Positions 1 through 64,000 are shown, counted from the stretch's first letter. The stretch: 64,000 nucleotides of DNA from Rubritalea squalenifaciens DSM 18772 (GCF_900141815.1 NZ_FQYR01000004.1:434001-498000); one strand, 5' to 3'. Numbers and translations are program-made. The notes: generated by a model not told the origin, from the letters alone.

Positions 1-2
1 AT

Positions 3-287
3 ATCGGTACCGCAGGTGCTCTGGTGGAACTGAGCGTGGAAGCTTTCCACAGCGCCAATAATGAAGGGGACGATTTCGTCTTCGGTTATTCCAAGGATGG
101 CATCGTCTTCACAGATGTGATCACAGTGACCAAGACCTCGGATGATAACACTGCTCAGGTAGCCATGCTGCCAGCGGGTATCAGTGGGACCGTCTACATC
201 CGTGTGATGGACACCGACCGCACTGTGGGTAGCGGCTCCCAGGACTCCATCAGCATCGATCAACTAAAGCTGGAGGTGACCCGCTAG
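3..287 (+). CDS. C-terminal fragment of a large extracellular protein
   Basis: The reading frame is open at the left edge of the window, so only the last 94 or so codons are present; the internal GTG at 24 is unlikely to be a real start. The visible part is a beta-rich domain with Asn-Glu-Gly-Asp-Asp, Tyr-Ser-Lys-Asp-Gly and Val-Tyr-Ile-Arg-Val-Met-Asp-Thr-Asp-Arg stretches. This resembles the terminal jelly-roll-like module found in many secreted Verrucomicrobiota proteins (recognised from memory of the family pattern, not from a search). No sorting tail follows and the protein ends directly after the domain. Function of the whole protein cannot be told from this piece. A terminator hairpin follows 24 bases after the stop. 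Confidence 0.7.
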   Translation: MGTAGALVELSVEAFHSANNEGDDFVFGYSKDGIVFTDVITVTKTSDDNTAQVAMLPAGISGTVYIRVMDTDRTVGSGSQDSISIDQLKLEVTR

Positions 288-310
288 ACCTGCTTATCAA
301 AACGAATTCC

Positions 311-345
311 AAGGCTGCCGCGATTCACATCGCCGCAGCCTTTTT
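311..345 (+). terminator. Rho-independent terminator of the left-edge gene
   Basis: A 14-bp stem (aaggctgc...gcagcctt, one mismatch) with a short loop is followed by a run of T. It sits just after the stop at 287. Confidence 0.8.
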
Positions 346-786
346 CGTGATAGGGTCAGAGCAGTCGTATCAAGTTTAAAAGAACCTAAAAATAACTCAC
401 CTGAGGCCTGTATTATGATCCTGGGAGAATAGTAGGTGTGAATTATTTATGTACTTATTGTTAAATGGTTGCGGTGGTGTCTTTCTGCTGCTTAAGTGCA
501 TCTGTGGTACAGCAGTGGTTATTTTGTGTAGAACTCACAAGCCGGGTAACAATAGCTGGAGAACTTTTAAGGTGACTAAGATTGATTGTAAGAGGGATCC
601 CGATTTACAGAGAGCTATTAATAGAAAGTAGTCATAAAATCATTTCTGAACGGCAGGTGGAGACGGGCATAATACGACACGTGGCTTTCATGCAGTGAAT
701 GTGCGATCTTGAAGTACGTCTCTGGACAGTGTCGGACTCGTGCGCACATGGTTCCACTGTGGGTTACCCTTGGGGTTTTCGGAGAA
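346..786. other. Intergenic stretch without a convincing gene
   Basis: This A+T-rich gap holds one short open frame (449-631, 60 codons) that starts with a hydrophobic, Cys-containing segment but has no clear ribosome binding site, no recognisable domain and a run of basic residues at its end. I do not accept it as a gene. No hairpin or RNA family signature was recognised between 632 and 786. Confidence 0.4.
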
Positions 787-822
787 ATAAAAAACCGCTG
801 AATCTATTGATTTACGGCGGTC
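787..822 (-). terminator. Possible weak terminator of tRNA-Ser
   Basis: Read on the minus strand, an imperfect stem (ccgc and aatc arms with a bulge) is followed by a run of T, directly downstream of the tRNA-Ser gene. The stem is interrupted, so the call is tentative. Confidence 0.4.
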
Positions 823-830
823 GAGGAAAA

Positions 831-921
831 TGGCGGACAGGGAGGGATTCGAACCCTCGGTACGCTTTCGCGCACACTCGCTTTCCAGGCGAGCCCATTC
901 GACCACTCTGGCACCTGTCCG
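831..921 (-). tRNA. tRNA-Ser (anticodon GGA)
   Basis: The minus strand folds into a class II tRNA. The acceptor arm CGGACAG pairs with CTGTCCG, followed by an encoded CCA (831-833). The anticodon arm is CTCGC-CTGGAAA-GCGAG, giving anticodon GGA (codon UCC). A long variable arm typical of serine tRNAs and the T arm GAGGG-TTCGAAT-CCCTC are present. All standard arms are intact. Confidence 0.96.
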
Positions 922-1059
922 TTATTAGGTGTATGGAAAAACTCCGGTGGTCGTCGGAGGGCGGGACGCTAACGAGATGGTGGGGTGGTGGCAATCCTTT
1001 TTTTAAGGAAAAATGGAATCGTTTTTGACGGAACTAGCTAGTGCCTTTAGGTACAAGGC

Positions 1060-1905
1060 ATGGGAGAAAAGCAGGAATGCGTGATATTGATGGACAATGG
1101 CTCGTTGAGGCCTGAAGCGACCCTGAGTTTGAGGGGCTTGGCTGAGGAGCTGGGAGCGAGAATTGAGCGCAAAGTGTTTCCGGTTTCCCTGCTGCACTCT
1201 AGTAAGGTGGATGCCGAGAAGTTGGGTGGGCAGAAGGCGGATGTGATGGTTCCCTTCCTGAAGAGGCAATATGCGGCGGGTGTGAGGCGCTTTTTGGTGG
1301 TGCCGCTGTTCTTCGGTCCGAGTGCGGCATTCAAGGAATATTTGCCTGGGAGGCTGGAGGAATTGAGGAATGAGGGATTGGCTGATCTTGTGGTGCAATT
1401 CGCTGAGCCGATGGTAGCTATGGATGAAGTGGATAGAGAGGTTGCAAAGGTGATGGCGGATCAGGTCAGGGCCACAATCTCTGGGCAAGGTCTGGATAAG
1501 CCGGCTGTAGCGATGGTAGATCATGGGACGCCTTTAAGAGCGGTGAATAAGGTGCGTGAGAGGGTGGCTGCACTACTGGCTGAAGAGCTGGGGGACGATG
1601 TGTCCAGCGTGAGAGCTTGCTCGATGGAGAGAAGAGAGGGGGAGGAGTACGATTTCAACGAGCCGCTGCTCGAGCGATTGCTGGGGAGTGAGGGGTATAC
1701 AACGGATGTCGTGACGTCTCTTCTCTTTGCGGCTCCTGGGCGCCACGCAGGTGATGGTGGAGACGTGGATCAAATCTGTAGGTCAGCGATGAGCTCTGAT
1801 CCCGGAATGAGAATCTTCCGGACAGGCCTCTTTTCTAATGATGCAAAAAAAGTGTCAGCAATCTTGGCTGAGCGGTATTTGAAGCTGACGAAGGGAGTTG
1901 TATAA
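1060..1905 (+). CDS. CbiX-like sirohydrochlorin chelatase family protein
   Basis: 281 residues with two CbiX-type half domains. The first begins near residue 8 with an Asp-Asn-Gly-Ser motif in place of the usual Asp-His-Gly-Ser; the second begins near residue 150 with Val-Asp-His-Gly-Thr. Each half has the alternating hydrophobic strands and the basic segment (Arg-Arg-Phe-Leu-Val-Val-Pro-Leu-Phe) of this fold, and the end carries Ala-Pro-Gly-Arg-His-Ala-Gly. Known members insert cobalt or iron into sirohydrochlorin. In this organism the chelatase activity is inferred only. No cobalamin or siroheme genes lie nearby, and the changed first motif means one site may be inactive. The ATG at 1060 follows a weak AGGTAC; no signal peptide. 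Transcribed alone between tRNA-Ser and the next oxidoreductase gene. Confidence 0.75.
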   Translation: MGEKQECVILMDNGSLRPEATLSLRGLAEELGARIERKVFPVSLLHSSKVDAEKLGGQKADVMVPFLKRQYAAGVRRFLVVPLFFGPSAAFKEYLPGRLEELRNEGLADLVVQFAEPMVAMDEVDREVAKVMADQVRATISGQGLDKPAVAMVDHGTPLRAVNKVRERVAALLAEELGDDVSSVRACSMERREGEEYDFNEPLLERLLGSEGYTTDVVTSLLFAAPGRHAGDGGDVDQICRSAMSSDPGMRIFRTGLFSNDAKKVSAILAERYLKLTKGVV

Positions 1906-2004
1906 TATCTCAGACATTCTAAGTTTATCTTGAAAGAAGACTTTGATAGACTTCGTTTTCTGAACTCAACTTCACGTTACTCACTCAGATAAACAGAAAA
2001 AACT

Positions 2005-3276
2005 ATGGATCGTAGACAATTTTCAGGAATCACAGCCGCCGTTGGTGCGGGTGTCATGGCTGCTCCTAGCATCCTTCGCGGACAGGGAGCGAACAACAAA
2101 GAGCTCAAGATCGGTCTAATCGGTTGCGGTGGCCGTGGTACTGGTGCCGCTACTCAAGCCCTCAGCGCTGACAAGAATGTCAAACTCTGGGCCATGGCAG
2201 ATGTTTTTGAAGGTCAGCTTACAGGCTCCCTCGGGCGTTTGAGCGGTTTTGGGGCCAAAGTAGATGTGCCTAAAGAGCGCCAGTTCGTAGGTCTTGATGC
2301 CTTCCAGAAGCTCATTGAATCCGGTGTGGATGTAGTTCTTCTCGGTACGCCTCCAGGATTCCGTCCGCAGCACCTTCGCGCTGCGATCGAGGCTGGCAAG
2401 CATGTGTTTGCTGAGAAGCCTATGGCTGTGGACATGGCTGGTGTACGCTCCGTGCTTGAGTCTGCAGAGCTTGCCAAGAAGAAGAATGTTTCCATCCAGC
2501 ACGGCTACTGCTGGCGTTTCGCCCCACAGGTGCGTGACATGTACACACGTATTCATGATGGTGAGTTTGGCCGCGTGACTAGCGTTTACGGTACCTACTT
2601 GGCCAGCCCTCCGAAGGTGATCATGCCTCCTTCCGCTCGCAAGGCCGAGTGGTCAGATGTGGAGTGGCAGCTTCACAACTGGATCAATTTCGACCACTTC
2701 TCAGGCGGTCCTCTTCTTGAGCAAGCCGTCCACACTGTGGATAAGGTTGCTTGGGCGATGAATGATGCAGCTCCTATCGCTGCTGTGGCTACAGGTGGCC
2801 TCACCCGTGATCAAGACGGTGGTAACATCTATGACCACTACAGCGTGGCCTATGAGTATGCTGACGGTGTATTCTGTCACGTGGGTCAGCGCCAGTTCCG
2901 TGGTGCTCACAATGAGACCATTGACCGAGTTTTCTGTGAAAAGGCTAATGTGACTGGCCCCGGCCGTCCATCAGCATTTGATCCGAGTGGCAAGCGCATC
3001 TGGATGAGTAAGGTGAAAGGCCAGAACATGTATCAGGTGTGTCACAACGAGTTTTTCGCGGCCATCCGCGAAGGCAAGATCATCAACACGGGTGAGTACA
3101 TGGCTAACTCCACTGCTCTCGGTCTGCTCGGTCGTGAAGCTGCTCACTCCGGTAAGCGTCTTACTTGGGAGCAGCTCTGGAAGTCTGAGCAGGATCTAGC
3201 TCCGGACGATCTCAAGATGGGTGATTCCTTCACACCGGCTCCGATTCCTCAGCCTGGCAAGTACAAGTTTGTCTAA
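2005..3276 (+). CDS. Tat-exported Gfo/Idh/MocA family oxidoreductase
   Basis: 423 residues. The N-terminus carries a twin-arginine signal (Met-Asp-Arg-Arg-Gln-Phe-Ser-Gly, then a hydrophobic Ala/Gly segment to about residue 27), so the protein is probably exported folded with its cofactor bound. A Rossmann dinucleotide motif GLIGCGGRGTGA follows at about residues 37-48, and Glu-Lys-Pro-Met-Ala near 137 is the conserved Lys motif of the family. The C-terminal half is the Gfo/Idh/MocA substrate domain (His-Asn near 230; Gly-Gly-Pro-Leu-Leu-Glu-Gln-Ala-Val-His). Family members oxidise or reduce sugars, inositols and related compounds with NAD(P); the substrate here is unknown. Planctomycetes and Verrucomicrobiota often hold many such exported paralogs. 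A good terminator follows. Confidence 0.88.
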   Translation: MDRRQFSGITAAVGAGVMAAPSILRGQGANNKELKIGLIGCGGRGTGAATQALSADKNVKLWAMADVFEGQLTGSLGRLSGFGAKVDVPKERQFVGLDAFQKLIESGVDVVLLGTPPGFRPQHLRAAIEAGKHVFAEKPMAVDMAGVRSVLESAELAKKKNVSIQHGYCWRFAPQVRDMYTRIHDGEFGRVTSVYGTYLASPPKVIMPPSARKAEWSDVEWQLHNWINFDHFSGGPLLEQAVHTVDKVAWAMNDAAPIAAVATGGLTRDQDGGNIYDHYSVAYEYADGVFCHVGQRQFRGAHNETIDRVFCEKANVTGPGRPSAFDPSGKRIWMSKVKGQNMYQVCHNEFFAAIREGKIINTGEYMANSTALGLLGREAAHSGKRLTWEQLWKSEQDLAPDDLKMGDSFTPAPIPQPGKYKFV

Positions 3277-3303
3277 GCTAAGCTTTAGCTAATGCATTTT
3301 TCC

Positions 3304-3338
3304 AATCCTCTGGGAACCTTGTTCTCAGAGGATTTTTT
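3304..3338 (+). terminator. Rho-independent terminator after the oxidoreductase gene
   Basis: Arms 3304-3317 (aatcctctgggaac) and 3321-3334 pair along 14 bases with one weak pair, followed by six T. Confidence 0.85.
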
Positions 3339-3460
3339 GTACCCAGCTGTGAGCTCTACAAGCTGTGTGGCTGGGCTGGCGGTGTCAAATCACCTAAGGT
3401 GCCGGTTTGGTTGGGTGCAGGCTACGAGAGGGCTAGAGGGGGGGCATCGGGACTGAAAGC

Positions 3461-3493
3461 AAAAAGGCCCAGACTAGGTCTGGGCCGTTTTTT
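3461..3493. terminator. Bidirectional terminator, serves tRNA-Gly
   Basis: A perfect 9-bp stem ggcccagac/gtctgggcc (3466-3474, 3478-3486) is flanked by a run of A on the left and a run of T on the right. It lies just downstream of the minus-strand tRNA-Gly. Confidence 0.8.
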
Positions 3494-3497
3494 AAAG

Positions 3498-3571
3498 TGG
3501 AGCGGGTAGAGGGAATCGAACCCTCCTAATCAGCTTGGAAGGCTGGAGCATTACCACTATGCTATACCCGC
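3498..3571 (-). tRNA. tRNA-Gly (anticodon TCC)
   Basis: The minus strand gives acceptor arm GCGGGTA/TACCCGC, discriminator T and encoded CCA (3498-3500). The anticodon loop CTTCCAA gives TCC. The T arm GAGGG-TTCGATT-CCCTC is perfect. The outermost anticodon-stem pair is a C-A mismatch; otherwise the cloverleaf is regular. Confidence 0.95.
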
Positions 3572-3622
3572 TTTCGCTTGTTAGGATGCACTGAGTTGCC
3601 TCGGTGCGAGCGAGGATTTACG

Positions 3623-4531
3623 CTAAGACTGGAGTTGGCTCAAGCCTAAACTTGCATAAATTTCACGTGTGGCCTTCGATTTGTTCAAGGTGTAGAAGTG
3701 GATTCCGGCTACATCGGCGTCGAGTAGCTCGGCGCATTGTTGTGCAGCGTAGTGAATACCAACGCGTTCCACAGATTCCGGATTGTCTCCGGCTCTCTGT
3801 AGCGCTCTCAGTAGCTTGGCCGGGTAACGTGCACCTTCGGCGAGCTCAGCCATGCGTTTCATCCCCTTGGTGGAGGTCACTGGCATGATGCCGGCGAGAA
3901 TCGGGATGTGAATGCCCTCGATCTCGCAGCGTTCGCGGTAGTCGAGGAAATCGTGATTGTCGAAAAAGAGCTGGGTGCAGATGTAGTCAGCCCCAGCATC
4001 GACCTTGGCTTTGAGGTACTCCATTTCGAGCATGCGGTTGGGGGTAGCCGGGTGGCCTTCTGGGAAGCCTGCTACACCGATGCCAAAGCCGCGAGGGTCT
4101 GGGTGACGGCCGGATTCGTTGAATTTCTTAATGAAGGCTACCAGGTCAGCAGCAAACTTGAAATCATCGCCAGAGCGATCATAGTTCGGGTTGTCACGCG
4201 GTGGGTCCCCTCTGAGGGCGAGAATATTGGAAACCCCTGCCTCGGCGTATCTGATGAGGATGGACTCGATCTCAGCCTTGGTGTGGCCGATGCAGGTGAG
4301 GTGGGGCACGGGAGGAATCGCGGTGGTCTCCTTGATCCTGAGTACCAGGTCGTGTGTCAGGTCACGGGTGGTGCCGCCGGCGCCATAGGTGACTGAAACA
4401 AACGATGGTTTATAGGGCTCCAGCTCGGCGATCGTTTCGTAAAGGGCATCGGATGCCTCCTTGGTCCGGGGAGGGAAGAATTCGAATGAGAGGGACGGGC
4501 CGTCTTGTTTGATGATGTCCTGAATATGCAT
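3623..4531 (-). CDS. metF: Methylenetetrahydrofolate reductase
   Basis: 302 residues, the usual length of bacterial MetF. The N-terminus holds the family signature FEFFPPRT (about 17-24) with the catalytic Glu at its second position. Further MetF blocks are Ser-Val-Thr-Tyr-Gly-Ala-Gly-Gly, Leu-Arg-Gly-Asp-Pro-Pro, Tyr-Ile-Cys-Thr-Gln-Leu-Phe-Phe-Asp and Gly-Ile-Met-Pro-Val. The enzyme reduces 5,10-methylene-THF to 5-methyl-THF with FAD, feeding methionine synthesis. It is a cytoplasmic single-gene unit. The leader up to 4732 has a repeated octamer gcgctata (near 4564 and 4613) and a small hairpin but no riboswitch that I recognise. Confidence 0.95.
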   Translation of the reverse strand: MHIQDIIKQDGPSLSFEFFPPRTKEASDALYETIAELEPYKPSFVSVTYGAGGTTRDLTHDLVLRIKETTAIPPVPHLTCIGHTKAEIESILIRYAEAGVSNILALRGDPPRDNPNYDRSGDDFKFAADLVAFIKKFNESGRHPDPRGFGIGVAGFPEGHPATPNRMLEMEYLKAKVDAGADYICTQLFFDNHDFLDYRERCEIEGIHIPILAGIMPVTSTKGMKRMAELAEGARYPAKLLRALQRAGDNPESVERVGIHYAAQQCAELLDADVAGIHFYTLNKSKATREIYASLGLSQLQS

Positions 4532-4732
4532 GCTCTTGAAAGGGATTACTGAAGGATATCTGCGCTATAGCAAAGTAAAAAGAATGGCAGTAGACAGCTG
4601 CCGTGATCGGAGGCGCTATAATTAGTAGAACGAATCTAGTTTTTCATGGAAAGGATTCGACAAGTCACAATAGCTGGGTGAGTATATCCCGCATTGGATG
4701 ATGCAGAAGTCTAAGCTTCTGCCGTTAAATGA

Positions 4733-6988
4733 ATGATTATGAAAGTGAGAAAATCCATCCGCAATGTTCTCCTCGGTGGTCTGGCCATGGCTTCGACCGC
4801 GACTGCTCTTCAAGCGGAGGAGGCAACAGACTTTAACCAGGTGGGCAAACAGATGTCCATCATGCTGCAGAACCGACATTATGATCGAATGCCGTTTGAT
4901 GACGAGCTGAGTCAGCGCATCTTGAAGCTTTATCTCAATGATTTGGATTACGGTAAGCTGTTTTTCACCCAAGAGGATGTAGACATGCTGGCCAAAAAGT
5001 ATGGCAATGAGCTGGATGATCTCATGATCAAGGCCAAGAGCATGGATGTGGCTGCAGAGGTCTATGAACTTTACCAGAAACGTGTTCACGAGCGTATCGC
5101 CTACGCCAATGATCTGCTGAAAAAGGGGAAGTTCAATGTAGATTCCGATGCCACTATGAAGCGTGCTCGTAGAGATATGGACGAGCCTACTCTCAAAGGC
5201 TGGCCGGCTGACAAGAAGGCCTCCGATGAGCTGTGGACCAAGGTGATCGAGGAAGCTTATCTTTCAGAAGTATTACGCCGCAAGACCATTGAAACGCGTG
5301 CCAAAGAGCAGGGTAAAGACAATCCACTCAAGGATGAGAAGCCGATCAACGAGAAGCTGGCTCTCCGCTATGAGCGCATCTTGCATGCTGCAGACGAGGT
5401 GGACAGCGAGGATATCGCGGATTACTTGCTGAGCGCTGTGGCGAAAGCCTATGGCCCGCACACAGATTATTTCAGTGCCCGTGAAATGGATCGTTTCATG
5501 TCAGGCATGAACAATGGATTCGTGGGTATCGGTGCTCTTTTGCAGGCTGAAGACGATGGCGCGACCAAGATTATGGGCGTGGTTGTCGGTGGTCCTGCTG
5601 ACAAGGGCGGTGAGTTGAAGCTCAACGACCGTATCATCGCAGTGGACCCGCTGAATTCAGGTGAGATGGTCGATATTATGTTCATGAAGATCGACAAGGT
5701 CGTGGACATGATTCGCGGGAAGGAAGGCACGAGCGTGCGCCTCAAGGTGGAGCCAGCTGATGGTGGTGAGCCTAAGTTTATCGTGATCGAGCGCGGCAAG
5801 GTGGAAATGAAAGATGAATTTGCCAAGGGGCAAATCATCGAGTCCAAGAAGGAAGACGGTGTTGCCCAGCGAATTGGTGTGATCACTCTTCCATCCTTCT
5901 ATGCCGACTTTAAGACCGGTGAAGTACGTTGCTCAGAAGATGTTCGTGTACTTCTTGAGCGTATGAATGAAGAGGAAGTTGATGGTCTTATCCTCGACCT
6001 TCGTGGAAATGGCGGTGGTTCACTGGATGAAGTCAGACGCATGACTGGTTTCTTCACAGGTGCTGGCCCAGTGGTCCAGGTAAAGGATTACCTCGGCCGC
6101 ATTGATATGAAGAGCAGCTTCCAGAAGGCAATTTTTGACAAGCCGATGGTGTGCTTGATCGATAAAGCGAGTGCATCTGCCAGTGAGATTCTTGCTGGTG
6201 CTTTGCAAGACTACAACAGGGCCGTGATCATTGGTACTAGCTCTACTTTTGGTAAGGGTACCGTGCAGCAGCCTATGGATATCTCCCGCATGATGCCTTT
6301 CTTTGCCAAGCGTGACCGTGCTGGCTATCTCAAGCCAACGATTCAGAAGTTCTACCGTGTCAGTGGTAGCTCCACTCAGAAGAAAGGTGTAGAGGCGGAT
6401 ATCGTACTGCCGAACATCATGGATGCTCTGGAGATCGGTGAAGACAAGCTCTACTACCCACTCGCGCATGATGTGATCCGTAAGGCTCCAGGCTACACAT
6501 CTGAGCCAAGAGAAGGACTTTTCATTGCCAATCTCAAGGGCGGCAGCGTGAAGCGTCTGGCGGAAAACAAAGATTTCCAGTACATCGTGGAAGATGTGAA
6601 CCGTATGAAGGAGCGCATCGAGAAAAACGAAGTTTCACTCAACCTCAAAGAGCGTGAGAAAGAACTTGCCGAGGTGGAGACCCGTACTAAAGAGCGTAAT
6701 AAAGAGCGTATCGAACGCTTCGCTAAAATGGAGAAGCAGGATAAATCCTTGTACACTTTCTACCGTCTGAATCTTGATGATGTGGAAGCCAAGGAACTCC
6801 AAAAAATGGATCCAACTAAGGATGATGATTCCTATATGCGCCGCTCCGAAGATGATGACAAAGATTTAGATACGACTCCTGAATGGCCGACTCGTCTGGA
6901 CCCAGTGAAGCGCGAGAGTATGGCGATTCTCTCAGATCTGATCGAGCTTACCACCCGTGCCAAAATGGCCGGAGTGAATAACGAATAA
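4733..6988 (+). CDS. prc: Tail-specific (C-terminal processing) protease, S41A
   Basis: 751 residues, close to the long Prc/Tsp type rather than the short CtpA type. A signal peptide (basic start, hydrophobic core, Ala-Leu-Gln-Ala near 28) sends it to the periplasm. The N-terminal helical domain runs to about 230, a PDZ domain covers roughly 255-345, and the S41 core follows. The catalytic pair sits in SASASEILAG with Ser482 and in FGKGTVQ with Lys508; spacing is one residue longer than in E. coli Prc. The charged C-terminal domain (about 590-751) is rich in Lys and Glu. Known members degrade proteins with non-polar C-termini and process envelope proteins. The ATG at 4739 is an equally good start. 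A strong terminator follows. Confidence 0.92.
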   Translation: MIMKVRKSIRNVLLGGLAMASTATALQAEEATDFNQVGKQMSIMLQNRHYDRMPFDDELSQRILKLYLNDLDYGKLFFTQEDVDMLAKKYGNELDDLMIKAKSMDVAAEVYELYQKRVHERIAYANDLLKKGKFNVDSDATMKRARRDMDEPTLKGWPADKKASDELWTKVIEEAYLSEVLRRKTIETRAKEQGKDNPLKDEKPINEKLALRYERILHAADEVDSEDIADYLLSAVAKAYGPHTDYFSAREMDRFMSGMNNGFVGIGALLQAEDDGATKIMGVVVGGPADKGGELKLNDRIIAVDPLNSGEMVDIMFMKIDKVVDMIRGKEGTSVRLKVEPADGGEPKFIVIERGKVEMKDEFAKGQIIESKKEDGVAQRIGVITLPSFYADFKTGEVRCSEDVRVLLERMNEEEVDGLILDLRGNGGGSLDEVRRMTGFFTGAGPVVQVKDYLGRIDMKSSFQKAIFDKPMVCLIDKASASASEILAGALQDYNRAVIIGTSSTFGKGTVQQPMDISRMMPFFAKRDRAGYLKPTIQKFYRVSGSSTQKKGVEADIVLPNIMDALEIGEDKLYYPLAHDVIRKAPGYTSEPREGLFIANLKGGSVKRLAENKDFQYIVEDVNRMKERIEKNEVSLNLKEREKELAEVETRTKERNKERIERFAKMEKQDKSLYTFYRLNLDDVEAKELQKMDPTKDDDSYMRRSEDDDKDLDTTPEWPTRLDPVKRESMAILSDLIELTTRAKMAGVNNE

Positions 6989-7012
6989 AGGCGATCACGA
7001 TCACTGATTTTC

Positions 7013-7046
7013 ATGCCCGCAAGTATTTAGCTTGCGGGCATTTTTT
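7013..7046 (+). terminator. Rho-independent terminator of prc
   Basis: Perfect 11-bp stem atgcccgcaag/cttgcgggcat, loop of seven, then six T. Confidence 0.9.
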
Positions 7047-7101
7047 ATGATGTCGTCGCGAAAGCTTTAGGCTATAGAGTGGGTATAGACGATACGAGTC
7101 G

Positions 7102-7635
7102 ATGAGCACTGCGCATGAGAAAATAGTACACGCCGCTCTGCGTGATATTCTGGAGCAGGCCTTAAGGCGCTTGCGAGTAGTCGGGGGAAATGATTTGGCC
7201 TCCAAGGTGACCGTGGTTTGGAACTCTCGGATGAGGTCTACAGCTGGCAAGGCACATTGGCCCGAGGCCAAGGTAGAACTGAATCCTAAGCTCATCGGTA
7301 TCAGTTTGGCTGAGGTCAAACGCACTTTGCTCCATGAGTTGGCCCATCTTCTTGCGTACCATCGCCATAAGCGTCGTCGTATCCAGCCGCATGGCAGGGA
7401 GTGGCAACAGGCGTGTGCGGACTTGGGGATCCCCGGTGAATCCGTGACTCACAATTTGGCGCTGCCTAGTTCTCGCCAGCGTCGCAAGTGGCGTTATGTC
7501 TGCCCAAACTGCCTGCAGAGTATAGAGCGGGTGCGTAAAATGAGTGCTAGCTCAGCTTGTTACCATTGTTGTCAGAACTACAACGGTGGAAAATACCATT
7601 CTCGCTTTCGCTTGAAGGCCGAACGTATAGCTTAA
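7102..7635 (+). CDS. SprT-like zinc metalloprotease family protein
   Basis: 177 residues. The zincin motif His78-Glu79-Leu-Ala-His82 is followed by a third His at 97 in Gln-Pro-His-Gly-Arg-Glu-Trp, as in SprT and the Spartan protease domain. The C-terminal third has two Cys pairs (CPNC and CYHC) that form a zinc ribbon. Eukaryotic Spartan removes DNA-protein crosslinks; bacterial SprT proteins are poorly characterised, so the role is inferred. No signal peptide, so cytoplasmic. It ends one base before the convergent acyltransferase stop. Confidence 0.82.
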   Translation: MSTAHEKIVHAALRDILEQALRRLRVVGGNDLASKVTVVWNSRMRSTAGKAHWPEAKVELNPKLIGISLAEVKRTLLHELAHLLAYHRHKRRRIQPHGREWQQACADLGIPGESVTHNLALPSSRQRRKWRYVCPNCLQSIERVRKMSASSACYHCCQNYNGGKYHSRFRLKAERIA

Positions 7636-7636
7636 A

Positions 7637-8833
7637 TTATTTCTGCCTGGGCTTGGGCATAAAGGGCTTTTCAAAGCAAAGATAGAGTAGAGGGGCACTC
7701 AGGAATACGAGCGCTGCTGTGAGGATGAGTGGTGCTAAATTGTGTAGTGAGTGTTCGATTTTGCTCTCAATGAGTTGGTCGACAATATGCTTTTTCACCA
7801 ACTCTAGAATGGCTCCATGAAAAAGGTAGATGGAATAGCACATGCCTCCAAGTGCTGCAATCCATGGACGAGAAAGAAAATGTTTTAGAGCTCTACCATG
7901 CATACTCATCCACATGGTGACGGCGAGCAGTGTAGGGACGAGGAAGGAGATGGATGGAGTGTGGAGTAATAGTGGTAGGGTTAGCCAGAGTGGAATAGCG
8001 ATGAAGTCGAAGCCTATTTTGTTAGGAGACTCCATTGTTAGGTGGAGTTCGGTCATGAGCATGCCTAGCAGAAAGTAGGGGAGATGAGCGGCCAGGGTAT
8101 AGTCCAGCCACTCCATCGTGGTGTTTGTATAGAGTCTGGGGAGGAAACCTGAGAGTACGGCCAGGGTGAGTAGTGTGCCTCTTCTTAGTGTGGGGTGGGA
8201 GATGCGGAAGAGTAGAGCCAGTAGTGGAGCAAGCAGATAGAACTGGATTTCTATTTCCAGCGTCCAGGCTGGAGGCAGGAGGGGGTTGAGCTCGCCAGAG
8301 TAGATTAGAGAATGGGCATAGAGACTACTGGCGCCCAGTCGGGGCAGCAGGTCTTGATAGCTGTGGCTGGAGATGTGAGGAAGAATTAGGAATCCCAGGA
8401 GTAATGCTACGAAGTAGGGGATCTCGATTCTAATAAAGCGCCTCGTGAGGTAGTTTTTGATGTTAGGTTTTCGTGATCCATGGATCCAGTGTGCGGCAAA
8501 GGGCAGGGTGATGATGAAGCCACTGATAATGAAAAAGACCTGCACGCCAAACCAACCTTGTGCCATGAAGTAGGAAATCCACTGAGCTCCCTCTACCTCT
8601 GTGTAGTTGTTTGGATAAGGCTTGGGGTAAAAGTAGACGTAGCTATGAAACAGGACTACGAGAAGGATGGCAATAAAGCGCAAGCCGTCCAGCTCTGGAA
8701 GATAGTTTCCTGAACGGGTGCGGCGCTTGAATAGTTGGAACAGCGTTTTCAGATCGGCTCTATGTAGGCTTGATTCCGCCGTAAGCAGCGAAAGTGGAGT
8801 TCTTGTGGAGAATGTCCACTTGGGTAAAGCCAA
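7637..8833 (-). CDS. Acyltransferase 3 family membrane protein
   Basis: 398 residues with about ten hydrophobic segments. The family signature YLPELDGLRFIAILLVVLFHS-like block lies near residues 44-64, with the His that is thought catalytic in AT3 proteins; a second conserved Arg-Arg-Phe-Ile-Arg-Ile segment lies near 130. Members O-acetylate or otherwise acylate sugars, peptidoglycan or lipids in the envelope; the acceptor here is unknown. The first ATG makes the gene overlap the upstream methyltransferase by 74 bases. No later ATG, GTG or TTG precedes the first membrane segment in frame, so either the overlap is real or a CTG near 8740 is used. Confidence 0.85.
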   Translation of the reverse strand: MALPKWTFSTRTPLSLLTAESSLHRADLKTLFQLFKRRTRSGNYLPELDGLRFIAILLVVLFHSYVYFYPKPYPNNYTEVEGAQWISYFMAQGWFGVQVFFIISGFIITLPFAAHWIHGSRKPNIKNYLTRRFIRIEIPYFVALLLGFLILPHISSHSYQDLLPRLGASSLYAHSLIYSGELNPLLPPAWTLEIEIQFYLLAPLLALLFRISHPTLRRGTLLTLAVLSGFLPRLYTNTTMEWLDYTLAAHLPYFLLGMLMTELHLTMESPNKIGFDFIAIPLWLTLPLLLHTPSISFLVPTLLAVTMWMSMHGRALKHFLSRPWIAALGGMCYSIYLFHGAILELVKKHIVDQLIESKIEHSLHNLAPLILTAALVFLSAPLLYLCFEKPFMPKPRQK

Positions 8834-9503
8834 CCTGACGCATCAAGTCCAGCTGATACGTGACCGGGCGCGGGGAATCTTCTTTCTCTATGTAGGCGAA
8901 GACGGAGTCACGGTACTCTGGGCCACCATGATCTTCCAGGTAGTCACCATAGCGAGACCACATCAGTTCGTGGATAGCTGGATGTTCCTGTGTAACCAAG
9001 TCGCTGACCCATAGGGATCCACCGGGTTTAAGTAGAGCGTAGATTTTCTGGAAGGTACGTGTCCAATCATCGTCCTCTCTGAGGTGGTGCAGGACAGCCG
9101 CGGCTATGATGATGTCATAGCTGTTTTCAGGGAGGTCCTGCTCCCTCAGGTCACCGTGCCATGTGGTCAGTTCGGAGGCTGGGGATTCTGCCGTAACCCG
9201 CTCTCTGGCCCGCTCCAGCATCGGGGCACTGAGATCCAGTAGGTCGCATGCCGGGGCCTGGTTGCCGGCTGGCAGGGATTGCAGTAGTTTGAGCGTGTTG
9301 TTACCCGCGCCGCAGCCTAGATCCAGGATGCGAGAGGGGGATGGGCTGGCTGCTAGAGCGGCTTGGGTGATCAGCTCCATGCTCAGCGGGGCGTCGATGG
9401 TAGAGGCTTGTCCTGTGTCTAGATTGGAGAATCTCTCCACGTCGCTGTCAAAGCGCTGGCGTATATCCTCGGTGCTGGATTTTTCGTTTAATGGAGTCTT
9501 CAT
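8760..9503 (-). CDS. Class I SAM-dependent methyltransferase
   Basis: About 247 residues from ATG 9503, which has a GGAAAG six bases upstream; a TTG at 9515 is the longer alternative. The SAM-binding motif ILDLGCGAGNNTLKLL lies near residue 60, with an acidic motif II in Cys-Asp-Leu-Leu-Asp and motif Asp-Ile-Ile-Ile-Ala-Ala-Ala-Val-Leu-His-His-Leu near 133. This is a UbiE/small-molecule type methyltransferase; substrate unknown. The gene overlaps the start of the acyltransferase gene and the two are probably co-transcribed, which hints at joint modification of one product (inference). Confidence 0.85.
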   Translation of the reverse strand: MKTPLNEKSSTEDIRQRFDSDVERFSNLDTGQASTIDAPLSMELITQAALAASPSPSRILDLGCGAGNNTLKLLQSLPAGNQAPACDLLDLSAPMLERARERVTAESPASELTTWHGDLREQDLPENSYDIIIAAAVLHHLREDDDWTRTFQKIYALLKPGGSLWVSDLVTQEHPAIHELMWSRYGDYLEDHGGPEYRDSVFAYIEKEDSPRPVTYQLDLMRQVGFTQVDILHKNSTFAAYGGIKPT

Positions 9504-9634
9504 GGAGCTTTCCAAGTGATTGTTGTGCTGAGAGTAGTGGGGGATGCTGGGACAGGCAATCGCCAGATGTATGATTTCGAGTGGCTTCGGTGATTTGGGC
9601 TTGCAAGTTGGGGTGAACCTCTATTGACTCCGTC

Positions 9635-11089
9635 ATGGCAGAGATTTCTCTCGGATTATCTTTTGACGACGTCCTTCTCATTCCGCAATTGAGTGGAGTG
9701 ATTCCTAGTGAGACGGACATTTCCTCCTGGCTGACTAAAGACATCGGCCTGAATATTCCTGTGGTTTCCGCAGCGATGGACTCTGTGTCCGAAACGGAGC
9801 TTGCGATCGCTCTGGCTCGCGAAGGTGGTATCGGTGTGATTCACCGTAACAACACGATCGAAGAGCAGGCCGCGATGGTGGCCAAGGTGAAGCGTAGTGA
9901 GAACGCGGTGATCCAACACCCGCTGACCGTGACCAAAGAGCTTACCGTAGCGGATGTGCGTTCGATCATGGATGCAGAAGGTTTCTCCGGTTTCCCGGTA
10001 GTGGATGCAGACAAGCGCCTACTGGGTATGGTGACTGGCCGTGACGTGCGCCACATCGCGAACGAGACTCGTACGGTTGAAGAAGTGATGACCCCTCTTG
10101 AGCGTCTGGTAACAGCACCTGCGAATACTCAAATTGAGGAAGCGCGCCGTATCCTTTATCAGAATCGCATCGAGAAGCTTCCTCTGATTGATGCAGAGGG
10201 TAAACTCACAGGTTTGATCACAGGAGCTGATATTGAGAAGCGCATTACTTTCACCAGTGCAGCCAAAGACACCAACGGTCAGCTCCGTTGCGGTGCAGCC
10301 GTGGGACCCGGACCTGAGTTTAGAGATCGTGCCCAGGCATTGATCGAGGCTGGTGCGGATGCTCTCTTCATTGATGCGGCTACTGGCCACACCACCCGTG
10401 TTATCGAAGTGGTCAAAGAGCTGACCTCCATGAGCAATGTTCCCGTGGTGGCAGGTAACGTGGTTACTGCCCATGGTGCTCGCGACTTGGTGGATGCAGG
10501 TGTGTCAGCAGTTAAGGTAGGTGTGGGACCTGGTTCCATCTGTACTACCCGTGTGATTGCCGGTGTTGGTATGCCCCAGTTCACAGCCATTCAGAATGTG
10601 GCATCTTACTGCCGTGACAAAGGCGTGGCCGTGATTGCTGACGGAGGTATCCGCTACTCTGGTGACATTGTGAAGGCCATGGCTGCTGGTGCAGATCTGG
10701 TGATGCTTGGTTCACTCCTCGCAGGTACTCGTGAATCTCCAGGTCAGACGGTGCATTTCCAAGGCCGTCGCTTCAAGTCCTACCGCGGTATGGGCTCCCT
10801 AGGCGCGATGAACAAAGGCTCCAAAGACCGCTACAGCCAGAACGCCTCCGGCAAGATGGTGGCAGAGGGTGTGGAAGGCCGAGTGCCATACAAGGGTCCT
10901 CTTGCAGATGTGGTGTTCCAGCTCATGGGCGGACTGAAGTCCGGCCTAGGCTATGTGGGGGCGAGCAACCTCAACGAACTGCGTGAGCGTGCTGAGTTCA
11001 CAAGAATTACAGCAGGTGGACTCAAGGAGTCCCACGCACACGATATCACAATCACCGAGGAGCCTACCAACTATCAGCCTAGCGCGTAG
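9635..11089 (+). CDS. guaB: IMP dehydrogenase
   Basis: 484 residues. The TIM barrel opens with [11 protein letters not shown] and is interrupted by two CBS domains at about 95-205, which bind adenine nucleotides in known enzymes. The active-site loop GPGSICTTR carries Cys303, and the flap contains Arg-Tyr. The enzyme oxidises IMP to XMP with NAD, the first committed step of GMP synthesis. It is followed after a 67-base gap by guaA on the same strand, so the two make a GMP operon. The start at 9635 gives the normal N-terminus. Confidence 0.97.
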
Positions 11090-11119
11090 TCTCAGTTACA
11101 ATACTTAACTTTTTAACAC

Positions 11120-11139
11120 GCGGGGTCGTTTGGCCCCGC
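11120..11139 (+). promoter_or_regulatory. Stable hairpin between guaB and guaA
   Basis: An 8-bp stem gcggggtc/ggccccgc (one G-T pair) with a GTTT loop sits 17 bases ahead of the guaA start. No T-run follows, so it is not a classical terminator. It could protect or process the mRNA, or modulate guaA translation; the role is inference. Confidence 0.5.
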
Positions 11140-11156
11140 TCAATCATTTAAATAAC

Positions 11157-12680
11157 ATGGAAGAAATTAATCACGTAGCAGTGCTGGACTTCGGTTCCCA
11201 GTATACTCAGCTCATCGTACGCCGCGTGCGTGAGCTTGGTTTCTTTGCCAAGCTTTACCAACCAGAGGATCTTGCTGAAATTGGCAAGCCCGGAGCCATC
11301 ATCCTTTCTGGTGGGCCAATGAGTACCAGTCATCCTGATGCTCCAGATATCGACTTCGAATTGCTTAAAGGCTACGGAGTGCCAGTTCTCGGTGTTTGTT
11401 ACGGGATGCAGCTGCTGAACATCAAGTTCGGCGGTTCCGTAGAAGCGAGTGATCGTCGCGAGTACGGTCCTGCAGGCCTCTACCCGGTAGCTAGCGAAGG
11501 CCTCTATGAGGGTATCACAGACAAATCCCAGGTGTGGATGAGTCACTCCGATACCGTGAAAAACCTTGGTGAAAGCTGTAAGGTGATCGCCAAGAACCAG
11601 CACGGAACTCCAGTTTCCCTGCAATGGGGCGAGAGCTTCTACGGCATTCAGTTCCACCCAGAGGTGACTCACTCTCACGAAGGTACACGTATCCTTCATA
11701 ACTTCCTTCTCACCGCGAAAGATCTTGAGCCATTCCGCATTGAAGATTTTAAGCGTGAGCTGATCGAAAACATCAAGAAGACTGTTGGTGACAAGCAGGT
11801 GGTCTGTGGTGTCTCTGGTGGTGTAGATTCCACAGTTCTGGCAGTGCTTCTTAATGAGGCCGGCGTAAACGTGCGAGCCATCTTCGTAGATCAAGGTCTG
11901 ATGCGTAAGAATGAAGCTGAGGAAGTGAAAAACAACTTCCACCGCCTGGGTGTAGAGATTGAAGCAATTGATGCCTCCAAACTGTTCCTCGACGCTCTGG
12001 CTGGTGAGCCCGATCCTGAGAAGAAGCGAGTCATCATTGGTAACCTCTTCATCGACGTATTCTGGGATACTGTGGGTAACGCGGAGATGCTTGCTCAGGG
12101 TACGCTTTACCCAGACGTGATCGAGAGTGCTTCTAACGACAAGTCTAAGGCTTCCAAGATCAAGACACACCACAACCGCGTAGACCGCATCCTTGAGCTG
12201 CAGAAGCAGGGCAAGGTGTTGGAGCCTCTTGCTGAACTCTTCAAGGATGAGGTTCGCGAGCTTGGCCACTCATTGGGTATTCCAGACGATATTCTTAACC
12301 GTCATCCATTCCCAGGTCCTGGTCTTGCGGTACGCTGTCCTGGTGAAATCACCCTCGAGCGCCTGAATGTGATTCGCGACTGTGATGCGATCTTTATCAA
12401 CGCGCTTAAAGAGCACGGGTGGTACGACAAGGTCTGGCAGGCCTATGCTGGTCTGATTCCAGTCAAGACTGTGGGGGTAAAAGGTGATGAGCGCTCCTAT
12501 GAGTGGGCCACCAACCTGCGCGCAGTGATTTCCGAAGACGCGATGACTGCCGATTGGGTGGAGCTTCCCCCGAGCTTGCTTCGTGAAGTATCCAATAAGA
12601 TCCTCAATGAGGTGTCTGGCATCAACCGCGTGCTCTACGATATTTCCACCAAGCCACCGGCAAGTATTGAATGGGAATAA
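11157..12680 (+). CDS. guaA: GMP synthase (glutamine-hydrolysing)
   Basis: 507 residues from ATG 11157; a TTG at 11130 would lie inside the upstream hairpin and is not favoured. The N-terminal class I glutamine amidotransferase domain has the nucleophile Cys81 in Gly-Val-Cys-Tyr-Gly-Met and the His-Pro-Glu of the triad near 169. The ATP-pyrophosphatase domain has the P-loop SGGVDST near 220, and the C-terminal dimerisation domain ends in the standard KPPASIEWE. It converts XMP to GMP in the cytoplasm and forms an operon with guaB. Confidence 0.97.
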   Translation: MEEINHVAVLDFGSQYTQLIVRRVRELGFFAKLYQPEDLAEIGKPGAIILSGGPMSTSHPDAPDIDFELLKGYGVPVLGVCYGMQLLNIKFGGSVEASDRREYGPAGLYPVASEGLYEGITDKSQVWMSHSDTVKNLGESCKVIAKNQHGTPVSLQWGESFYGIQFHPEVTHSHEGTRILHNFLLTAKDLEPFRIEDFKRELIENIKKTVGDKQVVCGVSGGVDSTVLAVLLNEAGVNVRAIFVDQGLMRKNEAEEVKNNFHRLGVEIEAIDASKLFLDALAGEPDPEKKRVIIGNLFIDVFWDTVGNAEMLAQGTLYPDVIESASNDKSKASKIKTHHNRVDRILELQKQGKVLEPLAELFKDEVRELGHSLGIPDDILNRHPFPGPGLAVRCPGEITLERLNVIRDCDAIFINALKEHGWYDKVWQAYAGLIPVKTVGVKGDERSYEWATNLRAVISEDAMTADWVELPPSLLREVSNKILNEVSGINRVLYDISTKPPASIEWE

Positions 12681-12701
12681 GCCTCAGGCTTTCATGATTT
12701 C

Positions 12702-12737
12702 TAAAGCGTTCCTCCAGTGGGGGAGCGCTTTTTTTTA
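12702..12737 (+). terminator. Rho-independent terminator of guaBA
   Basis: Stem aaagcg(t/c)tcc... pairs with gggagcgcttt, followed by eight T. Confidence 0.8.
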
Positions 12738-12814
12738 TGTTAACTCAGTGAGGGGGGATTCAGTTATAGCCTATCAACTTGACATTGTTTGTTAGTTTAT
12801 AAGACTATTCCATT

Positions 12815-13291
12815 ATGATGCTCTCATACACACACAAAGTCGGTAAATGGACACTGGGTCCTGCAATCATTGCCTTAGCTTTATCCTCTTGTGATAAGGA
12901 GGCTCAGACAGCAGCTGAGCCAAGCTCGGCTGATCAGCCCAAAAGTAAGGCGCAAGTGGTCGATCATGTGGTGACCCCTCCGGCACCCGCAGCTAGTGAT
13001 CATAATCAGGCTAAGACTGCTGATGAGAATTCTTCAGAGAGCACTGCAGGAGCTGCAGTTGGTGGTGATGCGAAATCTGAGGGAGAAGAGTCTGCGCAGC
13101 CAGGATTTGAAGTGGTGACTGATCCAGCCACGATTCAGGTGGAAGAAGGCATGCCGAGACCTAAGGTTGGCGATAAGATCTATACCTTCACCACTTTACC
13201 CAAAGAGGCCTGTGGTACCTATTGGGTGAAAGATAGTGATGGTTCCGTGGCACAGGTTGCCATTTGTAATGATAAGGCTCACTCCCATTGA
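12815..13291 (+). CDS. Small putative lipoprotein of unknown function
   Basis: 158 residues. A hydrophobic signal segment ends in Leu-Ala-Leu-Ser-Ser-Cys at about residue 27, a plausible lipobox, so the protein is probably a lipid-anchored envelope protein. Residues 30-105 are low complexity (Ala, Glu, Ser, Asp, Pro), suggesting a flexible tether. A short folded C-terminal part (about 110-158) contains two Cys and ends in His-Ser-His. I do not recognise the family. A TTGACA lies at 12779 but without a well-spaced -10 box. It stands alone, convergent with the next gene. Confidence 0.7.
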   Translation: MMLSYTHKVGKWTLGPAIIALALSSCDKEAQTAAEPSSADQPKSKAQVVDHVVTPPAPAASDHNQAKTADENSSESTAGAAVGGDAKSEGEESAQPGFEVVTDPATIQVEEGMPRPKVGDKIYTFTTLPKEACGTYWVKDSDGSVAQVAICNDKAHSH

Positions 13292-13330
13292 TGGCGTAGG
13301 ACATTGTCCGGGTCTCTGATAAAGGGGAAA

Positions 13331-13777
13331 TCAGAGGCCAAGCTCATCCAGAGAGTAATCGCTGGAGTCTCCCATGACGCTGATGAGCATGAGAGGGTCA
13401 ATGACGTCATCTAAGTCTTCTGGGACATCGTACTCAGAGGCAATCTGGTCAATGGCTGCATTACTGGTGATCACTACCTCAGTGACATTTGTATCCGCTG
13501 GGGAAGGGGGGGATGAGGCTACAGAAGGCTGATCAGGGCTTTGGTCATCATTCATCAAAGCCACTGTGAGCACGATGCACGCAGCCGCTGCAGTAAGTCC
13601 TGTAATCACCGGACGTGGAGCGAGAAGGCGCTTCCAGAAAGGAATAGGCTCTTCCTCTAGTCTGATGGCACGCATGACGTTACGAGAGAACATGGGGCTA
13701 GGCTTCTGCTCGCTGGCAGCGCCTAGGAGATCCCATACAGGATCTTTCTCGATATCGTTCTGTGGTTTCTGGCTCAT
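13331..13777 (-). CDS. Single-pass membrane protein, anti-sigma-factor-like
   Basis: About 148 residues from ATG 13777 (Met-Ser-Gln-Lys-Pro); an upstream ATG at 13801 would add eight residues. The first 80 residues are soluble and include Asp-Pro-Val-Trp-Asp-Leu-Leu and Phe-Ser-Arg-Asn-Val-Met-Arg-Ala-Ile, a layout seen in small anti-sigma-like proteins of this phylum. One membrane helix spans about 82-101. The outer part is short and ends with an acidic Asp/Leu-rich tail. No sigma factor gene adjoins it here, so the assignment is tentative. Confidence 0.65.
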   Translation of the reverse strand: MSQKPQNDIEKDPVWDLLGAASEQKPSPMFSRNVMRAIRLEEEPIPFWKRLLAPRPVITGLTAAAACIVLTVALMNDDQSPDQPSVASSPPSPADTNVTEVVITSNAAIDQIASEYDVPEDLDDVIDPLMLISVMGDSSDYSLDELGL

Positions 13778-13977
13778 GGTTCTGATGGTTAAACTACCCA
13801 AACTCAGCAGAGTTGCGAAAATATATCAATTTTATGATCTACGAGCCAGATTTATTACTTTCTGCGGGGAGCTACAATGTTATGAGGGGAAATTTGAAGA
13901 GGGTTTGGAGGCAAAAATGCCAGCATAAGATGGCTCATACTGGCATGAACTGGGTAAACAATGGCAAAATACTGTGT

Positions 13978-14293
13978 TTACGGGCGCTTCCGGTGGAGAA
14001 GCAGGCTGGTCGTGGCCCTGGAATGAGCGTTAAACTGGACGGTTCTGGGACATTGGTGGGGGCGCTAGGTGGTACGAACTGAGGCTGTTCATCATAAAGA
14101 ATGCTCCATTCCTCATCGCCAGAGCTGCTGGCCCATACATGGAGTTTTGCGCTTCGCCCTCGTATTTGAAGCCGCCGAAGGAAGTATAGAGATAGACTTG
14201 GTCACTGGCCGCTGCATTTTCAAGGCTGGCTGTCGGAACGTAGACATACACATCTGATTGGCCGCTGCCGCTCACACCGGCTTGCAGGAGGGA
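13978..14293 (-). pseudogene. Frameshifted 3' remnant of a PEP-CTERM gene, duplicate of its neighbour
   Basis: The minus strand encodes, in three successive frames, pieces that align to the C-terminal third of the intact gene at 14552-15418. Frame one (from 14293) reads SLLQAGVSGSGQSD and then VYLYTSFGGF, matching ILIDAGIVGSGGGASD and IYLYSAFGGY of the neighbour. A second frame reads SGDEEWSI and VPEPSSLTL, matching SGFEEWSV and IPEPSTSLLL. A third frame reads TSLLLHRKRP and stops at 13978, a broken PEP-CTERM end. A TAA in the first frame at 14294-14296 closes it upstream, and no 5' half was found. This is a decayed tandem duplicate, seen directly in the sequence. Confidence 0.85.
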
Positions 14294-14470
14294 TTAATAT
14301 TTGTTAGAATGTGATCCCTGCAAATACGTTGAAACGACGAACATATTTAGGGGGATTGATTTGATTTACATGGGGGTTTTGTTCCTTTGTGAATTTGAGA
14401 ATAAAATCTATTAGTGACTTGGCTTCATTTGTGGAGTGTTGCCATCAAGGCGGGTAAATGGACGTCGCCT

Positions 14471-14518
14471 AAAAAACAACTGCTGCAGCTACAGAGAAAA
14501 ACTCTGTAGTGCAGCAGA
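14471..14518 (-). terminator. Rho-independent terminator of the PEP-CTERM gene
   Basis: Read on the minus strand, a 16-bp stem (14502-14517 with 14480-14496, one bulged base) with an AAAAA-type loop is followed by TTGTTTTTT. It lies 34 bases after the stop of the 14552 gene. Confidence 0.85.
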
Positions 14519-14551
14519 AGTATGTGTGTGGAGCTTTTTTAAATAGTTTGT

Positions 14552-15418
14552 CTAGCGCTTTCTTCTCATCGCTAACGCAGCGGCAGCTACGGTGAGAAGA
14601 AGTGACGTACTAGGCTCAGGAATTGGCTCCTCGAGTGGCTCGACGTTAGGGCGCTCCGAGGCGTCTTCTGGAACGCTCCATTCTTCGAAGCCGCTGTCAT
14701 TGACCCATGCATCAGTACCGTCTGGGTCGTATCCACCAAAGGCGGAGTAGAGGTAGATGTAATCATCATCTGCTGCTGCTTCTAGACTCAGTACGGGCAC
14801 AAAGGCTAACAAGTCAGAAGCTCCGCCTCCGCTACCGACGATGCCGGCATCGATAAGTATCGTGCTGTCTTCTCCAGTATCCAGATTGTAGCGGAGAATG
14901 CCTAGCTGATCGAGGTCAGCTTCGTTGTCTGGTAGTGGATTCGGATCGGAGCCGCTGCGGGTATAGATCCGAAAATCATCCAGCGAGAGGAGTTGACTGC
15001 TTCCAGGCTCATTAACATCCAGTGCAAAAATGTAGAATTGGCCATTCAAGGTGGTGACCAGATCGGATTTTCTGATCAATGGATTGAAGCCATTGGATAC
15101 ACTTGAGTCCATGATTCCATCACGGTTGTATCCGCTCTCCTGTAGGCCTCCGCTAACTTTGTAAAGCTGACGGAAAGAACCACTTCCAGAGTTGAGATCT
15201 CCTGAGATGAAGTAGGCATCATTGATACCGCCACCTCTTACATCAAAGTAGTCGTCTGCTTGAGTATCGTAAACTTCCAGAAATGAGGTGGGTGTGTTGT
15301 CAGATAAGGAACCAGTCTCGTCTGTTAAGTTAAGAATGGCTGCTTGTGAGGCATTGCTTCCGAGCACACCGAGTACACACAAACTCGCTGCGCCAAGTAG
15401 GCGTTTTTGGGGGGTCAT
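14552..15418 (-). CDS. PEP-CTERM sorting-domain secreted protein
   Basis: 288 residues from ATG 15418, chosen because it gives a compact signal peptide (Lys-Arg, hydrophobic core, Ala-Ser-Gln-Ala-Ala near 27). The mature part is Asp/Gly/Ser rich with repeated Tyr-Ile-Tyr-Leu-Tyr and Phe-Ala-Leu-Asp-Val strands. The end is a PEP-CTERM tail: IPEPSTSLLL, an Ala-rich helix, and Met-Arg-Arg-Lys-Arg. Such tails are known to be cut by an exosortase, usually for surface or matrix export; none is encoded here. The function of the body is unknown. A decayed copy lies just downstream. Confidence 0.88.
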   Translation of the reverse strand: MTPQKRLLGAASLCVLGVLGSNASQAAILNLTDETGSLSDNTPTSFLEVYDTQADDYFDVRGGGINDAYFISGDLNSGSGSFRQLYKVSGGLQESGYNRDGIMDSSVSNGFNPLIRKSDLVTTLNGQFYIFALDVNEPGSSQLLSLDDFRIYTRSGSDPNPLPDNEADLDQLGILRYNLDTGEDSTILIDAGIVGSGGGASDLLAFVPVLSLEAAADDDYIYLYSAFGGYDPDGTDAWVNDSGFEEWSVPEDASERPNVEPLEEPIPEPSTSLLLTVAAAALAMRRKR

Positions 15419-15624
15419 AGCTAGGGGGGTTAGTTGGGGGGCTAGCACCTTGTCCTGATGCTAGGTGTTATTGACACGCTAATATTCTAAGCATGAATAA
15501 GATGAGGAATAAATAAAAATCATGTAAAAGCCGATTAATTCTTATTAATCCTATGATTTAGAATCCAGTTAGGCAACTTCTAGCAATGGATGGGAGGGCA
15601 AACTGTTAGTTGAAAAAGTGGGAT

Positions 15625-16389
15625 TTAGACCCCTCTTTTACTACCCCAAAGTTGAATATGAAGCCTGTCAGAGAATCGATATCCGTGATCTCTGCATAAA
15701 TCAGCAAGCCATAGACGACGCTGATTGAGGGTCTCTTCATCGCGGCCTTCTGGCATGAGGAGGATCCTGGATCTGGGAATAGAGAATCTCTTTTCGATCT
15801 CCTGAATCTCTTCAAGGTCTTGCTCATTCTGTACCACAAATTTGAACCAGGCTTTGGGAGAGCTGGCAAAGTAGGCGAGAGATGCTTCGTTGAGACGAAG
15901 GTTCTCTGCGTTGCCAGAGTTGGAAAGTTTTGGAGAAACGTTCCATTGGTCGATAGCTTCCTGGAGGAAGGAATTTGGTAACTGGGTGCCATTGGTTTCG
16001 ACCTCAAAACGGTAGTCGGGATCGATGTTCCTCAGATGAGTGATCAAGTCTTCCCAGCCGGCTTGTTGAAGGAGGGGTTCTCCACCTGTAAGAATCACGT
16101 TTTTACACGGATAGTGGCTGAGAATGTTTGCCACCTCCTCTATGCTCACTTCTTGGATGTAATCAGCCTTGCTGAATTTTTTGTATCCGGGCAGGGCATC
16201 GTTCTCGTGTGTCCAAGGTGTTCCTTCCCAATTCCAAGTGTAGTCAGTGTCGCACCAAGTACAGTGTAAGTTACACAATGAGGAGCGGATGAAAATGGAT
16301 GGTACGCCCATGCTCACTCCCTCGCCTTGGAGGGTGTGAAAGATTTCAGGTTGTCCATTGAGGACTGCGAGTTTGAGCGTGCAGGACAT
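15625..16389 (-). CDS. queE: 7-carboxy-7-deazaguanine synthase (radical SAM)
   Basis: 254 residues from ATG 16389. The substrate-recognition start EIFHTLQGEG (about 15-24) is followed by the radical SAM motif Cys39-x3-Cys43-x2-Cys46 in CNLHCTWCDT, with the Asp-Thr that QueE uses to bind Mg. Thr-Gly-Gly-Glu-Pro-Leu-Leu near 96 is the SAM-binding GGE motif. QueE converts 6-carboxytetrahydropterin to CDG, on the route to preQ0 and queuosine. The other queuosine genes are not in this window. An in-frame extension up to 16503 has no QueE similarity and crosses a hairpin, so it is taken as leader. Confidence 0.92.
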   Translation of the reverse strand: MSCTLKLAVLNGQPEIFHTLQGEGVSMGVPSIFIRSSLCNLHCTWCDTDYTWNWEGTPWTHENDALPGYKKFSKADYIQEVSIEEVANILSHYPCKNVILTGGEPLLQQAGWEDLITHLRNIDPDYRFEVETNGTQLPNSFLQEAIDQWNVSPKLSNSGNAENLRLNEASLAYFASSPKAWFKFVVQNEQDLEEIQEIEKRFSIPRSRILLMPEGRDEETLNQRRLWLADLCRDHGYRFSDRLHIQLWGSKRGV

Positions 16390-16403
16390 GCTTCTAGTTA
16401 TGA

Positions 16404-16433
16404 CCTCAGTCGTTCCTTCGTGCAAGGCTGAGG
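16404..16433 (-). promoter_or_regulatory. Hairpin in the queE leader
   Basis: On the minus strand cctcag...ctgagg (6 bp) encloses a second small stem cctt/aagg, ending 14 bases before the chosen start. It does not match any preQ1 riboswitch class that I can recall. The role is unknown. Confidence 0.4.
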
Positions 16434-16628
16434 GAAGATAAGTTTTTTCGAAGTAGGTTACATCTCCAATGCCTTGGAATCCACCTTCTGTCAGGCGAAG
16501 CAAGACCCCAAAGAGAAAGGTATGCAGACGCTTTGCTCTCTGTTTATGATAAGTAGGACTATTTCAATGGGGCAAGATACTCGCTCAATTAGGGGGAAGC
16601 AGTCGGCTGCTAGTTGTTGGCAAGGGAC

Positions 16629-16660
16629 AAAAAAAGCGCAGAGATATCTCTCTGCGCTTT
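16629..16660 (-). terminator. Rho-independent terminator of kbl
   Basis: Perfect 10-bp stem agcgcagaga/tctctgcgct with a four-base loop; on the minus strand it is followed by seven T. It starts 28 bases past the kbl stop. Confidence 0.88.
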
Positions 16661-16687
16661 GGAAATATTTTAGCTGTCTACACTGCT

Positions 16688-17884
16688 TCAGATGACGCTG
16701 AGATCCTTGCCGGCCTTGATGAAGGCCTCGATACCCCTGTCGAGCTGCTCTTTGGTGTGAGCTGCGGAGATTTGGGTACGGATACGAGCCGTGTTGTGCG
16801 GGACAACAGGGTAGAAGAAACCAATCGCAAAGACGCCGTAATCGAGAAGCTTCTCGGAGAACTTCTGGGAGAGAGCTGCGTCGCCAAGCATGACTGGAGA
16901 GATCGGGTGGTCTTTACCCGCGATGGTGAAGCCTGTGGAGGCCATGTTGTCACGGAAGTACTTGGTGTTCTCTTTCACCTTGTCAGCGTACTCGTTGGTT
17001 TCAGTGAGCATGTCGAAGACTTCTAGTGAAGCTGCTGCGATGACTGGAGCGATGGAGTTTGAGAAGAGGTACGGGCGTGAACGCTGGCGAAGAAGGTCGA
17101 TGATTTCTTTCTTGCCTGAGGTGTATCCACCAGAAGCACCGCCAAGAGCCTTGCCGAGTGTGCCTGTGGTGATGTCGATCTTACCGAATAGGCCGCAATG
17201 CTCGTGAGTACCACGGCCACGTTCTCCGAGGAAACCGGTAGCGTGACAGTCATCGTGATGCACGATGGCATTGTACTTTTCAGCAAGTGCGTAAACCTTG
17301 TCCAGATCACAGATGATGCCGTCCATGGAGAAGACACCGTCTGTGGTGATCAGTTTGAAGCGAGCTCCAGCCTCGTCAGCTTCCTTAAGCTTGGCTTCCA
17401 AGTCTTCCATGTTGTTGTTCGCGTAGCGGAAGCGCTTGGCTTTACAGAGGCGAACGCCATCAATGATGGAAGCGTGGTTCAGTGAGTCGGAGATTACTGC
17501 GTCTTCCGCGGTGAGGAGAACTTCGAAAAGACCACCATTGGCGTCAAAGCAAGACGGGTAGAGGATCGTGTCCTCAGTGCCGAGGTATTCGGAGATTTTT
17601 TCTTCAAGCTGACGGTGCAAAGTCTGGGTGCCACAGATGAAGCGTACAGAAGCCATGCCAAAGCCCCATTTTTCGGCTGCTTCGGAGGCGGCCTTGACTA
17701 CGCGTGGGTGGTCGGCGAGTCCCAGGTAATTATTGGCGCACATGTTGATGACCTCACGGCCGTCCTTGAGGGTGACCGTAGAATTTTGAGTAGAAGTGAT
17801 GTAGCGCTCGCTTTTAAAGAGGCCAGCTTCTTTGATTTCATCAAGAGTGGACTCCAGGTGCTGTTTGAATGTATCCGGATACAT
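16688..17884 (-). CDS. kbl: Glycine C-acetyltransferase (2-amino-3-ketobutyrate CoA ligase)
   Basis: 398 residues, the normal length. It is a fold-type I PLP enzyme of the alpha-oxoamine synthase family. The PLP Lys245 lies in [14 protein letters not shown]; Asp-Asp-Cys-His-Ala-Thr-Gly (211-217) binds the cofactor ring; Cys-Ala-Asn-Asn-Tyr-Leu-Gly near 49-55 is the Kbl signature and favours Kbl over 8-amino-7-oxononanoate synthase. It cleaves 2-amino-3-ketobutyrate to glycine and acetyl-CoA in threonine breakdown. The usual partner tdh is not adjacent. Cytoplasmic; single gene with its own terminator. Confidence 0.94.
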
Positions 17885-17970
17885 GGTGTATAGAGATGGA
17901 ATGAGAAAGTTGATTACCCTCCCTCAGAGAAGGTGAAAACAGGTTTGCCCCCACGACAGGTAATGAAAAT

Positions 17971-18008
17971 AAAAAAATCGCGTAAAGCGGTACACTTTAC
18001 GCGATTTT
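17971..18008 (-). terminator. Rho-independent terminator of the C39-like peptidase gene
   Basis: Perfect 13-bp stem aaatcgcgtaaag/ctttacgcgattt; on the minus strand it ends in a run of T. It lies just after the stop at 18034. Confidence 0.9.
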
Positions 18009-18033
18009 GATCAATATACGAGATATTTGAGTC

Positions 18034-19446
18034 CTAGCGGGTAGGAGGCATCACCAGAAGGCCCATTGTCATGCAGAAAGCTTTCCCTGAATCCATGCTT
18101 TTCTTGCCATGGCCGTGACCCCAAGAGTCTGAGTAGATCAGTTCATTTTTTGCCTCATTGTAGCCGATGATCAGTCGCATATGGCCCCCACGGGCTTGAG
18201 GGAGGTCTGGCTCTGGGAATAGACCAAGCTGCAAACACCAGCCCACTGGGATACCTTGGTCGATGTATTCCTTGATCTTGCTCATGAAGCGTTTGTAGCT
18301 AGACTTATCCATCATCACTTCACGGAAGATTTCACCATCACATTTGGAGTAGAATGCGTCCATATTGACGAGGGAATCTCTATCCACTTTGTCGTAGTTA
18401 TCACCACCCTTGACAGACTTGCCACCTTTTTTCTTGGCCAGTCTTTGATAATTGTTCACGTCGCGGACGATTTCGTTCAAACCAATTTCCAGTTTACGGA
18501 AGGCGCGCATGTAGGCATTGTAGTCGTCTCCATCTTTCTTGGTAGGGAGATCGGCGAGGCCTTTAGGATATTCGTAAAGGACGATCACGCGGGAATTTAA
18601 TTTGCCTGTCACGCGCTTGAGAGCTTCGACCATTTCATTGAGTCTAGTGCCCATCTCTGCTGAAGCTCCTGCGATCTGAGCCATCTCATGTTGGTCAGTT
18701 TGGCGGCCGTAATATTGGTAGATGCGAGCTGCTGTGGCACAGGCGCAATAGCCCTTCTTACCTTGGTCGACCATGGGGATGTTGGCGATGTAGACATCAC
18801 CAGTCTCTTCATCTTCAACCACATTACTTTTCAGGGCACTGCGGTTGGCGGTAGAACCTCCATCCCTAGCAGAGGAAAGTGAGGCTACTCTGAGTCGAAT
18901 AAATTCAGGTTCGCCACTGCTGGCATTAACGGATTTTTCAAGCTGGAATGCCGTTTTATCCTTCTTCCAGAAAAGCTTCTTGGTGCGGACAGTGCCTCTT
19001 TTACTCTTATCCTCGGCTTTGTCTCCTGTATTTGTAGTGACATGCTCGGCATAGGTGTCGAAAGCTTTGTTGAACTCAGAGAGAGCGATGTTACCATCGT
19101 CGCCCTTGTTGTAGACCATAATCGTGAAGCCTTTGAGGAAATCCTCAGCATCAGAGTAGACTAGCACTTCACCGGACTTTTCACCAAAGGTCTGAATATT
19201 CTTACCTTCGCTGCGGAGACGGTCTTCGTTTGCGCTCATCCATTCAAAACCGTAGTCAGCGAACTTTTCTTTAAAATCGCTGATTTTCATTTGCCACAAT
19301 TCATCGGTTAAGAGAATTTGGCCCATATCTACTGTTTTCTTAGCCTCTTCTTCCTTAGGCTTTTTTTCTTTGGATTGGGCGAGAATAGGGGTGGTTTGAC
19401 AAGCAAGGACGAGACTTACTGATAATAAACTAATAAACTTATTCAT
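18034..19446 (-). CDS. Secreted C39-like cysteine peptidase family protein
   Basis: 470 residues from ATG 19446 (Met-Asn-Lys-Phe), giving a clear signal peptide ending near Leu-Ala-Gln. A charged Lys/Glu segment follows, then an N-terminal domain of unknown type (about 40-215). The C-terminal half has a papain-like C39 pattern: a Gln-Gly-Lys-Lys-Gly-Tyr-Cys-Ala-Cys-Ala nucleophile region, a later Gly-Gly-His-Met-Arg-Leu-Ile-Ile-Gly His region, and Tyr-Ser-Asp-Ser-Trp-Gly. Known C39-like proteins cleave peptides in the envelope or outside. The substrate is unknown. The gene is alone and bounded by a terminator. Confidence 0.82.
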   Translation of the reverse strand: MNKFISLLSVSLVLACQTTPILAQSKEKKPKEEEAKKTVDMGQILLTDELWQMKISDFKEKFADYGFEWMSANEDRLRSEGKNIQTFGEKSGEVLVYSDAEDFLKGFTIMVYNKGDDGNIALSEFNKAFDTYAEHVTTNTGDKAEDKSKRGTVRTKKLFWKKDKTAFQLEKSVNASSGEPEFIRLRVASLSSARDGGSTANRSALKSNVVEDEETGDVYIANIPMVDQGKKGYCACATAARIYQYYGRQTDQHEMAQIAGASAEMGTRLNEMVEALKRVTGKLNSRVIVLYEYPKGLADLPTKKDGDDYNAYMRAFRKLEIGLNEIVRDVNNYQRLAKKKGGKSVKGGDNYDKVDRDSLVNMDAFYSKCDGEIFREVMMDKSSYKRFMSKIKEYIDQGIPVGWCLQLGLFPEPDLPQARGGHMRLIIGYNEAKNELIYSDSWGHGHGKKSMDSGKAFCMTMGLLVMPPTR

Positions 19447-19544
19447 GTGAGGTAATGAGAGATGAGATAGTAGCCCGCAAGTCATCGAGCGAGCACTTAG
19501 TTGTGAGCATTCGATGATAAAACGACACGTATAGCGAATTCTGT

Positions 19545-20129
19545 TTAACTTATTGCGCTTAACCAGTCAAGAAGTGCTGTATGATCGTGCTGGTCATACT
19601 GGAAGCTTTGCAAGCCATGTCTTATGCCAGCTTGGATATTTGCCTCCATATCATCTATATAAATGGTATCCTCAGGGAGGATGGAAAATTTTTCGAATGA
19701 ATGGGTGAAAAAGTCATCATGGGGTTTGATTGCACCGATTTCATGGGAGAAAACAGCATGGTCGAAGAGTTCAAAGACCGGATAAGTTTCTAGGCAATAA
19801 GGCGCATGGATCGGATTGATATTCGAATAGAGAATCAAGCGGTGGCCTTGTTCTTTAAGTTCAGCCGCCAGGTCCCAAGTACCTGGGATGGGGGTGAAAA
19901 TAGAGTTCCAGGCGGCCATGAACTCCTCTTGAGATGCAGAGGAGTCCAAGAGTTGAGTAGCCCACTGGATGTACTCGTTTGCGGGGATTTTCCCGGATTC
20001 GAAATCGTCTTTTACCTCAAGGATTTTTTGGATTGCCTGCGGGTCGGGAGATCGACCGGCCAAGGCTTTCAATGCGGGCTGGAAGTCGAAGGAGAGAAGG
20101 ACGTTTCCGATGTCGAATAAATAAGTCAT
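19545..20129 (-). CDS. HAD-superfamily hydrolase, YihX-like
   Basis: 194 residues. The first HAD motif is FDIGNVLLSFD (about 5-15) with the nucleophile Asp6; the second catalytic position is Gly-Asn rather than Asp-x-Asp, as in YihX-type sugar phosphatases. Motif II is Leu-Ile-Leu-Tyr-Ser-Asn near 105; motif III/IV is a Lys in Gly-Ala-Ile-Lys-Pro and Ile-Tyr-Ile-Asp-Asp near 158-162. It probably dephosphorylates a small sugar phosphate. Its ATG overlaps the upstream glycosyltransferase stop by four bases (ATGA), so translation is coupled and the two may act on one glycolipid path (inference). Confidence 0.87.
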   Translation of the reverse strand: MTYLFDIGNVLLSFDFQPALKALAGRSPDPQAIQKILEVKDDFESGKIPANEYIQWATQLLDSSASQEEFMAAWNSIFTPIPGTWDLAAELKEQGHRLILYSNINPIHAPYCLETYPVFELFDHAVFSHEIGAIKPHDDFFTHSFEKFSILPEDTIYIDDMEANIQAGIRHGLQSFQYDQHDHTALLDWLSAIS

Positions 20130-21247
20130 GACTCAGATCTGATCTGTTTCAGGATAAACTGGGCTGCGGTGGCTGAACCGCAAGGCATGGCCGATGCTGC
20201 TAGGTTGTCTTTCATTGTTCTCCACTCGCGGGCGTCGTTTGCTAACATCTGAGTGATGGCAGAGGTCATCTGCTCTTCGGTATCACAGAGTTGGCCCGCT
20301 CCGATATCATGCAGGAGATCCAAGTTACCCTGCTCCTGACCGGGGACTAGGTGGCTGATCAGCATCGGGCACTGGGCAGCGATGGCTTCATGGACTGTAG
20401 CTCCACCAGCTTTACCGATGGTGAGATGATGGCTGGAGAGTAATTCCGGGACTTTGCGGGTCCAGCCTTTGATTTGAACGCGGCCAGGGTATTGCTCCTG
20501 GATTTCTCTGGCTCGTTCGTAGAGTTTTCTGACGTTTCGGCCCAGGACGACAGTCACTTGGGTTTGATTGCCGGGAACGTCTAGAATCGCTCTGAGATGC
20601 TTGCGGACGGTCGGCTTTTTTGAGGTGGGGAAGTAGAGCACCTTAAATGGTGTGCATGATACTTGGGATGTTAGCGGCGTCAGGGTCTGAAAACGGGGGT
20701 GCACAGCAAAGCCTGTGACGATGATTTTCTCTGCCGGCAGCCCTTTGGCGACGAGCTTTTTCTTGGTCAAATCATCCGTCACCAGCCAGAAGTCAGTGGG
20801 TGCTTTGCTCCAGGCTGCATTGATTTCTATCGAGTCTGTTATCACGGTAAAGACGGGGACTTTGCTTGCTCCGCGTCTGAAGGAACGGTCGAGGAAATAG
20901 GGATAGAGTGGATAGGTGCTAATGATCGCATCCGGGGAAAAGCTGAAGAGCAAGTCATGGAGGATATTCTCCGGCTTACGCATCAGTGGGAAACGTTCTT
21001 TGGAAAAGTCGTGTCGCTCCGTAGACTTATAGATGCGAGACCAAAGTTTGGGGGTGTGCGTGGTTACGAAGCGATAAAATCTCCTTAACTGCTGGTTCAA
21101 GTTTGGCGAGCCACGGTCACATGGATCTACCACTTCGACCTCTGCCTCTGACTCTAGTGCTGAAGCCAGATTGTTGGCCGCACTGTTGTGACCCTCGCCA
21201 AACCCGGCGGTTGTAATGATTATTCTAGGCTGGTAGGGCTCTGACAC
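20126..21247 (-). CDS. Diacylglycerol-type glycosyltransferase (MGDG synthase-like)
   Basis: 373 residues. The N-terminal ITTAGFGEGHNSAANNL is the Gly-x-Gly-His motif of GT28-type MGDG synthases and UgtP-like glucosyltransferases; the following basic segment Arg-Arg-Phe-Tyr-Arg-Phe is the membrane-binding type. The C-terminal GT-B half has Gly-Trp-Thr and Gly-Lys-Ala-Gly-Gly-Ala-Thr-Val-His-Glu-Ala for UDP-sugar binding. It probably transfers a hexose to a lipid at the inner face of the membrane. Acceptor and sugar are not decidable from sequence. First gene of a two-gene unit with the HAD phosphatase. Confidence 0.88.
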   Translation of the reverse strand: MSEPYQPRIIITTAGFGEGHNSAANNLASALESEAEVEVVDPCDRGSPNLNQQLRRFYRFVTTHTPKLWSRIYKSTERHDFSKERFPLMRKPENILHDLLFSFSPDAIISTYPLYPYFLDRSFRRGASKVPVFTVITDSIEINAAWSKAPTDFWLVTDDLTKKKLVAKGLPAEKIIVTGFAVHPRFQTLTPLTSQVSCTPFKVLYFPTSKKPTVRKHLRAILDVPGNQTQVTVVLGRNVRKLYERAREIQEQYPGRVQIKGWTRKVPELLSSHHLTIGKAGGATVHEAIAAQCPMLISHLVPGQEQGNLDLLHDIGAGQLCDTEEQMTSAITQMLANDAREWRTMKDNLAASAMPCGSATAAQFILKQIRSES

Positions 21248-21418
21248 TCGGGAAGCTTTAGCATGAATATCGATTGCGTCGATGGTGATTTCTCATCAAA
21301 TGTCGCTAGGATAGAAACCGTGCTCCTCATGAAGCTGGTCATGGAACTGTGTTGATCTTGGCTGAGGAGGACGCTATATGTAGATTTAAGTAATCCTAAG
21401 TGTTAACAAGTGTGAGGA

Positions 21419-22528
21419 ATGTCTAGTGTAGATAAATCAGAGTTAGAGCCAAACGACTCAGATCAGGAGGGCGTGAAAAAGCCTGCCGTCCATTTGAATG
21501 GAGATGGGCAGCCGCCAGAGAGTGTAAATAGAGGCAGGGAGCCCAAACCCTATGCGACGATGGCTGAATCTGGACTCAGTATGCGTAGGCGAGATCCTGA
21601 TGCTTCATTGCTACAGGCCCAGCGACCTGTACACAGTAGTCCAGAGGAACAATGGGGAGGGGAAGAGCAGAAATCTACTGATAGCTGGATATTGGGCATC
21701 GTGTGTACGATTTTTGGTTTGTTGGGGGTGGCCATCCTCTGGTCGATCACCAATCTGGATCATGGTTCAGAGAAGGCTGAGGTCGAGCAGGCCGCTCTGG
21801 AGGTCAGTCAAGAACATGCAGAGCAAGTACAGCTGAATGCTGAGGAGATTGTGGAAGAAGTGGAGCGACTGACAAGAGGCTACGTAGAGGCAAAATCTGT
21901 CGATGAACGGGCAAAATATGTTCGAGATCCTGAGAGGGTACGACCAATGATGAACAGCTACTATGAAGACCATCCCCTAGAGACTGGACGCCTGAAATCT
22001 ATCAAAAAGTGGCTCCCAGTCGAGATGGATCACTACAGCTTTTTGGTGATTACCTATGAACTCGAGGGGGAAAAAGGCAGTAGTCAATTACTGATCGGGG
22101 AGTCCGAGCAGGGGGTCATGGCTGTTGATTGGGAATCTAAGGTTTCTTATCAGACTGCGGACTGGGATAAGTTCCGAAAAGAGAAGGTTGCCGAACCCAC
22201 CATGTTTCGCGTGTATCTAGAACTTACTGAACTTAGTCCATTCTATGGCTTTGAGTTCAGTGATTATAAAAAGTATCGCGCCTACAAGGTCATGCTCAAA
22301 GATGAGGAGGAATATCTCTGGGGCTACACGGAACTGGATAGCCCCGTGGATAAGAAATTGATGCAAATGGCTGAATCAGAACTGAAGGCCACAGGGAAAA
22401 TGAATAAGCTGCCTGTCATTGTGAAGCTGAGATACCTGAAGAATAGCATGTCAGACCGATGTGTGGTGATCGATGAGTTGGTTGGCAAAAACTGGGTGCT
22501 GACGAATCCTGAAAAGCAGCTCAAGTAG
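21419..22528 (+). CDS. Single-pass membrane protein of unknown function
   Basis: 369 residues. Residues 1-88 are hydrophilic and low complexity, presumably cytoplasmic. One membrane helix spans about 90-111 (WILGIVCTIFGLLGVAIL). The outer part begins with a Glu/Gln-rich helix (about 115-150) and continues as an alpha/beta domain with conserved-looking Trp and Tyr but no motif I know. The ATG at 21419 follows GAGGA. It is the first of three same-strand envelope genes (to 24893), divergent from the glycosyltransferase gene. Confidence 0.75.
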   Translation: MSSVDKSELEPNDSDQEGVKKPAVHLNGDGQPPESVNRGREPKPYATMAESGLSMRRRDPDASLLQAQRPVHSSPEEQWGGEEQKSTDSWILGIVCTIFGLLGVAILWSITNLDHGSEKAEVEQAALEVSQEHAEQVQLNAEEIVEEVERLTRGYVEAKSVDERAKYVRDPERVRPMMNSYYEDHPLETGRLKSIKKWLPVEMDHYSFLVITYELEGEKGSSQLLIGESEQGVMAVDWESKVSYQTADWDKFRKEKVAEPTMFRVYLELTELSPFYGFEFSDYKKYRAYKVMLKDEEEYLWGYTELDSPVDKKLMQMAESELKATGKMNKLPVIVKLRYLKNSMSDRCVVIDELVGKNWVLTNPEKQLK

Positions 22529-22628
22529 ATCAAGAGAGTAGAGGGTGACTGAGAGGTGGTTTTTTCTCTCTTGCGTTCCAAGTCGTTGTGCTTAGTGTGC
22601 GGACATCCCCACAAATTCAAGAAGCTTT

Positions 22629-23339
22629 ATGATTATGTTCAGAAAAACGTGGCTTGTGTGTATGGCCCTTGTTGCCGGATTAACAAGTGGACTCACAGCC
22701 GGAGAGATACCAGAAGTCTTTAAACCATACTTTGAGGAGGGTAAGCCTGTGCGGGCGGAAATCGTCACGGTTGCGCCGCCAAAAGAGTTTGAAGGTTTTA
22801 TCCAGAAGCTGGGGGAAGCTGCACAGAAGGATCCAGAGTGGTTCAAAGAGCATTCCAAGAAGACTCCTGCGGGCTCACCTATTCCTGTATACGATACGCA
22901 GCTCGGCATGACCGAGGATGAGTATAATAACTATGTAAAGCTTTGGGATCAGCGTAAAGTGGTCAAGCAGGCAGACGTCGCGCTCATGCTGACCAAAGAG
23001 AGTGATAATGTCTGGAAGATCAATGGCTCAGGTCCTGCGAGCAATCTTACCTTGCTGCGCTATCAGGTGGACAAAGATGCTTTTACTTCTACTAATGGCG
23101 AGCTCAAGCGAATTGCCGATATTGCGGCTCCTGCACACAGTATGTTTGGTGCGTGGAATGGTAAGGAGTGGCGCTATCTGAGTGAAAATAGCCTCGGGAA
23201 AATCAAAGAAAACATCGCCCTCGGTATGACCGGAGATAAGAAGTATGGAATGCTTGTCTATCGTCTGCAGGAAGTGACTGCAGCTGGCCGCCCATTGCTG
23301 GACCGCAGCATGGTCATCAGGTTCTTGCCTGTGAAATAA
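22629..23339 (+). CDS. Secreted protein of unknown function
   Basis: 236 residues with a signal peptide (Met-Ile-Met-Phe-Arg-Lys, hydrophobic core, Leu-Thr-Ala-Gly near 24); the ATG at 22635 is an alternative start. The mature part is rich in Lys/Glu with a Gln-Leu-Gly-Met-Thr-Glu-Asp-Glu-Tyr segment near 93. No family recognised. It ends six bases before the next gene, so the two form an operon and the product is probably an envelope partner of the AsmA-like protein. Confidence 0.75.
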   Translation: MIMFRKTWLVCMALVAGLTSGLTAGEIPEVFKPYFEEGKPVRAEIVTVAPPKEFEGFIQKLGEAAQKDPEWFKEHSKKTPAGSPIPVYDTQLGMTEDEYNNYVKLWDQRKVVKQADVALMLTKESDNVWKINGSGPASNLTLLRYQVDKDAFTSTNGELKRIADIAAPAHSMFGAWNGKEWRYLSENSLGKIKENIALGMTGDKKYGMLVYRLQEVTAAGRPLLDRSMVIRFLPVK

Positions 23340-23345
23340 TTTCTT

Positions 23346-24893
23346 ATGCTGGGAAGCCTATCCAGACTATTGAATTTTATCCTCAGGCGGCGCTGGTTGC
23401 GTCGCCTGATTTGTGTATTGGTATTGGGTCCATTTGTACTCTTCTTGTTATCCAATATCCTTCTTAACAGTCAGTGGGGGCGAGACAAGATAGCCAGTAA
23501 GCTAGAACAGCGTACCGGCTATGCTTGGAAGATTGAGACGGCCAACTGGACTCCAGACGGTAAAGTTCATGTCTACGATGCTGTAGCAGACCTAGACGGT
23601 GGCATCATGCGCGTGGCCCAGGTTGATATCACCCCGAATGTTTACGAAGTCGTGGACGGGAGGTTGGTGTTTGAGGAGCTGAGTATTCGCCAGCCTGAGC
23701 TAGATGTGAGTGTGCAGTGGCTCAGAGAGCAGGTGGGGAAGAGAGCCAGAGATACATCTTCTGTGAAACCGCAGGAGAATGTTGAACCTCGACTACCTAT
23801 GCAGCCCAGACCACCTGTGGTCGTAGCTCCGCCAGTCAAACCTACGCCTGCAGACAAAGAGGGAGCTGATCAGCGAGAGGCTGGCAAAGTGGTGCCTCCT
23901 GCCCAGCCGTCACAGAAACCAGAGGGCAAGCCTAAGTCTGTGAGAGTGCAGCCAACACCGATAATCAGAGTCTTTCCCGAGGCTTGGGTCGTCGTGGAAG
24001 GAGCTAAAATTACCCTGCGTGATGGAGAGAAAGTGCTGCTAGAGAGTGGTCCTATCAATGCCAAGATCCCGCTAGGTGGTGATGGAAAGCAAGGTTTTGT
24101 GCGCTGTGAAATGGCGAAGCTATTTGATAGGGACTATCAGGCAAAGATAGATGTCCCGCTGGTCTGGAAGAAAGATCGCATGGTCATCAATGGAGAAGAT
24201 CTGATTTTCTTGGGTGTCCACTGTCGGTCGCAAGCTGAGATTAAAAGAGTGGGGAAAGAATTCGTCATGATGATGAAGCTGGTGATACCTGATCAAGAAT
24301 GGACTTATGATGAGGAGTTAGAGGGAGTTCATTTTACAGGCAATGCGAAGCACCTGGCCGGAACTGCGATTTTAGAGGGAAGGTTGTTAAAGCCTGTGCA
24401 GTGGCGCGGGCTATGTAAAATCATTGCCAGGGAAACGGAGCTTCAGGAGCATCACCGCAATAGTGTGGCGCATTTCGATCATTTGTTGCTGGAGTCGGCT
24501 CTGATGCATGGAAGGCTTCAGATATACCAGCTGGAGGCAGTTAGTGATGAAGTGGCACTACTGGGTAATGGAGTTTTACAGATGGATGGCTATATGTATG
24601 GGGTCATGCGCCTGCTCACCTCTCCGGGCAAGGCTGCTTGGGTAGATAGTCTAAGTGAGGGGGCTAAGCTATTTCCGAATAAGCACTATGGTGTGATGAC
24701 TTGGTTCCAGAACCGCGACCGCAAGCATGTAGACGTCCAGGTGGACGGAATGCTATGGCAACCACTGGTGAGAATTGAAAATATCTGTGAGTGGGAGCCT
24801 CTGATGCCACGTATTAAGCGTCTCGTGGATTTTGTCCATGACGAACACCTTGAGGATCTGGGACCTAAGATTTCTACCAAATCTCAGAAATAA
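23346..24893 (+). CDS. AsmA-like membrane-anchored envelope protein
   Basis: 515 residues. A basic start (Arg-Arg-Arg-Trp-Leu-Arg-Arg) and one membrane helix (about 21-40) are followed by the sequence Leu-Asn-Ser-Gln-Trp-Gly-Arg-Asp-Lys-Ile-Ala-Ser-Lys-Leu-Glu-Gln-Arg-Thr-Gly-Tyr that AsmA/TamB-like proteins carry just after their anchor. A Pro/Lys/Gln-rich linker lies at about 140-200, inside an otherwise beta-rich periplasmic part. The C-terminal region (about 390-480) includes a Gly-Val-Met-Arg-Leu segment. Known AsmA-like proteins take part in lipid transport or outer-membrane homeostasis; the assignment rests on the N-terminal pattern. Its 3' end overlaps the convergent Gre-like gene by 20 bases. 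Confidence 0.68.
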   Translation: MLGSLSRLLNFILRRRWLRRLICVLVLGPFVLFLLSNILLNSQWGRDKIASKLEQRTGYAWKIETANWTPDGKVHVYDAVADLDGGIMRVAQVDITPNVYEVVDGRLVFEELSIRQPELDVSVQWLREQVGKRARDTSSVKPQENVEPRLPMQPRPPVVVAPPVKPTPADKEGADQREAGKVVPPAQPSQKPEGKPKSVRVQPTPIIRVFPEAWVVVEGAKITLRDGEKVLLESGPINAKIPLGGDGKQGFVRCEMAKLFDRDYQAKIDVPLVWKKDRMVINGEDLIFLGVHCRSQAEIKRVGKEFVMMMKLVIPDQEWTYDEELEGVHFTGNAKHLAGTAILEGRLLKPVQWRGLCKIIARETELQEHHRNSVAHFDHLLLESALMHGRLQIYQLEAVSDEVALLGNGVLQMDGYMYGVMRLLTSPGKAAWVDSLSEGAKLFPNKHYGVMTWFQNRDRKHVDVQVDGMLWQPLVRIENICEWEPLMPRIKRLVDFVHDEHLEDLGPKISTKSQK

Positions 24894-25347
24894 ACCCGTT
24901 ACCTATTTTGGGTACGTCGGCAAATGCTCCCACCTCTAAACCGAGTAGTTCAGAAGCAATGGGTGAGCTGGGGGTGATCACGGTAAAATCGATGCCGTGG
25001 TATTGTACGGATTGTCCGCCGCCCGCTGGTAGGATGAAGTAGGCATATTCTTCCTCGTCAGTGCTGAAGAGCACCAAAGCACCGGCTTGGACTGGCTGGT
25101 CCTCCATGTCTCCGATCTGGAGCTGGCCGAGTTTCGTGATTTGCTCGTTGAGAAGTCCAAGCTGCTCAGCCTGAGCCTCAGCTAGGTAAGAGGCTTCTAG
25201 TCCGCGAGTGTCGTACTTGCCTTCCTGCTTACTCTCAGCATCAGTAGAGCTGGAGTGAGTCTCTGCGGCAGCACGGTATAGGGCCTCTCGATCCTTTTCC
25301 AGGGTCTTGAGGATCTGGTCGACAAGTTGTTGTTTGGTCTCGCTCAT
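24874..25347 (-). CDS. GreA/GreB-family C-terminal domain protein
   Basis: 157 residues. The N-terminal 75 residues are predicted helical coiled coil with Asp-Ala-Glu-Ser-Lys-Gln-Glu-Gly-Lys-Tyr-Asp-Thr-Arg-Gly-Leu-Glu-Ala-Ser-Tyr at the turn. The C-terminal part has the Gre FKBP-like pattern, ending in Val-Ile-Thr-Pro-Ser-Ser-Pro-Ile-Ala-Ser-Glu-Leu-Leu-Gly. The tip lacks the usual GreA Asp-Leu-Arg-Glu-Asn acidic pair, so transcript-cleavage activity is uncertain; it may be a paralog that binds RNA polymerase without cleaving. Cytoplasmic, single gene. Confidence 0.75.
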   Translation of the reverse strand: MSETKQQLVDQILKTLEKDREALYRAAAETHSSSTDAESKQEGKYDTRGLEASYLAEAQAEQLGLLNEQITKLGQLQIGDMEDQPVQAGALVLFSTDEEEYAYFILPAGGGQSVQYHGIDFTVITPSSPIASELLGLEVGAFADVPKIGNGFISEIW

Positions 25348-25430
25348 CGGAATAGTCCCGCTGGTATAGACAGCTGGAGAATAATGGTCAATCAGTTGAT
25401 TTTGATCAGAATGGGTTTATCTGTGAGAAT

Positions 25431-26030
25431 ATGAAACGTGTCACGAAATGGATTGTGTCTGGCATGGGCCTGCTTGGTCTAACCCTTTTTGCTACCATGA
25501 CTGCGAGTGCCATAGAAAAGCCCGAGTTTGAACAGCTTGTCAAAGACGGGAAAATGGAAGTGAGGAAGTATGCCAAGATCCACATCGTCTCCACGTCGAT
25601 GGAGCAGGAGGGGCAGAGGAACTCAGCCTTTCGCAAGCTGGCCAATTATATCGGCAAAGGAAACGAGAAACAGCAGAAGATCAAAATGACGGCTCCCGTT
25701 ATCGTCGATCACTCGCAGAAGAAAGACAAAGCTGATGGAGCAAAAGTGACGATGAGTTTCGTAGTTCCCAAGAAAGTGGTCGAAGCCGGTATACCAGAGC
25801 CTACAGATCCAGACGTGAAGCTCTCAGTCATTGAAGGCGGAAAGTATGCGGTCACCAGCTTCATGAACTCCAATTCTGAAAAGGCCCGTCAAGAAGCCAT
25901 CACAGAGTTACGCGCATGGATCAAGGAGAAGGGATACAAAGAGAAGGGAGAACCCAGCTTTGCTTTCTACAATCCACCTTGGATTCCCCAAGCTCTTCGG
26001 ACCAATGAGGTCTGGATCGAAATTGATTAG
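25431..26030 (+). CDS. SOUL family heme-binding protein, exported
   Basis: 199 residues with a signal peptide ending near Ala-Ser-Ala-Ile-Glu. The SOUL/HBP fold is recognised from Val-Arg-Lys-Tyr (about 42-45), Phe-Arg-Lys-Leu-Ala-Asn-Tyr-Ile, the Lys-Met-Thr-Ala-Pro-Val block near 84-89, and the closing Asn-Glu-Val-Trp-Ile-Glu. Family members bind heme or other tetrapyrroles. Whether this one does cannot be told. It ends one base before the convergent helicase stop. Confidence 0.88.
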   Translation: MKRVTKWIVSGMGLLGLTLFATMTASAIEKPEFEQLVKDGKMEVRKYAKIHIVSTSMEQEGQRNSAFRKLANYIGKGNEKQQKIKMTAPVIVDHSQKKDKADGAKVTMSFVVPKKVVEAGIPEPTDPDVKLSVIEGGKYAVTSFMNSNSEKARQEAITELRAWIKEKGYKEKGEPSFAFYNPPWIPQALRTNEVWIEID

Positions 26031-26031
26031 T

Positions 26032-27342
26032 CTAACGCTTTTTTCTGCGGGGAGCTGATTTCTTGGCTGCAGGCTTACGGCGGCCGGGCTTGGCTTTACC
26101 TCCACGCTGCTGTGGCTTGTTTTTCTGGGAGAACTTGGAGGGGCCGAAGTAGTCTTTCTTTTCCTTCTTCTCAGGCTTGCGGGCGGGTGCTTCCTCTTGG
26201 ATCGGCTCCTTGTCGTAGGCGAAGCCCGGTGCTTTCTTACGTGGGAGGGTGACACGGATGAGCTTTTCGAGTTTGCGCAGGGCAAGCTGGTTGGCGGGGG
26301 TGGTGAATGTGATTGCCTCTCCCTCGGCCTCGGCACGGCCAGTGCGCCCGATACGGTGGATGTAGTCCTCGGAATGTTCAGGGAAATCGTAGTTGATCAC
26401 GTGGGTTACACCCTCGATATCGATACCGCGAGCGGCTACGTCGGTGGCTACGAGAACACGAATCTTGCCTTCTTTGAAGTCACGGAGGGCCTTGCGTCGC
26501 TGACCTTGCTTCTTGTCCCCGTGGATCGCCTCGGCAGAGATCTTGGCGGCACGCAGTGCAGTAGCCAGCTCTTCACAGCCCTCGCGGGTGCGGGCGAAGA
26601 CCATGACGGCGTAGAAGTGGTGGGAGCTTTCCAGCAGGTGCGCTAGCAATTCGAATTTCTGGTGCTCGAAGACTTCGTAAATGGACTGGGTGATAGTTTC
26701 CGCAGGGTTGGCACGGCGGTCTACTTCCACCAGTGAGGGGGAGTTGAGGAACTCCTTGGTCAGTGCCTCGATCTGCGGGGAGAAGGTGGCGGAGAAGAGA
26801 AGCGTCTGGCGGGACTTCGGCAGGCGCTTGCAGATGGTGCGGATGTCCGGGATGAAGCCCATGTCTAGCATGCGGTCTGCTTCGTCTAGAACGAGAGCTT
26901 CAATCTGAGAAAAGTTTCCATGGCCTGACTCGGTGAGGTCCAGCAGACGGCCAGGGGTGGCGATGATAATATCCACGCCGGAGTTCAGCTTTTCAATCTG
27001 TCCCTTATCGCTGATTCCTCCGTGGATGGCTGCGGTGCGGAGATTGGTGTACTTCGCGTAAGCGCGGACGTTGTCGTGGATCTGGGAGACTAATTCGCGG
27101 GTAGGGGCGATGATGAGTACGCGGGTACAGCGCTCTTCTTTGGCCTCGGTACGTTCTACGAGATTGGAAAGTAGTGGAAGGGTGAAGGCGGCAGTCTTAC
27201 CCGTGCCTGTCTGTGCAATGCCGATCACGTCTGCTCCTTTGAGAACGCGAGGGATGGCGCGCTCCTGGATAGGAGTAGGCTTGCTGTAGCCGGTGTCGGC
27301 GACTGCTTTCTGAATGCGCTCGTGAAGTAGATTGAAGGACAT
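26032..27342 (-). CDS. rhlE: DEAD-box RNA helicase, RhlE type
   Basis: 436 residues. All helicase motifs are visible in order: the Q motif (Lys-Pro-Thr-Pro-Ile-Gln), AQTGTGKT, PTRELVSQI, TPGRLLDL, DEADRMLDMGF, SAT, then TDVAARGID and HRIGRTGR in the second RecA domain. A basic, Lys/Arg/Pro-rich tail of about 60 residues (376-436) is typical of RhlE-type proteins and binds RNA. It remodels RNA duplexes in ribosome assembly or decay in known cases. Cytoplasmic, single gene; 37 bases upstream lies the stop of murI. Confidence 0.92.
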   Translation of the reverse strand: MSFNLLHERIQKAVADTGYSKPTPIQERAIPRVLKGADVIGIAQTGTGKTAAFTLPLLSNLVERTEAKEERCTRVLIIAPTRELVSQIHDNVRAYAKYTNLRTAAIHGGISDKGQIEKLNSGVDIIIATPGRLLDLTESGHGNFSQIEALVLDEADRMLDMGFIPDIRTICKRLPKSRQTLLFSATFSPQIEALTKEFLNSPSLVEVDRRANPAETITQSIYEVFEHQKFELLAHLLESSHHFYAVMVFARTREGCEELATALRAAKISAEAIHGDKKQGQRRKALRDFKEGKIRVLVATDVAARGIDIEGVTHVINYDFPEHSEDYIHRIGRTGRAEAEGEAITFTTPANQLALRKLEKLIRVTLPRKKAPGFAYDKEPIQEEAPARKPEKKEKKDYFGPSKFSQKNKPQQRGGKAKPGRRKPAAKKSAPRRKKR

Positions 27343-27379
27343 GGGATCGTGAACCGTTGATAGTTTTTGGTGAATGGGA

Positions 27380-28195
27380 TCAGAGCTCTAGCTTGGAAAG
27401 TGTAGCTACTGTGCCGGGGCAGAGTTTAGGAAAAAGTGCTTCCAAGGTCTCCAGTGGACCCGTTGTCTGGATGTGGAGGCTTGGAGCAGCTTCTGTCTCG
27501 GCAGATGGTACCAGACTTTGGGTGCGTTTGGCTACCGCTTGGCCTGTGTCGATGATATTGAGGTGATTGCCAACTATTTTCTGAATCGTTTCGCGCAGAA
27601 ATGGGTAGTGAGTGCAGCCTAGAACGAGGGTGTCCGCCCCGGCTTCGACCATCGGCATAGCGTATTGCCTGACGGCTTCTTCCGCCTCAGGTCCCTCTAA
27701 AGTGCCGTTCTCAACCAGCGTGACAAAGTCCGGACAGGGCTGGGTGATGACTTTTACCTTAAGGGGGGCCGCATGTGTCTCTAGTAAATGATGGAATTTT
27801 TCCCCGGCGATGGAGGCTTCCGTGGCGAGGATGCCGATGGTGCCTGTCTTGGTAAGCAGGGCAGCAGGCTTGACCGCTGGCTCCATACCCACGAAGGGGA
27901 TCGGGTAGCGGGCGCGCAGGGCCTCCACAGCATTGATGGTGGCAGAGTTGCAGGCGACCACGATGATGTTTGCACCCTTGGCAATCAACTCATCCGTCAG
28001 TTGAAACACCCTCTGCTGAATCAATCCCGCTGGCTTGCTGCCATAGGGGCACCAGGCGGAATCGCCGATGTAGCGGATGGAATGTTCCGGCAAGAGCTTC
28101 TGGACCTCCAGCAGCACCGATAGCCCTCCCACACCAGAATCCAGCATTCCGATACAAGGTTCCACAGAATCTGATGATGTAGGCCGCTCACTCAT
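27380..28195 (-). CDS. murI: Glutamate racemase
   Basis: 271 residues. The two catalytic Cys are Cys82 in VVACNSAT and Cys194 in LVLGCTHYP; Asp19-Ser20 in the Met-Leu-Asp-Ser-Gly-Val-Gly-Gly motif begins the active site, and Tyr-Ile-Gly-Asp lies at 42-45. It interconverts L- and D-glutamate without PLP and supplies D-Glu for peptidoglycan. Cytoplasmic. It follows, and may be co-transcribed with, the small membrane gene upstream, although a gap of about 90 bases separates them. Confidence 0.95.
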   Translation of the reverse strand: MSERPTSSDSVEPCIGMLDSGVGGLSVLLEVQKLLPEHSIRYIGDSAWCPYGSKPAGLIQQRVFQLTDELIAKGANIIVVACNSATINAVEALRARYPIPFVGMEPAVKPAALLTKTGTIGILATEASIAGEKFHHLLETHAAPLKVKVITQPCPDFVTLVENGTLEGPEAEEAVRQYAMPMVEAGADTLVLGCTHYPFLRETIQKIVGNHLNIIDTGQAVAKRTQSLVPSAETEAAPSLHIQTTGPLETLEALFPKLCPGTVATLSKLEL

Positions 28196-28284
28196 AAATC
28201 GCTGCCCGAGTCATAGCCATAGAGAATGCAGAGGGAAAGCGTATTATCGGATGCTAGGTAAAGCTAATCTTAGTGATTCAGAGG

Positions 28285-28650
28285 CTACTGTACTGCGATT
28301 CTGACTCGATGAGATGGGAAAGCAGCTTCCATAGCTCCGACATAAAATATACAAATCAGTATGGTGGTCAGGACAACGCCGAGAGCAATTTGTAGTCGAG
28401 AGTTTGCGTAATATCCATTTTGGTGAGTGTTGACCGATAAATAAACAATCCACCCTGCCGGGAGTAACAAAAGAATTAGACCCCAGTGGTGTAGGAATAT
28501 GGGCAAATTATTCCAACGATACATGTTGGGATCATCTGTATAACCGGATAATTTCATGAATCCGGAGACGACAAGCGATCCGCCCAAGATCACACCCATT
28601 TGGAGTGCGATAATTGGGGAAATGGGGTTTTTACAGAAATGCCAGTCCAT
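28285..28650 (-). CDS. Small multi-pass membrane protein of unknown function
   Basis: 121 residues with three clear hydrophobic segments (about 13-30, 50-72 and 88-110). Loops are short and polar. No family recognised. The codon pattern and hydrophobic periodicity favour a real gene. ATG 28650 lies in an A+T-rich leader without a strong ribosome binding site. Possibly transcribed together with murI. Confidence 0.65.
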   Translation of the reverse strand: MDWHFCKNPISPIIALQMGVILGGSLVVSGFMKLSGYTDDPNMYRWNNLPIFLHHWGLILLLLPAGWIVYLSVNTHQNGYYANSRLQIALGVVLTTILICIFYVGAMEAAFPSHRVRIAVQ

Positions 28651-28711
28651 AGCATCGGCATTTCTATCTCAAGTTAGCATGAGGCTACAAGTTAATAGCT
28701 TCTGCTTGAGG

Positions 28712-29548
28712 CTATCGACTAAACCTACTCTCTACCGGATAATGGTCCGAGGCTTTATCTAACACCTCATTGATGTGGATGGTGGCGGAGGTGGACTTTT
28801 GGGCGAGGTTTTGGCTGGCGAAGATGAAGTCGATGCGGCAGTGCTTGGCTTTGACTTCTTCCAGGTTCTTGGCCCATTTGGGGATGATGAAGGGGGAGGG
28901 GAAAGAAACCTTTGCAGCGGGGGAGTGTTTGTGGACCAGGTCGACGAAGCCTTTGGATTCAACTTTATTGGTGTAGTCGAACGAGAAGTCTTTCAGGCCT
29001 TGTTTGGCAATGAATTCAGCGTCGTGCTTGGAGTCAGCATTGAAGTCACCTAGGATGATGACCCGCTCCTTTTTCTGGATGAGAGGCTCTACTTTGGCGA
29101 GGATGCGGTCAAGATCCTGTGGCTTGTTTGGCCAGAGATGGACGACAAAGAAGTGGATGTTGTGCGTCTTGCAGTGGAGAAACCCATGGTGGTAGCCTTG
29201 GGCTGCACGCTCGATGACCTCGATCGGTTGATTGGAGGTGAGGCCCATGGGGAAGCCCTTTTCCTTGTTCATGGCTGCGTGGGTGTGCCCCCATTGCTTG
29301 GCGTATTCTCCGAGCTGCTTCTCCGTGATTCCATTGAGTTCCTGTAGGGCGAGCACATCCGGAGCCTGTTCCTTCAACCACTGGCTGGCTTTAGGGAGAG
29401 TCTTCTTTCCATCGAAGCCGTAGTAAACGTTCCAGTTGAGTACTTTGAGTTGTTGTTCAGCGTGTTCAGCGGCCTGAAGCTGGGGGGCGAGCAGGTAACT
29501 GATGGCCAAGAGTATGCACGAGATAGTGGAGAAGGCAGAGGATTTCAT
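28712..29548 (-). CDS. Secreted endonuclease/exonuclease/phosphatase-fold hydrolase
   Basis: 278 residues with a signal peptide ending near Leu-Gln-Ala-Ala. The EEP fold is read from Leu-Asn-Trp-Asn-Val (metal Asn), Asp-Val-Leu-Ala-Leu-Gln-Glu-Leu (metal Glu near 94), His-Leu-Trp, Ile-Leu-Gly-Asp-Phe-Asn-Ala-Asp (catalytic Asp-x-Asn), Arg-Ile-Asp-Phe-Ile-Phe and the closing Ser-Asp-His-Tyr-Pro-Val. All core residues are present, so it is probably active on a phosphodiester or phosphoester outside the cytoplasm. Substrate unknown. It sits just downstream of the sulfatase on the same strand with an 86-base gap. Confidence 0.88.
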   Translation of the reverse strand: MKSSAFSTISCILLAISYLLAPQLQAAEHAEQQLKVLNWNVYYGFDGKKTLPKASQWLKEQAPDVLALQELNGITEKQLGEYAKQWGHTHAAMNKEKGFPMGLTSNQPIEVIERAAQGYHHGFLHCKTHNIHFFVVHLWPNKPQDLDRILAKVEPLIQKKERVIILGDFNADSKHDAEFIAKQGLKDFSFDYTNKVESKGFVDLVHKHSPAAKVSFPSPFIIPKWAKNLEEVKAKHCRIDFIFASQNLAQKSTSATIHINEVLDKASDHYPVESRFSR

Positions 29549-29634
29549 GAAATGACTTTACCATGAGTACTAGCACGAAGGGGCCAGCATTTCGCGCAAT
29601 TTCCGTTTTTGACTGTCACTTTATGAAGAGGTTT

Positions 29635-31428
29635 TCAGTTCTTCATCAAGCTGTTGAGAATGCGTTTACTGTATGAGTCGGAGAGGTGGGGGCTTTTCTT
29701 GGCTTTCAAGCCTTCCAAGGAGGGAAGCGCATACCCTGCGGCTCTGGCATTGGCGAGGATGTTTAGGGCGACTAGCTGAGTAGCTGCATTTATCTCAGGT
29801 GCCATTGCAATGTCGACGACTTGCTGAAGGGCCTTACCGCGAGCTGTGGTATCATGCCGTGTCATGATATCCAGTGCTCGAAGACGAACGGTCATATTGG
29901 CCGATTGTGTGGCATCGGCTATATGGGCTTTGTTTTGTAAGTAGCTACCTTGGCCGTATGTTAGGACCTGCTGCATCTGCCAGTACTGGATGAGCGGGTG
30001 GACTCCCTCAGGTAGGTAGGCAGGGTCTACCATTTTCACCAATTCTGAGAGCGGGTATTTGGTAGGGCTTAAGGCGATGTCGTATCCATTGGTGTTCTCT
30101 CCTTCTACTAGATCCAGAAGGTAACTCTCTGGCATGAAGCCCAAATCACGAGTGTCTAGCATATGCTTCATGAGGTGGCCGCGCATTTCCTCAATCACTT
30201 TCTGATATTTCTTGTTAGAAGCGAGGTTCACTGTTTCGTGTGGATCAGCTTCCAGATTGAAAAGCTCTTCTGCAGGGTGAGGCTGCCAGAAGGCTGCTTG
30301 AGTAGCATTGAGTTTACCTGCTAGGAAGAGCTCTCTCCAGATGCGAGTGGTATTGGTCTTCAGTTGGAATTCTAATTCCTGACCATGAGGAAGGTGAGGC
30401 ATGAAGTTGCGGATGTACACGTACTTACCTTTGCGGATGGAGCGGCAGAGATCGTATTTCTCATCCATGCGAGCTTTGAAGCCCATGCTGTGGTTGGGGA
30501 AAGTTTTGGTGAAGAAGGAATGACCAGGCATGGTTTCTTGAGCTGGCAAACCTGCAAGTGTGAGCACTGTGGGGGCGAGATCGACAAAACTAACAGGCCG
30601 GTCTGAAGTTCCTCCTCGCTGATAAATACCATTGGCTAGATTCTCCCACTTCTTGGGAATATGAACGATCATTGGTACATGGAGACCGGACCAACCTGGA
30701 TACCGTTTGGAGCGTGGCATGCCGCTGCCGTGGTCGGCATAGAAAAAGACGATCGTGTTTTCTGCTTCGCCAGCTTTCTCTAATTCGTCGAGATGCTTCT
30801 GGACAAACTGATCCACCAGAGTCAGGCGGTCATAGTACTGAGCCCAGTCTTTGCGGCTCTTTGGAGTATCGGGGTGATAGGGCGGGATGGGAGCTCCAGC
30901 TGAATCATGGTGAGGGTTTTTATTGGCGTTGCGAATCTGACTTTCGTGGGAGACGGTGGTGTTGAAGACGGCGAAAAAGGGTTGTCCGGGTTTGCGGTTT
31001 TTCCAGTGTGCTTTAGCCGAAGAATCGTTCCACGGTTTGTTGGGCTGGTAGAGGTTATAGTCTTCTTTTGAATTATTCGTGCAGTAGTAGCCGGCTTCCT
31101 TGAGGTAGGAGGGAAAGAGTTGCAGGGAGGTGGGGATGGCGGCTTTGGAGCGCATGTATTCGGCCCCCAGAGAGGTGGGGTACATGCCTGTGATGATGGT
31201 CGTGCGTGCTGGTGCGCAGACCGGGGCATTCGAGGATGCTACCGTGTAGAGCAGCGATTTTTTCGCCAGGGCATCAATGTGAGGAGTAGTGGCGTAAGTG
31301 TCTCCATAGCAACCTAGGTGAGGGCCATGATCTTCAGCGGTGAGCCAGAGGATATTTGGTTTTTCCTGAGCGTGCGTCACCGCTGTCAGGATGAGTGAGA
31401 AAATGAGGTGGAAGAGTTTGCGCTTCAT
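29635..31428 (-). CDS. Secreted sulfatase, N-sulfoglucosamine sulfohydrolase-like
   Basis: 597 residues with a signal peptide (Ala-Val-Thr-His-Ala-Gln). The sulfatase core starts ILWLTAEDHGPHLGCYGD. Cys71 in CAPAR is the formylglycine precursor of the CxPxR signature. Further metal and sulfate residues are seen in Tyr-Ala-Asp-His-Gly-Ser-Gly near 235 and in Gly-Trp-Ser-Gly-Leu-His. The last 110 residues are helical and HEAT-like (Val-Arg-Leu-Arg-Ala-Leu-Asp-Ile-Met), beyond the usual sulfatase C-domain. It may desulfate marine polysaccharides or glycosaminoglycans (inference from family). A formylglycine-generating enzyme must be encoded elsewhere. Confidence 0.92.
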   Translation of the reverse strand: MKRKLFHLIFSLILTAVTHAQEKPNILWLTAEDHGPHLGCYGDTYATTPHIDALAKKSLLYTVASSNAPVCAPARTTIITGMYPTSLGAEYMRSKAAIPTSLQLFPSYLKEAGYYCTNNSKEDYNLYQPNKPWNDSSAKAHWKNRKPGQPFFAVFNTTVSHESQIRNANKNPHHDSAGAPIPPYHPDTPKSRKDWAQYYDRLTLVDQFVQKHLDELEKAGEAENTIVFFYADHGSGMPRSKRYPGWSGLHVPMIVHIPKKWENLANGIYQRGGTSDRPVSFVDLAPTVLTLAGLPAQETMPGHSFFTKTFPNHSMGFKARMDEKYDLCRSIRKGKYVYIRNFMPHLPHGQELEFQLKTNTTRIWRELFLAGKLNATQAAFWQPHPAEELFNLEADPHETVNLASNKKYQKVIEEMRGHLMKHMLDTRDLGFMPESYLLDLVEGENTNGYDIALSPTKYPLSELVKMVDPAYLPEGVHPLIQYWQMQQVLTYGQGSYLQNKAHIADATQSANMTVRLRALDIMTRHDTTARGKALQQVVDIAMAPEINAATQLVALNILANARAAGYALPSLEGLKAKKSPHLSDSYSKRILNSLMKN

Positions 31429-31572
31429 GTTTCTGATGATGAGTAGAGTTACGCTAATAGATTACGCCGAGGAGTGGCTTTGTTTTACGACAAATCACTG
31501 GTGCATTTTACGTGGCGAGTTGGTGTCTGGCGGCTGGTTGGGTCTTTCCTAACAATAAATCTGCTACCGAGG

Positions 31573-31590
31573 TTGACAAGTCGGTGTCAA
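31573..31590. promoter_or_regulatory. Palindrome TTGACA-N6-TGTCAA ahead of a PEP-CTERM gene
   Basis: Perfect 6-bp inverted arms 20 bases before the ATG at 31610. The left arm is also a consensus -35 hexamer but no -10 box stands at the right distance. A regulator site is possible. Confidence 0.35.
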
Positions 31591-31609
31591 AGCGGGCAAG
31601 GTTGCCGAG

Positions 31610-32320
31610 ATGAAAAAAGTGTCATTTTTCTTTGCGGGCCTCTTATTGGCTTCTCCTTTACAGGCGGCTTTGGTGATGGATATCAAAGGGAGTTCTAAGT
31701 CTACTATCATTGAAGTGACTTTGTCTGGTGAGGCTTATGGTTATTATACACCGGAAGCTCCACTTGGTGCTGTGGCCTCGATATTTGGCTTAGGTGTAAA
31801 TATTCCTGATGAACCAGATGCTATTACCATGAAATCAGGTGATAGATTCGTTTATTCCGGGGAAGAAATGAATTTAAATGCAATCTTCGTTTACTGGGAT
31901 GAGAGTGAGGAACTTGGGTATGTTGGGGGATTTGATGGGTTGGGAGTGATTGATGGAGGCCCTTCAGGGGGAGATAGTATTTTTATGGAGCTAAGCCATA
32001 AACCAGCCCTAGGAGATGGTGATCGTTTTTCCTGGGATGGAACTTTCCATGTGGATCTTGCCGCTTACGGAGAGGATTGGAGCATGTTTAAGGAGGGCTC
32101 TTATCAAAGTGTGCCCGGATTCGTGGATATACCATCTGTGGTGAACATCATTGACCTACATCCTGGCCAAGGCCATGCCTATGGGCAAGGAGGTAAGCCA
32201 AAGGACACTAGCGCTCTGACAAGTACACTTTTCTATAGTGTTCAAGCTGTGCCAGAACCCGGTACATCAACTTTGCTTGTGTTGACTGCCTTGGGGCTCT
32301 GTCTGCGTCGTCGCCGGTAA
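31610..32320 (+). CDS. PEP-CTERM sorting-domain secreted protein
   Basis: 236 residues. A signal peptide (Met-Lys-Lys-Val, hydrophobic core, Leu-Gln-Ala-Ala near 20) is followed by a beta-rich body with no known domain. The tail VPEPGTSTLLVLTALGLCLR with final Arg-Arg-Arg-Arg is a standard PEP-CTERM signal. The body differs from the other four intact PEP-CTERM proteins of the window. The gene ends five bases before the convergent glycosylase stop; no terminator is visible between them. Confidence 0.88.
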   Translation: MKKVSFFFAGLLLASPLQAALVMDIKGSSKSTIIEVTLSGEAYGYYTPEAPLGAVASIFGLGVNIPDEPDAITMKSGDRFVYSGEEMNLNAIFVYWDESEELGYVGGFDGLGVIDGGPSGGDSIFMELSHKPALGDGDRFSWDGTFHVDLAAYGEDWSMFKEGSYQSVPGFVDIPSVVNIIDLHPGQGHAYGQGGKPKDTSALTSTLFYSVQAVPEPGTSTLLVLTALGLCLRRRR

Positions 32321-32325
32321 GTGAA

Positions 32326-32832
32326 CTACAAGGATCCAAGGACTCTCCACTGCTCCAGCTTCGTCTCATAGTTGATGGAGGCATTGGCGGGGCTGGTGGA
32401 GGGGAGGCGGACTCTTTGGAGGGTTTGTAGTTCCTCGGGCAAGGTGGGGAGGATGTGGCGAAGGTAGACTTGCTCGGCTTTGGCTCCGTTGAAGTAGACG
32501 GTCGTGATCGAGGAGTGGTTGCCGAGAAATTGAGAAAAATTGTTTGGGACGATGGAGGACTCGTCGATATCCGAGTCCAGGCTGCTGTCGCGGGTGCAGG
32601 TGTGCAGAACATCCCAGACGGCGAGGTGTTTCAGCTTCAGGCCTTCGCAGCGTTCTTCGTAGGTGAGGCTTTTGGGAATCTCAAGAATCTCTTCCATGAG
32701 GTGCCAGAAGAGATTGCGCGGGTGGGCGTAGTATTGCCCGGCGGATAGCGACGCCTTGCCGGGCATGGAGCCAAGCACCAGCTTCCTTGCTGAGAGATCA
32801 GCTATCGGCGGGAAGCTGTGGATGCGGGACAT
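32326..32832 (-). CDS. Hypoxanthine-type DNA glycosylase (UDG family 6)
   Basis: 168 residues. The first motif is Leu-Gly-Ser-Met-Pro-Gly-Lys-Ala-Ser-Leu near 21-30, the second is Leu-Pro-Ser-Thr-Ser-Pro-Ala-Asn-Ala near 146-154. These are the family 6 (HDG) forms of the uracil-DNA glycosylase motifs; the Asn in Ala-Val-Trp-Asp-Val-Leu region matches the middle motif. Known members remove deaminated adenine (hypoxanthine) from DNA. Starts at ATG 32832, nine bases after the aguA stop, and so is probably in the aguB-aguA transcript. Confidence 0.83.
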   Translation of the reverse strand: MSRIHSFPPIADLSARKLVLGSMPGKASLSAGQYYAHPRNLFWHLMEEILEIPKSLTYEERCEGLKLKHLAVWDVLHTCTRDSSLDSDIDESSIVPNNFSQFLGNHSSITTVYFNGAKAEQVYLRHILPTLPEELQTLQRVRLPSTSPANASINYETKLEQWRVLGSL

Positions 32833-32841
32833 TGTTCAGTT

Positions 32842-33879
32842 TTAAATAATACTAGGCTGCTGCTGCGAGATGCAGTGAATGGCGCCGCCTTCCCATACGA
32901 TGTCGCGGCAGTCGATGCCGATGACTTCTCTGTTAGGGAAGAGTTCGCGCAGGATACCGAGGGCTGTCTCGTCGTTCTTCTTCTGGTTGAAGACGGGGAC
33001 GAGGACGGCGTGATTGATGATGAGGAAATTGGCGTAGGATGCCGGGAGCATTTCCAAGCGCCAGTCTTCGGCAACTAATGGATCAGGCATTGGCAGGCGG
33101 ATGGTCTCCACGCTGCTACCGGAGACGGTACGAAGGTCCTGCAGCATCTCCAGGTTGCGCTGGAGTGTCTGGTAGTTCGGGTCTTTGCTGTTCTTCTCCT
33201 CAATGGAAACGATGACGTCCTCGCTGACGAAGCGGGTGAGGTCGTCGATGTGGCCATCAGTGTCATCGCCTTCGATTCCGGAGGGGAGCCAAAAGATCTT
33301 TTCCGCGCCGAGGGTGCGGGTGAGTTCTGCTTCTACCTCCTGTTTGGTCCACTCAGGATTTCTGTTAGAATTGAGCGCGACAGCTTCGGTGGTGATGACG
33401 AGTCCAGCGCCATTGCCCTCGATGCCGCCGCCTTCCAGGTAGAGCGGGGAGCGGATGTGGTCGGCCTCGGTGGCTGCGGCCATGAGTGATGCGATTTTGT
33501 CGTCAAGATCCCAAGGTGGGAACTTGCCGCCCCAGGCATTGAAGTGCCAGTCGATGGCGGTAAGCTTGTTGGTCACCTTATTGATGACGTAGGTGGCTCC
33601 GTGGTCGCGGCACCAGACGTCATTGGTCGGGTGATTATAGAGACGGATGTTCTGCATGTCCGCGCCAGCACCAATAAGTTTCTTCTCAATGCCGGCATGG
33701 AAATTCTCCGAGGCATTGATGCAGGTGGTCTGGAAGCGGGAGGTGGTGGAGATGATTTCCGCGAAGCGCGTCTGGATAAGCGCAAGCTTGTCTGCAGGCC
33801 AGGTATCGGTGCGGTGCGGCCAGGAGAACCAGACGGCGTCTTGCGGTGCCCATTCTGCGGGCCAGTAGTTGCTCTGCAT
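32842..33879 (-). CDS. aguA: Agmatine deiminase
   Basis: 345 residues. The N-terminal WPHRTDTWP block, Gly-Gly-Gly-Ile-Glu-Gly-Asn-Gly, the central His-Ile-Asp-Asp (active-site His and Asp) and Cys336 in Gly-Gly-Ala-Ile-His-Cys near the C-terminus are the peptidyl-arginine-deiminase-like pattern of AguA. It hydrolyses agmatine to N-carbamoylputrescine. It lies downstream of aguB with a 66-base gap and together they make putrescine from agmatine. Cytoplasmic. Confidence 0.95.
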   Translation of the reverse strand: MQSNYWPAEWAPQDAVWFSWPHRTDTWPADKLALIQTRFAEIISTTSRFQTTCINASENFHAGIEKKLIGAGADMQNIRLYNHPTNDVWCRDHGATYVINKVTNKLTAIDWHFNAWGGKFPPWDLDDKIASLMAAATEADHIRSPLYLEGGGIEGNGAGLVITTEAVALNSNRNPEWTKQEVEAELTRTLGAEKIFWLPSGIEGDDTDGHIDDLTRFVSEDVIVSIEEKNSKDPNYQTLQRNLEMLQDLRTVSGSSVETIRLPMPDPLVAEDWRLEMLPASYANFLIINHAVLVPVFNQKKNDETALGILRELFPNREVIGIDCRDIVWEGGAIHCISQQQPSII

Positions 33880-33945
33880 CTACGGTGAATTGTTAATGGT
33901 TATTGGTGAGTGGGGAAACTGCGGCTCTGGGGAGCCGATCTTTTA

Positions 33946-34821
33946 TTAGTCGAGGAAGCGCTCGGTGATCGGTGCGTAGGTGTCGATACGGCGGTCGCGG
34001 AAGAAGGGCCAGATGCGGCGGTGGTCTTCGAGGGCCTTGAGATCGATGTCGTGGTAGAGGATGGTCTCGTCGTGGACAGAGGCGATATCGACTACCTGTC
34101 CATAGTGGTTGGAGACGAAGGACTGACCCCAGAACTCGGTTTCACCTTCGGTGCCGACGCGGTTGATGGCGCAGACGTAGCATCCGTTGGCGACGGCGTG
34201 ACCGCACATCACGGACTGCCAGGCATTGTGTTGGGCCTCTCCGAGTGTGGTATTGCCACTGGGCAGTTTTTTTTCTTCAGGCAGCCAGCCGATGGCGGTT
34301 GGGTAGATGAGAATTTCTGCTCCTTTGAGCGCAGTGATGCGGGCGGCCTCTGGGTACCATTGGTCCCAGCAGATGAGTACGCCGATCTTACCGAAGGCGG
34401 TGTGGAAGCACTTGTAGCCGGTATCGCCGGGTGTGAAGTAGAATTTTTCCTCGAAGCCTGGATCCTGCGGGATGTGGGATTTGCGGTAGCTACCGAGGTA
34501 GGTGCCGTCTGAGTCCACGACCCAGGCGGTGTTATGGTAAAGGCCGGTAGCGCGCTTCTCGAATCCAGATGCCACGATGACGACGCCGAGCTCCTTGGCG
34601 AGTGCCTGATGGGACTCTGTGAGTTCACCCGGGATGGGGTCGGCGAGATCGAAATTGTCCGTATCCTGCGTGATGCAAAAATACTCGGTGGTGAAAAGCT
34701 CCTGAGTACAGATGATCTGGGCTCCACCCGCGGCTGCTTTGCGGATGGCTTCCTCGGTTTTCTGGATGTTCACAGCGGGCGCTGGGTCTGCTGTCAGCTG
34801 AAGCAATGCGATACGTGGCAT
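33946..34821 (-). CDS. aguB: N-carbamoylputrescine amidase
   Basis: 291 residues. The nitrilase-fold triad is complete: Glu41 in Thr-Gln-Glu-Leu-Phe, Lys114 in Tyr-Arg-Lys-Ser-His and Cys151 in Leu-Ile-Cys-Trp-Asp-Gln. The Phe-Phe-Arg-Asp-Arg-Arg near the end is typical of AguB. It releases ammonia and CO2 from N-carbamoylputrescine to give putrescine. First gene of aguB-aguA-glycosylase. An arginine decarboxylase gene is not in this window. Confidence 0.95.
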   Translation of the reverse strand: MPRIALLQLTADPAPAVNIQKTEEAIRKAAAGGAQIICTQELFTTEYFCITQDTDNFDLADPIPGELTESHQALAKELGVVIVASGFEKRATGLYHNTAWVVDSDGTYLGSYRKSHIPQDPGFEEKFYFTPGDTGYKCFHTAFGKIGVLICWDQWYPEAARITALKGAEILIYPTAIGWLPEEKKLPSGNTTLGEAQHNAWQSVMCGHAVANGCYVCAINRVGTEGETEFWGQSFVSNHYGQVVDIASVHDETILYHDIDLKALEDHRRIWPFFRDRRIDTYAPITERFLD

Positions 34822-35133
34822 GGGGGCAGTGTCGAGCCTCGCAGTCGAAGTTTCAAGCGGATACAGGAAGTGAGTTGATTTTCATTCACTTGGATCAGTG
34901 CGGGTAGTTTTCTGGGGGTTCTTAAGTTTTTATTTGTTAGTGAATTGTGTTGTTTTTGAAGTGGTTTGTGGGAACAGAATGGTTGAAATTCCCGGCGGAT
35001 GGCGCACGTAAAGAAAAGCTAAGCCCTGATGAGTGAAAGGGCGCTGGGCTTTTTTCGTGTTAGATTCGTTATGATCTGGCCAAAAGCCTCGGAAAATAGT
35101 AAAGAAAGGTTAAACATTCACCCAGCCACAAAG
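34822..35133. other. Divergent leader between aguB and ftsZ
   Basis: 312 bases without a gene. An open frame continues upstream of ftsZ to 35029 but lacks FtsZ similarity. Near the right end (35015-35056) lies a switch-like hairpin, described separately. No sigma-70 promoter with good spacing was seen. Confidence 0.5.
35019..35056 (+). promoter_or_regulatory. Terminator-like hairpin in the ftsZ leader, with an alternative pairing
   Basis: Arms aagccc (35021-35026) and gggctt (35046-35051) form a stem followed by a T-run (35051-35055). The same left arm can instead pair as gccct (35023-35027) with agggc (35038-35042), so the two folds exclude each other. It stands about 78 bases ahead of the ftsZ ATG, as an attenuator would. 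Ligand or mechanism unknown. Confidence 0.45.
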
Positions 35134-36771
35134 ATGATTGAATATCAACGCGACCAGCAACAGACCATCCCCGATTCTCAGGTTAAAATCATAGGAATTG
35201 GAGGTGCTGGAGCCAACATGATCGACCGTGTAGCACTGGACGGAATGGAAGGAGCCGAGCTGCTCGCCCTGAATACCGATTCACGTACCTTGGCGAGTTC
35301 CGTGGCAGGCGAAAAGATCCAGCTGGGTAAGAAGCTGACCAAAGGACTTGGTTGTGGTGGTGATCCTGAGCTTGGTCTGCAGGCAGCGCAGGAAGTGGAG
35401 ACCGAGCTCCGCGACTCACTGCGTGACCGCAAAATGGTATTCGTCTGTGTGGGTCTCGGTGGTGGTACTGGTTCCGGTGCGGCACCCTTGGTCACCCGCG
35501 TGGCTCGTGAGATGGGAGCTTTTGTCGTGGTCTTCGCGACAATGCCTTTCGTCTTTGAAGGTCGTCGTCGTCGTGAGCAGGCAGAGACCGCGCTCAACGA
35601 ACTCTCTGTGATCGCGAATGCGCTAGTCACCTTTGATAACACCCGCATGGGTGAATTGGTCCTCGCTGCCCAGGGTATCCATGATGCCTTTGCAGCAGCC
35701 GACCGAATGATTTCTGAAAGTATCCGTGCCGTGACCCGTCTGGTCATTCGTCCGGGTATCATCAATGTGGGGCTGGATGATCTGATGTCCGCTCTCCGCA
35801 CGACTCGTTCACGTTGTCTCTTTGGTTCCGGTATTGCGCGCGGTGAGAACCGTAGCCAAGCCGCTCTCAAGAATGCACTCAACAGCCCACTATTGGATAA
35901 AGGCCGTTTGCTGAGAAATGCCCAGACCGCTCTGGTTCACATCTGTGGCGGTGAAGGGATGACCTTGTTCGAGGTAGAGCTACTCATGCGTGAGTTGACC
36001 AAGAACGTTCCTGAAAATGCCCATATTCTCTTCGGTGCCGCCGTGGATGACAGCATGGGAGACAGCTTGAGCGTGACGATCATCAGTTCACTCCCTGAGA
36101 GCCAGCTGCATTCTCGTGACGAGGTGCCTGTGATTGAAGTGCATACCTCAAAGCCTGAACCTAAGGAAGAGCCAAAGGCTGCACCGGCTCCTGCTCCAGT
36201 GGCTGAGACAGTAACTACGCCGCAGCCGGAACCTGCTCCAGAACCAACACCTGAGCCTGAAGAGGAACCTGAGGTCTTTGGTGCCGACACGATGCGTGTG
36301 ACGGTGAAGCAAGAGCCAGCTCCCGTCATGGAGGAGCCGGAGCCCCTTCTGGAAGAAGATGAGGAAGATTCCTATGAGGAGGAGAGTGTTACCCTGAGTC
36401 TCAATGAAGAGCCTGTAGAAGCTGAAGACGAAGAGGAGGAGGAAGTTTATTTTGAAGAGGAAACAGTAGTCCATGATGAGGTGGAAACCCCAGACTACCA
36501 GGATCCTGAAGAAGATGAGGAGGAAGGTGAGTACCCGCATGAGGAGCCAATGCAGGCTAGTCAGGATGTGGTTGCAGATCTGGATTTCTCACAGAAAGCA
36601 GATCTCAATCTTGAGCCAGCTCCACATCCAGAGCCGGCCCCCAAACCCAAGGTGCCGCAGGGTGAGTTAGCTCTGGATGGAGGCCCGAGAGGTAAATTTG
36701 AGGGTGAGGCGCCCAATCTCTTTGAAGGCGAAGATCTGGATATCCCGCCATTCATGCGCAAGAAGCGTTAG
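35134..36771 (+). CDS. ftsZ: Cell division GTPase FtsZ
   Basis: 545 residues from ATG 35134 (Met-Ile-Glu-Tyr); upstream codons are not FtsZ-like. Nucleotide binding: Gly-Ile-Gly-Gly-Ala-Gly-Ala-Asn (21-28), the tubulin signature loop GGGTGSG (109-115), Pro-Phe-Val-Phe-Glu-Gly-Arg-Arg-Arg (138-146). The T7 loop reads Ile-Asn-Val-Gly-Leu-Asp-Asp (210-216): the Asp at the E. coli 209 position is Gly, while the 212-equivalent Asp216 is kept. After the globular domain (to about 320) comes a very long Pro/Glu-rich acidic linker of about 210 residues, ending in the tail DIPPFMRKKR, the binding site for FtsA-type partners. It forms the division ring. No ftsA or ftsQ adjoins it. Confidence 0.95.
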   Translation: MIEYQRDQQQTIPDSQVKIIGIGGAGANMIDRVALDGMEGAELLALNTDSRTLASSVAGEKIQLGKKLTKGLGCGGDPELGLQAAQEVETELRDSLRDRKMVFVCVGLGGGTGSGAAPLVTRVAREMGAFVVVFATMPFVFEGRRRREQAETALNELSVIANALVTFDNTRMGELVLAAQGIHDAFAAADRMISESIRAVTRLVIRPGIINVGLDDLMSALRTTRSRCLFGSGIARGENRSQAALKNALNSPLLDKGRLLRNAQTALVHICGGEGMTLFEVELLMRELTKNVPENAHILFGAAVDDSMGDSLSVTIISSLPESQLHSRDEVPVIEVHTSKPEPKEEPKAAPAPAPVAETVTTPQPEPAPEPTPEPEEEPEVFGADTMRVTVKQEPAPVMEEPEPLLEEDEEDSYEEESVTLSLNEEPVEAEDEEEEEVYFEEETVVHDEVETPDYQDPEEDEEEGEYPHEEPMQASQDVVADLDFSQKADLNLEPAPHPEPAPKPKVPQGELALDGGPRGKFEGEAPNLFEGEDLDIPPFMRKKR

Positions 36772-36795
36772 TAGTAGCTTATCCCACTTTAAGAT

Positions 36796-36829
36796 AAAAA
36801 AGCTCAATGGAATTTCCATTGAGCTTTTT
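36796..36829. terminator. Bidirectional terminator between ftsZ and the peroxiredoxin
   Basis: Perfect 10-bp stem agctcaatgg/ccattgagct flanked by A-run and T-run, extending the pairing to 14 bp. It serves both convergent genes. Confidence 0.9.
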
Positions 36830-36855
36830 GTTTTGAACTGTGTTGAAGCCGATGA

Positions 36856-37347
36856 CTAGAGGCCCTTAAGGCACTCTTTGACGGCGGCAAAGTCTGGAAG
36901 GTCTTTCGGGTGATCCTGGATATCGATGAGTTGTACAACCCCGGCCTTGTCGATCACAAAGGCGGAACGCTTGGAAACGCCGCCCATGATGAGATTTGCC
37001 TCAGGGAGGAACTGCTCATAGGCTACACCGTAAGCTTTGGAAACTGCGTGTTCGTAGTCGCTGAGTAGTGGAAGCTTGATGCCTTCTTTCTGTGCCCAGA
37101 CTTCCTGTACAAATGGATTGTCTCCAGAGATTGCAAATACCTTGGCGCCCAGGTCGGCGTACTCATTGATGCTGTTGGTGATGTCGCAGAGCTCAGTGGT
37201 GCACACGCCTGTGAAGGCCATTGGCACGAAGAGGAGAAGGATGTTGGACTCCCCAATGTGGTCGGAAAGGGTCACTGTTTCTGGACCGTCGGCTGTTTTG
37301 GTGACGAGGGTGAAATCCGGGGCTTTATCGCCAATTTTGATAGACAT
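36856..37347 (-). CDS. Peroxiredoxin (AhpC/TSA family)
   Basis: 163 residues from ATG 37347 (Met-Ser-Ile-Lys-Ile); upstream codons to 37395 are not homologous. The peroxidatic site is FTGVCTTELC with the first Cys in the Thr-x-x-Cys setting; the second Cys four positions on could be a resolving or accessory Cys. Pro-Asp-Phe-Thr-Leu near the start and Arg-Ser-Ala-Phe-Val-Ile-Asp near 127 complete the fold. It resembles AhpE-type peroxiredoxins and reduces peroxides with thiol donors. Cytoplasmic, divergent from ilvA. Confidence 0.92.
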   Translation of the reverse strand: MSIKIGDKAPDFTLVTKTADGPETVTLSDHIGESNILLLFVPMAFTGVCTTELCDITNSINEYADLGAKVFAISGDNPFVQEVWAQKEGIKLPLLSDYEHAVSKAYGVAYEQFLPEANLIMGGVSKRSAFVIDKAGVVQLIDIQDHPKDLPDFAAVKECLKGL

Positions 37348-37523
37348 GGTTGTATTCGTATTAGGTTTAGAAAACTGATGGATAACATGCTTCACCTAGC
37401 AGAGGAATACAAGGTGAGATTGAAGCATTCTGCCGGGAGGGGCATCTTCAGTAAATCAGGGGGCAAGACGGTATTGAATCTTGACCATGGCGTAGGGGAT
37501 GGGAGTATTCCGCCTTACAAACC

Positions 37524-39056
37524 ATGGACAAAGAGCAACTTTTTCAAGAGATATTGATGGCTAGGCAGCGTGTGTACGCTGCAGGTAAACCAACGCCCTT
37601 GCAGAAGTTGCCAATTATTGGATACGACTGCGAGGTCTGGGCTAAGCGCGAGGACCTAGGGCCGATCAAGGCCTACAAGTGGCGCGGAGCCTACAATGCC
37701 GTAGCTTGTCTGACCCCGGAGCAACGCGCCAAGGGGATCGTGGCTGCCTCGGCTGGCAACCATGGCCAGGGCGTAGCCCGTGCAGCCAGAAAGCTGGGCT
37801 GCGACTGTATCATTTTCATGCCGCTTTCCACTCCCGAGGTGAAGCAAAACGAGGTGATGCGCCATGGCGGTGATCACGTGCAGATCCGCTTGATCGGTGA
37901 CAGTTATGATGAGGCAGGTCTCGCTGCGCGTGAGTACTGCGAGGAAGTGGGAGCAGTCTATGTACACCCATACAATGATCTCGCGACTATGGGCGGCCAA
38001 GGCACCTTGGCAGATGAAATTGTCATGAGTGGCGAAGGCCCGTTTGATCGAGTCTACATTGCCATCGGTGGAGGTGGTCTGGCTGCGTCTGTAAGCTGCT
38101 GGTTGAAGCGCTACTGGCCGGACTGCAAGATCATCGGTGTGGAAGGAAAGGACCAGGCCTCTATGAAGGCCGCTATTGAGGCAGGTAAGCCAGTGGAGCT
38201 AGAGTATCTGGATGTCTTCTGTGATGGTACGGCTGTTAGAAAAGTCGGTGAGAATACATTTAAGATTTGTAACGAACTTCTCGATGAGATCGTGACTGTG
38301 ACCAATGATGAGGTCTGTCACGCCGTGCGTCGCCTCTGGGAAACCGTCCGGGCGATCCCTGAGCCCAGTGGAGCCATGGGTTTGGCTGCGATCACCAAGG
38401 ACTACGAGTCAGGCAAGATCAAGCCAGGTGAGAAGGTGCTTACGATTGTCTGTGGCGCGAACATGGACTTTGCTCAGCTGGCGAATATCTCGCGCCGTGC
38501 GGGTATAGGTTCCAGACATCGCCGTTTCCTTCGCGTGCCGATTCCTGAGGGCAAGGGCTCGCTGGTCGAATTCCTCAAAGAGCTTCCTAAAGATGTCAGT
38601 ATTGTTGATCTCCAATACGGTCGCACTGATTCAGAGGTGCAGTACCCAGTCCTCGGACTCATTGGTACCAAGGACGACTACGCAGCCATCGATGCGTTGC
38701 TAGAGCGCCGTGGTGCCAAGGCGGCTGATGTCTCTACTGAGGAGATCGTGGGCTACCGTATCATCAACTACGATCCAGACCTCTTTACTTACCCGCTCTT
38801 CGTAAACGTCGAGTTTCCGGAACGTGCAGGTGCCTTCCTGCAGTTCATGTCGCATGTGAAGGGAATCGCCAGCTTGTGCTACTTCAACTACGAATACTCC
38901 GGTGAGCGCGTTGGCCGCGCCCTCGTGGGGATGGAGTTCGACAGCCAAGAGGATCACGACAAGTGCGTGACCATGCTGAAGGAAATGGTCGGCGGAGACA
39001 TCCGCGACGTGAAACCTGTCAGCGAAGGAACGCTGAAGCGTTTGCTGGGGGAGTGA
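37524..39056 (+). CDS. ilvA: Threonine dehydratase (biosynthetic, with regulatory domain)
   Basis: 510 residues. The PLP Lys52 lies in [11 protein letters not shown], Ser-Ala-Gly-Asn-His-Gly-Gln-Gly is the phosphate loop pair near 76, and Gly-Gly-Gly-Gly-Leu near 178 holds the cofactor phosphate. The C-terminal third (about 330-510) has two ACT-like repeats, as in the isoleucine-inhibited biosynthetic form. It deaminates threonine to 2-oxobutanoate for isoleucine synthesis. The Ala-Tyr-Lys-Trp-Arg form replaces the commoner Ser-Phe-Lys-Leu-Arg. Cytoplasmic; single gene. Confidence 0.93.
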
Positions 39057-39145
39057 AACAATTTTAAACTGAACAGAAAAGGTAGCAGGCCAAGAATTTA
39101 GACTGTTTAGTGATGAGGTTTACATAAAATATTAGTGGGATTTAA

Positions 39146-39463
39146 ATGGGGCATAGCTACATAGTAGGTGAAGGCCTGGAGTTTCAGGTTAGGGATGCAG
39201 TTTGTGAATTTATTTTGGAGAGCTTGTCCCTAATCGATAATTGGCACTCAGCATCAGCCCGTACCATGGTTGTAGGATGGCATGATTCTTGGTCAAATTT
39301 TCCTCCAGGATGCAAGGAGTTGGAAGTATGCTTAATGAGTAGAGTAGATCGAGAAGAAGTATGTCTTAAGCTTAAGCAAGATGTGATCCCTAGTTTAATT
39401 AAAGGTTCCGAAGCTGAGGATACAGCATGGAAAATGCTAAAACTAATAGAAAGTTGCGGCTAA
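39146..39463 (+). CDS. Small protein of unknown function
   Basis: 105 residues. A mix of amphipathic helices and a central Trp-rich stretch (Asp-Asn-Trp-His, Gly-Trp-His-Asp-Ser-Trp) with four Cys. No signal peptide, no family recognised. The base composition is more A+T rich than the neighbours. It has its own strong terminator. Such small, composition-shifted genes may be recent arrivals; an immunity-like role is only a guess. The 89-base gap to ilvA holds no terminator. Confidence 0.55.
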   Translation: MGHSYIVGEGLEFQVRDAVCEFILESLSLIDNWHSASARTMVVGWHDSWSNFPPGCKELEVCLMSRVDREEVCLKLKQDVIPSLIKGSEAEDTAWKMLKLIESCG

Positions 39464-39486
39464 TGGTGTTCATTGAACCAAAAAGA

Positions 39487-39517
39487 AAAGGCTCAGGGTG
39501 TTCCCTGAGCCTTTTTT
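39487..39517. terminator. Bidirectional terminator
   Basis: Perfect stem aaaaggctcaggg/ccctgagcctttt with a TGTT loop, flanked by A-run and T-run. It serves the small gene and the convergent large fusion gene. Confidence 0.92.
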
Positions 39518-39538
39518 GTTAGTTTGTGATCTTGTGGT

Positions 39539-42500
39539 TTACTCTACGATCAGTTCGCCCTTCATGACGGTCCAGTGGCCGGGGAAGGTGCAGACGAATG
39601 GGTACTTGCCTGGCTTCTTCGGAGCGATGAAGCGCAGAGTCTGTGAACTGTGCGGTTCTAGCAGGCGTGAGTGGTGGAGGATGCGCTTGTCATCAGGCAC
39701 GTAGTGCTTCTTGGCGCCATTCGCATCCTTGGCCATGTCATTGGCAGCCATGCCAATTTCTTGGATCGGGGTGCCTTGCTCAAGGATGAGTACGTTGTGC
39801 TGGGTGGCGTCCGGGTTATTGAAGATAAACTTCACTGGTGCGCCGGCTTTCACCTTAAGCGTGGATTTATCAAACTGAATGCGTTCTGGCACGCAGCCGA
39901 GTTGCACGGTTTGAAGTCCCTTTTGTTTGTCGAAGGCTTTCTCCTCGGCGGTGCGTGTATCCTTAGCTTTCTTCTCCTCTTTGCCGAGACTCTTGAGCTG
40001 CTTCGGAGTATCTTGAGTCCAGTAGGGGCGGAGCGCCTTGGATTCAAAGGAAGTCTGAATGGCATAGGTGAGGTGTTTGCCTGCTGGTTGTGCCAGCACT
40101 GGCTGGATAGCATCGAAGGCTTCCTGTGTGCCGATGTAGCTTGAGCAGATGACGGCTTCTCGCCGAACGTGCTGAGATGGGTGCTCGGCGCCGTACTTCA
40201 GAAGAGCGTTCACTTTTTCAGCTGGCATTTCCTCTGCCCAGAAGCGCAGCGGGCCATAGGCGGCTGCAGCGATGAGGTGGTTGTCTGAATGGATGAGGAT
40301 GCGGACGAGATCCGACTTTTTCTTACCGATGCCTTGGTATACCCAGAGAGCTTCGAGCAAGGCGTGCTGGTCTTTGCTGTTTCTAACAGTCCAGGTGTTC
40401 AGGGCATTGAGGACTTCGTTCTTGTCGCGGGTACGGAGCTCGCGGCGGGCCCAGTTGCGGACGCGGATCTGGCCTGACTTAAGGTGATTGAGCAGCTCGA
40501 CAACGGTCGCGTCTTCGATCTTGGGAGCATCGGCGAGTGTGGCACCTTTGGGAACGACGCGCCAGATGCGGCCAGCCTTGCGGTCGCGACGTGGATCACG
40601 CAGGGAGTACTGGGCGTGACCTTTGACCGGGTTGTACCAGTCACAGATGTACATGGCTCCGCGTGGGCCGAACTTGAGGTCGACTGGGATGAAGGAAAGA
40701 TTGGTAGAGAAGATGAGGTCGAATTTCTTCTCTTCGGCGAAGTGATCTTCCTTCTCGGTCCAGGTGTGGAACTCGACGTTGTTAGTGGGTTTGTAGCGGT
40801 TCTTTACGAAGCCGCCCTGCATTTCCTCAGGCCAGAAGGAGAAGTCCACGAAGTCGTGACCACAGACGCCGGAGTAGGCTTGGATGCCCTGTGGCTTAGG
40901 ATGGAGCTGAGGGTAGGGGGCGTTGGTGGCGTGGAAAGTGGAGCCGAAGACCGGGTGAGAGGCTACATGGTTGCCCCATTTGTCGAAGGTCACACCCCAT
41001 GGGTTGGTGTTAAAGTAAGAACCGAAGTCGGTGAGCTTGCGGGTCTTTGGATTATAGAGGAACCAAGATGAGTCTCTAACGCGGATCGGGCCGTATGGTG
41101 TTTCGACCTGGGAATGATGGAAGACGGACTCACGGAAGAGGAGGTCTCCGCCTGGTGTCCAAGCGAAGTCATGCAGGGAATGGTGGGAGTCTTCACAGCC
41201 GAATCCGGTGTAAATGATTTCACTGGTGTCGGCTTTGTCGTCACCATCGGTGTCCTTCAGGTAGGTGAGGTGTGGCTGTTCGGAGCAGTAGACACCGCCT
41301 TCACCATCGAGCACGAAGGAAAGGGGGATGTGCAGGTCGTCAGCAAAGGTGGTGCACTTGTCTGCCTTGCCGTTCTGGTCAGTATCTTCGAGAATGATGA
41401 TCTTATCAGCAGGCTTTTGGCCTGGGTAGATGTGTGGGTAGGCGGTAGAGCAGGAGACCCAGAGTCGTCCTTTGGCATCCCAACGGATGGAGATCGGGCA
41501 TGCCAATTCCGGGAAGTCTTTCTCAGAGGCGAAGCAGTTGACCTCGAATCGTGGATCAATCTTGAAAGCTTTGAGTTCGTCCTCAGGGCTCATGAACTCG
41601 TTTGCGCCGATGGCGAGCAGGACGTCGTCCATCTTAGGAAGATTAGAGTCGTCCGGTTGGGTAGGTGTGCCTGCGGCAGTGGCGTGAATGGCTTTGAAGC
41701 GGTTCTCGACCATCAGGTCAAAGTTGCGCATGGCCGGGAGGAAGTCGAGATAGCCATAGGAGCCGCTGCGACCACCAACGTAGTAGAAGGTATTGAGCGG
41801 ACGGTAGCGGTAGAAGAACTGGTCGGCTTTGTCGATGACGAGAGCGCGGAGGCCTTCATTGATTGATGGGTCCTCCAGATTGAAGAGGGACTTGAAGGTG
41901 TTCTTGGCAAATATGGAGTGGCCGTATTCAGTGAGGCTATTGCCGTCTGAGGTGCGGTTCAGCTTGACTCCCTTGCCTCCTGAATAAGAACTGTCAATGA
42001 ATGCGATTTTGTTAGAAGTGGCTACCTCCTTCATCGCCTCGGTGTAGAGGGCGATGTTCTTATTGTTCATCTCAGCAGCATTTACCTGCTCAGTATCTTC
42101 GTTCGGTGTAGGGGAGAGGAGAACGATCTGTGGTGCAGTCTTGCCGTTGTAGGCGCGTGACTTGAGATGTTTGAGGAATTTGTCGAGGCGCTGCTTGAAG
42201 GATTCCAGTCCCTCTTTGCCTGCAAAGGATTCGTTGTAGCCAAAGGCTGCGATGATGACGTCTGTCTTATAGTAGAGTAGATGTTGGTCGAGAGTACCGA
42301 AGTTGTCCGGGCGAGGCATGATGTCGATCTCATCGGCTGGCCAAGCAAAGTTACGTACTTCGAGTTCGTGCTTTGGTAAGTGCTGATGGATGAGAGTCTC
42401 AAGGTGACCGTAGCGACGTTCATTGTCTAACAACAGGTTTCCGATAAGAGCTATATGGCTCTTTGGGGCGATTTCAAGAGGCAGCTTGGTCTCAATAGGA

Positions 42501-43630
42501 GCGGTAGCCTTTGGCTTAGGAGATGATTTCTTGTTGATGTAGTACTGGGCCAATTTGGGATCTTTCTTAGCCTTTGGGCCGTCCAGTTTGGTGTACTTGG
42601 CGTCTTTCTTCTTGGCCGGCTTTGCCTTTGGTTCAGGCATAATAGGAGACTTGAGGTCCTGTAGGTCGGCTGGCTTCACGTTCTTTACATGGCCGCCCAT
42701 TTTGAAGGTAGTCGGCTTGTAAGGACCTACGAAGTCGATGTTGGCCTTGGCGTCGATCTTGTCTTCCAGGCCGATTGCCCAGAAAACACCGTTGAGCACG
42801 AGGCGACGGTAGTCGGGATCCAGAATGTCTTCGGATGCACCTTGTGTGGAGTGGAAGACGCGAGCTTGCTTGCCATTCTTAGCAGTGTAGTGGCGTGTCC
42901 AAGTACAAGGCACTGGCGGTTTCTTGGCATCCAGGGCCGCGTCCTTTTTCATGGAGACCATGGGCTGGGAATTGGCGAGTACGGTGAAGTCATCACCAGC
43001 GATGCCATTGTAGCCACCTGCATAGCAGAAGGCACCATCGCCTACACCGCGAAGGATTGGGTGTTTCTTTTGCTCAGGAATGAGTTGAATGCGGGTGCCT
43101 TGCTTGTGGTTTCTTCCGTAGTGGCCCACCCAGGTGTTTCCAAGGATCTGGTGACCGAAGCCTTTCTCATAATCTTTGCCAGCGTACTTGAAGTCGAAGC
43201 GGGAGAATTTTTTGCCCTTGGGAATTTTAAAGGCGTGGGACGAAGTGCGCAGGCCGACCACTGGACCTCCGCGATCCAGATAGTCTACAATGTGCTGCAT
43301 CTGGTCATCTGGAAGATCAAGAAAGCGGGTAAAGATCACCATCAGGTCTGCCTCCTTAAGAGCTTCCAGCCCTTTGATATTGGAGGCTCCTGCTTCAATG
43401 TTGCCATTTTTATCGACTCCAAACAGGACGGTGGTTTTGAAACCCTGGCGTTCTGCAAGAATGCGGGCCAGAGCTGGGCAAGTCTGCTCGGCGCGGTACT
43501 CATGGTCTGAGGCTACAAAGACGATGTGCTTGCCCTTGCCGGGGCCCGACTTTCCATCGTAGCTGATTTGAGCGTGCAGGATTAGGGGGCAGAGTAGGAA
43601 GAGGAGTAAGAGGAGTAAGATTGATTTCAT
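39539..43630 (-). CDS. ThuA / SGNH / PVC-type dehydrogenase / HEAT / cupredoxin fusion protein
   Basis: 1363 residues in one uninterrupted frame, with a signal peptide (about 1-21). Domains in order: ThuA-like (about 32-300; Ala-Ser-Asp-His-Glu-Tyr-Arg near 40-46); an SGNH hydrolase-like domain (about 390-620) in which the Ser block reads Ile-Gly-Asn-Leu-Leu-Leu-Asp-Asn and the His block Thr-Glu-Tyr-Gly-His; a PVC-type membrane-bound dehydrogenase beta-propeller (about 690-1060, Trp-Asp-Ala-Lys-Gly-Arg-Leu-Trp-Val, Cys-Asp-Trp-Tyr-Asn-Pro); HEAT-like repeats (about 1075-1200); and a C-terminal cupredoxin with a full type 1 copper set, His1278, Cys1347, His1352, Met1356. Other proteins of this class often end in a CxxCH heme domain; none is seen, so copper may replace heme as the electron acceptor. 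Probably a periplasmic sugar-related oxidase or dehydrogenase; substrate unknown. Four bases separate it from the upstream DsbD-N-like gene. Confidence 0.88.
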   Translation of the reverse strand: MKSILLLLLLFLLCPLILHAQISYDGKSGPGKGKHIVFVASDHEYRAEQTCPALARILAERQGFKTTVLFGVDKNGNIEAGASNIKGLEALKEADLMVIFTRFLDLPDDQMQHIVDYLDRGGPVVGLRTSSHAFKIPKGKKFSRFDFKYAGKDYEKGFGHQILGNTWVGHYGRNHKQGTRIQLIPEQKKHPILRGVGDGAFCYAGGYNGIAGDDFTVLANSQPMVSMKKDAALDAKKPPVPCTWTRHYTAKNGKQARVFHSTQGASEDILDPDYRRLVLNGVFWAIGLEDKIDAKANIDFVGPYKPTTFKMGGHVKNVKPADLQDLKSPIMPEPKAKPAKKKDAKYTKLDGPKAKKDPKLAQYYINKKSSPKPKATAPIETKLPLEIAPKSHIALIGNLLLDNERRYGHLETLIHQHLPKHELEVRNFAWPADEIDIMPRPDNFGTLDQHLLYYKTDVIIAAFGYNESFAGKEGLESFKQRLDKFLKHLKSRAYNGKTAPQIVLLSPTPNEDTEQVNAAEMNNKNIALYTEAMKEVATSNKIAFIDSSYSGGKGVKLNRTSDGNSLTEYGHSIFAKNTFKSLFNLEDPSINEGLRALVIDKADQFFYRYRPLNTFYYVGGRSGSYGYLDFLPAMRNFDLMVENRFKAIHATAAGTPTQPDDSNLPKMDDVLLAIGANEFMSPEDELKAFKIDPRFEVNCFASEKDFPELACPISIRWDAKGRLWVSCSTAYPHIYPGQKPADKIIILEDTDQNGKADKCTTFADDLHIPLSFVLDGEGGVYCSEQPHLTYLKDTDGDDKADTSEIIYTGFGCEDSHHSLHDFAWTPGGDLLFRESVFHHSQVETPYGPIRVRDSSWFLYNPKTRKLTDFGSYFNTNPWGVTFDKWGNHVASHPVFGSTFHATNAPYPQLHPKPQGIQAYSGVCGHDFVDFSFWPEEMQGGFVKNRYKPTNNVEFHTWTEKEDHFAEEKKFDLIFSTNLSFIPVDLKFGPRGAMYICDWYNPVKGHAQYSLRDPRRDRKAGRIWRVVPKGATLADAPKIEDATVVELLNHLKSGQIRVRNWARRELRTRDKNEVLNALNTWTVRNSKDQHALLEALWVYQGIGKKKSDLVRILIHSDNHLIAAAAYGPLRFWAEEMPAEKVNALLKYGAEHPSQHVRREAVICSSYIGTQEAFDAIQPVLAQPAGKHLTYAIQTSFESKALRPYWTQDTPKQLKSLGKEEKKAKDTRTAEEKAFDKQKGLQTVQLGCVPERIQFDKSTLKVKAGAPVKFIFNNPDATQHNVLILEQGTPIQEIGMAANDMAKDANGAKKHYVPDDKRILHHSRLLEPHSSQTLRFIAPKKPGKYPFVCTFPGHWTVMKGELIVE

Positions 43631-43634
43631 AGAA

Positions 43635-44453
43635 TTACTGTGAGTGCAAATTTTTGTACACTGGGCAGATACTTACATACTGATTGTCGGCTTTCAGGAT
43701 TAACGGGAGATTTGTGCTTTTTGCGTCATCGAGCTCTGAGCGCGGAACTGTGACGATGATGCTGCCATCTTCTTGATACGTGATCAGCTGCTTCTTGTCT
43801 GAGCTGATCTGACCGTCTTCAGAAAATAAGTAGATGTTCTTAGGCTTGGTGTTTCTTGGAGGTCTGATTAACACTTTGATTTGAGGAGCGCCGATTTTGC
43901 TGAGGACGGAAGCTTTCCAGAGGGGATTAGCTTTGGGAATTTGCTGCCGGGCTTGTTCAATGAGCTTGAGGTGGACTGGGGATGCTACGGGGGTGTCGGA
44001 GACCTGAAGTGGTAACTTGAGGGTTTCCGTGCCCGGAAAACATTCTTTGGCGCAGCACATCCACGAGGCAAAGGCCTCTACAGAAATACTGTCAGTGGAG
44101 ATGGTCTTCGGTGGATTTAAGGTAACCAGGAGTGTGACATCGCGCTCGTAACCGTGGCAGGAGTACTCAGCCATGAAGCTCTTCTCAGGATAGGGCCATT
44201 GAATCTCTGAAACTGAAAAACCATCCGGAAGTTTCCATTCCAGTTGGGTAGGCATGCCTACGATACCCGGACTCTTCCAGTAGGTGTGAAAGCCCGGCTT
44301 GTGCTTGAGGTGGACCCCCAGAGTCACCGGCTTTCCTGGAGTGATGGTCTTGCTCTCTGCGATCAGAGAGATTTCCAAGCCATCATGCTCACCAGCCATC
44401 AGTATACTTGGCAGGAGGGTGGAGATTAGTAGACAAAAGTGCGTGAGCTTCAT
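43635..44453 (-). CDS. DsbD N-terminal-domain-like periplasmic protein
   Basis: 272 residues from ATG 44453 (Met-Lys-Leu-Thr-His), which gives a clear signal peptide. The body matches the DsbD alpha-domain pattern: Ile-Thr-Pro-Gly-Lys-Pro, Lys-Pro-Gly-Phe-His-Thr-Tyr-Trp-Lys, and the Cys cluster Trp-Met-Cys-Cys-Ala-Lys-Glu-Cys-Phe-Pro-Gly where DsbD carries its redox pair. It lacks the eight-helix membrane domain and the thioredoxin domain, so it can only relay thiol electrons, or bind a substrate, if a partner exists. It is the first gene of an operon with the large cupredoxin fusion, only four bases upstream, which suggests a shared redox or copper-site job (inference). Confidence 0.82.
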   Translation of the reverse strand: MKLTHFCLLISTLLPSILMAGEHDGLEISLIAESKTITPGKPVTLGVHLKHKPGFHTYWKSPGIVGMPTQLEWKLPDGFSVSEIQWPYPEKSFMAEYSCHGYERDVTLLVTLNPPKTISTDSISVEAFASWMCCAKECFPGTETLKLPLQVSDTPVASPVHLKLIEQARQQIPKANPLWKASVLSKIGAPQIKVLIRPPRNTKPKNIYLFSEDGQISSDKKQLITYQEDGSIIVTVPRSELDDAKSTNLPLILKADNQYVSICPVYKNLHSQ

Positions 44454-44856
44454 TTTTAACAGTCTGTTTAACTTAGCGTGCATCTGACTATACGATACAT
44501 GACAAATTCCAGGAACATTTCAGCAAGTCTTGGTAACTTTAGGATGCATCGGAAAATCAAGTAGTTATGGTTTGATTTATACTTAAGTTAATTATTTACA
44601 ACGCTTTGATGTCTGTTCTTGAGGGAGTATTAGAACAAGAGTGTGCAAGCTCCAGTCCACTAGTTAAAAAGCTTTTCATGAACGGATTATTAGAATTTGT
44701 TCATGTATTAGGATCAGTGAGTTATCATGTTTTTTGGATAGTGGTGATATTTTGAACAATGTCTTGACGAGGGCCTCATTTTTAGAGAAACGAAGTGACC
44801 CCGATAACTTGGCGAGAGTTAGCAAAACTGCCTCAAACCTTTATCCTCCCGAAGAA
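44454..44856. other. Intergenic region upstream of a PEP-CTERM gene
   Basis: About 400 A+T-rich bases between divergent genes. An inverted repeat catgaac/gttcatg (44677-44683 and 44699-44705, 15-base spacer) is the only clear structure. An open frame runs from 44734 into the PEP-CTERM gene but the extra 41 codons lack a signal peptide and are taken as leader. Confidence 0.5.
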
Positions 44857-45747
44857 ATGAAATTAAGAAACTTGTGTATAGGTACAGCTCTCGTGCTGGC
44901 CTCTAGTAGTGTGTCCTACGCAGCAGTCAGCATCGCGTCTGACTCCTTAAATAGTTCTTGGACTCAGATGACCTATGCTGGTCTTGGTGAATATGATTAC
45001 ATTCAAGATGAGCAGGCGACAAATTCCGAGTCTGATATCGTAGGTAATACCAACAACTCCTCCTTCTATACCTTTTACGATACTAATGGTACTCTCCCTA
45101 CCAATGATGATGTAATCGGCTATCGTGTGCGAGTTGCTGGTGATAAGAAGAGTGATGGTCAGTTCGGCCAGGTGGTATTCGTAGGTATGGATCTCGATGG
45201 AGATTTTGCCCTCGATGTCTTTGCCGGTGTGTCCTTTTCGGGATCTACCGAAATCATCGGTTTGTTTGAGGCAGGTAATGACCTGAACAACTCACCGAGT
45301 ACGACCTCCATCAGCGGCATCAGCTCCACGTATCAGAATCCTGCGGTAGACGGTGATAACTTCAGCTTCAGAGCGGTTACCGTTGCAGATGGTGGTACGA
45401 CAACCGATGTTGATGCAGGTAATCCTGGGAAGGCATCAGGAACTGATTTCTACATCAGCTTCTCCATGCCCTACAGTGATCTGGCCGGCTTCGCAGCAGA
45501 CAAAGGCATCGCCTTTGGTCCGGATACTCCAATCAGCTACGTATTGGCTACAGCCACTCAGGACAACAGCTTGAACCAGGACTTCAATGGTCTGCCAAAG
45601 AACTTCGATGGCACCACAACTTGGGAAGAGCACGGTGTTCTCACTGAGCCAAAGACCGTAACAGGTGCATCCGTACCTGAACCAAGCTCTGTGTTTCTCA
45701 CAGGTTTGGCTGGACTTGCTTTCCTGTTCAGACGCTCCCGTAAATAA
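44857..45747 (+). CDS. PEP-CTERM sorting-domain secreted protein
   Basis: 296 residues from ATG 44857 (Met-Lys-Leu-Arg-Asn), the start that yields a signal peptide ending near Ser-Tyr-Ala-Ala. The body is Asp/Ser/Thr/Gly rich and beta-type, with Asp-Leu-Asp-Gly-Asp near 102-107 resembling a calcium-binding loop. The tail VPEPSSVFLTGLAGLAFLFR and final Arg-Ser-Arg-Lys is a PEP-CTERM signal. Body function unknown. A strong terminator follows. Confidence 0.87.
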   Translation: MKLRNLCIGTALVLASSSVSYAAVSIASDSLNSSWTQMTYAGLGEYDYIQDEQATNSESDIVGNTNNSSFYTFYDTNGTLPTNDDVIGYRVRVAGDKKSDGQFGQVVFVGMDLDGDFALDVFAGVSFSGSTEIIGLFEAGNDLNNSPSTTSISGISSTYQNPAVDGDNFSFRAVTVADGGTTTDVDAGNPGKASGTDFYISFSMPYSDLAGFAADKGIAFGPDTPISYVLATATQDNSLNQDFNGLPKNFDGTTTWEEHGVLTEPKTVTGASVPEPSSVFLTGLAGLAFLFRRSRK

Positions 45748-45771
45748 TATTTTTAGATACTAGAAATCACG

Positions 45772-45806
45772 TTTTTTAAGGCTCCTCACTGAGAGGAGCC
45801 TTTTTT
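45772..45806. terminator. Bidirectional terminator
   Basis: Stem aaggctcctc/gaggagcctt with a five-base loop, T-run after it and A-run on the other strand. It serves the PEP-CTERM gene and the convergent helicase gene. Confidence 0.9.
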
Positions 45807-45810
45807 ATGT

Positions 45811-48360
45811 TCATGAACTCATGACGGGGCCAATGCCTTCCAGCGTGAGGTGGAGTGTGCCTGTCTCATCGCTTCGCTTGAGGTCAAGCAGCAGGCTGAG
45901 CTGCCAGTCGTTTAGGTTATCCGGGTCAGTGATAGTCTGGGTGATTCTTTTGTGAGGTGAATCAGGCAGGTCGCAGACTTGGAGGTGTTTCTTGTTTCTG
46001 GCTTCAGGGTCCAGACGGATGTCGTGGTGCTCCTCGTAGTAATCGTCGAGTATCTGGTCAAAGCGTGCCGTAGTCCATGGAGCTCCCGTGGCGTCTATGG
46101 GCTGGATTCTCTCCAGTAGGCCCGTGAAATCCTCGTGATGGAGGCGCTTTACAAGTTCAAAGACTTGGTTGTGTAGCAATCGGGCGAAGGCTCTTTTGTC
46201 TCTCGTGATCGGGGCCTTGTCAGGAGTGGCTTGGTCCCGCATGGACTCAGGTACGTAATCGGGATTGCGTAGGGTTTCCCATTCGTCGAGCAGGGAGGAG
46301 TCAACATTGGTGAGGTGGTCTCGGAAATATTCTTCGGCCTCGATGACTTCCTCGGTTTTGAAGTTTGGCGGAACGGTCTGTGCAAGCACTTTGTAAACTT
46401 CTGATAAGTGGCGCAGGAGAATGGCTTCCGAGCGTTCCAGTTTGTAGGTCTTGATGTAATCCTCAAAGGACATGAAGTCCTCAAACATCTCTCTAGCGAT
46501 GTTTTTGGGGCGAATATTTTCTGCTTCCAGCCAGGGATGCTTGGCTCGGAATGTGTTGAAGGTTTGGAAGATGAAGTCCTTGCCAGGCATGGGGTGGGTG
46601 ACTTGTTCCAGTCGCTCCATGCGTTCGTTGTAGTCGACTCCGTCCTCTTTTAACTCTGAGATGAGTTCGCTCTTTCGCTTGTTGACTTGGGCTTTGAGGA
46701 TAGCAGCTGGATGCTCCAGAATGGCTTCTACCAAGCTCAGCAGGTTGAGGACGTAGTCAGGAGCCTCTTGATCGAGTTGGGGAATGGCTTCCAGAAGCCA
46801 GAGGCCAAGTGCCTGATTCATGGTAAAGTCTTCCTGTAGGTCGACATGGTATTCCACCTTGGGGGTGTTTGGTTCTGCAGAGCGCTTGGATGGAGGGATG
46901 ATCGTCAGCACTCCGCCCCGCACAAGGGCGATGAACATGGAGCGGGCACGCTTGCGGAGTTTGGCCTTGGAAGCCTCTGTCTCGTGACTGTCCTCGATAA
47001 GTTTCTTGAGAGCGGTACAGCCGTCTTCGTTGCGGCGGGATAGCGTATTGAGAAGTAGATTGTGGCGCAGGTTGAAGGAGGACTTGAGAGCCTCAGGCGG
47101 GGAGATGATGAGTTTCTGAAAGGTATCTTCCGTCCAGTTGACGAAGCCGTTTTCCGGAGGCTTCTTTTTGACGAATTTCTTTTTCTTGGCAGAAGCCGCC
47201 GCTTTGGCTTCGAGGCGGATGTTTTCAATGACGTGCTCAGGAGCTTGTGCGACGACATAACCGATGTCATCAAACCCACGGCGGCCGGCTCGACCTGCGA
47301 TCTGCTTGAAGTCGCGGACGGTGAGAATTTTGGTGCCTGATCCATCGAACTTGCAAAGCTGGGTAAAGAGGACGGAGCGGATGGGGACATTGACGCCTAC
47401 ACCTAGGGTGTCCGTTCCACAGATCACCTTGAGTAGTCCCTTCTGTGTGAGCTTTTCCACCAGTACGCGATACTTGGGAAGAAGGCCTGCGTGGTGAATG
47501 CCGATACCGTGGCGCAGCAGTTTGGCGATTTCCTTCCCATAGGGGGATCGGAAGTTGGCTTCGGTGAGCGCTTTGGATATTTCTTGTTTCTCTTCTTTGC
47601 TGCAGAAATTATGAGACAGGAGGGATTGGGCTGATTCCGCACAGGCTCTTTGAGCGAAGTGGACCAGATAGACGGGGGCTTTTCCGTCTTCGACGAGTTC
47701 AGCCACTTTTTCCGTGAGTGGAATTTCCGAGTAGTCAAACTCCAGCGGCACAGGACGCTGGTCGGACTGGACAAGTACGGTCTCTGCTCCAGTCAAAGTG
47801 TTCAAAGTATCTGAGAATAATGCGGTGTCCCCAATCGTGGCAGACATCAGTAGGAAGCGAGACTGGGGCAAGGTAAGAAGCGGTACTTGCCAGGCGATGC
47901 CGCGCTCTGGGTCTGAGTAGTAATGAAACTCATCCATGATGACGTCATCAACCTTGGCGAGTGCGCCCTCGCGTAGAGCCATGTTAGAGAGGATTTCAGC
48001 GGTGCAGCATATGACTGGGGCTGTCGGGTTGACCGTGGCATCCCCAGTAATCATGCCTACATTGTCAGCTCCGAAGGCGCTACAGAGTGAGAGGAATTTC
48101 TCATTGGCCAAGGCTTTGATAGGTACTGTGTAGTAGGAGGTGCGCCCTAAACACAGTGCACGGTAATGCATGGCCAAAGCGACCATGGATTTTCCTGAGC
48201 CGGTGGGCGTATTAAGGATGACATTTGAACCATTGAAGAGTTCGAGAATGGCTTCTTCTTGGTGGTCGTATAGCTCGACTCCAGCTTCCACGACGGTTTC
48301 CAAGAAGGTATTGAGGATGTCGTCATTGTCGTAGTTGCCATCAGGTTTGCGGAGCTGCAT
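45811..48360 (-). CDS. Ski2-like DEAD/DEAH-box helicase with DUF3516 region
   Basis: 849 residues. The helicase core has Walker A Thr-Pro-Thr-Gly-Ser-Gly-Lys-Ser near 55, the Walker B box Asp-Glu-Phe-His-Tyr-Tyr near 142, Ser-Ala-Thr near 175 and the motif VI region [10 protein letters not shown] near 366. The second half (about 400-849) is the alpha-helical DUF3516-type region. This family is present in many bacteria and is related to eukaryotic Ski2/Mtr4 RNA helicases; its bacterial role is not well known. Cytoplasmic. Confidence 0.88.
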
Positions 48361-48467
48361 GCGGGTAGTGGGAAGGAAAATGCTCCTGTGGGGAAGGGCT
48401 AAATGGAAAAATTAACGCTCATGGTAAGTTTGAGCTTTTCTGGGCGTGTTTGTGGTCAGAGATTCGA

Positions 48468-48794
48468 ATGATACTGACGGATGTGATCATCACCAACTGT
48501 GGTAATTCGCCTCTCACCTGGTTTGATTGGCTCTATGTTTCCTTTAACTGGGGGGAGGCAGCTGCATGGTTAGGCTTGGCCCTATTCATCTGTGGGCGAT
48601 TTCTCAGAGAGAGAAAGACAAGGCTTGAGCTGGTCTATGCTTTCTGCGTCGCTGCGTTTGGTCTCACGGATGCGTTAGAGGTTTACCAGCTGACTGTAGG
48701 CTTGCTACTGACCAAAGCGCTGGTCTTGCTGAGCATTCTAGTATGCAGGAATTGTGTTTCCCGGGCGTATGGAGAACACAAGATATTGCTCTAA
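48468..48794 (+). CDS. Small membrane protein of unknown function
   Basis: 108 residues from ATG 48468 (Met-Ile-Leu-Thr-Asp); a TTG at 48450 is an alternative. Three hydrophobic segments (about 27-45, 55-72 and 76-92) with two Cys pairs near the ends (Asn-Cys-Gly-Asn; Cys-Arg-Asn-Cys). No family recognised. It is divergent from the helicase and convergent with clpX, followed by a strong terminator. Confidence 0.65.
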   Translation: MILTDVIITNCGNSPLTWFDWLYVSFNWGEAAAWLGLALFICGRFLRERKTRLELVYAFCVAAFGLTDALEVYQLTVGLLLTKALVLLSILVCRNCVSRAYGEHKILL

Positions 48795-48798
48795 AAGA

Positions 48799-48830
48799 AA
48801 AACCCCGCAGGTTGTACCCTGCGGGGTTTG
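48799..48830. terminator. Bidirectional terminator, serves clpX
   Basis: Perfect 11-bp stem aaccccgcagg/cctgcggggtt with a 5-7 base loop and flanking A and T runs. Confidence 0.92.
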
Positions 48831-48853
48831 GAGAATTGAATGAAGGGCCTTAT

Positions 48854-50143
48854 TTAAGCTGCGTCAGCATTGCGCTTTTTACGGAGGATGGGATCCTTGT
48901 CGCCTTCCACGACCGAGCGGTTGATCGTCACGCTTTCAATATCCTTACGAGATGGGATGTCGTACATGATATCGAGCATCAGTTTCTCAAGGATGGAGCG
49001 AAGGGCGCGAGCACCAGTGCCACGTTCGATGGCTTCCTCGGCAAGGGCTGTGAGACCATCCTTGGTGATCTTCAGTTTCACCTCGTTCATGCCGAGAAGC
49101 TTCTGGTATTGCTTGACCATGGCGTTCTTTGGCTCGGTGAGGATCTTGACGAGTTCATCTTCGGTGAGCTTGCGCAGTGCGGAGAAGACTGGAAGTCGAC
49201 CAATAAATTCTGGAATCAATCCGAAGTGGAGTAGGTCTTCCGGTTGTACACGATTGAGCAGATTCGGGTCTTCCTCATGTTTGCGGTCTTCTTCTGATAC
49301 CTTGAAGCCGAGTGTGCGCTTGCCAAGACGGTCGCGAACGAGATCTTCCATGCCGACGAATGCGCCACCACAGATGAAGAGAATTTTTTCGGTGTTTACC
49401 TGAATGTACTCCTGCTGTGGGTGCTTGCGGCCACCTTGTGGTGGTACGTTGCAGATAGTACCTTCGAGGATCTTAAGCAGGGCTTGCTGGACACCTTCAC
49501 CGGATACGTCACGTGTGATGGAGACGTTCTCGGTCTTGCGGCCGATTTTGTCGATTTCATCCACGTAGATGATACCACGCTCGGCGCGCTCCACATCGAA
49601 GTCGGCTGCCTGAAGGAGGCGAAGGATGATGTTTTCCACGTCTTCACCCACATAGCCAGCTTCGGTAAGAGTCGTAGCGTCTACAATGGTGAAAGGAACG
49701 TCCAGAACGCGTGCTAGCGTACGGGCGAGGAGGGTTTTGCCTGAGCCGGTAGGTCCAAGCATGAGAATGTTTGACTTCTCGATCTCTACGCCGTCGAGTT
49801 CTTCGTCATGCACGTGATCGTCCTGGCGGAGGCGCTGATAGTGGTTGTAGACAGCGACAGCGAGTGTCTTTTTGGCGTTTTCTTGGCCGATGATGTAGTC
49901 ATCGAGCTTCTTGCAGATGTCTGCCGGGGTTAAGCTTTCAGTGGCTGGTCCTTCCGGGGCATCAATATCAGTCGGGGAATCTGCGTATTTCTTAACTCCA
50001 TTAAGTTCCTTTTGAAGAATCGTGGAGCAAACTTCGATACATTCATCGCAAATGTATACGCCTGGTCCGGCTATGAGTTTGCGCACTTCGGAGTGACTTT
50101 TGCCACAGAAGGAGCACATAGTAAGGTTGGTAGATCGAGCCAT
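48854..50143 (-). CDS. clpX: ATP-dependent Clp protease ATP-binding subunit ClpX
   Basis: 429 residues. N-terminal zinc-binding domain with Cys10, Cys13, Cys32 and Cys35 (CSFC and CDEC). Walker A GPTGSGKT and Walker B Ile-Tyr-Val-Asp-Glu-Ile-Asp follow; the pore loop Gly-Tyr-Val-Gly-Glu is present near 160, and the ClpP-docking loop Ile-Gly-Arg near 303 (Phe-Ile-Gly-Arg-Leu-Pro). It unfolds tagged proteins and feeds ClpP. It lies downstream of tig and clpP on the same strand, with one unknown gene between. Confidence 0.97.
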
Positions 50144-50359
50144 GAGGTGAAAGTGTTAACGTATTGTGTATCGTTTGAAGATGATGCCTAAACAGCGATG
50201 CATCAAGGAGGATTTGTAGCATATTGTCTCCGCAAACTGTCATCGCTAGTGCAAGACGCTGATCCAGTGAGACTGTGCTAATGGCTGGAATCAGTCAAAT
50301 ACAGGACGGGGCGTATGCCGAAATTTGCCAATCCCGCGCCTCTTTCGGTCAAAAGCCAG

Positions 50360-50968
50360 TTAATCGCCATGGATAGTGTAGATGATGACATCTTGGGCCT
50401 TAGAGGATGGGTTGGTGACTTCCCGTTTGCTATCTAGTGATAAATCCATGCTGTCAAACAGCGTTCGGACGAGTGGGAAGTCTTTCGGGGAGCGCATCAG
50501 AAAGCCTTTGAAATTTTGGTGGAGTTTTTCGATGTAATGCAGGGGGACGTAATTGTCCTTTGGAATGACTTCATCGTATTCAGCTATCTTGATTGGGCGG
50601 TTACCTGGGATGGCGAACAAGTTGACGCGTGAAGCGTTTAAAGACGGCTGGCTACAATATTTCACTCTCCGAGTCATTCTGATGATATCGGCGTGCTTGT
50701 CTCTCAGCTTTGGGTGCCAAAGTTTGTGGCTCAGGTCCGCGCGGTAATAAACCAATGAATAGTCGTATGCTTCTGATAGTGGCTTTTGAGAGTAATGGGA
50801 GAGTTTGATGCGGATAGCTGCTGTGTGATTTAGATCCACAGCTTTGGTTCTCGTGGAGCTGAAGGTTCCAAGTTCGGAGCCAAAGTAAAGGAGGCGAAAT
50901 GCTGAGCACGTAGAGCTGTAGACATCACCTAAAGGAAGGTCGTAGAAATATTGGTGGGAGGAATTCAT
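50360..50968 (-). CDS. Protein of unknown function between clpP and clpX
   Basis: 202 residues from ATG 50968 (Met-Asn-Ser-Ser). No signal peptide or membrane helix; rich in Tyr, His, Lys and Ser with a basic pI expected. Motifs such as Ser-Thr-Cys-Ser-Ala-Phe-Arg-Leu-Leu-Tyr-Phe-Gly are seen but no known family. It ends with an Ile-Ile-Tyr-Thr-Ile-His-Gly-Asp strand. It sits on the same strand as clpP and clpX but a terminator separates it from clpP, so it has its own promoter. A 216-base gap follows to clpX with no terminator visible. Confidence 0.65.
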   Translation of the reverse strand: MNSSHQYFYDLPLGDVYSSTCSAFRLLYFGSELGTFSSTRTKAVDLNHTAAIRIKLSHYSQKPLSEAYDYSLVYYRADLSHKLWHPKLRDKHADIIRMTRRVKYCSQPSLNASRVNLFAIPGNRPIKIAEYDEVIPKDNYVPLHYIEKLHQNFKGFLMRSPKDFPLVRTLFDSMDLSLDSKREVTNPSSKAQDVIIYTIHGD

Positions 50969-51044
50969 CTTGGGGGGATGATAAGTTCTCAACTATTATT
51001 TCCATGACTTGGAGTTGTGTAAATATAATATTGGATAGCTGATG

Positions 51045-51080
51045 CAAAAAAAGGCAACGGATGGAGTATCCGTTGCCTTT
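51045..51080 (-). terminator. Rho-independent terminator of tig-clpP
   Basis: Perfect 12-bp stem aaaggcaacgga/tccgttgccttt with a seven-base loop; on the minus strand a run of seven T follows. It ends transcription 22 bases after clpP. Confidence 0.92.
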
Positions 51081-51102
51081 AGTAAATCGGTCGATACGTG
51101 GA

Positions 51103-51762
51103 TTACTTGTCGTCTTCAGTAGGTACTTCGCTACGGTTCTCGAGGACCTTGTCGACGAGGCCGTATTCGGTAGCTTCTGCTGCAGACATGTAGTTGTCGC
51201 GGTCGGCGTCTTTCTCGATCTGCTTGGCAGTCTTGCCGGTGTGTTTGGCGAGGATCTCGTTGAGACGAGACTTAAGGCCGTACATGAACTTCACGGTGCG
51301 CTCCACATCGGAAGCTGTGCCCTGAGCACCACCAGAGACCTGGTGGATCATGACGTGTGAGTTCGGCAGGCAGAAACGCTTCCCTTTGGTTCCAGCAGTA
51401 AGAAGAACGGCGCCCATGGAGGCGGCGATACCGATGCAGTAGGTGTTCACATCACATGTGAGGAACTGCATGGTGTCGTACATCGCCAGACCCGCAGTCA
51501 CAGAGCCGCCAGGTGAGTTGATGTAGACGTGGATGTCCTTCTTGGGATCCTGCATCTGAAGGAAGAGCATCTGGGCGATGACGGCGTTAGCCACGTTGTC
51601 ATCGATGGCGGTGCCGATGAAGATGATTCTGTCCTTCAGCAAGCGTGAATAGATGTCGTATCCACGCTCACCTCTACCGTCCTGTTCGATGACAGTCGGA
51701 ATAGGGTAGTAGTTCCCTTGTGGGACCATTGGGTTGATTTCGTTAGAAATGGAATTATGCAT
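51103..51762 (-). CDS. clpP: ATP-dependent Clp protease proteolytic subunit ClpP
   Basis: 219 residues from ATG 51762, whose ATG overlaps the last codons of tig. Catalytic Ser in Gly-Ile-Ala-Ala-Ser-Met-Gly-Ala, His in Asn-Ser-His-Val-Met-Ile-His-Gln and Asp in the Arg-Asp-Asn-Tyr region are all present, as is the hydrophobic Tyr-Ile-Asn-Ser-Pro-Gly-Gly. It forms the double-heptamer protease with ClpX. Translationally coupled to tig, so the trigger factor and protease are co-expressed. Confidence 0.97.
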
Positions 51763-53086
51763 CTGCAGTTTCAGTTTCTTTTTCGGTTGTACCACTAACC
51801 TTTGCGTTATCTACGAGGAAGTCAATGGTCTTACCGATAAGAACAGAATTTCTTACATTCTGGATGGCGTTCGCCTTCTGAAGTTCTTTGATGTATTTCT
51901 TCACTGGCTTTTGCGCCTGCTGGGCAAGCTGATGGATGCGCTGAAGTACGTCTTGGTCCTCAACCTTGATCTCTTCTTTGAAGGCGATCTCCTGAAGGAT
52001 GAAGTTGGTCTTGAGGTTGGTACGTGCCTGCTTCTCAGCAGCTTCCATGATTTCGTCCTGCTGCTCGTTGATCTGCTCTTCAGTCATTCCCTGCTGGAAT
52101 CCACGCTGAGCCATCTGGTTGGCATTGCCTTGTGTTTCGGCCTGAACGAGTTCTTCTGGAAGTTCGAATTCAACAGCTTCGTTGAGGAATTCTACGATCT
52201 GGTTCACCTTGGCATCAGCTGCATTGCGCTTCTTCTCTTGCTCAAGTTGCTGAGTGATGACTTCCTTGAGTTCTTCAAGGCCTTTCTCTGGGATCAGTTT
52301 GCCTGCGAACTCGTCGTTGAGCTCTGGAAGCTCCTGCTCCTTAACGCCAGTGACGGTAACGTCGAAGGTAACTTCTGCACCACGGAGTTCAGTGATTGGG
52401 AACTCATCGTTGAGGGTGATGGTGATATCCTTCTTGTCGTCCTGCTTAAGACCTACAAGCTGGAGAGGGAAACCGGTCAGGAAGGAGTCTTCCTCAACCT
52501 TGACCCAGTGACCTTCACGGCCTTCGAGGAAGCCTGCTGGCTTGCCGATGGCTTCAGCGACAGGCTTGCCGTCTGTGGTGGCGGAGAAATTGATGATGGC
52601 GAAATCGCCTTCAGCTACTTCACGCTCGACGTCTTTGAAATCTGCGAAACGTGCGCGGAGGTCTTCGAGGGACTTGTCGATGTCCTCGTCTGTGACTTCT
52701 TCGCTCTGGCCTTCGATCTCGATACCTTTGTATTCTGGAAGTTCGAATTCAGGAGCGAGGATCACAGATGTGCTGAATGTGAGAGTGCCGTCTTCTTTGA
52801 AGTCGATGTCCTGAGGATTCTTTACACTGAGGACCTTGAGGTCTTCGCTCTTGATGGCTTCCTGGCAACCTTCGTTGACGAGGCGGGAAGTGAGCTCCTC
52901 TGTGATTTCAGTAGCGTAGCGCTTCTCGACGATGCTCACAGGTGCTTTACCTGGGCGGAAACCTTTAATCTTAGCTTGGTTGGAGTAAGCTTTAACGATG
53001 GACTCACGCTCGGAGGCCACTTTGTCTGCTGGCACCTCAACATTCACTGTTGCGGAGCATGTGTTCTTTTCTACTGTGATATTCAT
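51755..53086 (-). CDS. tig: Trigger factor, ribosome-bound chaperone
   Basis: 443 residues. The ribosome-binding domain has the signature Gly-Phe-Arg-Pro-Gly-Lys-Ala-Pro (about 40-47). A PPIase (FKBP-like) domain (about 150-240) and a long helical C-terminal domain follow. It folds nascent chains at the ribosome exit tunnel and acts as a peptidyl-prolyl isomerase. It is the first gene of tig-clpP, with an eight-base overlap. The sequence is Glu/Lys-rich, which also produces a long antisense open frame that is not a gene. Confidence 0.96.
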
Positions 53087-53148
53087 GACGAAAATGTTCT
53101 GATTGCCTGCCAGTCTGTCACTTGGCGGATTGATTTGGGCGAAGCGGG

Positions 53149-53177
53149 ACGCTAGGTGAGAATTCAGGGAAGGTCAA
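53149..53177 (-). promoter_or_regulatory. Possible sigma-70-type promoter of tig-clpP
   Basis: On the minus strand TTGACC (53172-53177) and TAGCGT (53149-53154) are 17 bases apart, about 63 bases before the tig start. The -35 box is near consensus, the -10 box is poor. Confidence 0.35.
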
Positions 53178-53307
53178 CGGGGTTTTTAGCCCACTTGACA
53201 GCGAATTTCAGCTACAGAGCAGCGAAACAGGCCTTTGTGGAGACTTTTTCAAGCGGTTTCTAGAAATAGGAGAGATCTGAGTAGCTTGGTGTGTGGTTTT
53301 AAGTGTC

Positions 53308-54375
53308 TTATGGGCAGTGGGATATGGTTTTCCCTGTGACGAGGTCAGGCATGAGTATATGGGTCTCTGAGCCACTCGCTTTGACGTTGAGGATCATTTG
53401 CGTCAATTCCTTCATGAGCCTGTTTCCAGTAGTATAGTGAGTTGGTTCCGGCCAGAAACTTGAGAAAACCTCGTGCGAATTCAGGCAAATCAAGGAGACA
53501 TCCTGTGGGACTCTGATTCCTGCTCCTACGAGATAAGTCATCGTGGTAATGAAGTGATGAGTGTTGATGCAGATGATGGCCGTGGGAGGGTTTGCCGATG
53601 TATAGGAGGCGTTGAGCTTATGGACTAGATTTTCTGCGCTGAAGTTATGTCTGAATACGCATGGTGCCTCTATATCTGCATGACCGCTGTTATTCAGTGC
53701 TTCAAGCATACCAGCGTAGGCCAAGCTATCTCCAGCGAGTTTTGAGCGGAAACGAATAAAGCCAATCTTACGGTGCCCTTTGGCCAGTAGTAGTCCTGTG
53801 GCGTGGCGGCAGGCGGCTCGATAGTCGATATCGAGACTTGGCAGAGAAACTTCAGGAAAGCGGGAACCCAGAATAATGGATGGGAGCTGGTTTTTGGAAA
53901 ACCAATGCTGGATGGTCTCCGGGCATTGATAGAGAACCCATAGCGCGAGAGGGAAGTTTTCTGTCAGGCTTTTAATGGTTTTTTCTGTGGCGCTATCTTT
54001 ATTTGTTAGGGAAGGGGAAAGGATGTGTACTTGGTATTGGGATTTTGACAAGAATCCTCTGAGGTGTGCGGCTTGCTCTAGCAGATTCTTGTTAGATCCA
54101 AGTTCGGGTTTTGGTGTTAGCAGGACTACCTGGTTCAGTCTTTTCTTGGTCTTTGAGGTGATAAGAATTCGTCTACGCTTTGATCTCTCTGGTGCTGAGA
54201 TGACGCCCTTTGATGTTAGGATGGCTAGCGCCTGGCGGAGGCATGTCCGGCTGATGACTAGTTCCTCGGCGAGAAATCGTTCACTCGGTAGCATTCCATT
54301 CCATTCTCGCATAGAGATAGCTTGTTCAATCAGGCTAGCGGCTTGTGTAGCTTTGCTTGTAGGAAGTTTTCTCAT
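53308..54375 (-). CDS. GntR-type DNA-binding regulator with LacI-like sugar-binding domain
   Basis: 355 residues from ATG 54375 (Met-Arg-Lys-Leu-Pro). Residues about 15-70 are a GntR winged helix (Leu-Pro-Ser-Glu-Arg-Phe-Leu-Ala-Glu-Glu-Leu, then Arg-Gln-Ala-Leu). The rest (about 85-350) is a periplasmic-binding-protein-like effector domain as in LacI-type regulators (Ala-Gly-Met-Leu-Glu-Ala-Leu). Such regulators, common in Verrucomicrobiota, bind a sugar-like ligand. It is divergent from the ROK kinase gene and may control it (inference). Confidence 0.87.
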   Translation of the reverse strand: MRKLPTSKATQAASLIEQAISMREWNGMLPSERFLAEELVISRTCLRQALAILTSKGVISAPERSKRRRILITSKTKKRLNQVVLLTPKPELGSNKNLLEQAAHLRGFLSKSQYQVHILSPSLTNKDSATEKTIKSLTENFPLALWVLYQCPETIQHWFSKNQLPSIILGSRFPEVSLPSLDIDYRAACRHATGLLLAKGHRKIGFIRFRSKLAGDSLAYAGMLEALNNSGHADIEAPCVFRHNFSAENLVHKLNASYTSANPPTAIICINTHHFITTMTYLVGAGIRVPQDVSLICLNSHEVFSSFWPEPTHYTTGNRLMKELTQMILNVKASGSETHILMPDLVTGKTISHCP

Positions 54376-54577
54376 GAGAACCAGAAGAGTAGATATGGCA
54401 CATAACAAGGCTTAAGTAAAGCTGTGGAAATGCGCGAAAAGATAGCTGTCAGCACTTTTTTTTTCTGTGTGATCTAGGTGAGCTGTGGTGTGTGGTAAGG
54501 GGCGGGTGTGAGGATGTTTATTTAGTTGAATATTCTTGCTTAACTTACTTGCAGAAAGTTGGTTGTCTAAGTACAAA

Positions 54578-55504
54578 ATGTCCATGTCAGAAAGAGCTTC
54601 TCAAGAGAGTAGAAAGCCGCTGCTAGCAGCGATTGAGGCGGGTGGGACTAAGTTTGTATGTGCGGTTGGTTATGACCCCTTTGAGCCCTTGCGTGAACAT
54701 CGTTTTCCAACGCGTGACCCTGAGACCACGATGGCTGAAGCTGCTGAATTTTTTAAGCAAGCCATTGCGGATTTTGGTGAGATATCTTCCATGGCTGTTG
54801 GAGCTTTCGGGCCTGTGGATGTTAGACCGGACTCGGAAGGCTACGGATCCATTTTGACGACACCTAAGCCAGGATGGAAGGGAACCAATTTGATCAAAGA
54901 GCTTCGCTCCCGGATTGGTGATAGTTTTACAGTGCATGTAGATACGGATGTGAATGCTGCAGCTGTAGGAGAGGCGCTCTATGGGGCTGCCCGTGGTAAG
55001 CGTCATGTTGCTTATATCACCGTGGGAACTGGAGTTGGTGGCGGAGTACTCTATGACGGTAAACCTTTGTTAGGTATCCTACATCCAGAGATTGGTCATA
55101 TGTCGGTGCCGGATTTAGAAGGATCAGGTAGTGGTTCTATCAGTGTATGTCCATTCCATGAATGCTGTCTGGAGGGGAAGGCGTCAGGTCCGGCGATTCA
55201 ATCCAGATGGGGGACTCCTGGTTACGAACTCCCTGATCACCATGAAGCATGGAATCTGGAGGCAGCTTATTTGGCGCATGCCGCAGTGAATCTGACGGCG
55301 ACTTGGGCTCCAGAAATCATTGTATTCGGTGGTGGCGTGTTGCAAAAACCTGGTTTACTCGAGAAAATCAGGGAGAAGTTTTCAGAGCTGGCTGGGGGAT
55401 ACTGGGAGTTGCCAGATTTAGAGGAATACATCCAGATGGCGGAGCTAGACCAAAAGGCTGGTATCGTGGGCACGCTGACGCTAGCCAGTCGTATGACTTC
55501 CTAG
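54578..55504 (+). CDS. ROK-family sugar kinase, fructokinase-like
   Basis: 308 residues from ATG 54578. The ATP-binding start AIEAGGTKFVCAVG is typical of fructokinase-type ROK enzymes. The second ATP motif Val-Gly-Thr-Gly-Val-Gly-Gly-Gly, the ROK zinc site His-Pro-Glu-Ile-Gly-His followed by Cys-Pro-Phe-His-Glu-Cys-Cys-Leu-Glu-Gly, and Gly-Pro-Ala-Ile complete the set. It phosphorylates a hexose, most likely fructose or mannose. Cytoplasmic. Divergent from the GntR/LacI-type regulator. Confidence 0.9.
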   Translation: MSMSERASQESRKPLLAAIEAGGTKFVCAVGYDPFEPLREHRFPTRDPETTMAEAAEFFKQAIADFGEISSMAVGAFGPVDVRPDSEGYGSILTTPKPGWKGTNLIKELRSRIGDSFTVHVDTDVNAAAVGEALYGAARGKRHVAYITVGTGVGGGVLYDGKPLLGILHPEIGHMSVPDLEGSGSGSISVCPFHECCLEGKASGPAIQSRWGTPGYELPDHHEAWNLEAAYLAHAAVNLTATWAPEIIVFGGGVLQKPGLLEKIREKFSELAGGYWELPDLEEYIQMAELDQKAGIVGTLTLASRMTS

Positions 55505-55527
55505 ATGGTACTTATCTCGAAAGTAAA

Positions 55528-55562
55528 AGAGGTACAGGAGCATTAAGCCGCCCTGTACCTCT
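55528..55562. terminator. Hairpin between convergent genes, possible terminator
   Basis: Perfect 11-bp arms agaggtacagg (55528-55538) and cctgtacctct (55552-55562) with a 13-base loop, 23 bases after the ROK stop. The T-run is short (CTC), so termination is likely but not classical. Confidence 0.55.
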
Positions 55563-55606
55563 CCACTCAGTACCTCTGAATACTGTACACACTGATGAAA
55601 GAATAT

Positions 55607-56344
55607 TTAGCGGCGGCGTCTGAGAAGAACCACGCAGCCAGCAAGACCCAGAAGTGCAGTGCTGGAGGGTTCTGGAACCGATGAAGTGATGAGGTAGCTG
55701 TCAGCTAAGCCGTCAAAGCGGTTTCCTGGTGTGGTGTTGTAAGCGTGTGCTATGAATCGATCATTTGCGGTACCGATGGTATCTGTCAGGATAGTGCTGC
55801 TAGTCTGAGCGATTTGGTTTCCGTCCACAAAGGTGGTCACGTTGTTGTTGTCTATGACTAGGCTGATGGTGTGGTAGCCTGCGGCGTCCAGTAGGCTAGT
55901 GGTCTCGTGCGCGGCTACGATCTGGTTGCCACTAGCGTCACGAAACAGGAATTGAACATCGTTGGTGGAGGTGAGGCGAATCCAGAATTCACTGTTATCG
56001 GATGTGAGCGAGTTGATCTGTCCAAAGAGACCGCGAGTCTGGGTGCCGTCTGGGTCGACAGTCGCAGTGAAGGTATAGCTGTGAGTGGACAGGTCCATGC
56101 TCAAGCCAATGCCAGATGCGAAGTTAATGTAGCCGTCGTTTGCGATGGTGTCGACGGTTCCTGAGGAGACGGAGCTGGTGCCGCCGTCCCAAGTGCCGTT
56201 AGGGCCAGTGCCATTGTTGGTGATGGTGGCTCCAGTGGTAATGCTACCATCAGCTAGGTCGTCGAAGTCGATATCGAGATAGGTGGTGGCGGCGTTTGCT
56301 ACACCTAAGCTTCCCAAGAGAGAAATAAGAGCGAGTGTTTTCAT
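55607..56344 (-). CDS. PEP-CTERM sorting-domain protein with LamG-like body
   Basis: 245 residues from ATG 56344 (Met-Lys-Thr-Leu-Ala), with a signal peptide ending near Asn-Ala-Ala. The body has the strand pattern of a concanavalin/LamG-like fold (His-Thr-Ile-Ser-Leu-Val-Ile-Asp; Asn-Val-Thr-Thr-Phe-Val-Asp-Gly-Asn), typical of carbohydrate- or protein-binding domains. The end VPEPSSTALLGLAGCVVLLR plus Arg-Arg-Arg is a PEP-CTERM tail. Divergent from the next PEP-CTERM gene; the shared 362-base upstream region may hold their control sites. Confidence 0.87.
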   Translation of the reverse strand: MKTLALISLLGSLGVANAATTYLDIDFDDLADGSITTGATITNNGTGPNGTWDGGTSSVSSGTVDTIANDGYINFASGIGLSMDLSTHSYTFTATVDPDGTQTRGLFGQINSLTSDNSEFWIRLTSTNDVQFLFRDASGNQIVAAHETTSLLDAAGYHTISLVIDNNNVTTFVDGNQIAQTSSTILTDTIGTANDRFIAHAYNTTPGNRFDGLADSYLITSSVPEPSSTALLGLAGCVVLLRRRR

Positions 56345-56706
56345 GTTTTGAGGTTGTTTATCTGTTGTCACGGGATTGATCTAATCCGTACATTATGTAT
56401 CGCTTTGTCTCATTTGTGTGCAATGGGAGGCTAGTGGTCTATTTTCATACCAGATTATCTGTTGTTCTTTGATAATCTGATCTTTGTTGTGGGTGGCCAA
56501 TACGCCAAAAGGGTGGGAGAAGTTGGCAGCGGTACTCACAACTTTGCTAAGAAGGGTATTCATAGGTTTTAGATTATGAGTTGGCCCGGGGTGATTTCTG
56601 TTTTCTTAGAAAGAGATGGACATTGTGTTAGTAATGAGATAGTTGTGAAATGTTATGTGGCGTTTTTTGTCATATGGCCTCATATCAATGATACTATTGC
56701 GATATT
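56345..56706. other. Shared upstream region of two divergent PEP-CTERM genes
   Basis: 362 bases, A+T-rich, without a gene. A perfect inverted repeat cagattatc/gataatctg (56451-56459 and 56471-56479, 11-base spacer) is the only clear structure and is a candidate operator or mRNA hairpin. No consensus promoter pair with proper spacing was found. Confidence 0.5.
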
Positions 56707-57462
56707 ATGAAATATACGAAAACCCCTAACATATGCACTATCGCGGCCCTCTCTGCGGCACTCAGCGCATCGGCCAGTGCCACTTCGATAGCATTATTTG
56801 ATTTTGCTAGTAACCAAGGTACTGCGACCGCACAGATGTTTATCGATACTGGTGCAACCTTGGTGGAAAATACGGACACTGTCACCTTGGTGAGTAGTGC
56901 GACCCTGGGTGGAGCAACGGATAATACGCCGTTTGCTTTGGGAAGTGGGATCAGTCTAGCGATTGATAGCACTAATCAGGCATTCACCTATGGTAATAGT
57001 ACCTGGAACAACAACGCCAATGTGTCCTTGATGGGAGATGCATGGTTGTTTAACGGTCTGGGCGAGAGTGGATTTAAGACAATCACTCTATCTGGTCTCA
57101 GTTCGGCTCTCAGTGCTAATACTACCTACCGGATTTATTTATATGGTAGTTACTCTACTCCTGAATTCACAAAATTTGGCAACCTGACCTATGATGGTGT
57201 GAATTACGGTACCAAAGATAGTGTTCAGATAGAAGGGTCGGGAGCCGGTATTACGAATGCCGAAGAAATGGCTGTCTCATTTGACATTTCAACGGATGGA
57301 GTTGTTGAAGATGAGCTGGTCTTCACGGTGGGTAAGGCGACTGGGGCTACTGGTAATGCGGCCGGGATCATGGCCATCGGTATCGTCGAGGTGCCTGAGC
57401 CTTCCAGTGTCTCATTGATTGGGCTAGCTGGAATAGGCTTTGTTCTAAGACGTCGCAGATAA
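56707..57462 (+). CDS. PEP-CTERM sorting-domain secreted protein
   Basis: 251 residues. Signal peptide ending near Ala-Ser-Ala-Thr. The body is Thr/Ser/Ala/Asn rich and beta-type, with Tyr-Arg-Ile-Tyr-Leu-Tyr-Gly-Ser-Tyr near 140-148 and a Val-Glu-Asp-Glu-Leu-Val-Phe-Thr segment before the tail. The tail VPEPSSVSLIGLAGIGFVLR plus Arg-Arg-Arg is a PEP-CTERM signal almost identical in layout to that of the divergent neighbour, while the bodies differ. Body function unknown. A terminator follows. Confidence 0.87.
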   Translation: MKYTKTPNICTIAALSAALSASASATSIALFDFASNQGTATAQMFIDTGATLVENTDTVTLVSSATLGGATDNTPFALGSGISLAIDSTNQAFTYGNSTWNNNANVSLMGDAWLFNGLGESGFKTITLSGLSSALSANTTYRIYLYGSYSTPEFTKFGNLTYDGVNYGTKDSVQIEGSGAGITNAEEMAVSFDISTDGVVEDELVFTVGKATGATGNAAGIMAIGIVEVPEPSSVSLIGLAGIGFVLRRRR

Positions 57463-57490
57463 CTGTAAGGAAAAGACCTTTTTTTGAACG

Positions 57491-57517
57491 GGGCTTGGTG
57501 AATACCAAGCCCTTTTT
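57491..57517 (+). terminator. Rho-independent terminator of the PEP-CTERM gene
   Basis: Perfect 9-bp stem gggcttggt/accaagccc with a GAAT loop and five T. It ends two bases before the stop of the convergent sulfotransferase gene. Confidence 0.9.
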
Positions 57518-57518
57518 G

Positions 57519-59048
57519 TTACCACTCGTACTGCAGTTGCTGCATGATTGGAGCCAAACGCTCTTGGGTCTCAGCATCAAAGAGCTTGGCGTAGGCTGGA
57601 TCGCGCCACCGCCCGATACGCTTGCCGTGAACCGGCTGAGCGACTTCTGAATAGCTGGGAGAGCTCACAAACTTTTGAATCGATGGTGAAAACTGAGAAT
57701 CGGGCGTTCCTGGCATGTCGAGCCATTGATAGACTCGGGAGAGTTCCTCGGCAGGGTTTGCGGTAAGAGACTCGTAGCGGCATTCCAGCCATGAGTCAGC
57801 AGGCAGATTGTCCCTAAGTTGAATCCATGCCTGCATGGTATCACAGTATCTCTGGATCAATGTTTCCCATTGGATGAATGAAATACTTTCAGGGTTCAGT
57901 GGGAGATACTGGAAGAAAGTGCTTAGCAGCGTATCTCTGGGGTCACGAAGCATCACGAGGAATTTGGCCTCTGGAAAAATTCTCGCGAGTGATGAGCAGA
58001 TGACGGTGTTTGAGGGGTTCTTGTCTAAGAGCCAGTGCTGGTCTATACTTGCATTCAGATACTCTTCCATGCCTGAGCAATACCGCTGTCTCAGGAACTG
58101 CACTGCTAGTTCACTCTCCTCGTCATTTCTGAGATAACTTTTCAAAGTTCCCGTTGCAATGGGGTGAATATAGAGACCAAATAAATCAAGTTCTTCGGCA
58201 TCCTTGATGTCGCCGCTTTGGGTGAGAAGTTTTTCAAGCAGGGTGGTGCCTGATCTGGCAAAACCTATTTGGAATATGATCTTCTTCTGTTCTGAGCTTG
58301 GGATTTGGTCTCTCAGTTCTTTATAGAAGCCCTTGGGTACTTCATTTCCTAGTTTCAGGGCTTGCTGGGTGGAGGTTTCGCCGCGTCCCAACAGAGGTGA
58401 GCTGCTATCAATTCTGAGAGAATGAGCTTCTTGAATGAGTTGAAGGGCCTTTGTGGGATTATTCGGCTCAAGCAGTCTGGCTAGCTCATGCAGGGCGCGG
58501 CAGCGCAGTCCTTGTGTGAGATTGGGGAGGCTGAGAAGTGATTCGTAGAGTTTGATTGCTTCTTCTTGCTGAGAAGTTTGGGCTAATAAGCGAGCATGGA
58601 AAATCTGGAGTAGATGTGAGTCCGGCTGGATGGAGAGCGCTTTGTGGATTCTCTTCAGAGCTACTTCCGGACGGCCCGAGCGCTCGAGGAGTTGGGCTGC
58701 TTCAACCAGGGCGTCTACCGAGTCGGGTATGACTTGGATGGCTTTATTGAAATACTCGAGGGCTTTGTCGGGTCTGCGAATTTCGCGGTAGACTTGCCCC
58801 ATCATGAGATTGAGCACAGGAATTTTTTTCGCGTGCGGGCGAAGCTTGTTCAGAGTCCGCTCGGCATCCTTGATTTGATAGCTTGATCCTAAGGCCCTGG
58901 CTGCATCCAGTATCGCAGAGATATTGTTCTTTTGCTCTTTGTGAGCGGTGCGAAACAAAGCCAGTGATTCGTCACGGCGTCCGAGATTCCACAATTCACG
59001 TGCTTCTGGTAAGGGTGACAAGTTGGGGTCAAAGCTAAGTTTAGCCAT
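57519..59048 (-). CDS. TPR-containing sulfotransferase family protein
   Basis: 509 residues. The first 240 or so residues are tetratricopeptide repeats (Pro-Asp-Ser-Val-Asp-Ala-Leu-Val-Glu-Ala-Ala-Gln). The sulfotransferase domain follows: the 5'-phosphosulfate loop Gly-Phe-Ala-Arg-Ser-Gly-Thr-Thr-Leu-Leu near 265 and the 3'-phosphate block Val-Met-Leu-Arg-Asp-Pro-Arg-Asp near 364. It may sulfate a surface glycan or protein with PAPS. Such TPR-sulfotransferases are common in marine and heterotrophic bacteria; the acceptor is unknown. No signal peptide. Divergent from murG. Confidence 0.86.
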   Translation of the reverse strand: MAKLSFDPNLSPLPEARELWNLGRRDESLALFRTAHKEQKNNISAILDAARALGSSYQIKDAERTLNKLRPHAKKIPVLNLMMGQVYREIRRPDKALEYFNKAIQVIPDSVDALVEAAQLLERSGRPEVALKRIHKALSIQPDSHLLQIFHARLLAQTSQQEEAIKLYESLLSLPNLTQGLRCRALHELARLLEPNNPTKALQLIQEAHSLRIDSSSPLLGRGETSTQQALKLGNEVPKGFYKELRDQIPSSEQKKIIFQIGFARSGTTLLEKLLTQSGDIKDAEELDLFGLYIHPIATGTLKSYLRNDEESELAVQFLRQRYCSGMEEYLNASIDQHWLLDKNPSNTVICSSLARIFPEAKFLVMLRDPRDTLLSTFFQYLPLNPESISFIQWETLIQRYCDTMQAWIQLRDNLPADSWLECRYESLTANPAEELSRVYQWLDMPGTPDSQFSPSIQKFVSSPSYSEVAQPVHGKRIGRWRDPAYAKLFDAETQERLAPIMQQLQYEW

Positions 59049-59237
59049 ATTGAGAGGCTAGGTATCGGTGTCGGGAAATCAAGATGATTCATAAGCTGGC
59101 AGTGAGGGAGAGCGACGGCTTGGTCATTGAGGCGGTGGGCTAGGAGTATGAGAATGTTGCAAGACACGGGAATGCTGTTTTCTCCGCATTTTCGGCTTGC
59201 CTATGCTGGGTGGTCGGAGATGGTCGGGGGAGAGAAA

Positions 59238-60323
59238 ATGGAGAATCAAAAGAAGGTCATCGTAGCATGTGGAGGAACAGGGGGGCACTTGTTCCCGGGG
59301 GTAGCCGTAGCGCAGGAACTCAAGCAGCGTGGTCACGAAGTGAAGCTTTTGATCTCGGAGAAGAAGGTGGATGCTGAGGCTTCCAAAAAGTACGGTGACC
59401 TGGACTTTGCCACGGTACCCGCGATCGCCAAGCCAGCGACCTTGTCGCTGAAGATGATTCCCTTTCTCTGGAAATTTTGGAAAACCAAGGCCAAATGCAC
59501 ACAGATCCTCAAGGACTTTGGCGTTGATGCTGTGATTGGTATGGGGGGCTTTACATCGATGCCTCCTGTGATCGCTGGCAAGAAACTTGGCGCGAAGACT
59601 TATGTACACGACTCGAATGCACTTCCTGGTAAAGCTAACCGGATGACCGCGCGTTGGTGCGATGCTGTGCTACTTGGTTTGGAAGCAGCCAAAGAGTATT
59701 TTGGCGGTAGCAAGGTTGAGATTACCGGCACACCAGTACGTGAGGAACTCCAAAATATCCCGAGCAGGGAGGAAGCTGCCAAAAAGCTAGACTTGGATCC
59801 AGCCAAGAAGACCGTGCTCGTGATGGGCGGGAGTCAGGGGGCTAAAAATCTCAACAGTCTGGTTGTCGAGGCCAGCAAGGCAATGCCTGATATTCAGTTC
59901 ATTCAGATTACCGGTAATCTGGATCATGATCGTGTGAAGGATGAGCTTGGGGATACAGGCGGTAGGCACAAACTGATTGCCTTCTGTGATGACATGGCCA
60001 GCGTCTATGCGGTGACAGATGTCGTGGTGATGCGCTCCGGAGCGTCCAGTTTGAGCGAGATTTCTTACTTGGGCTTGGCATCTATTCTGGTGCCATATCC
60101 GTATGCGGCTGATGATCATCAGACCAAGAATGCTGAGGTGTTTGAAAAGGCCGAGGCTGCTTTGCTCAGGCAGGAAAGAGAACTGGATGCTGGGATGCTG
60201 GTGGCTGATCTGAGCTCCATTCTATTGGAGACAGAGAAGTTGGTGAATATGAGTGCCGCATCTGCCGCCTTGGGCGTTAAGGATGCAGCCAAGAGAGTTT
60301 GTAATGTGATTGAGAAGGGATGA
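59238..60323 (+). CDS. murG: UDP-GlcNAc:undecaprenyl-PP-MurNAc-pentapeptide GlcNAc transferase
   Basis: 361 residues from ATG 59238 (Met-Glu-Asn-Gln), preceded by GGGGGAGAG; upstream ATGs at 59127 would add residues without MurG similarity. The glycine-rich Gly-Gly-Thr-Gly-Gly-His motif near 12-17 and the second Gly-Gly-Ser-Gln-Gly-Ala near 195 bind the donor and substrate; Arg-Ser-Gly-Ala near 265 is the donor-site Gly-Ala block. It makes lipid II at the inner membrane face. Its stop overlaps the murC-murB ATG by four bases, so the two are coupled. Confidence 0.95.
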   Translation: MENQKKVIVACGGTGGHLFPGVAVAQELKQRGHEVKLLISEKKVDAEASKKYGDLDFATVPAIAKPATLSLKMIPFLWKFWKTKAKCTQILKDFGVDAVIGMGGFTSMPPVIAGKKLGAKTYVHDSNALPGKANRMTARWCDAVLLGLEAAKEYFGGSKVEITGTPVREELQNIPSREEAAKKLDLDPAKKTVLVMGGSQGAKNLNSLVVEASKAMPDIQFIQITGNLDHDRVKDELGDTGGRHKLIAFCDDMASVYAVTDVVVMRSGASSLSEISYLGLASILVPYPYAADDHQTKNAEVFEKAEAALLRQERELDAGMLVADLSSILLETEKLVNMSAASAALGVKDAAKRVCNVIEKG

Positions 60324-62620
60324 TTGAGGAGCTGAGTAAGAAATTGGTGAACCGGAATGAACCGGTGAAGGTGCATTTGATCGGCGTGGCTGGTTCAGGA
60401 ATGAGCGGCCTCGCTTTGCTTTTGTTAGGTATGGGGCATCAGGTCAGCGGTTGTGACCGTGTCACGACTCGTGAAACTGAGCGCATGCAGGGATTAGGAC
60501 TTAAATTCTACAGTCCGCATACGGCAGAGAGCATTGTGGATGTGGACTTGGTGGTCTACTCCTCCGCCATTAAGGAGGATAATGTTGCTCTGGCGGCAGC
60601 GCGTGCACGTGGAGTCCAGGCTATTCGCAGGGCGGAGTGTCTGGCTGCTATCTTGGGGACCAAAGATGGAGTTGTGATTTCCGGTACTCACGGGAAGACA
60701 ACCACGTCTGCGATGAGCGCGCATCTGTTGAGACGTGGAGCTGTTAATCCATCTCACTACGTAGGTGCGGAGATTCCTGTACTGGGCTCCAATGCTCATT
60801 GGGATGAAGAAGGGGACCTCATGGTGGCTGAAGGTGACGAGAGTGACGGTACGCTGGCTTTGTATACACCCAAGCATTCCGTGGTACTCAATGTGGAGGA
60901 AGAGCATCTCGATTTCTACTCAGGTATTGATCACATCAAGCAGGTCTTTACCAAGTTGCTCGATCAAACGCGCGGTAGCGTCATTTACTGTAAGGAGTGC
61001 CCGGTAGCTACCGAACTCTGTGCCCCACGAGAAAACAGTATTTCCTATGGATGGAGTGATGCTGATTTCGTGGCTGACAATCTCAAGGAGCAGGGTGGTG
61101 TCGTCGCTTTTGACGTGGTTAGAAGTGGTAAATTGCTCGGGCGCGTGGAGCTGGGAGTGCCCGGCAGGCACAATGCGCTCAATGCACTGGCTGCACTGGC
61201 CGTTGCCGAGGTGAGTGGGGTGGCCTTTGCTGATGCTGCAAGAGCGTTGTCCACCTTTGCAGGAGCCAGACGAAGGTTTGAGACCAAGTATCTCAGCAAG
61301 AAATGGCGTGTGGTGGACGACTACGGTCATCACCCGACCGAACTGGCTGCGACCTTGCAGACGGCTCGCTCGCTCAACCCTAAGCGTGTCGTGGTGCTAT
61401 TCCAGCCTCACCGCTACAGCCGCACGCAAAAGCTGGCCAAGGAGTTTGGTCAGGTGCTGCAGGCCGCGGATCGCGTCTTTGTCACGGATGTTTATCCTGC
61501 CAGTGAAGCTCCTATTGAAGGGGTGACTGGGCAGACGATTGTGGATTCGGTGCTCGAGCAAGGAGACACCAGAGCCGAGTGTGTAGGAGGGGTAGCAACA
61601 GCCCACCATGTGGTCGGAAACTGCCTCAAAGAAGGTGATCTCTTGATCACTTTGGGAGCAGGGAATGTGCATGAAGCTGGCACGAAAATTTCCCGAGACT
61701 TGGCTGTGCTAGAGGAATTGATGCGCGAGTCCGAGGATGAAACCTTACAGACCGCACTGTATGAACCGATGAAGAAGCATACCACGATGCTGGTAGGCGG
61801 ACCTGCTCAGTTCTGGGTACAGCCGAGTACGCATCAGGGATTTGCGAATGCGGTCAATTTCTGCCGCCAGCGCGGTGTTCCTGTGCGTGTAGTGGGCAGG
61901 GGGTCCAATCTGTTGGTTAGAGAGGGCGGTATTCGCGGTGTGGTGATTCACCCATCGCGCGGAGTCTTCGGTGACGTCGTCGTAGAAGGAAATCGAGTGA
62001 CAGCAGGTGCTGGTGTTCGTTTCAAAAAAGTGGCCAGTGTCGCTCAAAAGCACGGGCTGACAGGTTTTGAATGGATGGAAGGAATTCCCGGCAATGTAGG
62101 TGGCGGACTGCGTATGAATGCGGGGGCCATGGGAACAGAAACCTTCGATCAGGTGGTTGATGTTACCTTCCTTGATGAGGATGGTGAGATCCGTACGCGC
62201 ACCCGTTCTGAAATCGAGTCTTTCTATCGCAATGTTCCTGAACTTCGCAGGAACTTCGCGCTCTGTGCCACCTTTGAGGGCAAACCGGCCGACGCTGATG
62301 TGATCAATGGCAAGATGCAGGAGTCTAGCCATAAGCGCCGCACTACCCAACCATTAGCTGCCAGTGCAGGCTGCATTTTCAAGAACCCTGAGCTGATGCC
62401 AGCAGGCATGCTCGTAGACACTCTTGGATTTAAGAATGAGAGTGTTGGTAAAGCTCGAGTCTCTCTAGAGCATGGCAATTTCATCGTCAACGATGGTAAA
62501 GCTACCGCCGACGAAGTCCTTGGCTTGATCGAAAAAATTCGCAAGAAAGCCAGAGAGGAAAAAGCGGTCGAGCTGGAAACTGAGGTGCAGATTATCGGTG
62601 AAGATGATTACCTCTTCTAG
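60320..62620 (+). CDS. murC-murB: MurC-MurB fusion: UDP-MurNAc-Ala ligase and UDP-GlcNAc-enolpyruvate reductase
   Basis: 766 residues in one frame. Residues about 1-473 are MurC: Gly-Val-Ala-Gly-Ser-Gly-Met-Ser near 22, ATP-binding GTHGKTT at 122-128, His-His-Pro-Thr-Glu near 337. Residues about 478-766 are MurB, an FAD enzyme: Gly-Arg-Gly-Ser-Asn-Leu-Leu (FAD) near 528, Gly-Ile-Pro-Gly-Asn-Val-Gly-Gly, and a C-terminal Glu in Glu-Thr-Glu-Val-Gln-Ile-Ile-Gly. The position of MurB's catalytic Ser reads Cys685 (Ser-Ala-Gly-Cys-Ile-Phe-Lys-Asn-Pro). The two steps are not consecutive in order of the pathway (MurB acts before MurC) but are adjacent, so the fusion may channel UDP-MurNAc. Coupled to murG. 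Confidence 0.93.
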   Translation: MIEELSKKLVNRNEPVKVHLIGVAGSGMSGLALLLLGMGHQVSGCDRVTTRETERMQGLGLKFYSPHTAESIVDVDLVVYSSAIKEDNVALAAARARGVQAIRRAECLAAILGTKDGVVISGTHGKTTTSAMSAHLLRRGAVNPSHYVGAEIPVLGSNAHWDEEGDLMVAEGDESDGTLALYTPKHSVVLNVEEEHLDFYSGIDHIKQVFTKLLDQTRGSVIYCKECPVATELCAPRENSISYGWSDADFVADNLKEQGGVVAFDVVRSGKLLGRVELGVPGRHNALNALAALAVAEVSGVAFADAARALSTFAGARRRFETKYLSKKWRVVDDYGHHPTELAATLQTARSLNPKRVVVLFQPHRYSRTQKLAKEFGQVLQAADRVFVTDVYPASEAPIEGVTGQTIVDSVLEQGDTRAECVGGVATAHHVVGNCLKEGDLLITLGAGNVHEAGTKISRDLAVLEELMRESEDETLQTALYEPMKKHTTMLVGGPAQFWVQPSTHQGFANAVNFCRQRGVPVRVVGRGSNLLVREGGIRGVVIHPSRGVFGDVVVEGNRVTAGAGVRFKKVASVAQKHGLTGFEWMEGIPGNVGGGLRMNAGAMGTETFDQVVDVTFLDEDGEIRTRTRSEIESFYRNVPELRRNFALCATFEGKPADADVINGKMQESSHKRRTTQPLAASAGCIFKNPELMPAGMLVDTLGFKNESVGKARVSLEHGNFIVNDGKATADEVLGLIEKIRKKAREEKAVELETEVQIIGEDDYLF

Positions 62621-62664
62621 ATGTTAGTAATCTACAAGCTGCTAGCATTCTAAGGTGATTCACT

Positions 62665-62700
62665 AAGCTGTTAGGAGGTTTTTCTCCTAGCAGCTTTATT
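62665..62700 (+). terminator. Rho-independent terminator of murG-murCB
   Basis: 13-bp stem aagctgttaggag/ctcctagcagctt (one G-T pair), loop GTTTTT-type, then TT. It stands 45 bases after the stop. Confidence 0.75.
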
Positions 62701-62990
62701 GTTTAGCTGATGAGTCCACGGTTAGAGTGAGTTGGTTTTTTTGTTATTATGACAATTTATTTTGCGATACGTCTATTGTGTGAATAGGGGGTGTTGAGCT
62801 AGCGTTGTGATCCTCTGATGCAGAACACACTCTAATAACATGCATAAAGGGGATTCGGGATGCTCCTTTGGAGCCTTTGGTTTCATTGCCCGAACCTGTG
62901 TAGTTAGGGGGTGTTTGACTTTGGAGAACTCACACCATGGACCTCGTGAAAAATAGAGGTGTCCATGCAACTCATAACATAAACCCTGAG
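62701..62990. other. Leader of the metallophosphatase gene
   Basis: 290 bases without a gene. A direct repeat TAGGGGGTGTT (62785-62795 and 62905-62915, 120 bases apart) is the only clear structure. No recognised riboswitch. Confidence 0.45.
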
Positions 62991-64000
62991 ATGAAAATAA
63001 AACACACACATTTGGTGGAGCCATTAGCTGCATTGGCAATGTGCTCCATGACTACAGGATTGTCTGCTGCTGACCCCTTTGAGGTCGTTATCATTCCGGA
63101 TAGTCAGCATTATTCGCATTTTATGGATGATGGTGGGCCGGATTTGTTTACCCATCAGACTTCCTGGATTCGCGATAATGTGACTAACAGTAACATCGCA
63201 TTCGTGACTCATGTGGGAGACGTGATTCATGATAATACCGGACTCTGGCCATATGCCAGTCAGGCCATGTCTCCTCTGGATGGAGCTGTTCCCTACAGCG
63301 TTACCTTCGGTAACCATGACAATGGTGAGCCCGGTCCATTTGCATCGAGCCGCTATCAATCGTACCCATGGTACATAGGTGCGAGTAGTGATAATCTGGC
63401 TCATGCCCAGACCTTCACGGCAGGAGGGATTACCTTTCTGCATATCAATGTACCACACGATGCGAACAATGCGCAGCTGACCTGGGCTCAGAGCATCATC
63501 ACGGCTAATCCAGGTAAGCCGACCATCATCACAACCCATGGCTATATGGCGGATAATACCTTTGGCCGTGCTACACGTGGTGAGAACATCTGGACGACTT
63601 TGGTGGAGCCTAATACGCAGGTGTTTATGACCTGTAATGGGCATGACTGGGTATCTCGTCACGAAGTGGATACTACGAATGACGGTAGAAAAATCCTCCA
63701 GATTCAGAGTAACTGGCAGCAAGTCATCAACGGTGGTAATGGCTTGTTACAGCGGGTTGTATTCGACCCAGATAATAGCAAGATCACGGTGAAGACCTAT
63801 TCGCCTTTCTTGGATTTATATCATACCGACTATTCGGGTGAGTTCAGTTACTCAGCCACAATGAGCAGTTCTGCGGTGGTGATTGGCAATGAACTGGGTG
63901 CGCCCAAGCGTACCTGGGATGATGGCGCCAAGAAAAACGACAACTGGCAAGACGCCGCAAACTGGGATGGTACTGCACCGTCTGCCGGGGATAGACTATT
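62991..64000 (+). CDS. Secreted metallophosphatase with autotransporter-type repeats, 3' end missing
   Basis: The frame is open to the window edge (336 codons seen), so the gene is cut. ATG 62991 gives a signal peptide ending near Leu-Ser-Ala-Ala; an ATG at 62937 is in frame but adds a non-signal segment. The calcineurin-like fold is read from Pro-Asp-Ser-Gln-His-Tyr (motif I), Gly-Asp-Val-Ile-His-Asp (II), Gly-Asn-His-Asp (III), Thr-Thr-His-Gly-Tyr (IV) and Asn-Gly-His-Asp-Trp (V). It probably hydrolyses phosphoesters outside the cytoplasm. The last visible part (Asn-Trp-Gln-Asp-Ala-Ala-Asn-Trp-Asp-Gly-Thr-Ala-Pro) is the start of repeats like those in autotransporter-associated beta-strand proteins. 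A sorting tail may follow beyond the edge. Confidence 0.85.
   Translation, partial: MKIKHTHLVEPLAALAMCSMTTGLSAADPFEVVIIPDSQHYSHFMDDGGPDLFTHQTSWIRDNVTNSNIAFVTHVGDVIHDNTGLWPYASQAMSPLDGAVPYSVTFGNHDNGEPGPFASSRYQSYPWYIGASSDNLAHAQTFTAGGITFLHINVPHDANNAQLTWAQSIITANPGKPTIITTHGYMADNTFGRATRGENIWTTLVEPNTQVFMTCNGHDWVSRHEVDTTNDGRKILQIQSNWQQVINGGNGLLQRVVFDPDNSKITVKTYSPFLDLYHTDYSGEFSYSATMSSSAVVIGNELGAPKRTWDDGAKKNDNWQDAANWDGTAPSAGDRL

Follow-up and report, generated by a model that had tools for sequence, protein, structure and literature searches.

A cupredoxin-ended PVC-type multi-domain protein and its lone ScsB-alpha-like neighbor in Rubritalea squalenifaciens

Planctomycetota and Verrucomicrobiota encode PVC-type CxxCH proteins in abundance. 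These proteins are captured by the NCBIfam model TIGR02604 (Piru_Ver_Nterm, the N-terminal domain of the 'PVC-type heme-binding CxxCH protein') and by the Pfam model PF23500 (DUF7133), often carry SGNH-like and HEAT parts beside their propeller and end in a cytochrome c; no chemistry assigned to them was found in the open-licence literature. Auracyanin A and azurin, on the other hand, are free copper carriers. The AA12 pyranose dehydrogenase of Coprinopsis cinerea (6jt5) joins a propeller to an electron-carrier domain, in this case one with heme b, and its PQQ-binding residues are Arg430-Asn431 and His560-x-x-Trp563-Asn564 (PMC6881789). Two thiol-redox systems with links to copper should also be considered. 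ScsB, like DsbD, combines an alpha domain with transmembrane and thioredoxin domains, and tight binding of Cu(I) is known for both ScsB and ScsC (PMC8900818), while TlpA of Bradyrhizobium acts as a reductant of the CuA subunit and of ScoI prior to their metallation (PMC6696091).

The window, namely the whole stretch of 64,000 nucleotides that was analyzed, belongs to a 4.3-Mb draft genome, probably of Akkermansiaceae (GTDB), with the closest named loci being found in an Akkermansiaceae MAG and in Verrucomicrobiales MAGs. Our analysis concerns a two-gene unit, the features of which are collected in Table 1. The original prediction had read the larger gene as a single frame of 1363 residues joining ThuA, SGNH, PVC-type propeller, HEAT and cupredoxin parts, and this reading is confirmed by the ORF, by Pfam and by NCBIfam. 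Pfam places ThuA at residues 48-285, Lipase_GDSL_2 at 405-547, DUF7133 at 681-893 with a second stretch, a weak HEAT_2 match at 1109-1183 and Copper-bind at 1243-1363. PF23500 scores 188 against a cut-off of 27, and TIGR02604 reaches 182 bits against a cut-off of 122. As had been claimed, a scan of the 1363-residue sequence finds no CxxCH at all, with a cupredoxin being present instead of the heme domain of the family title. The stop codon of the upstream gene is followed by four bases and then by the ATG of the large gene, and the N-termini of both encoded proteins resemble Sec signal peptides, as judged by eye from their hydrophobic character. A gene for a protein with a PEP-CTERM sorting signal adjoins the pair in divergent orientation (44734-45747 of the window, + strand).

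Table 1 Features of the two-gene unit, with positions counted from the first nucleotide of the window.
Feature	Position	Strand	Basis or remark
Predicted secreted ThuA/SGNH-like/PVC propeller/HEAT/cupredoxin protein	39539..43630	-	ORF of 1363 aa; Pfam; NCBIfam
ThuA domain, residues 48-285	42776..43489	-	PF06283, E 3.2e-10; own gene in many relatives
SGNH/GDSL-like domain, ~residues 381-600	41831..42490	-	PF13472; Axe2-like fold (Foldseek)
PVC-type beta-propeller, DUF7133/Piru_Ver_Nterm, ~residues 641-1080	40391..41710	-	PF23500, E 3.8e-55; TIGR02604, E 1.6e-53
HEAT-repeat segment, ~residues 1085-1220	39971..40378	-	Weak PF13646; all-helical in AlphaFold2 model
C-terminal cupredoxin, auracyanin/azurin type, residues 1238-1363	39542..39919	-	PF00127; 2aan, E 1.3e-13 by sequence
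Predicted copper ligand His1278, codon	39797..39799	-	Invariant in 56 relatives
Predicted copper ligand loop C1347-TFPG-H1352-WTV-M1356	39563..39592	-	Cys, His and Met invariant in 56 relatives
Terminator-like hairpin with T-rich tail, 13-pair stem	39486..39515	-	Directly after large gene; ends two-gene unit
Lone DsbD-N/ScsB-alpha-like protein, predicted exported, 282 aa	43635..44483	-	PF11412, E 1.9e-16; internal Met at 44453 may be true start
Redox pair C144-AKE-C148 of ScsB-alpha-like protein	44040..44054	-	Both Cys invariant in 37 relatives

Residues 356-1363 were modeled with AlphaFold2 together with 56 relatives (pLDDT 88.6, pTM 0.86). When the model was searched with Foldseek, the C-terminus matched auracyanins and azurins, with auracyanin A (2aan) giving a TM-score of 0.90 and an rmsd of 1.7 Å, so that a C-terminus without a cupredoxin fold is excluded at the level of structure prediction. 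The complete set of His1278, Cys1347, His1352 and Met1356 that had been predicted is present, and the 56 relatives retain these ligands in the CTFPGHxxxM spacing that characterizes type-1 cupredoxins. By fold and ligands, the C-terminal domain is thus a type-1 cupredoxin, for which copper binding is predicted. It shares with auracyanin A and azurin the fold, the His-Cys-His-Met ligands and the loop, yet those proteins are free carriers, whereas here the cupredoxin is the terminal domain of a 1363-residue protein. Assignment to the azurin equivalog TIGR02695 was rejected, given a score of 31 bits against a cut-off of 105. A second cupredoxin is found in the same genome at the end of a 999-residue frame (G000:C5:275577-275951).

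Dozens of relatives of the large protein are found in Verrucomicrobiota and Planctomycetota, and remoter ones occur in Acidobacteriota and Bacteroidota. About 11 close relatives, and two proteins from Planctomycetota, carry ThuA as a fused domain; elsewhere it is encoded by a separate upstream gene (loci L016, L024 and L150). The 'megaprotein' architecture is therefore real but not a one-off, and is best regarded as a short operon that is fused in some relatives and not in others. The C-termini are of three kinds, namely cytochrome c only, cupredoxin only (in Verrucomicrobiota, including the clade of the window protein) and cupredoxin followed by cytochrome c (in Planctomycetota). That related PVC-type proteins often end in CxxCH, as originally stated, is illustrated by the window genome itself, which encodes eight DUF7133 paralogs of the cytochrome c only kind. 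On a quick tree of 86 propellers, which contains some long branches, the type of tail changes at least seven times. These exchanges of one carrier for another, together with the presence of both in series, speak most strongly for electron transport by the copper domain. From such sequence comparisons, the view that the cupredoxin serves as a built-in electron exit, replacing the C-terminal cytochrome c of the paralogs, appears well supported. In two loci from Planctomycetota (L075 and L077), two different PVC-type proteins with cupredoxin and cytochrome c are encoded in tandem, those of L075 being 1689 and 1274 residues long. The same swap is seen among DUF6797 proteins, one of which ends in a cupredoxin and lies beside a lone ScsB-alpha gene, while another has cytochrome c domains (L149:9369-12272 and L162:2145-6347).

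The proposal that the cupredoxin receives its electrons from the propeller stands in so far as an electron-exit role is concerned; a dehydrogenase as their source could not be established. Among solved folds, the PQQ domain of the pyranose dehydrogenase 6jt5 comes closest to the propeller (E 2.6e-6), with the comparison to this six-bladed AA12 fold giving a TMt of 0.46 and a high rmsd in a multi-domain, and overall weak, superposition. AA12 enzymes likewise combine a propeller with an electron-carrier domain, although the carrier there is heme b rather than copper. A pattern search of the sequences of 86 propellers found neither the Arg-Asn pair nor the H-x-x-W-N motif of the AA12 PQQ site; T/A/P-N-P occupies the position where the R-N pair is expected, and HGxWN does not occur. 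A PQQ cofactor is accordingly not supported and, with these motifs missing, 'dehydrogenase' is a fold-level guess and the oxidation chemistry is putative. The missing motifs, and the fact that our literature search turned up no characterized member of the family, would fit a propeller that is not a redox domain at all but binds or hydrolyzes its substrate, with the cupredoxin or cytochrome c tail serving, for example, copper storage or docking. We consider this somewhat unlikely, as the C-terminus holds only electron carriers, and these interchangeably, as the closest propeller fold is that of a PQQ domain, and as a motif scan finds a D-x-H-H motif and a C-terminal G-R-I-W/Y-R motif conserved across the propellers of the family. 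For the SGNH part of the AlphaFold2 model, Foldseek points to Axe2-type esterases. In the alignment column of the block-I serine (residue 399), however, Thr is found 23 times, Leu 21 times and Gly nine times, and Ser never, such that the domain is probably not an active esterase.

The original prediction further described the protein encoded four bases upstream as DsbD-alpha-like and devoid of membrane and thioredoxin parts. Indeed, Pfam finds only DsbD_N in its 282 residues, with no transmembrane beta or thioredoxin gamma domain. However, ScsB-alpha-like, rather than like E. coli DsbD, is the more accurate description, as the one convincing solved relative of the AlphaFold2 model (pLDDT 88.6) is the N-terminal domain of ScsB from Proteus mirabilis (6c29; Foldseek E 6.6e-15, TM 0.67/0.76), with sequence comparison in agreement. 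The protein shares with the alpha domains of ScsB and DsbD the Ig-like fold and the pair of redox cysteines but, unlike these, stands alone. On reading through the gene contexts examined, no ScsC-like neighbor was noticed. The reduction of copper-site proteins by TlpA and the binding of Cu(I) by ScsB and ScsC offer precedents for thiol reduction or Cu(I) carriage by such a partner. The TlpA fold is that of thioredoxin and is unrelated to the partner, and only the proposed task, namely reducing a copper-site Cys ahead of metallation, is alike. A role of the partner in maturation of the copper site is plausible.

The same two-gene order was sought in other genomes and is conserved only in patches. 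Strict adjacency of the partner to a window-type protein, or, in G080, to the separate ThuA gene that precedes this protein, is seen in five genomes (that of the window, G048, G024, G027 and G080). The exact pair thus occurs in about five of some 40 genomes with a close-type protein, and about 17 show near-neighbor linkage. Genomes of genus g16 keep the two genes some 2.6 kb from each other, with an opposite-strand sulfatase gene in between; on that strand of the interval (L155:6158-8776 and orthologs), a protein combining 3-keto-disaccharide hydrolase, sulfatase and HEAT parts is encoded. No linkage of the two genes is seen in genus g9, which has about 20 carriers. There, the lone ScsB-alpha gene lies amid genes for DUF1501, LysM, amino acid kinase and TonB-receptor proteins, with no cupredoxin nearby (L131-L140). 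When proximity was counted by hand from match tables and locus contexts, 27 of 83 genomes turned out to have the partner no more than 5 kb from a cupredoxin gene, as compared to 1.2 expected; this is about 20 times chance and leads us to reject chance proximity, although it should be noted that related genomes are not independent. The nearby cupredoxins are of four kinds (the window-type protein, a second SGNH-PVC-cupredoxin subfamily, DUF6797-cupredoxin proteins and stand-alone azurin-like genes) and span 11 genus-by-partner combinations. The common factor of the partner loci is the cupredoxin rather than ThuA. As a reason for the link to DsbD-N, ThuA was rejected, since genomes G009, G022 and G032 have ThuA orthologs but neither of the two genes.

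At the level of whole genomes, cupredoxins were scored with profile A3 and lone ScsB-alpha proteins with profile A2 (E <= 1e-60, a threshold that was set after the scores had been seen, in the gap separating these proteins from full-length DsbD). Among 195 genomes of the family, a cupredoxin is encoded by 83 of the 85 with lone ScsB-alpha, as compared to 23 of the 110 without it. The two exceptions, positive for the partner and lacking a cupredoxin, are genomes that are only 76-77% complete. The exact p within genera is 8e-10, or 2.5e-15 when only strong cupredoxin matches are considered, although kinship within genera means that these values overstate independence. Outside the family, all seven lone-positive genomes of a class-level sample have a cupredoxin, while many cupredoxin genomes are without the partner. 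Lone ScsB-alpha is present in at least nine of 12 other Verrucomicrobiota genomes that were chosen for encoding the cupredoxin protein, and in none of eight individually chosen genomes from Planctomycetota and Acidobacteriota that have a cupredoxin, mostly with an additional cytochrome c. The dependence is therefore one-way and limited by clade. The association that had been anticipated between the partner and the cupredoxin is thus borne out both across genomes and by proximity. One could argue that this merely reflects lineage or lifestyle, with marine glycan degraders having acquired both genes without any functional link between them. The Planctomycetota that have the cupredoxin protein and not the partner, and genus g3, which has neither cupredoxin nor lone ScsB-alpha, are in line with such a view. 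Yet the two genes co-vary inside genera g1, g7, g10, g12 and g13, and the excess proximity involves four families of partners, which makes this the least probable of the explanations weighed here.

Sulfatases form a second group of neighbors. About 19 of 70 ScsB-alpha loci have a sulfatase gene directly upstream in the same orientation, and all seven of these sulfatases that were examined have a C-x-P/A-x-R active site. The partner might then mainly serve Cys-type sulfatases by keeping the catalytic Cys reduced until it is converted to formylglycine, with the link to cupredoxins being a by-product of shared glycan-degradation loci. This would agree with the roughly 58 sulfatase matches in the window genome, and with a 709-residue frame in a 77% complete draft genome (L208:5407-7536, G137), in which a Cys-type sulfatase reads through into a lone ScsB-alpha domain as a possible natural fusion. 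However, all 18 tested genomes that lack both the cupredoxin and lone ScsB-alpha have 3-73 sulfatase matches each, so that sulfatases do not require the partner and are weakened as its sole reason. Partner presence instead tracks cupredoxins, and no sulfatase is adjacent to the gene pair in the window. We thus hold this explanation to be unlikely. Elsewhere in the window, a single 608-residue frame contains a sulfatase match that is split in two (30550-31359; G000:C4:464550-465359). Both types of client would share a dependence on a single free Cys, be it a copper ligand or a future formylglycine. Together with the varied neighbors (sulfatase, cupredoxin, ThuA and DUF1501), this would suit a thiol reductant that acts in the periplasm on exported free-Cys proteins in general, rather than a factor dedicated to copper sites. 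From a general reductant, the near-strict confinement to cupredoxin genomes would not be expected, and we judge it to be just as improbable as a partner serving mainly sulfatases.

A role in copper-site maturation also has points that count against it, namely the adjacency in only about five genomes, the unlinked genes of g9, the Cys-type sulfatase neighbors, the absence of the partner from all eight Planctomycetota and Acidobacteriota genomes and the 23 family genomes with a cupredoxin alone. Nonetheless, the explanation we favor, and to which we give about an even chance as a whole, is that a sulfatase-rich, probably glycan-degrading bacterium exports the large protein as a multi-domain, copper-tailed PVC-type redox protein, and that the ScsB-alpha partner of this protein keeps the copper Cys reduced, possibly with a handover of Cu(I). 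Oxidation at the propeller would deliver electrons to the type-1 copper and from there to a periplasmic acceptor, with the electron flow, the substrate and the acceptor all being putative. The CxxxC of the ScsB-alpha-like protein would keep exported free cysteines, foremost the copper-ligand Cys, reduced before metallation, such that the copper site can form; the protein may also hand over Cu(I), and its own re-reduction might come from the membrane part of a full-length DsbD whose gene lies elsewhere. More tentatively, and with less confidence than we place in this explanation for the window, lone ScsB-alpha could be a dedicated maturation factor, as a thiol reductant, a Cu(I) donor or both, for type-1 copper proteins of Verrucomicrobiota, serving giant PVC-type enzymes in which heme was swapped for copper.

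The two-gene module had been suggested to be new. Its constituent parts belong to known families and the exact pair is patchy, but neither the swap of heme for cupredoxin in PVC-type proteins nor a lone ScsB-alpha protein that tracks cupredoxins was found described in the open-licence literature, much subscription literature lying outside the search, and both thus appear to be undescribed. To our knowledge, no dedicated helper for loading azurin-like sites has been established, and the cupredoxin-tracking ScsB-alpha-like gene is a directly testable candidate for such a helper. That one C-terminal position may hold a cytochrome c, a cupredoxin or the two together offers, in turn, a natural experiment on how electrons exit PVC-type enzymes.
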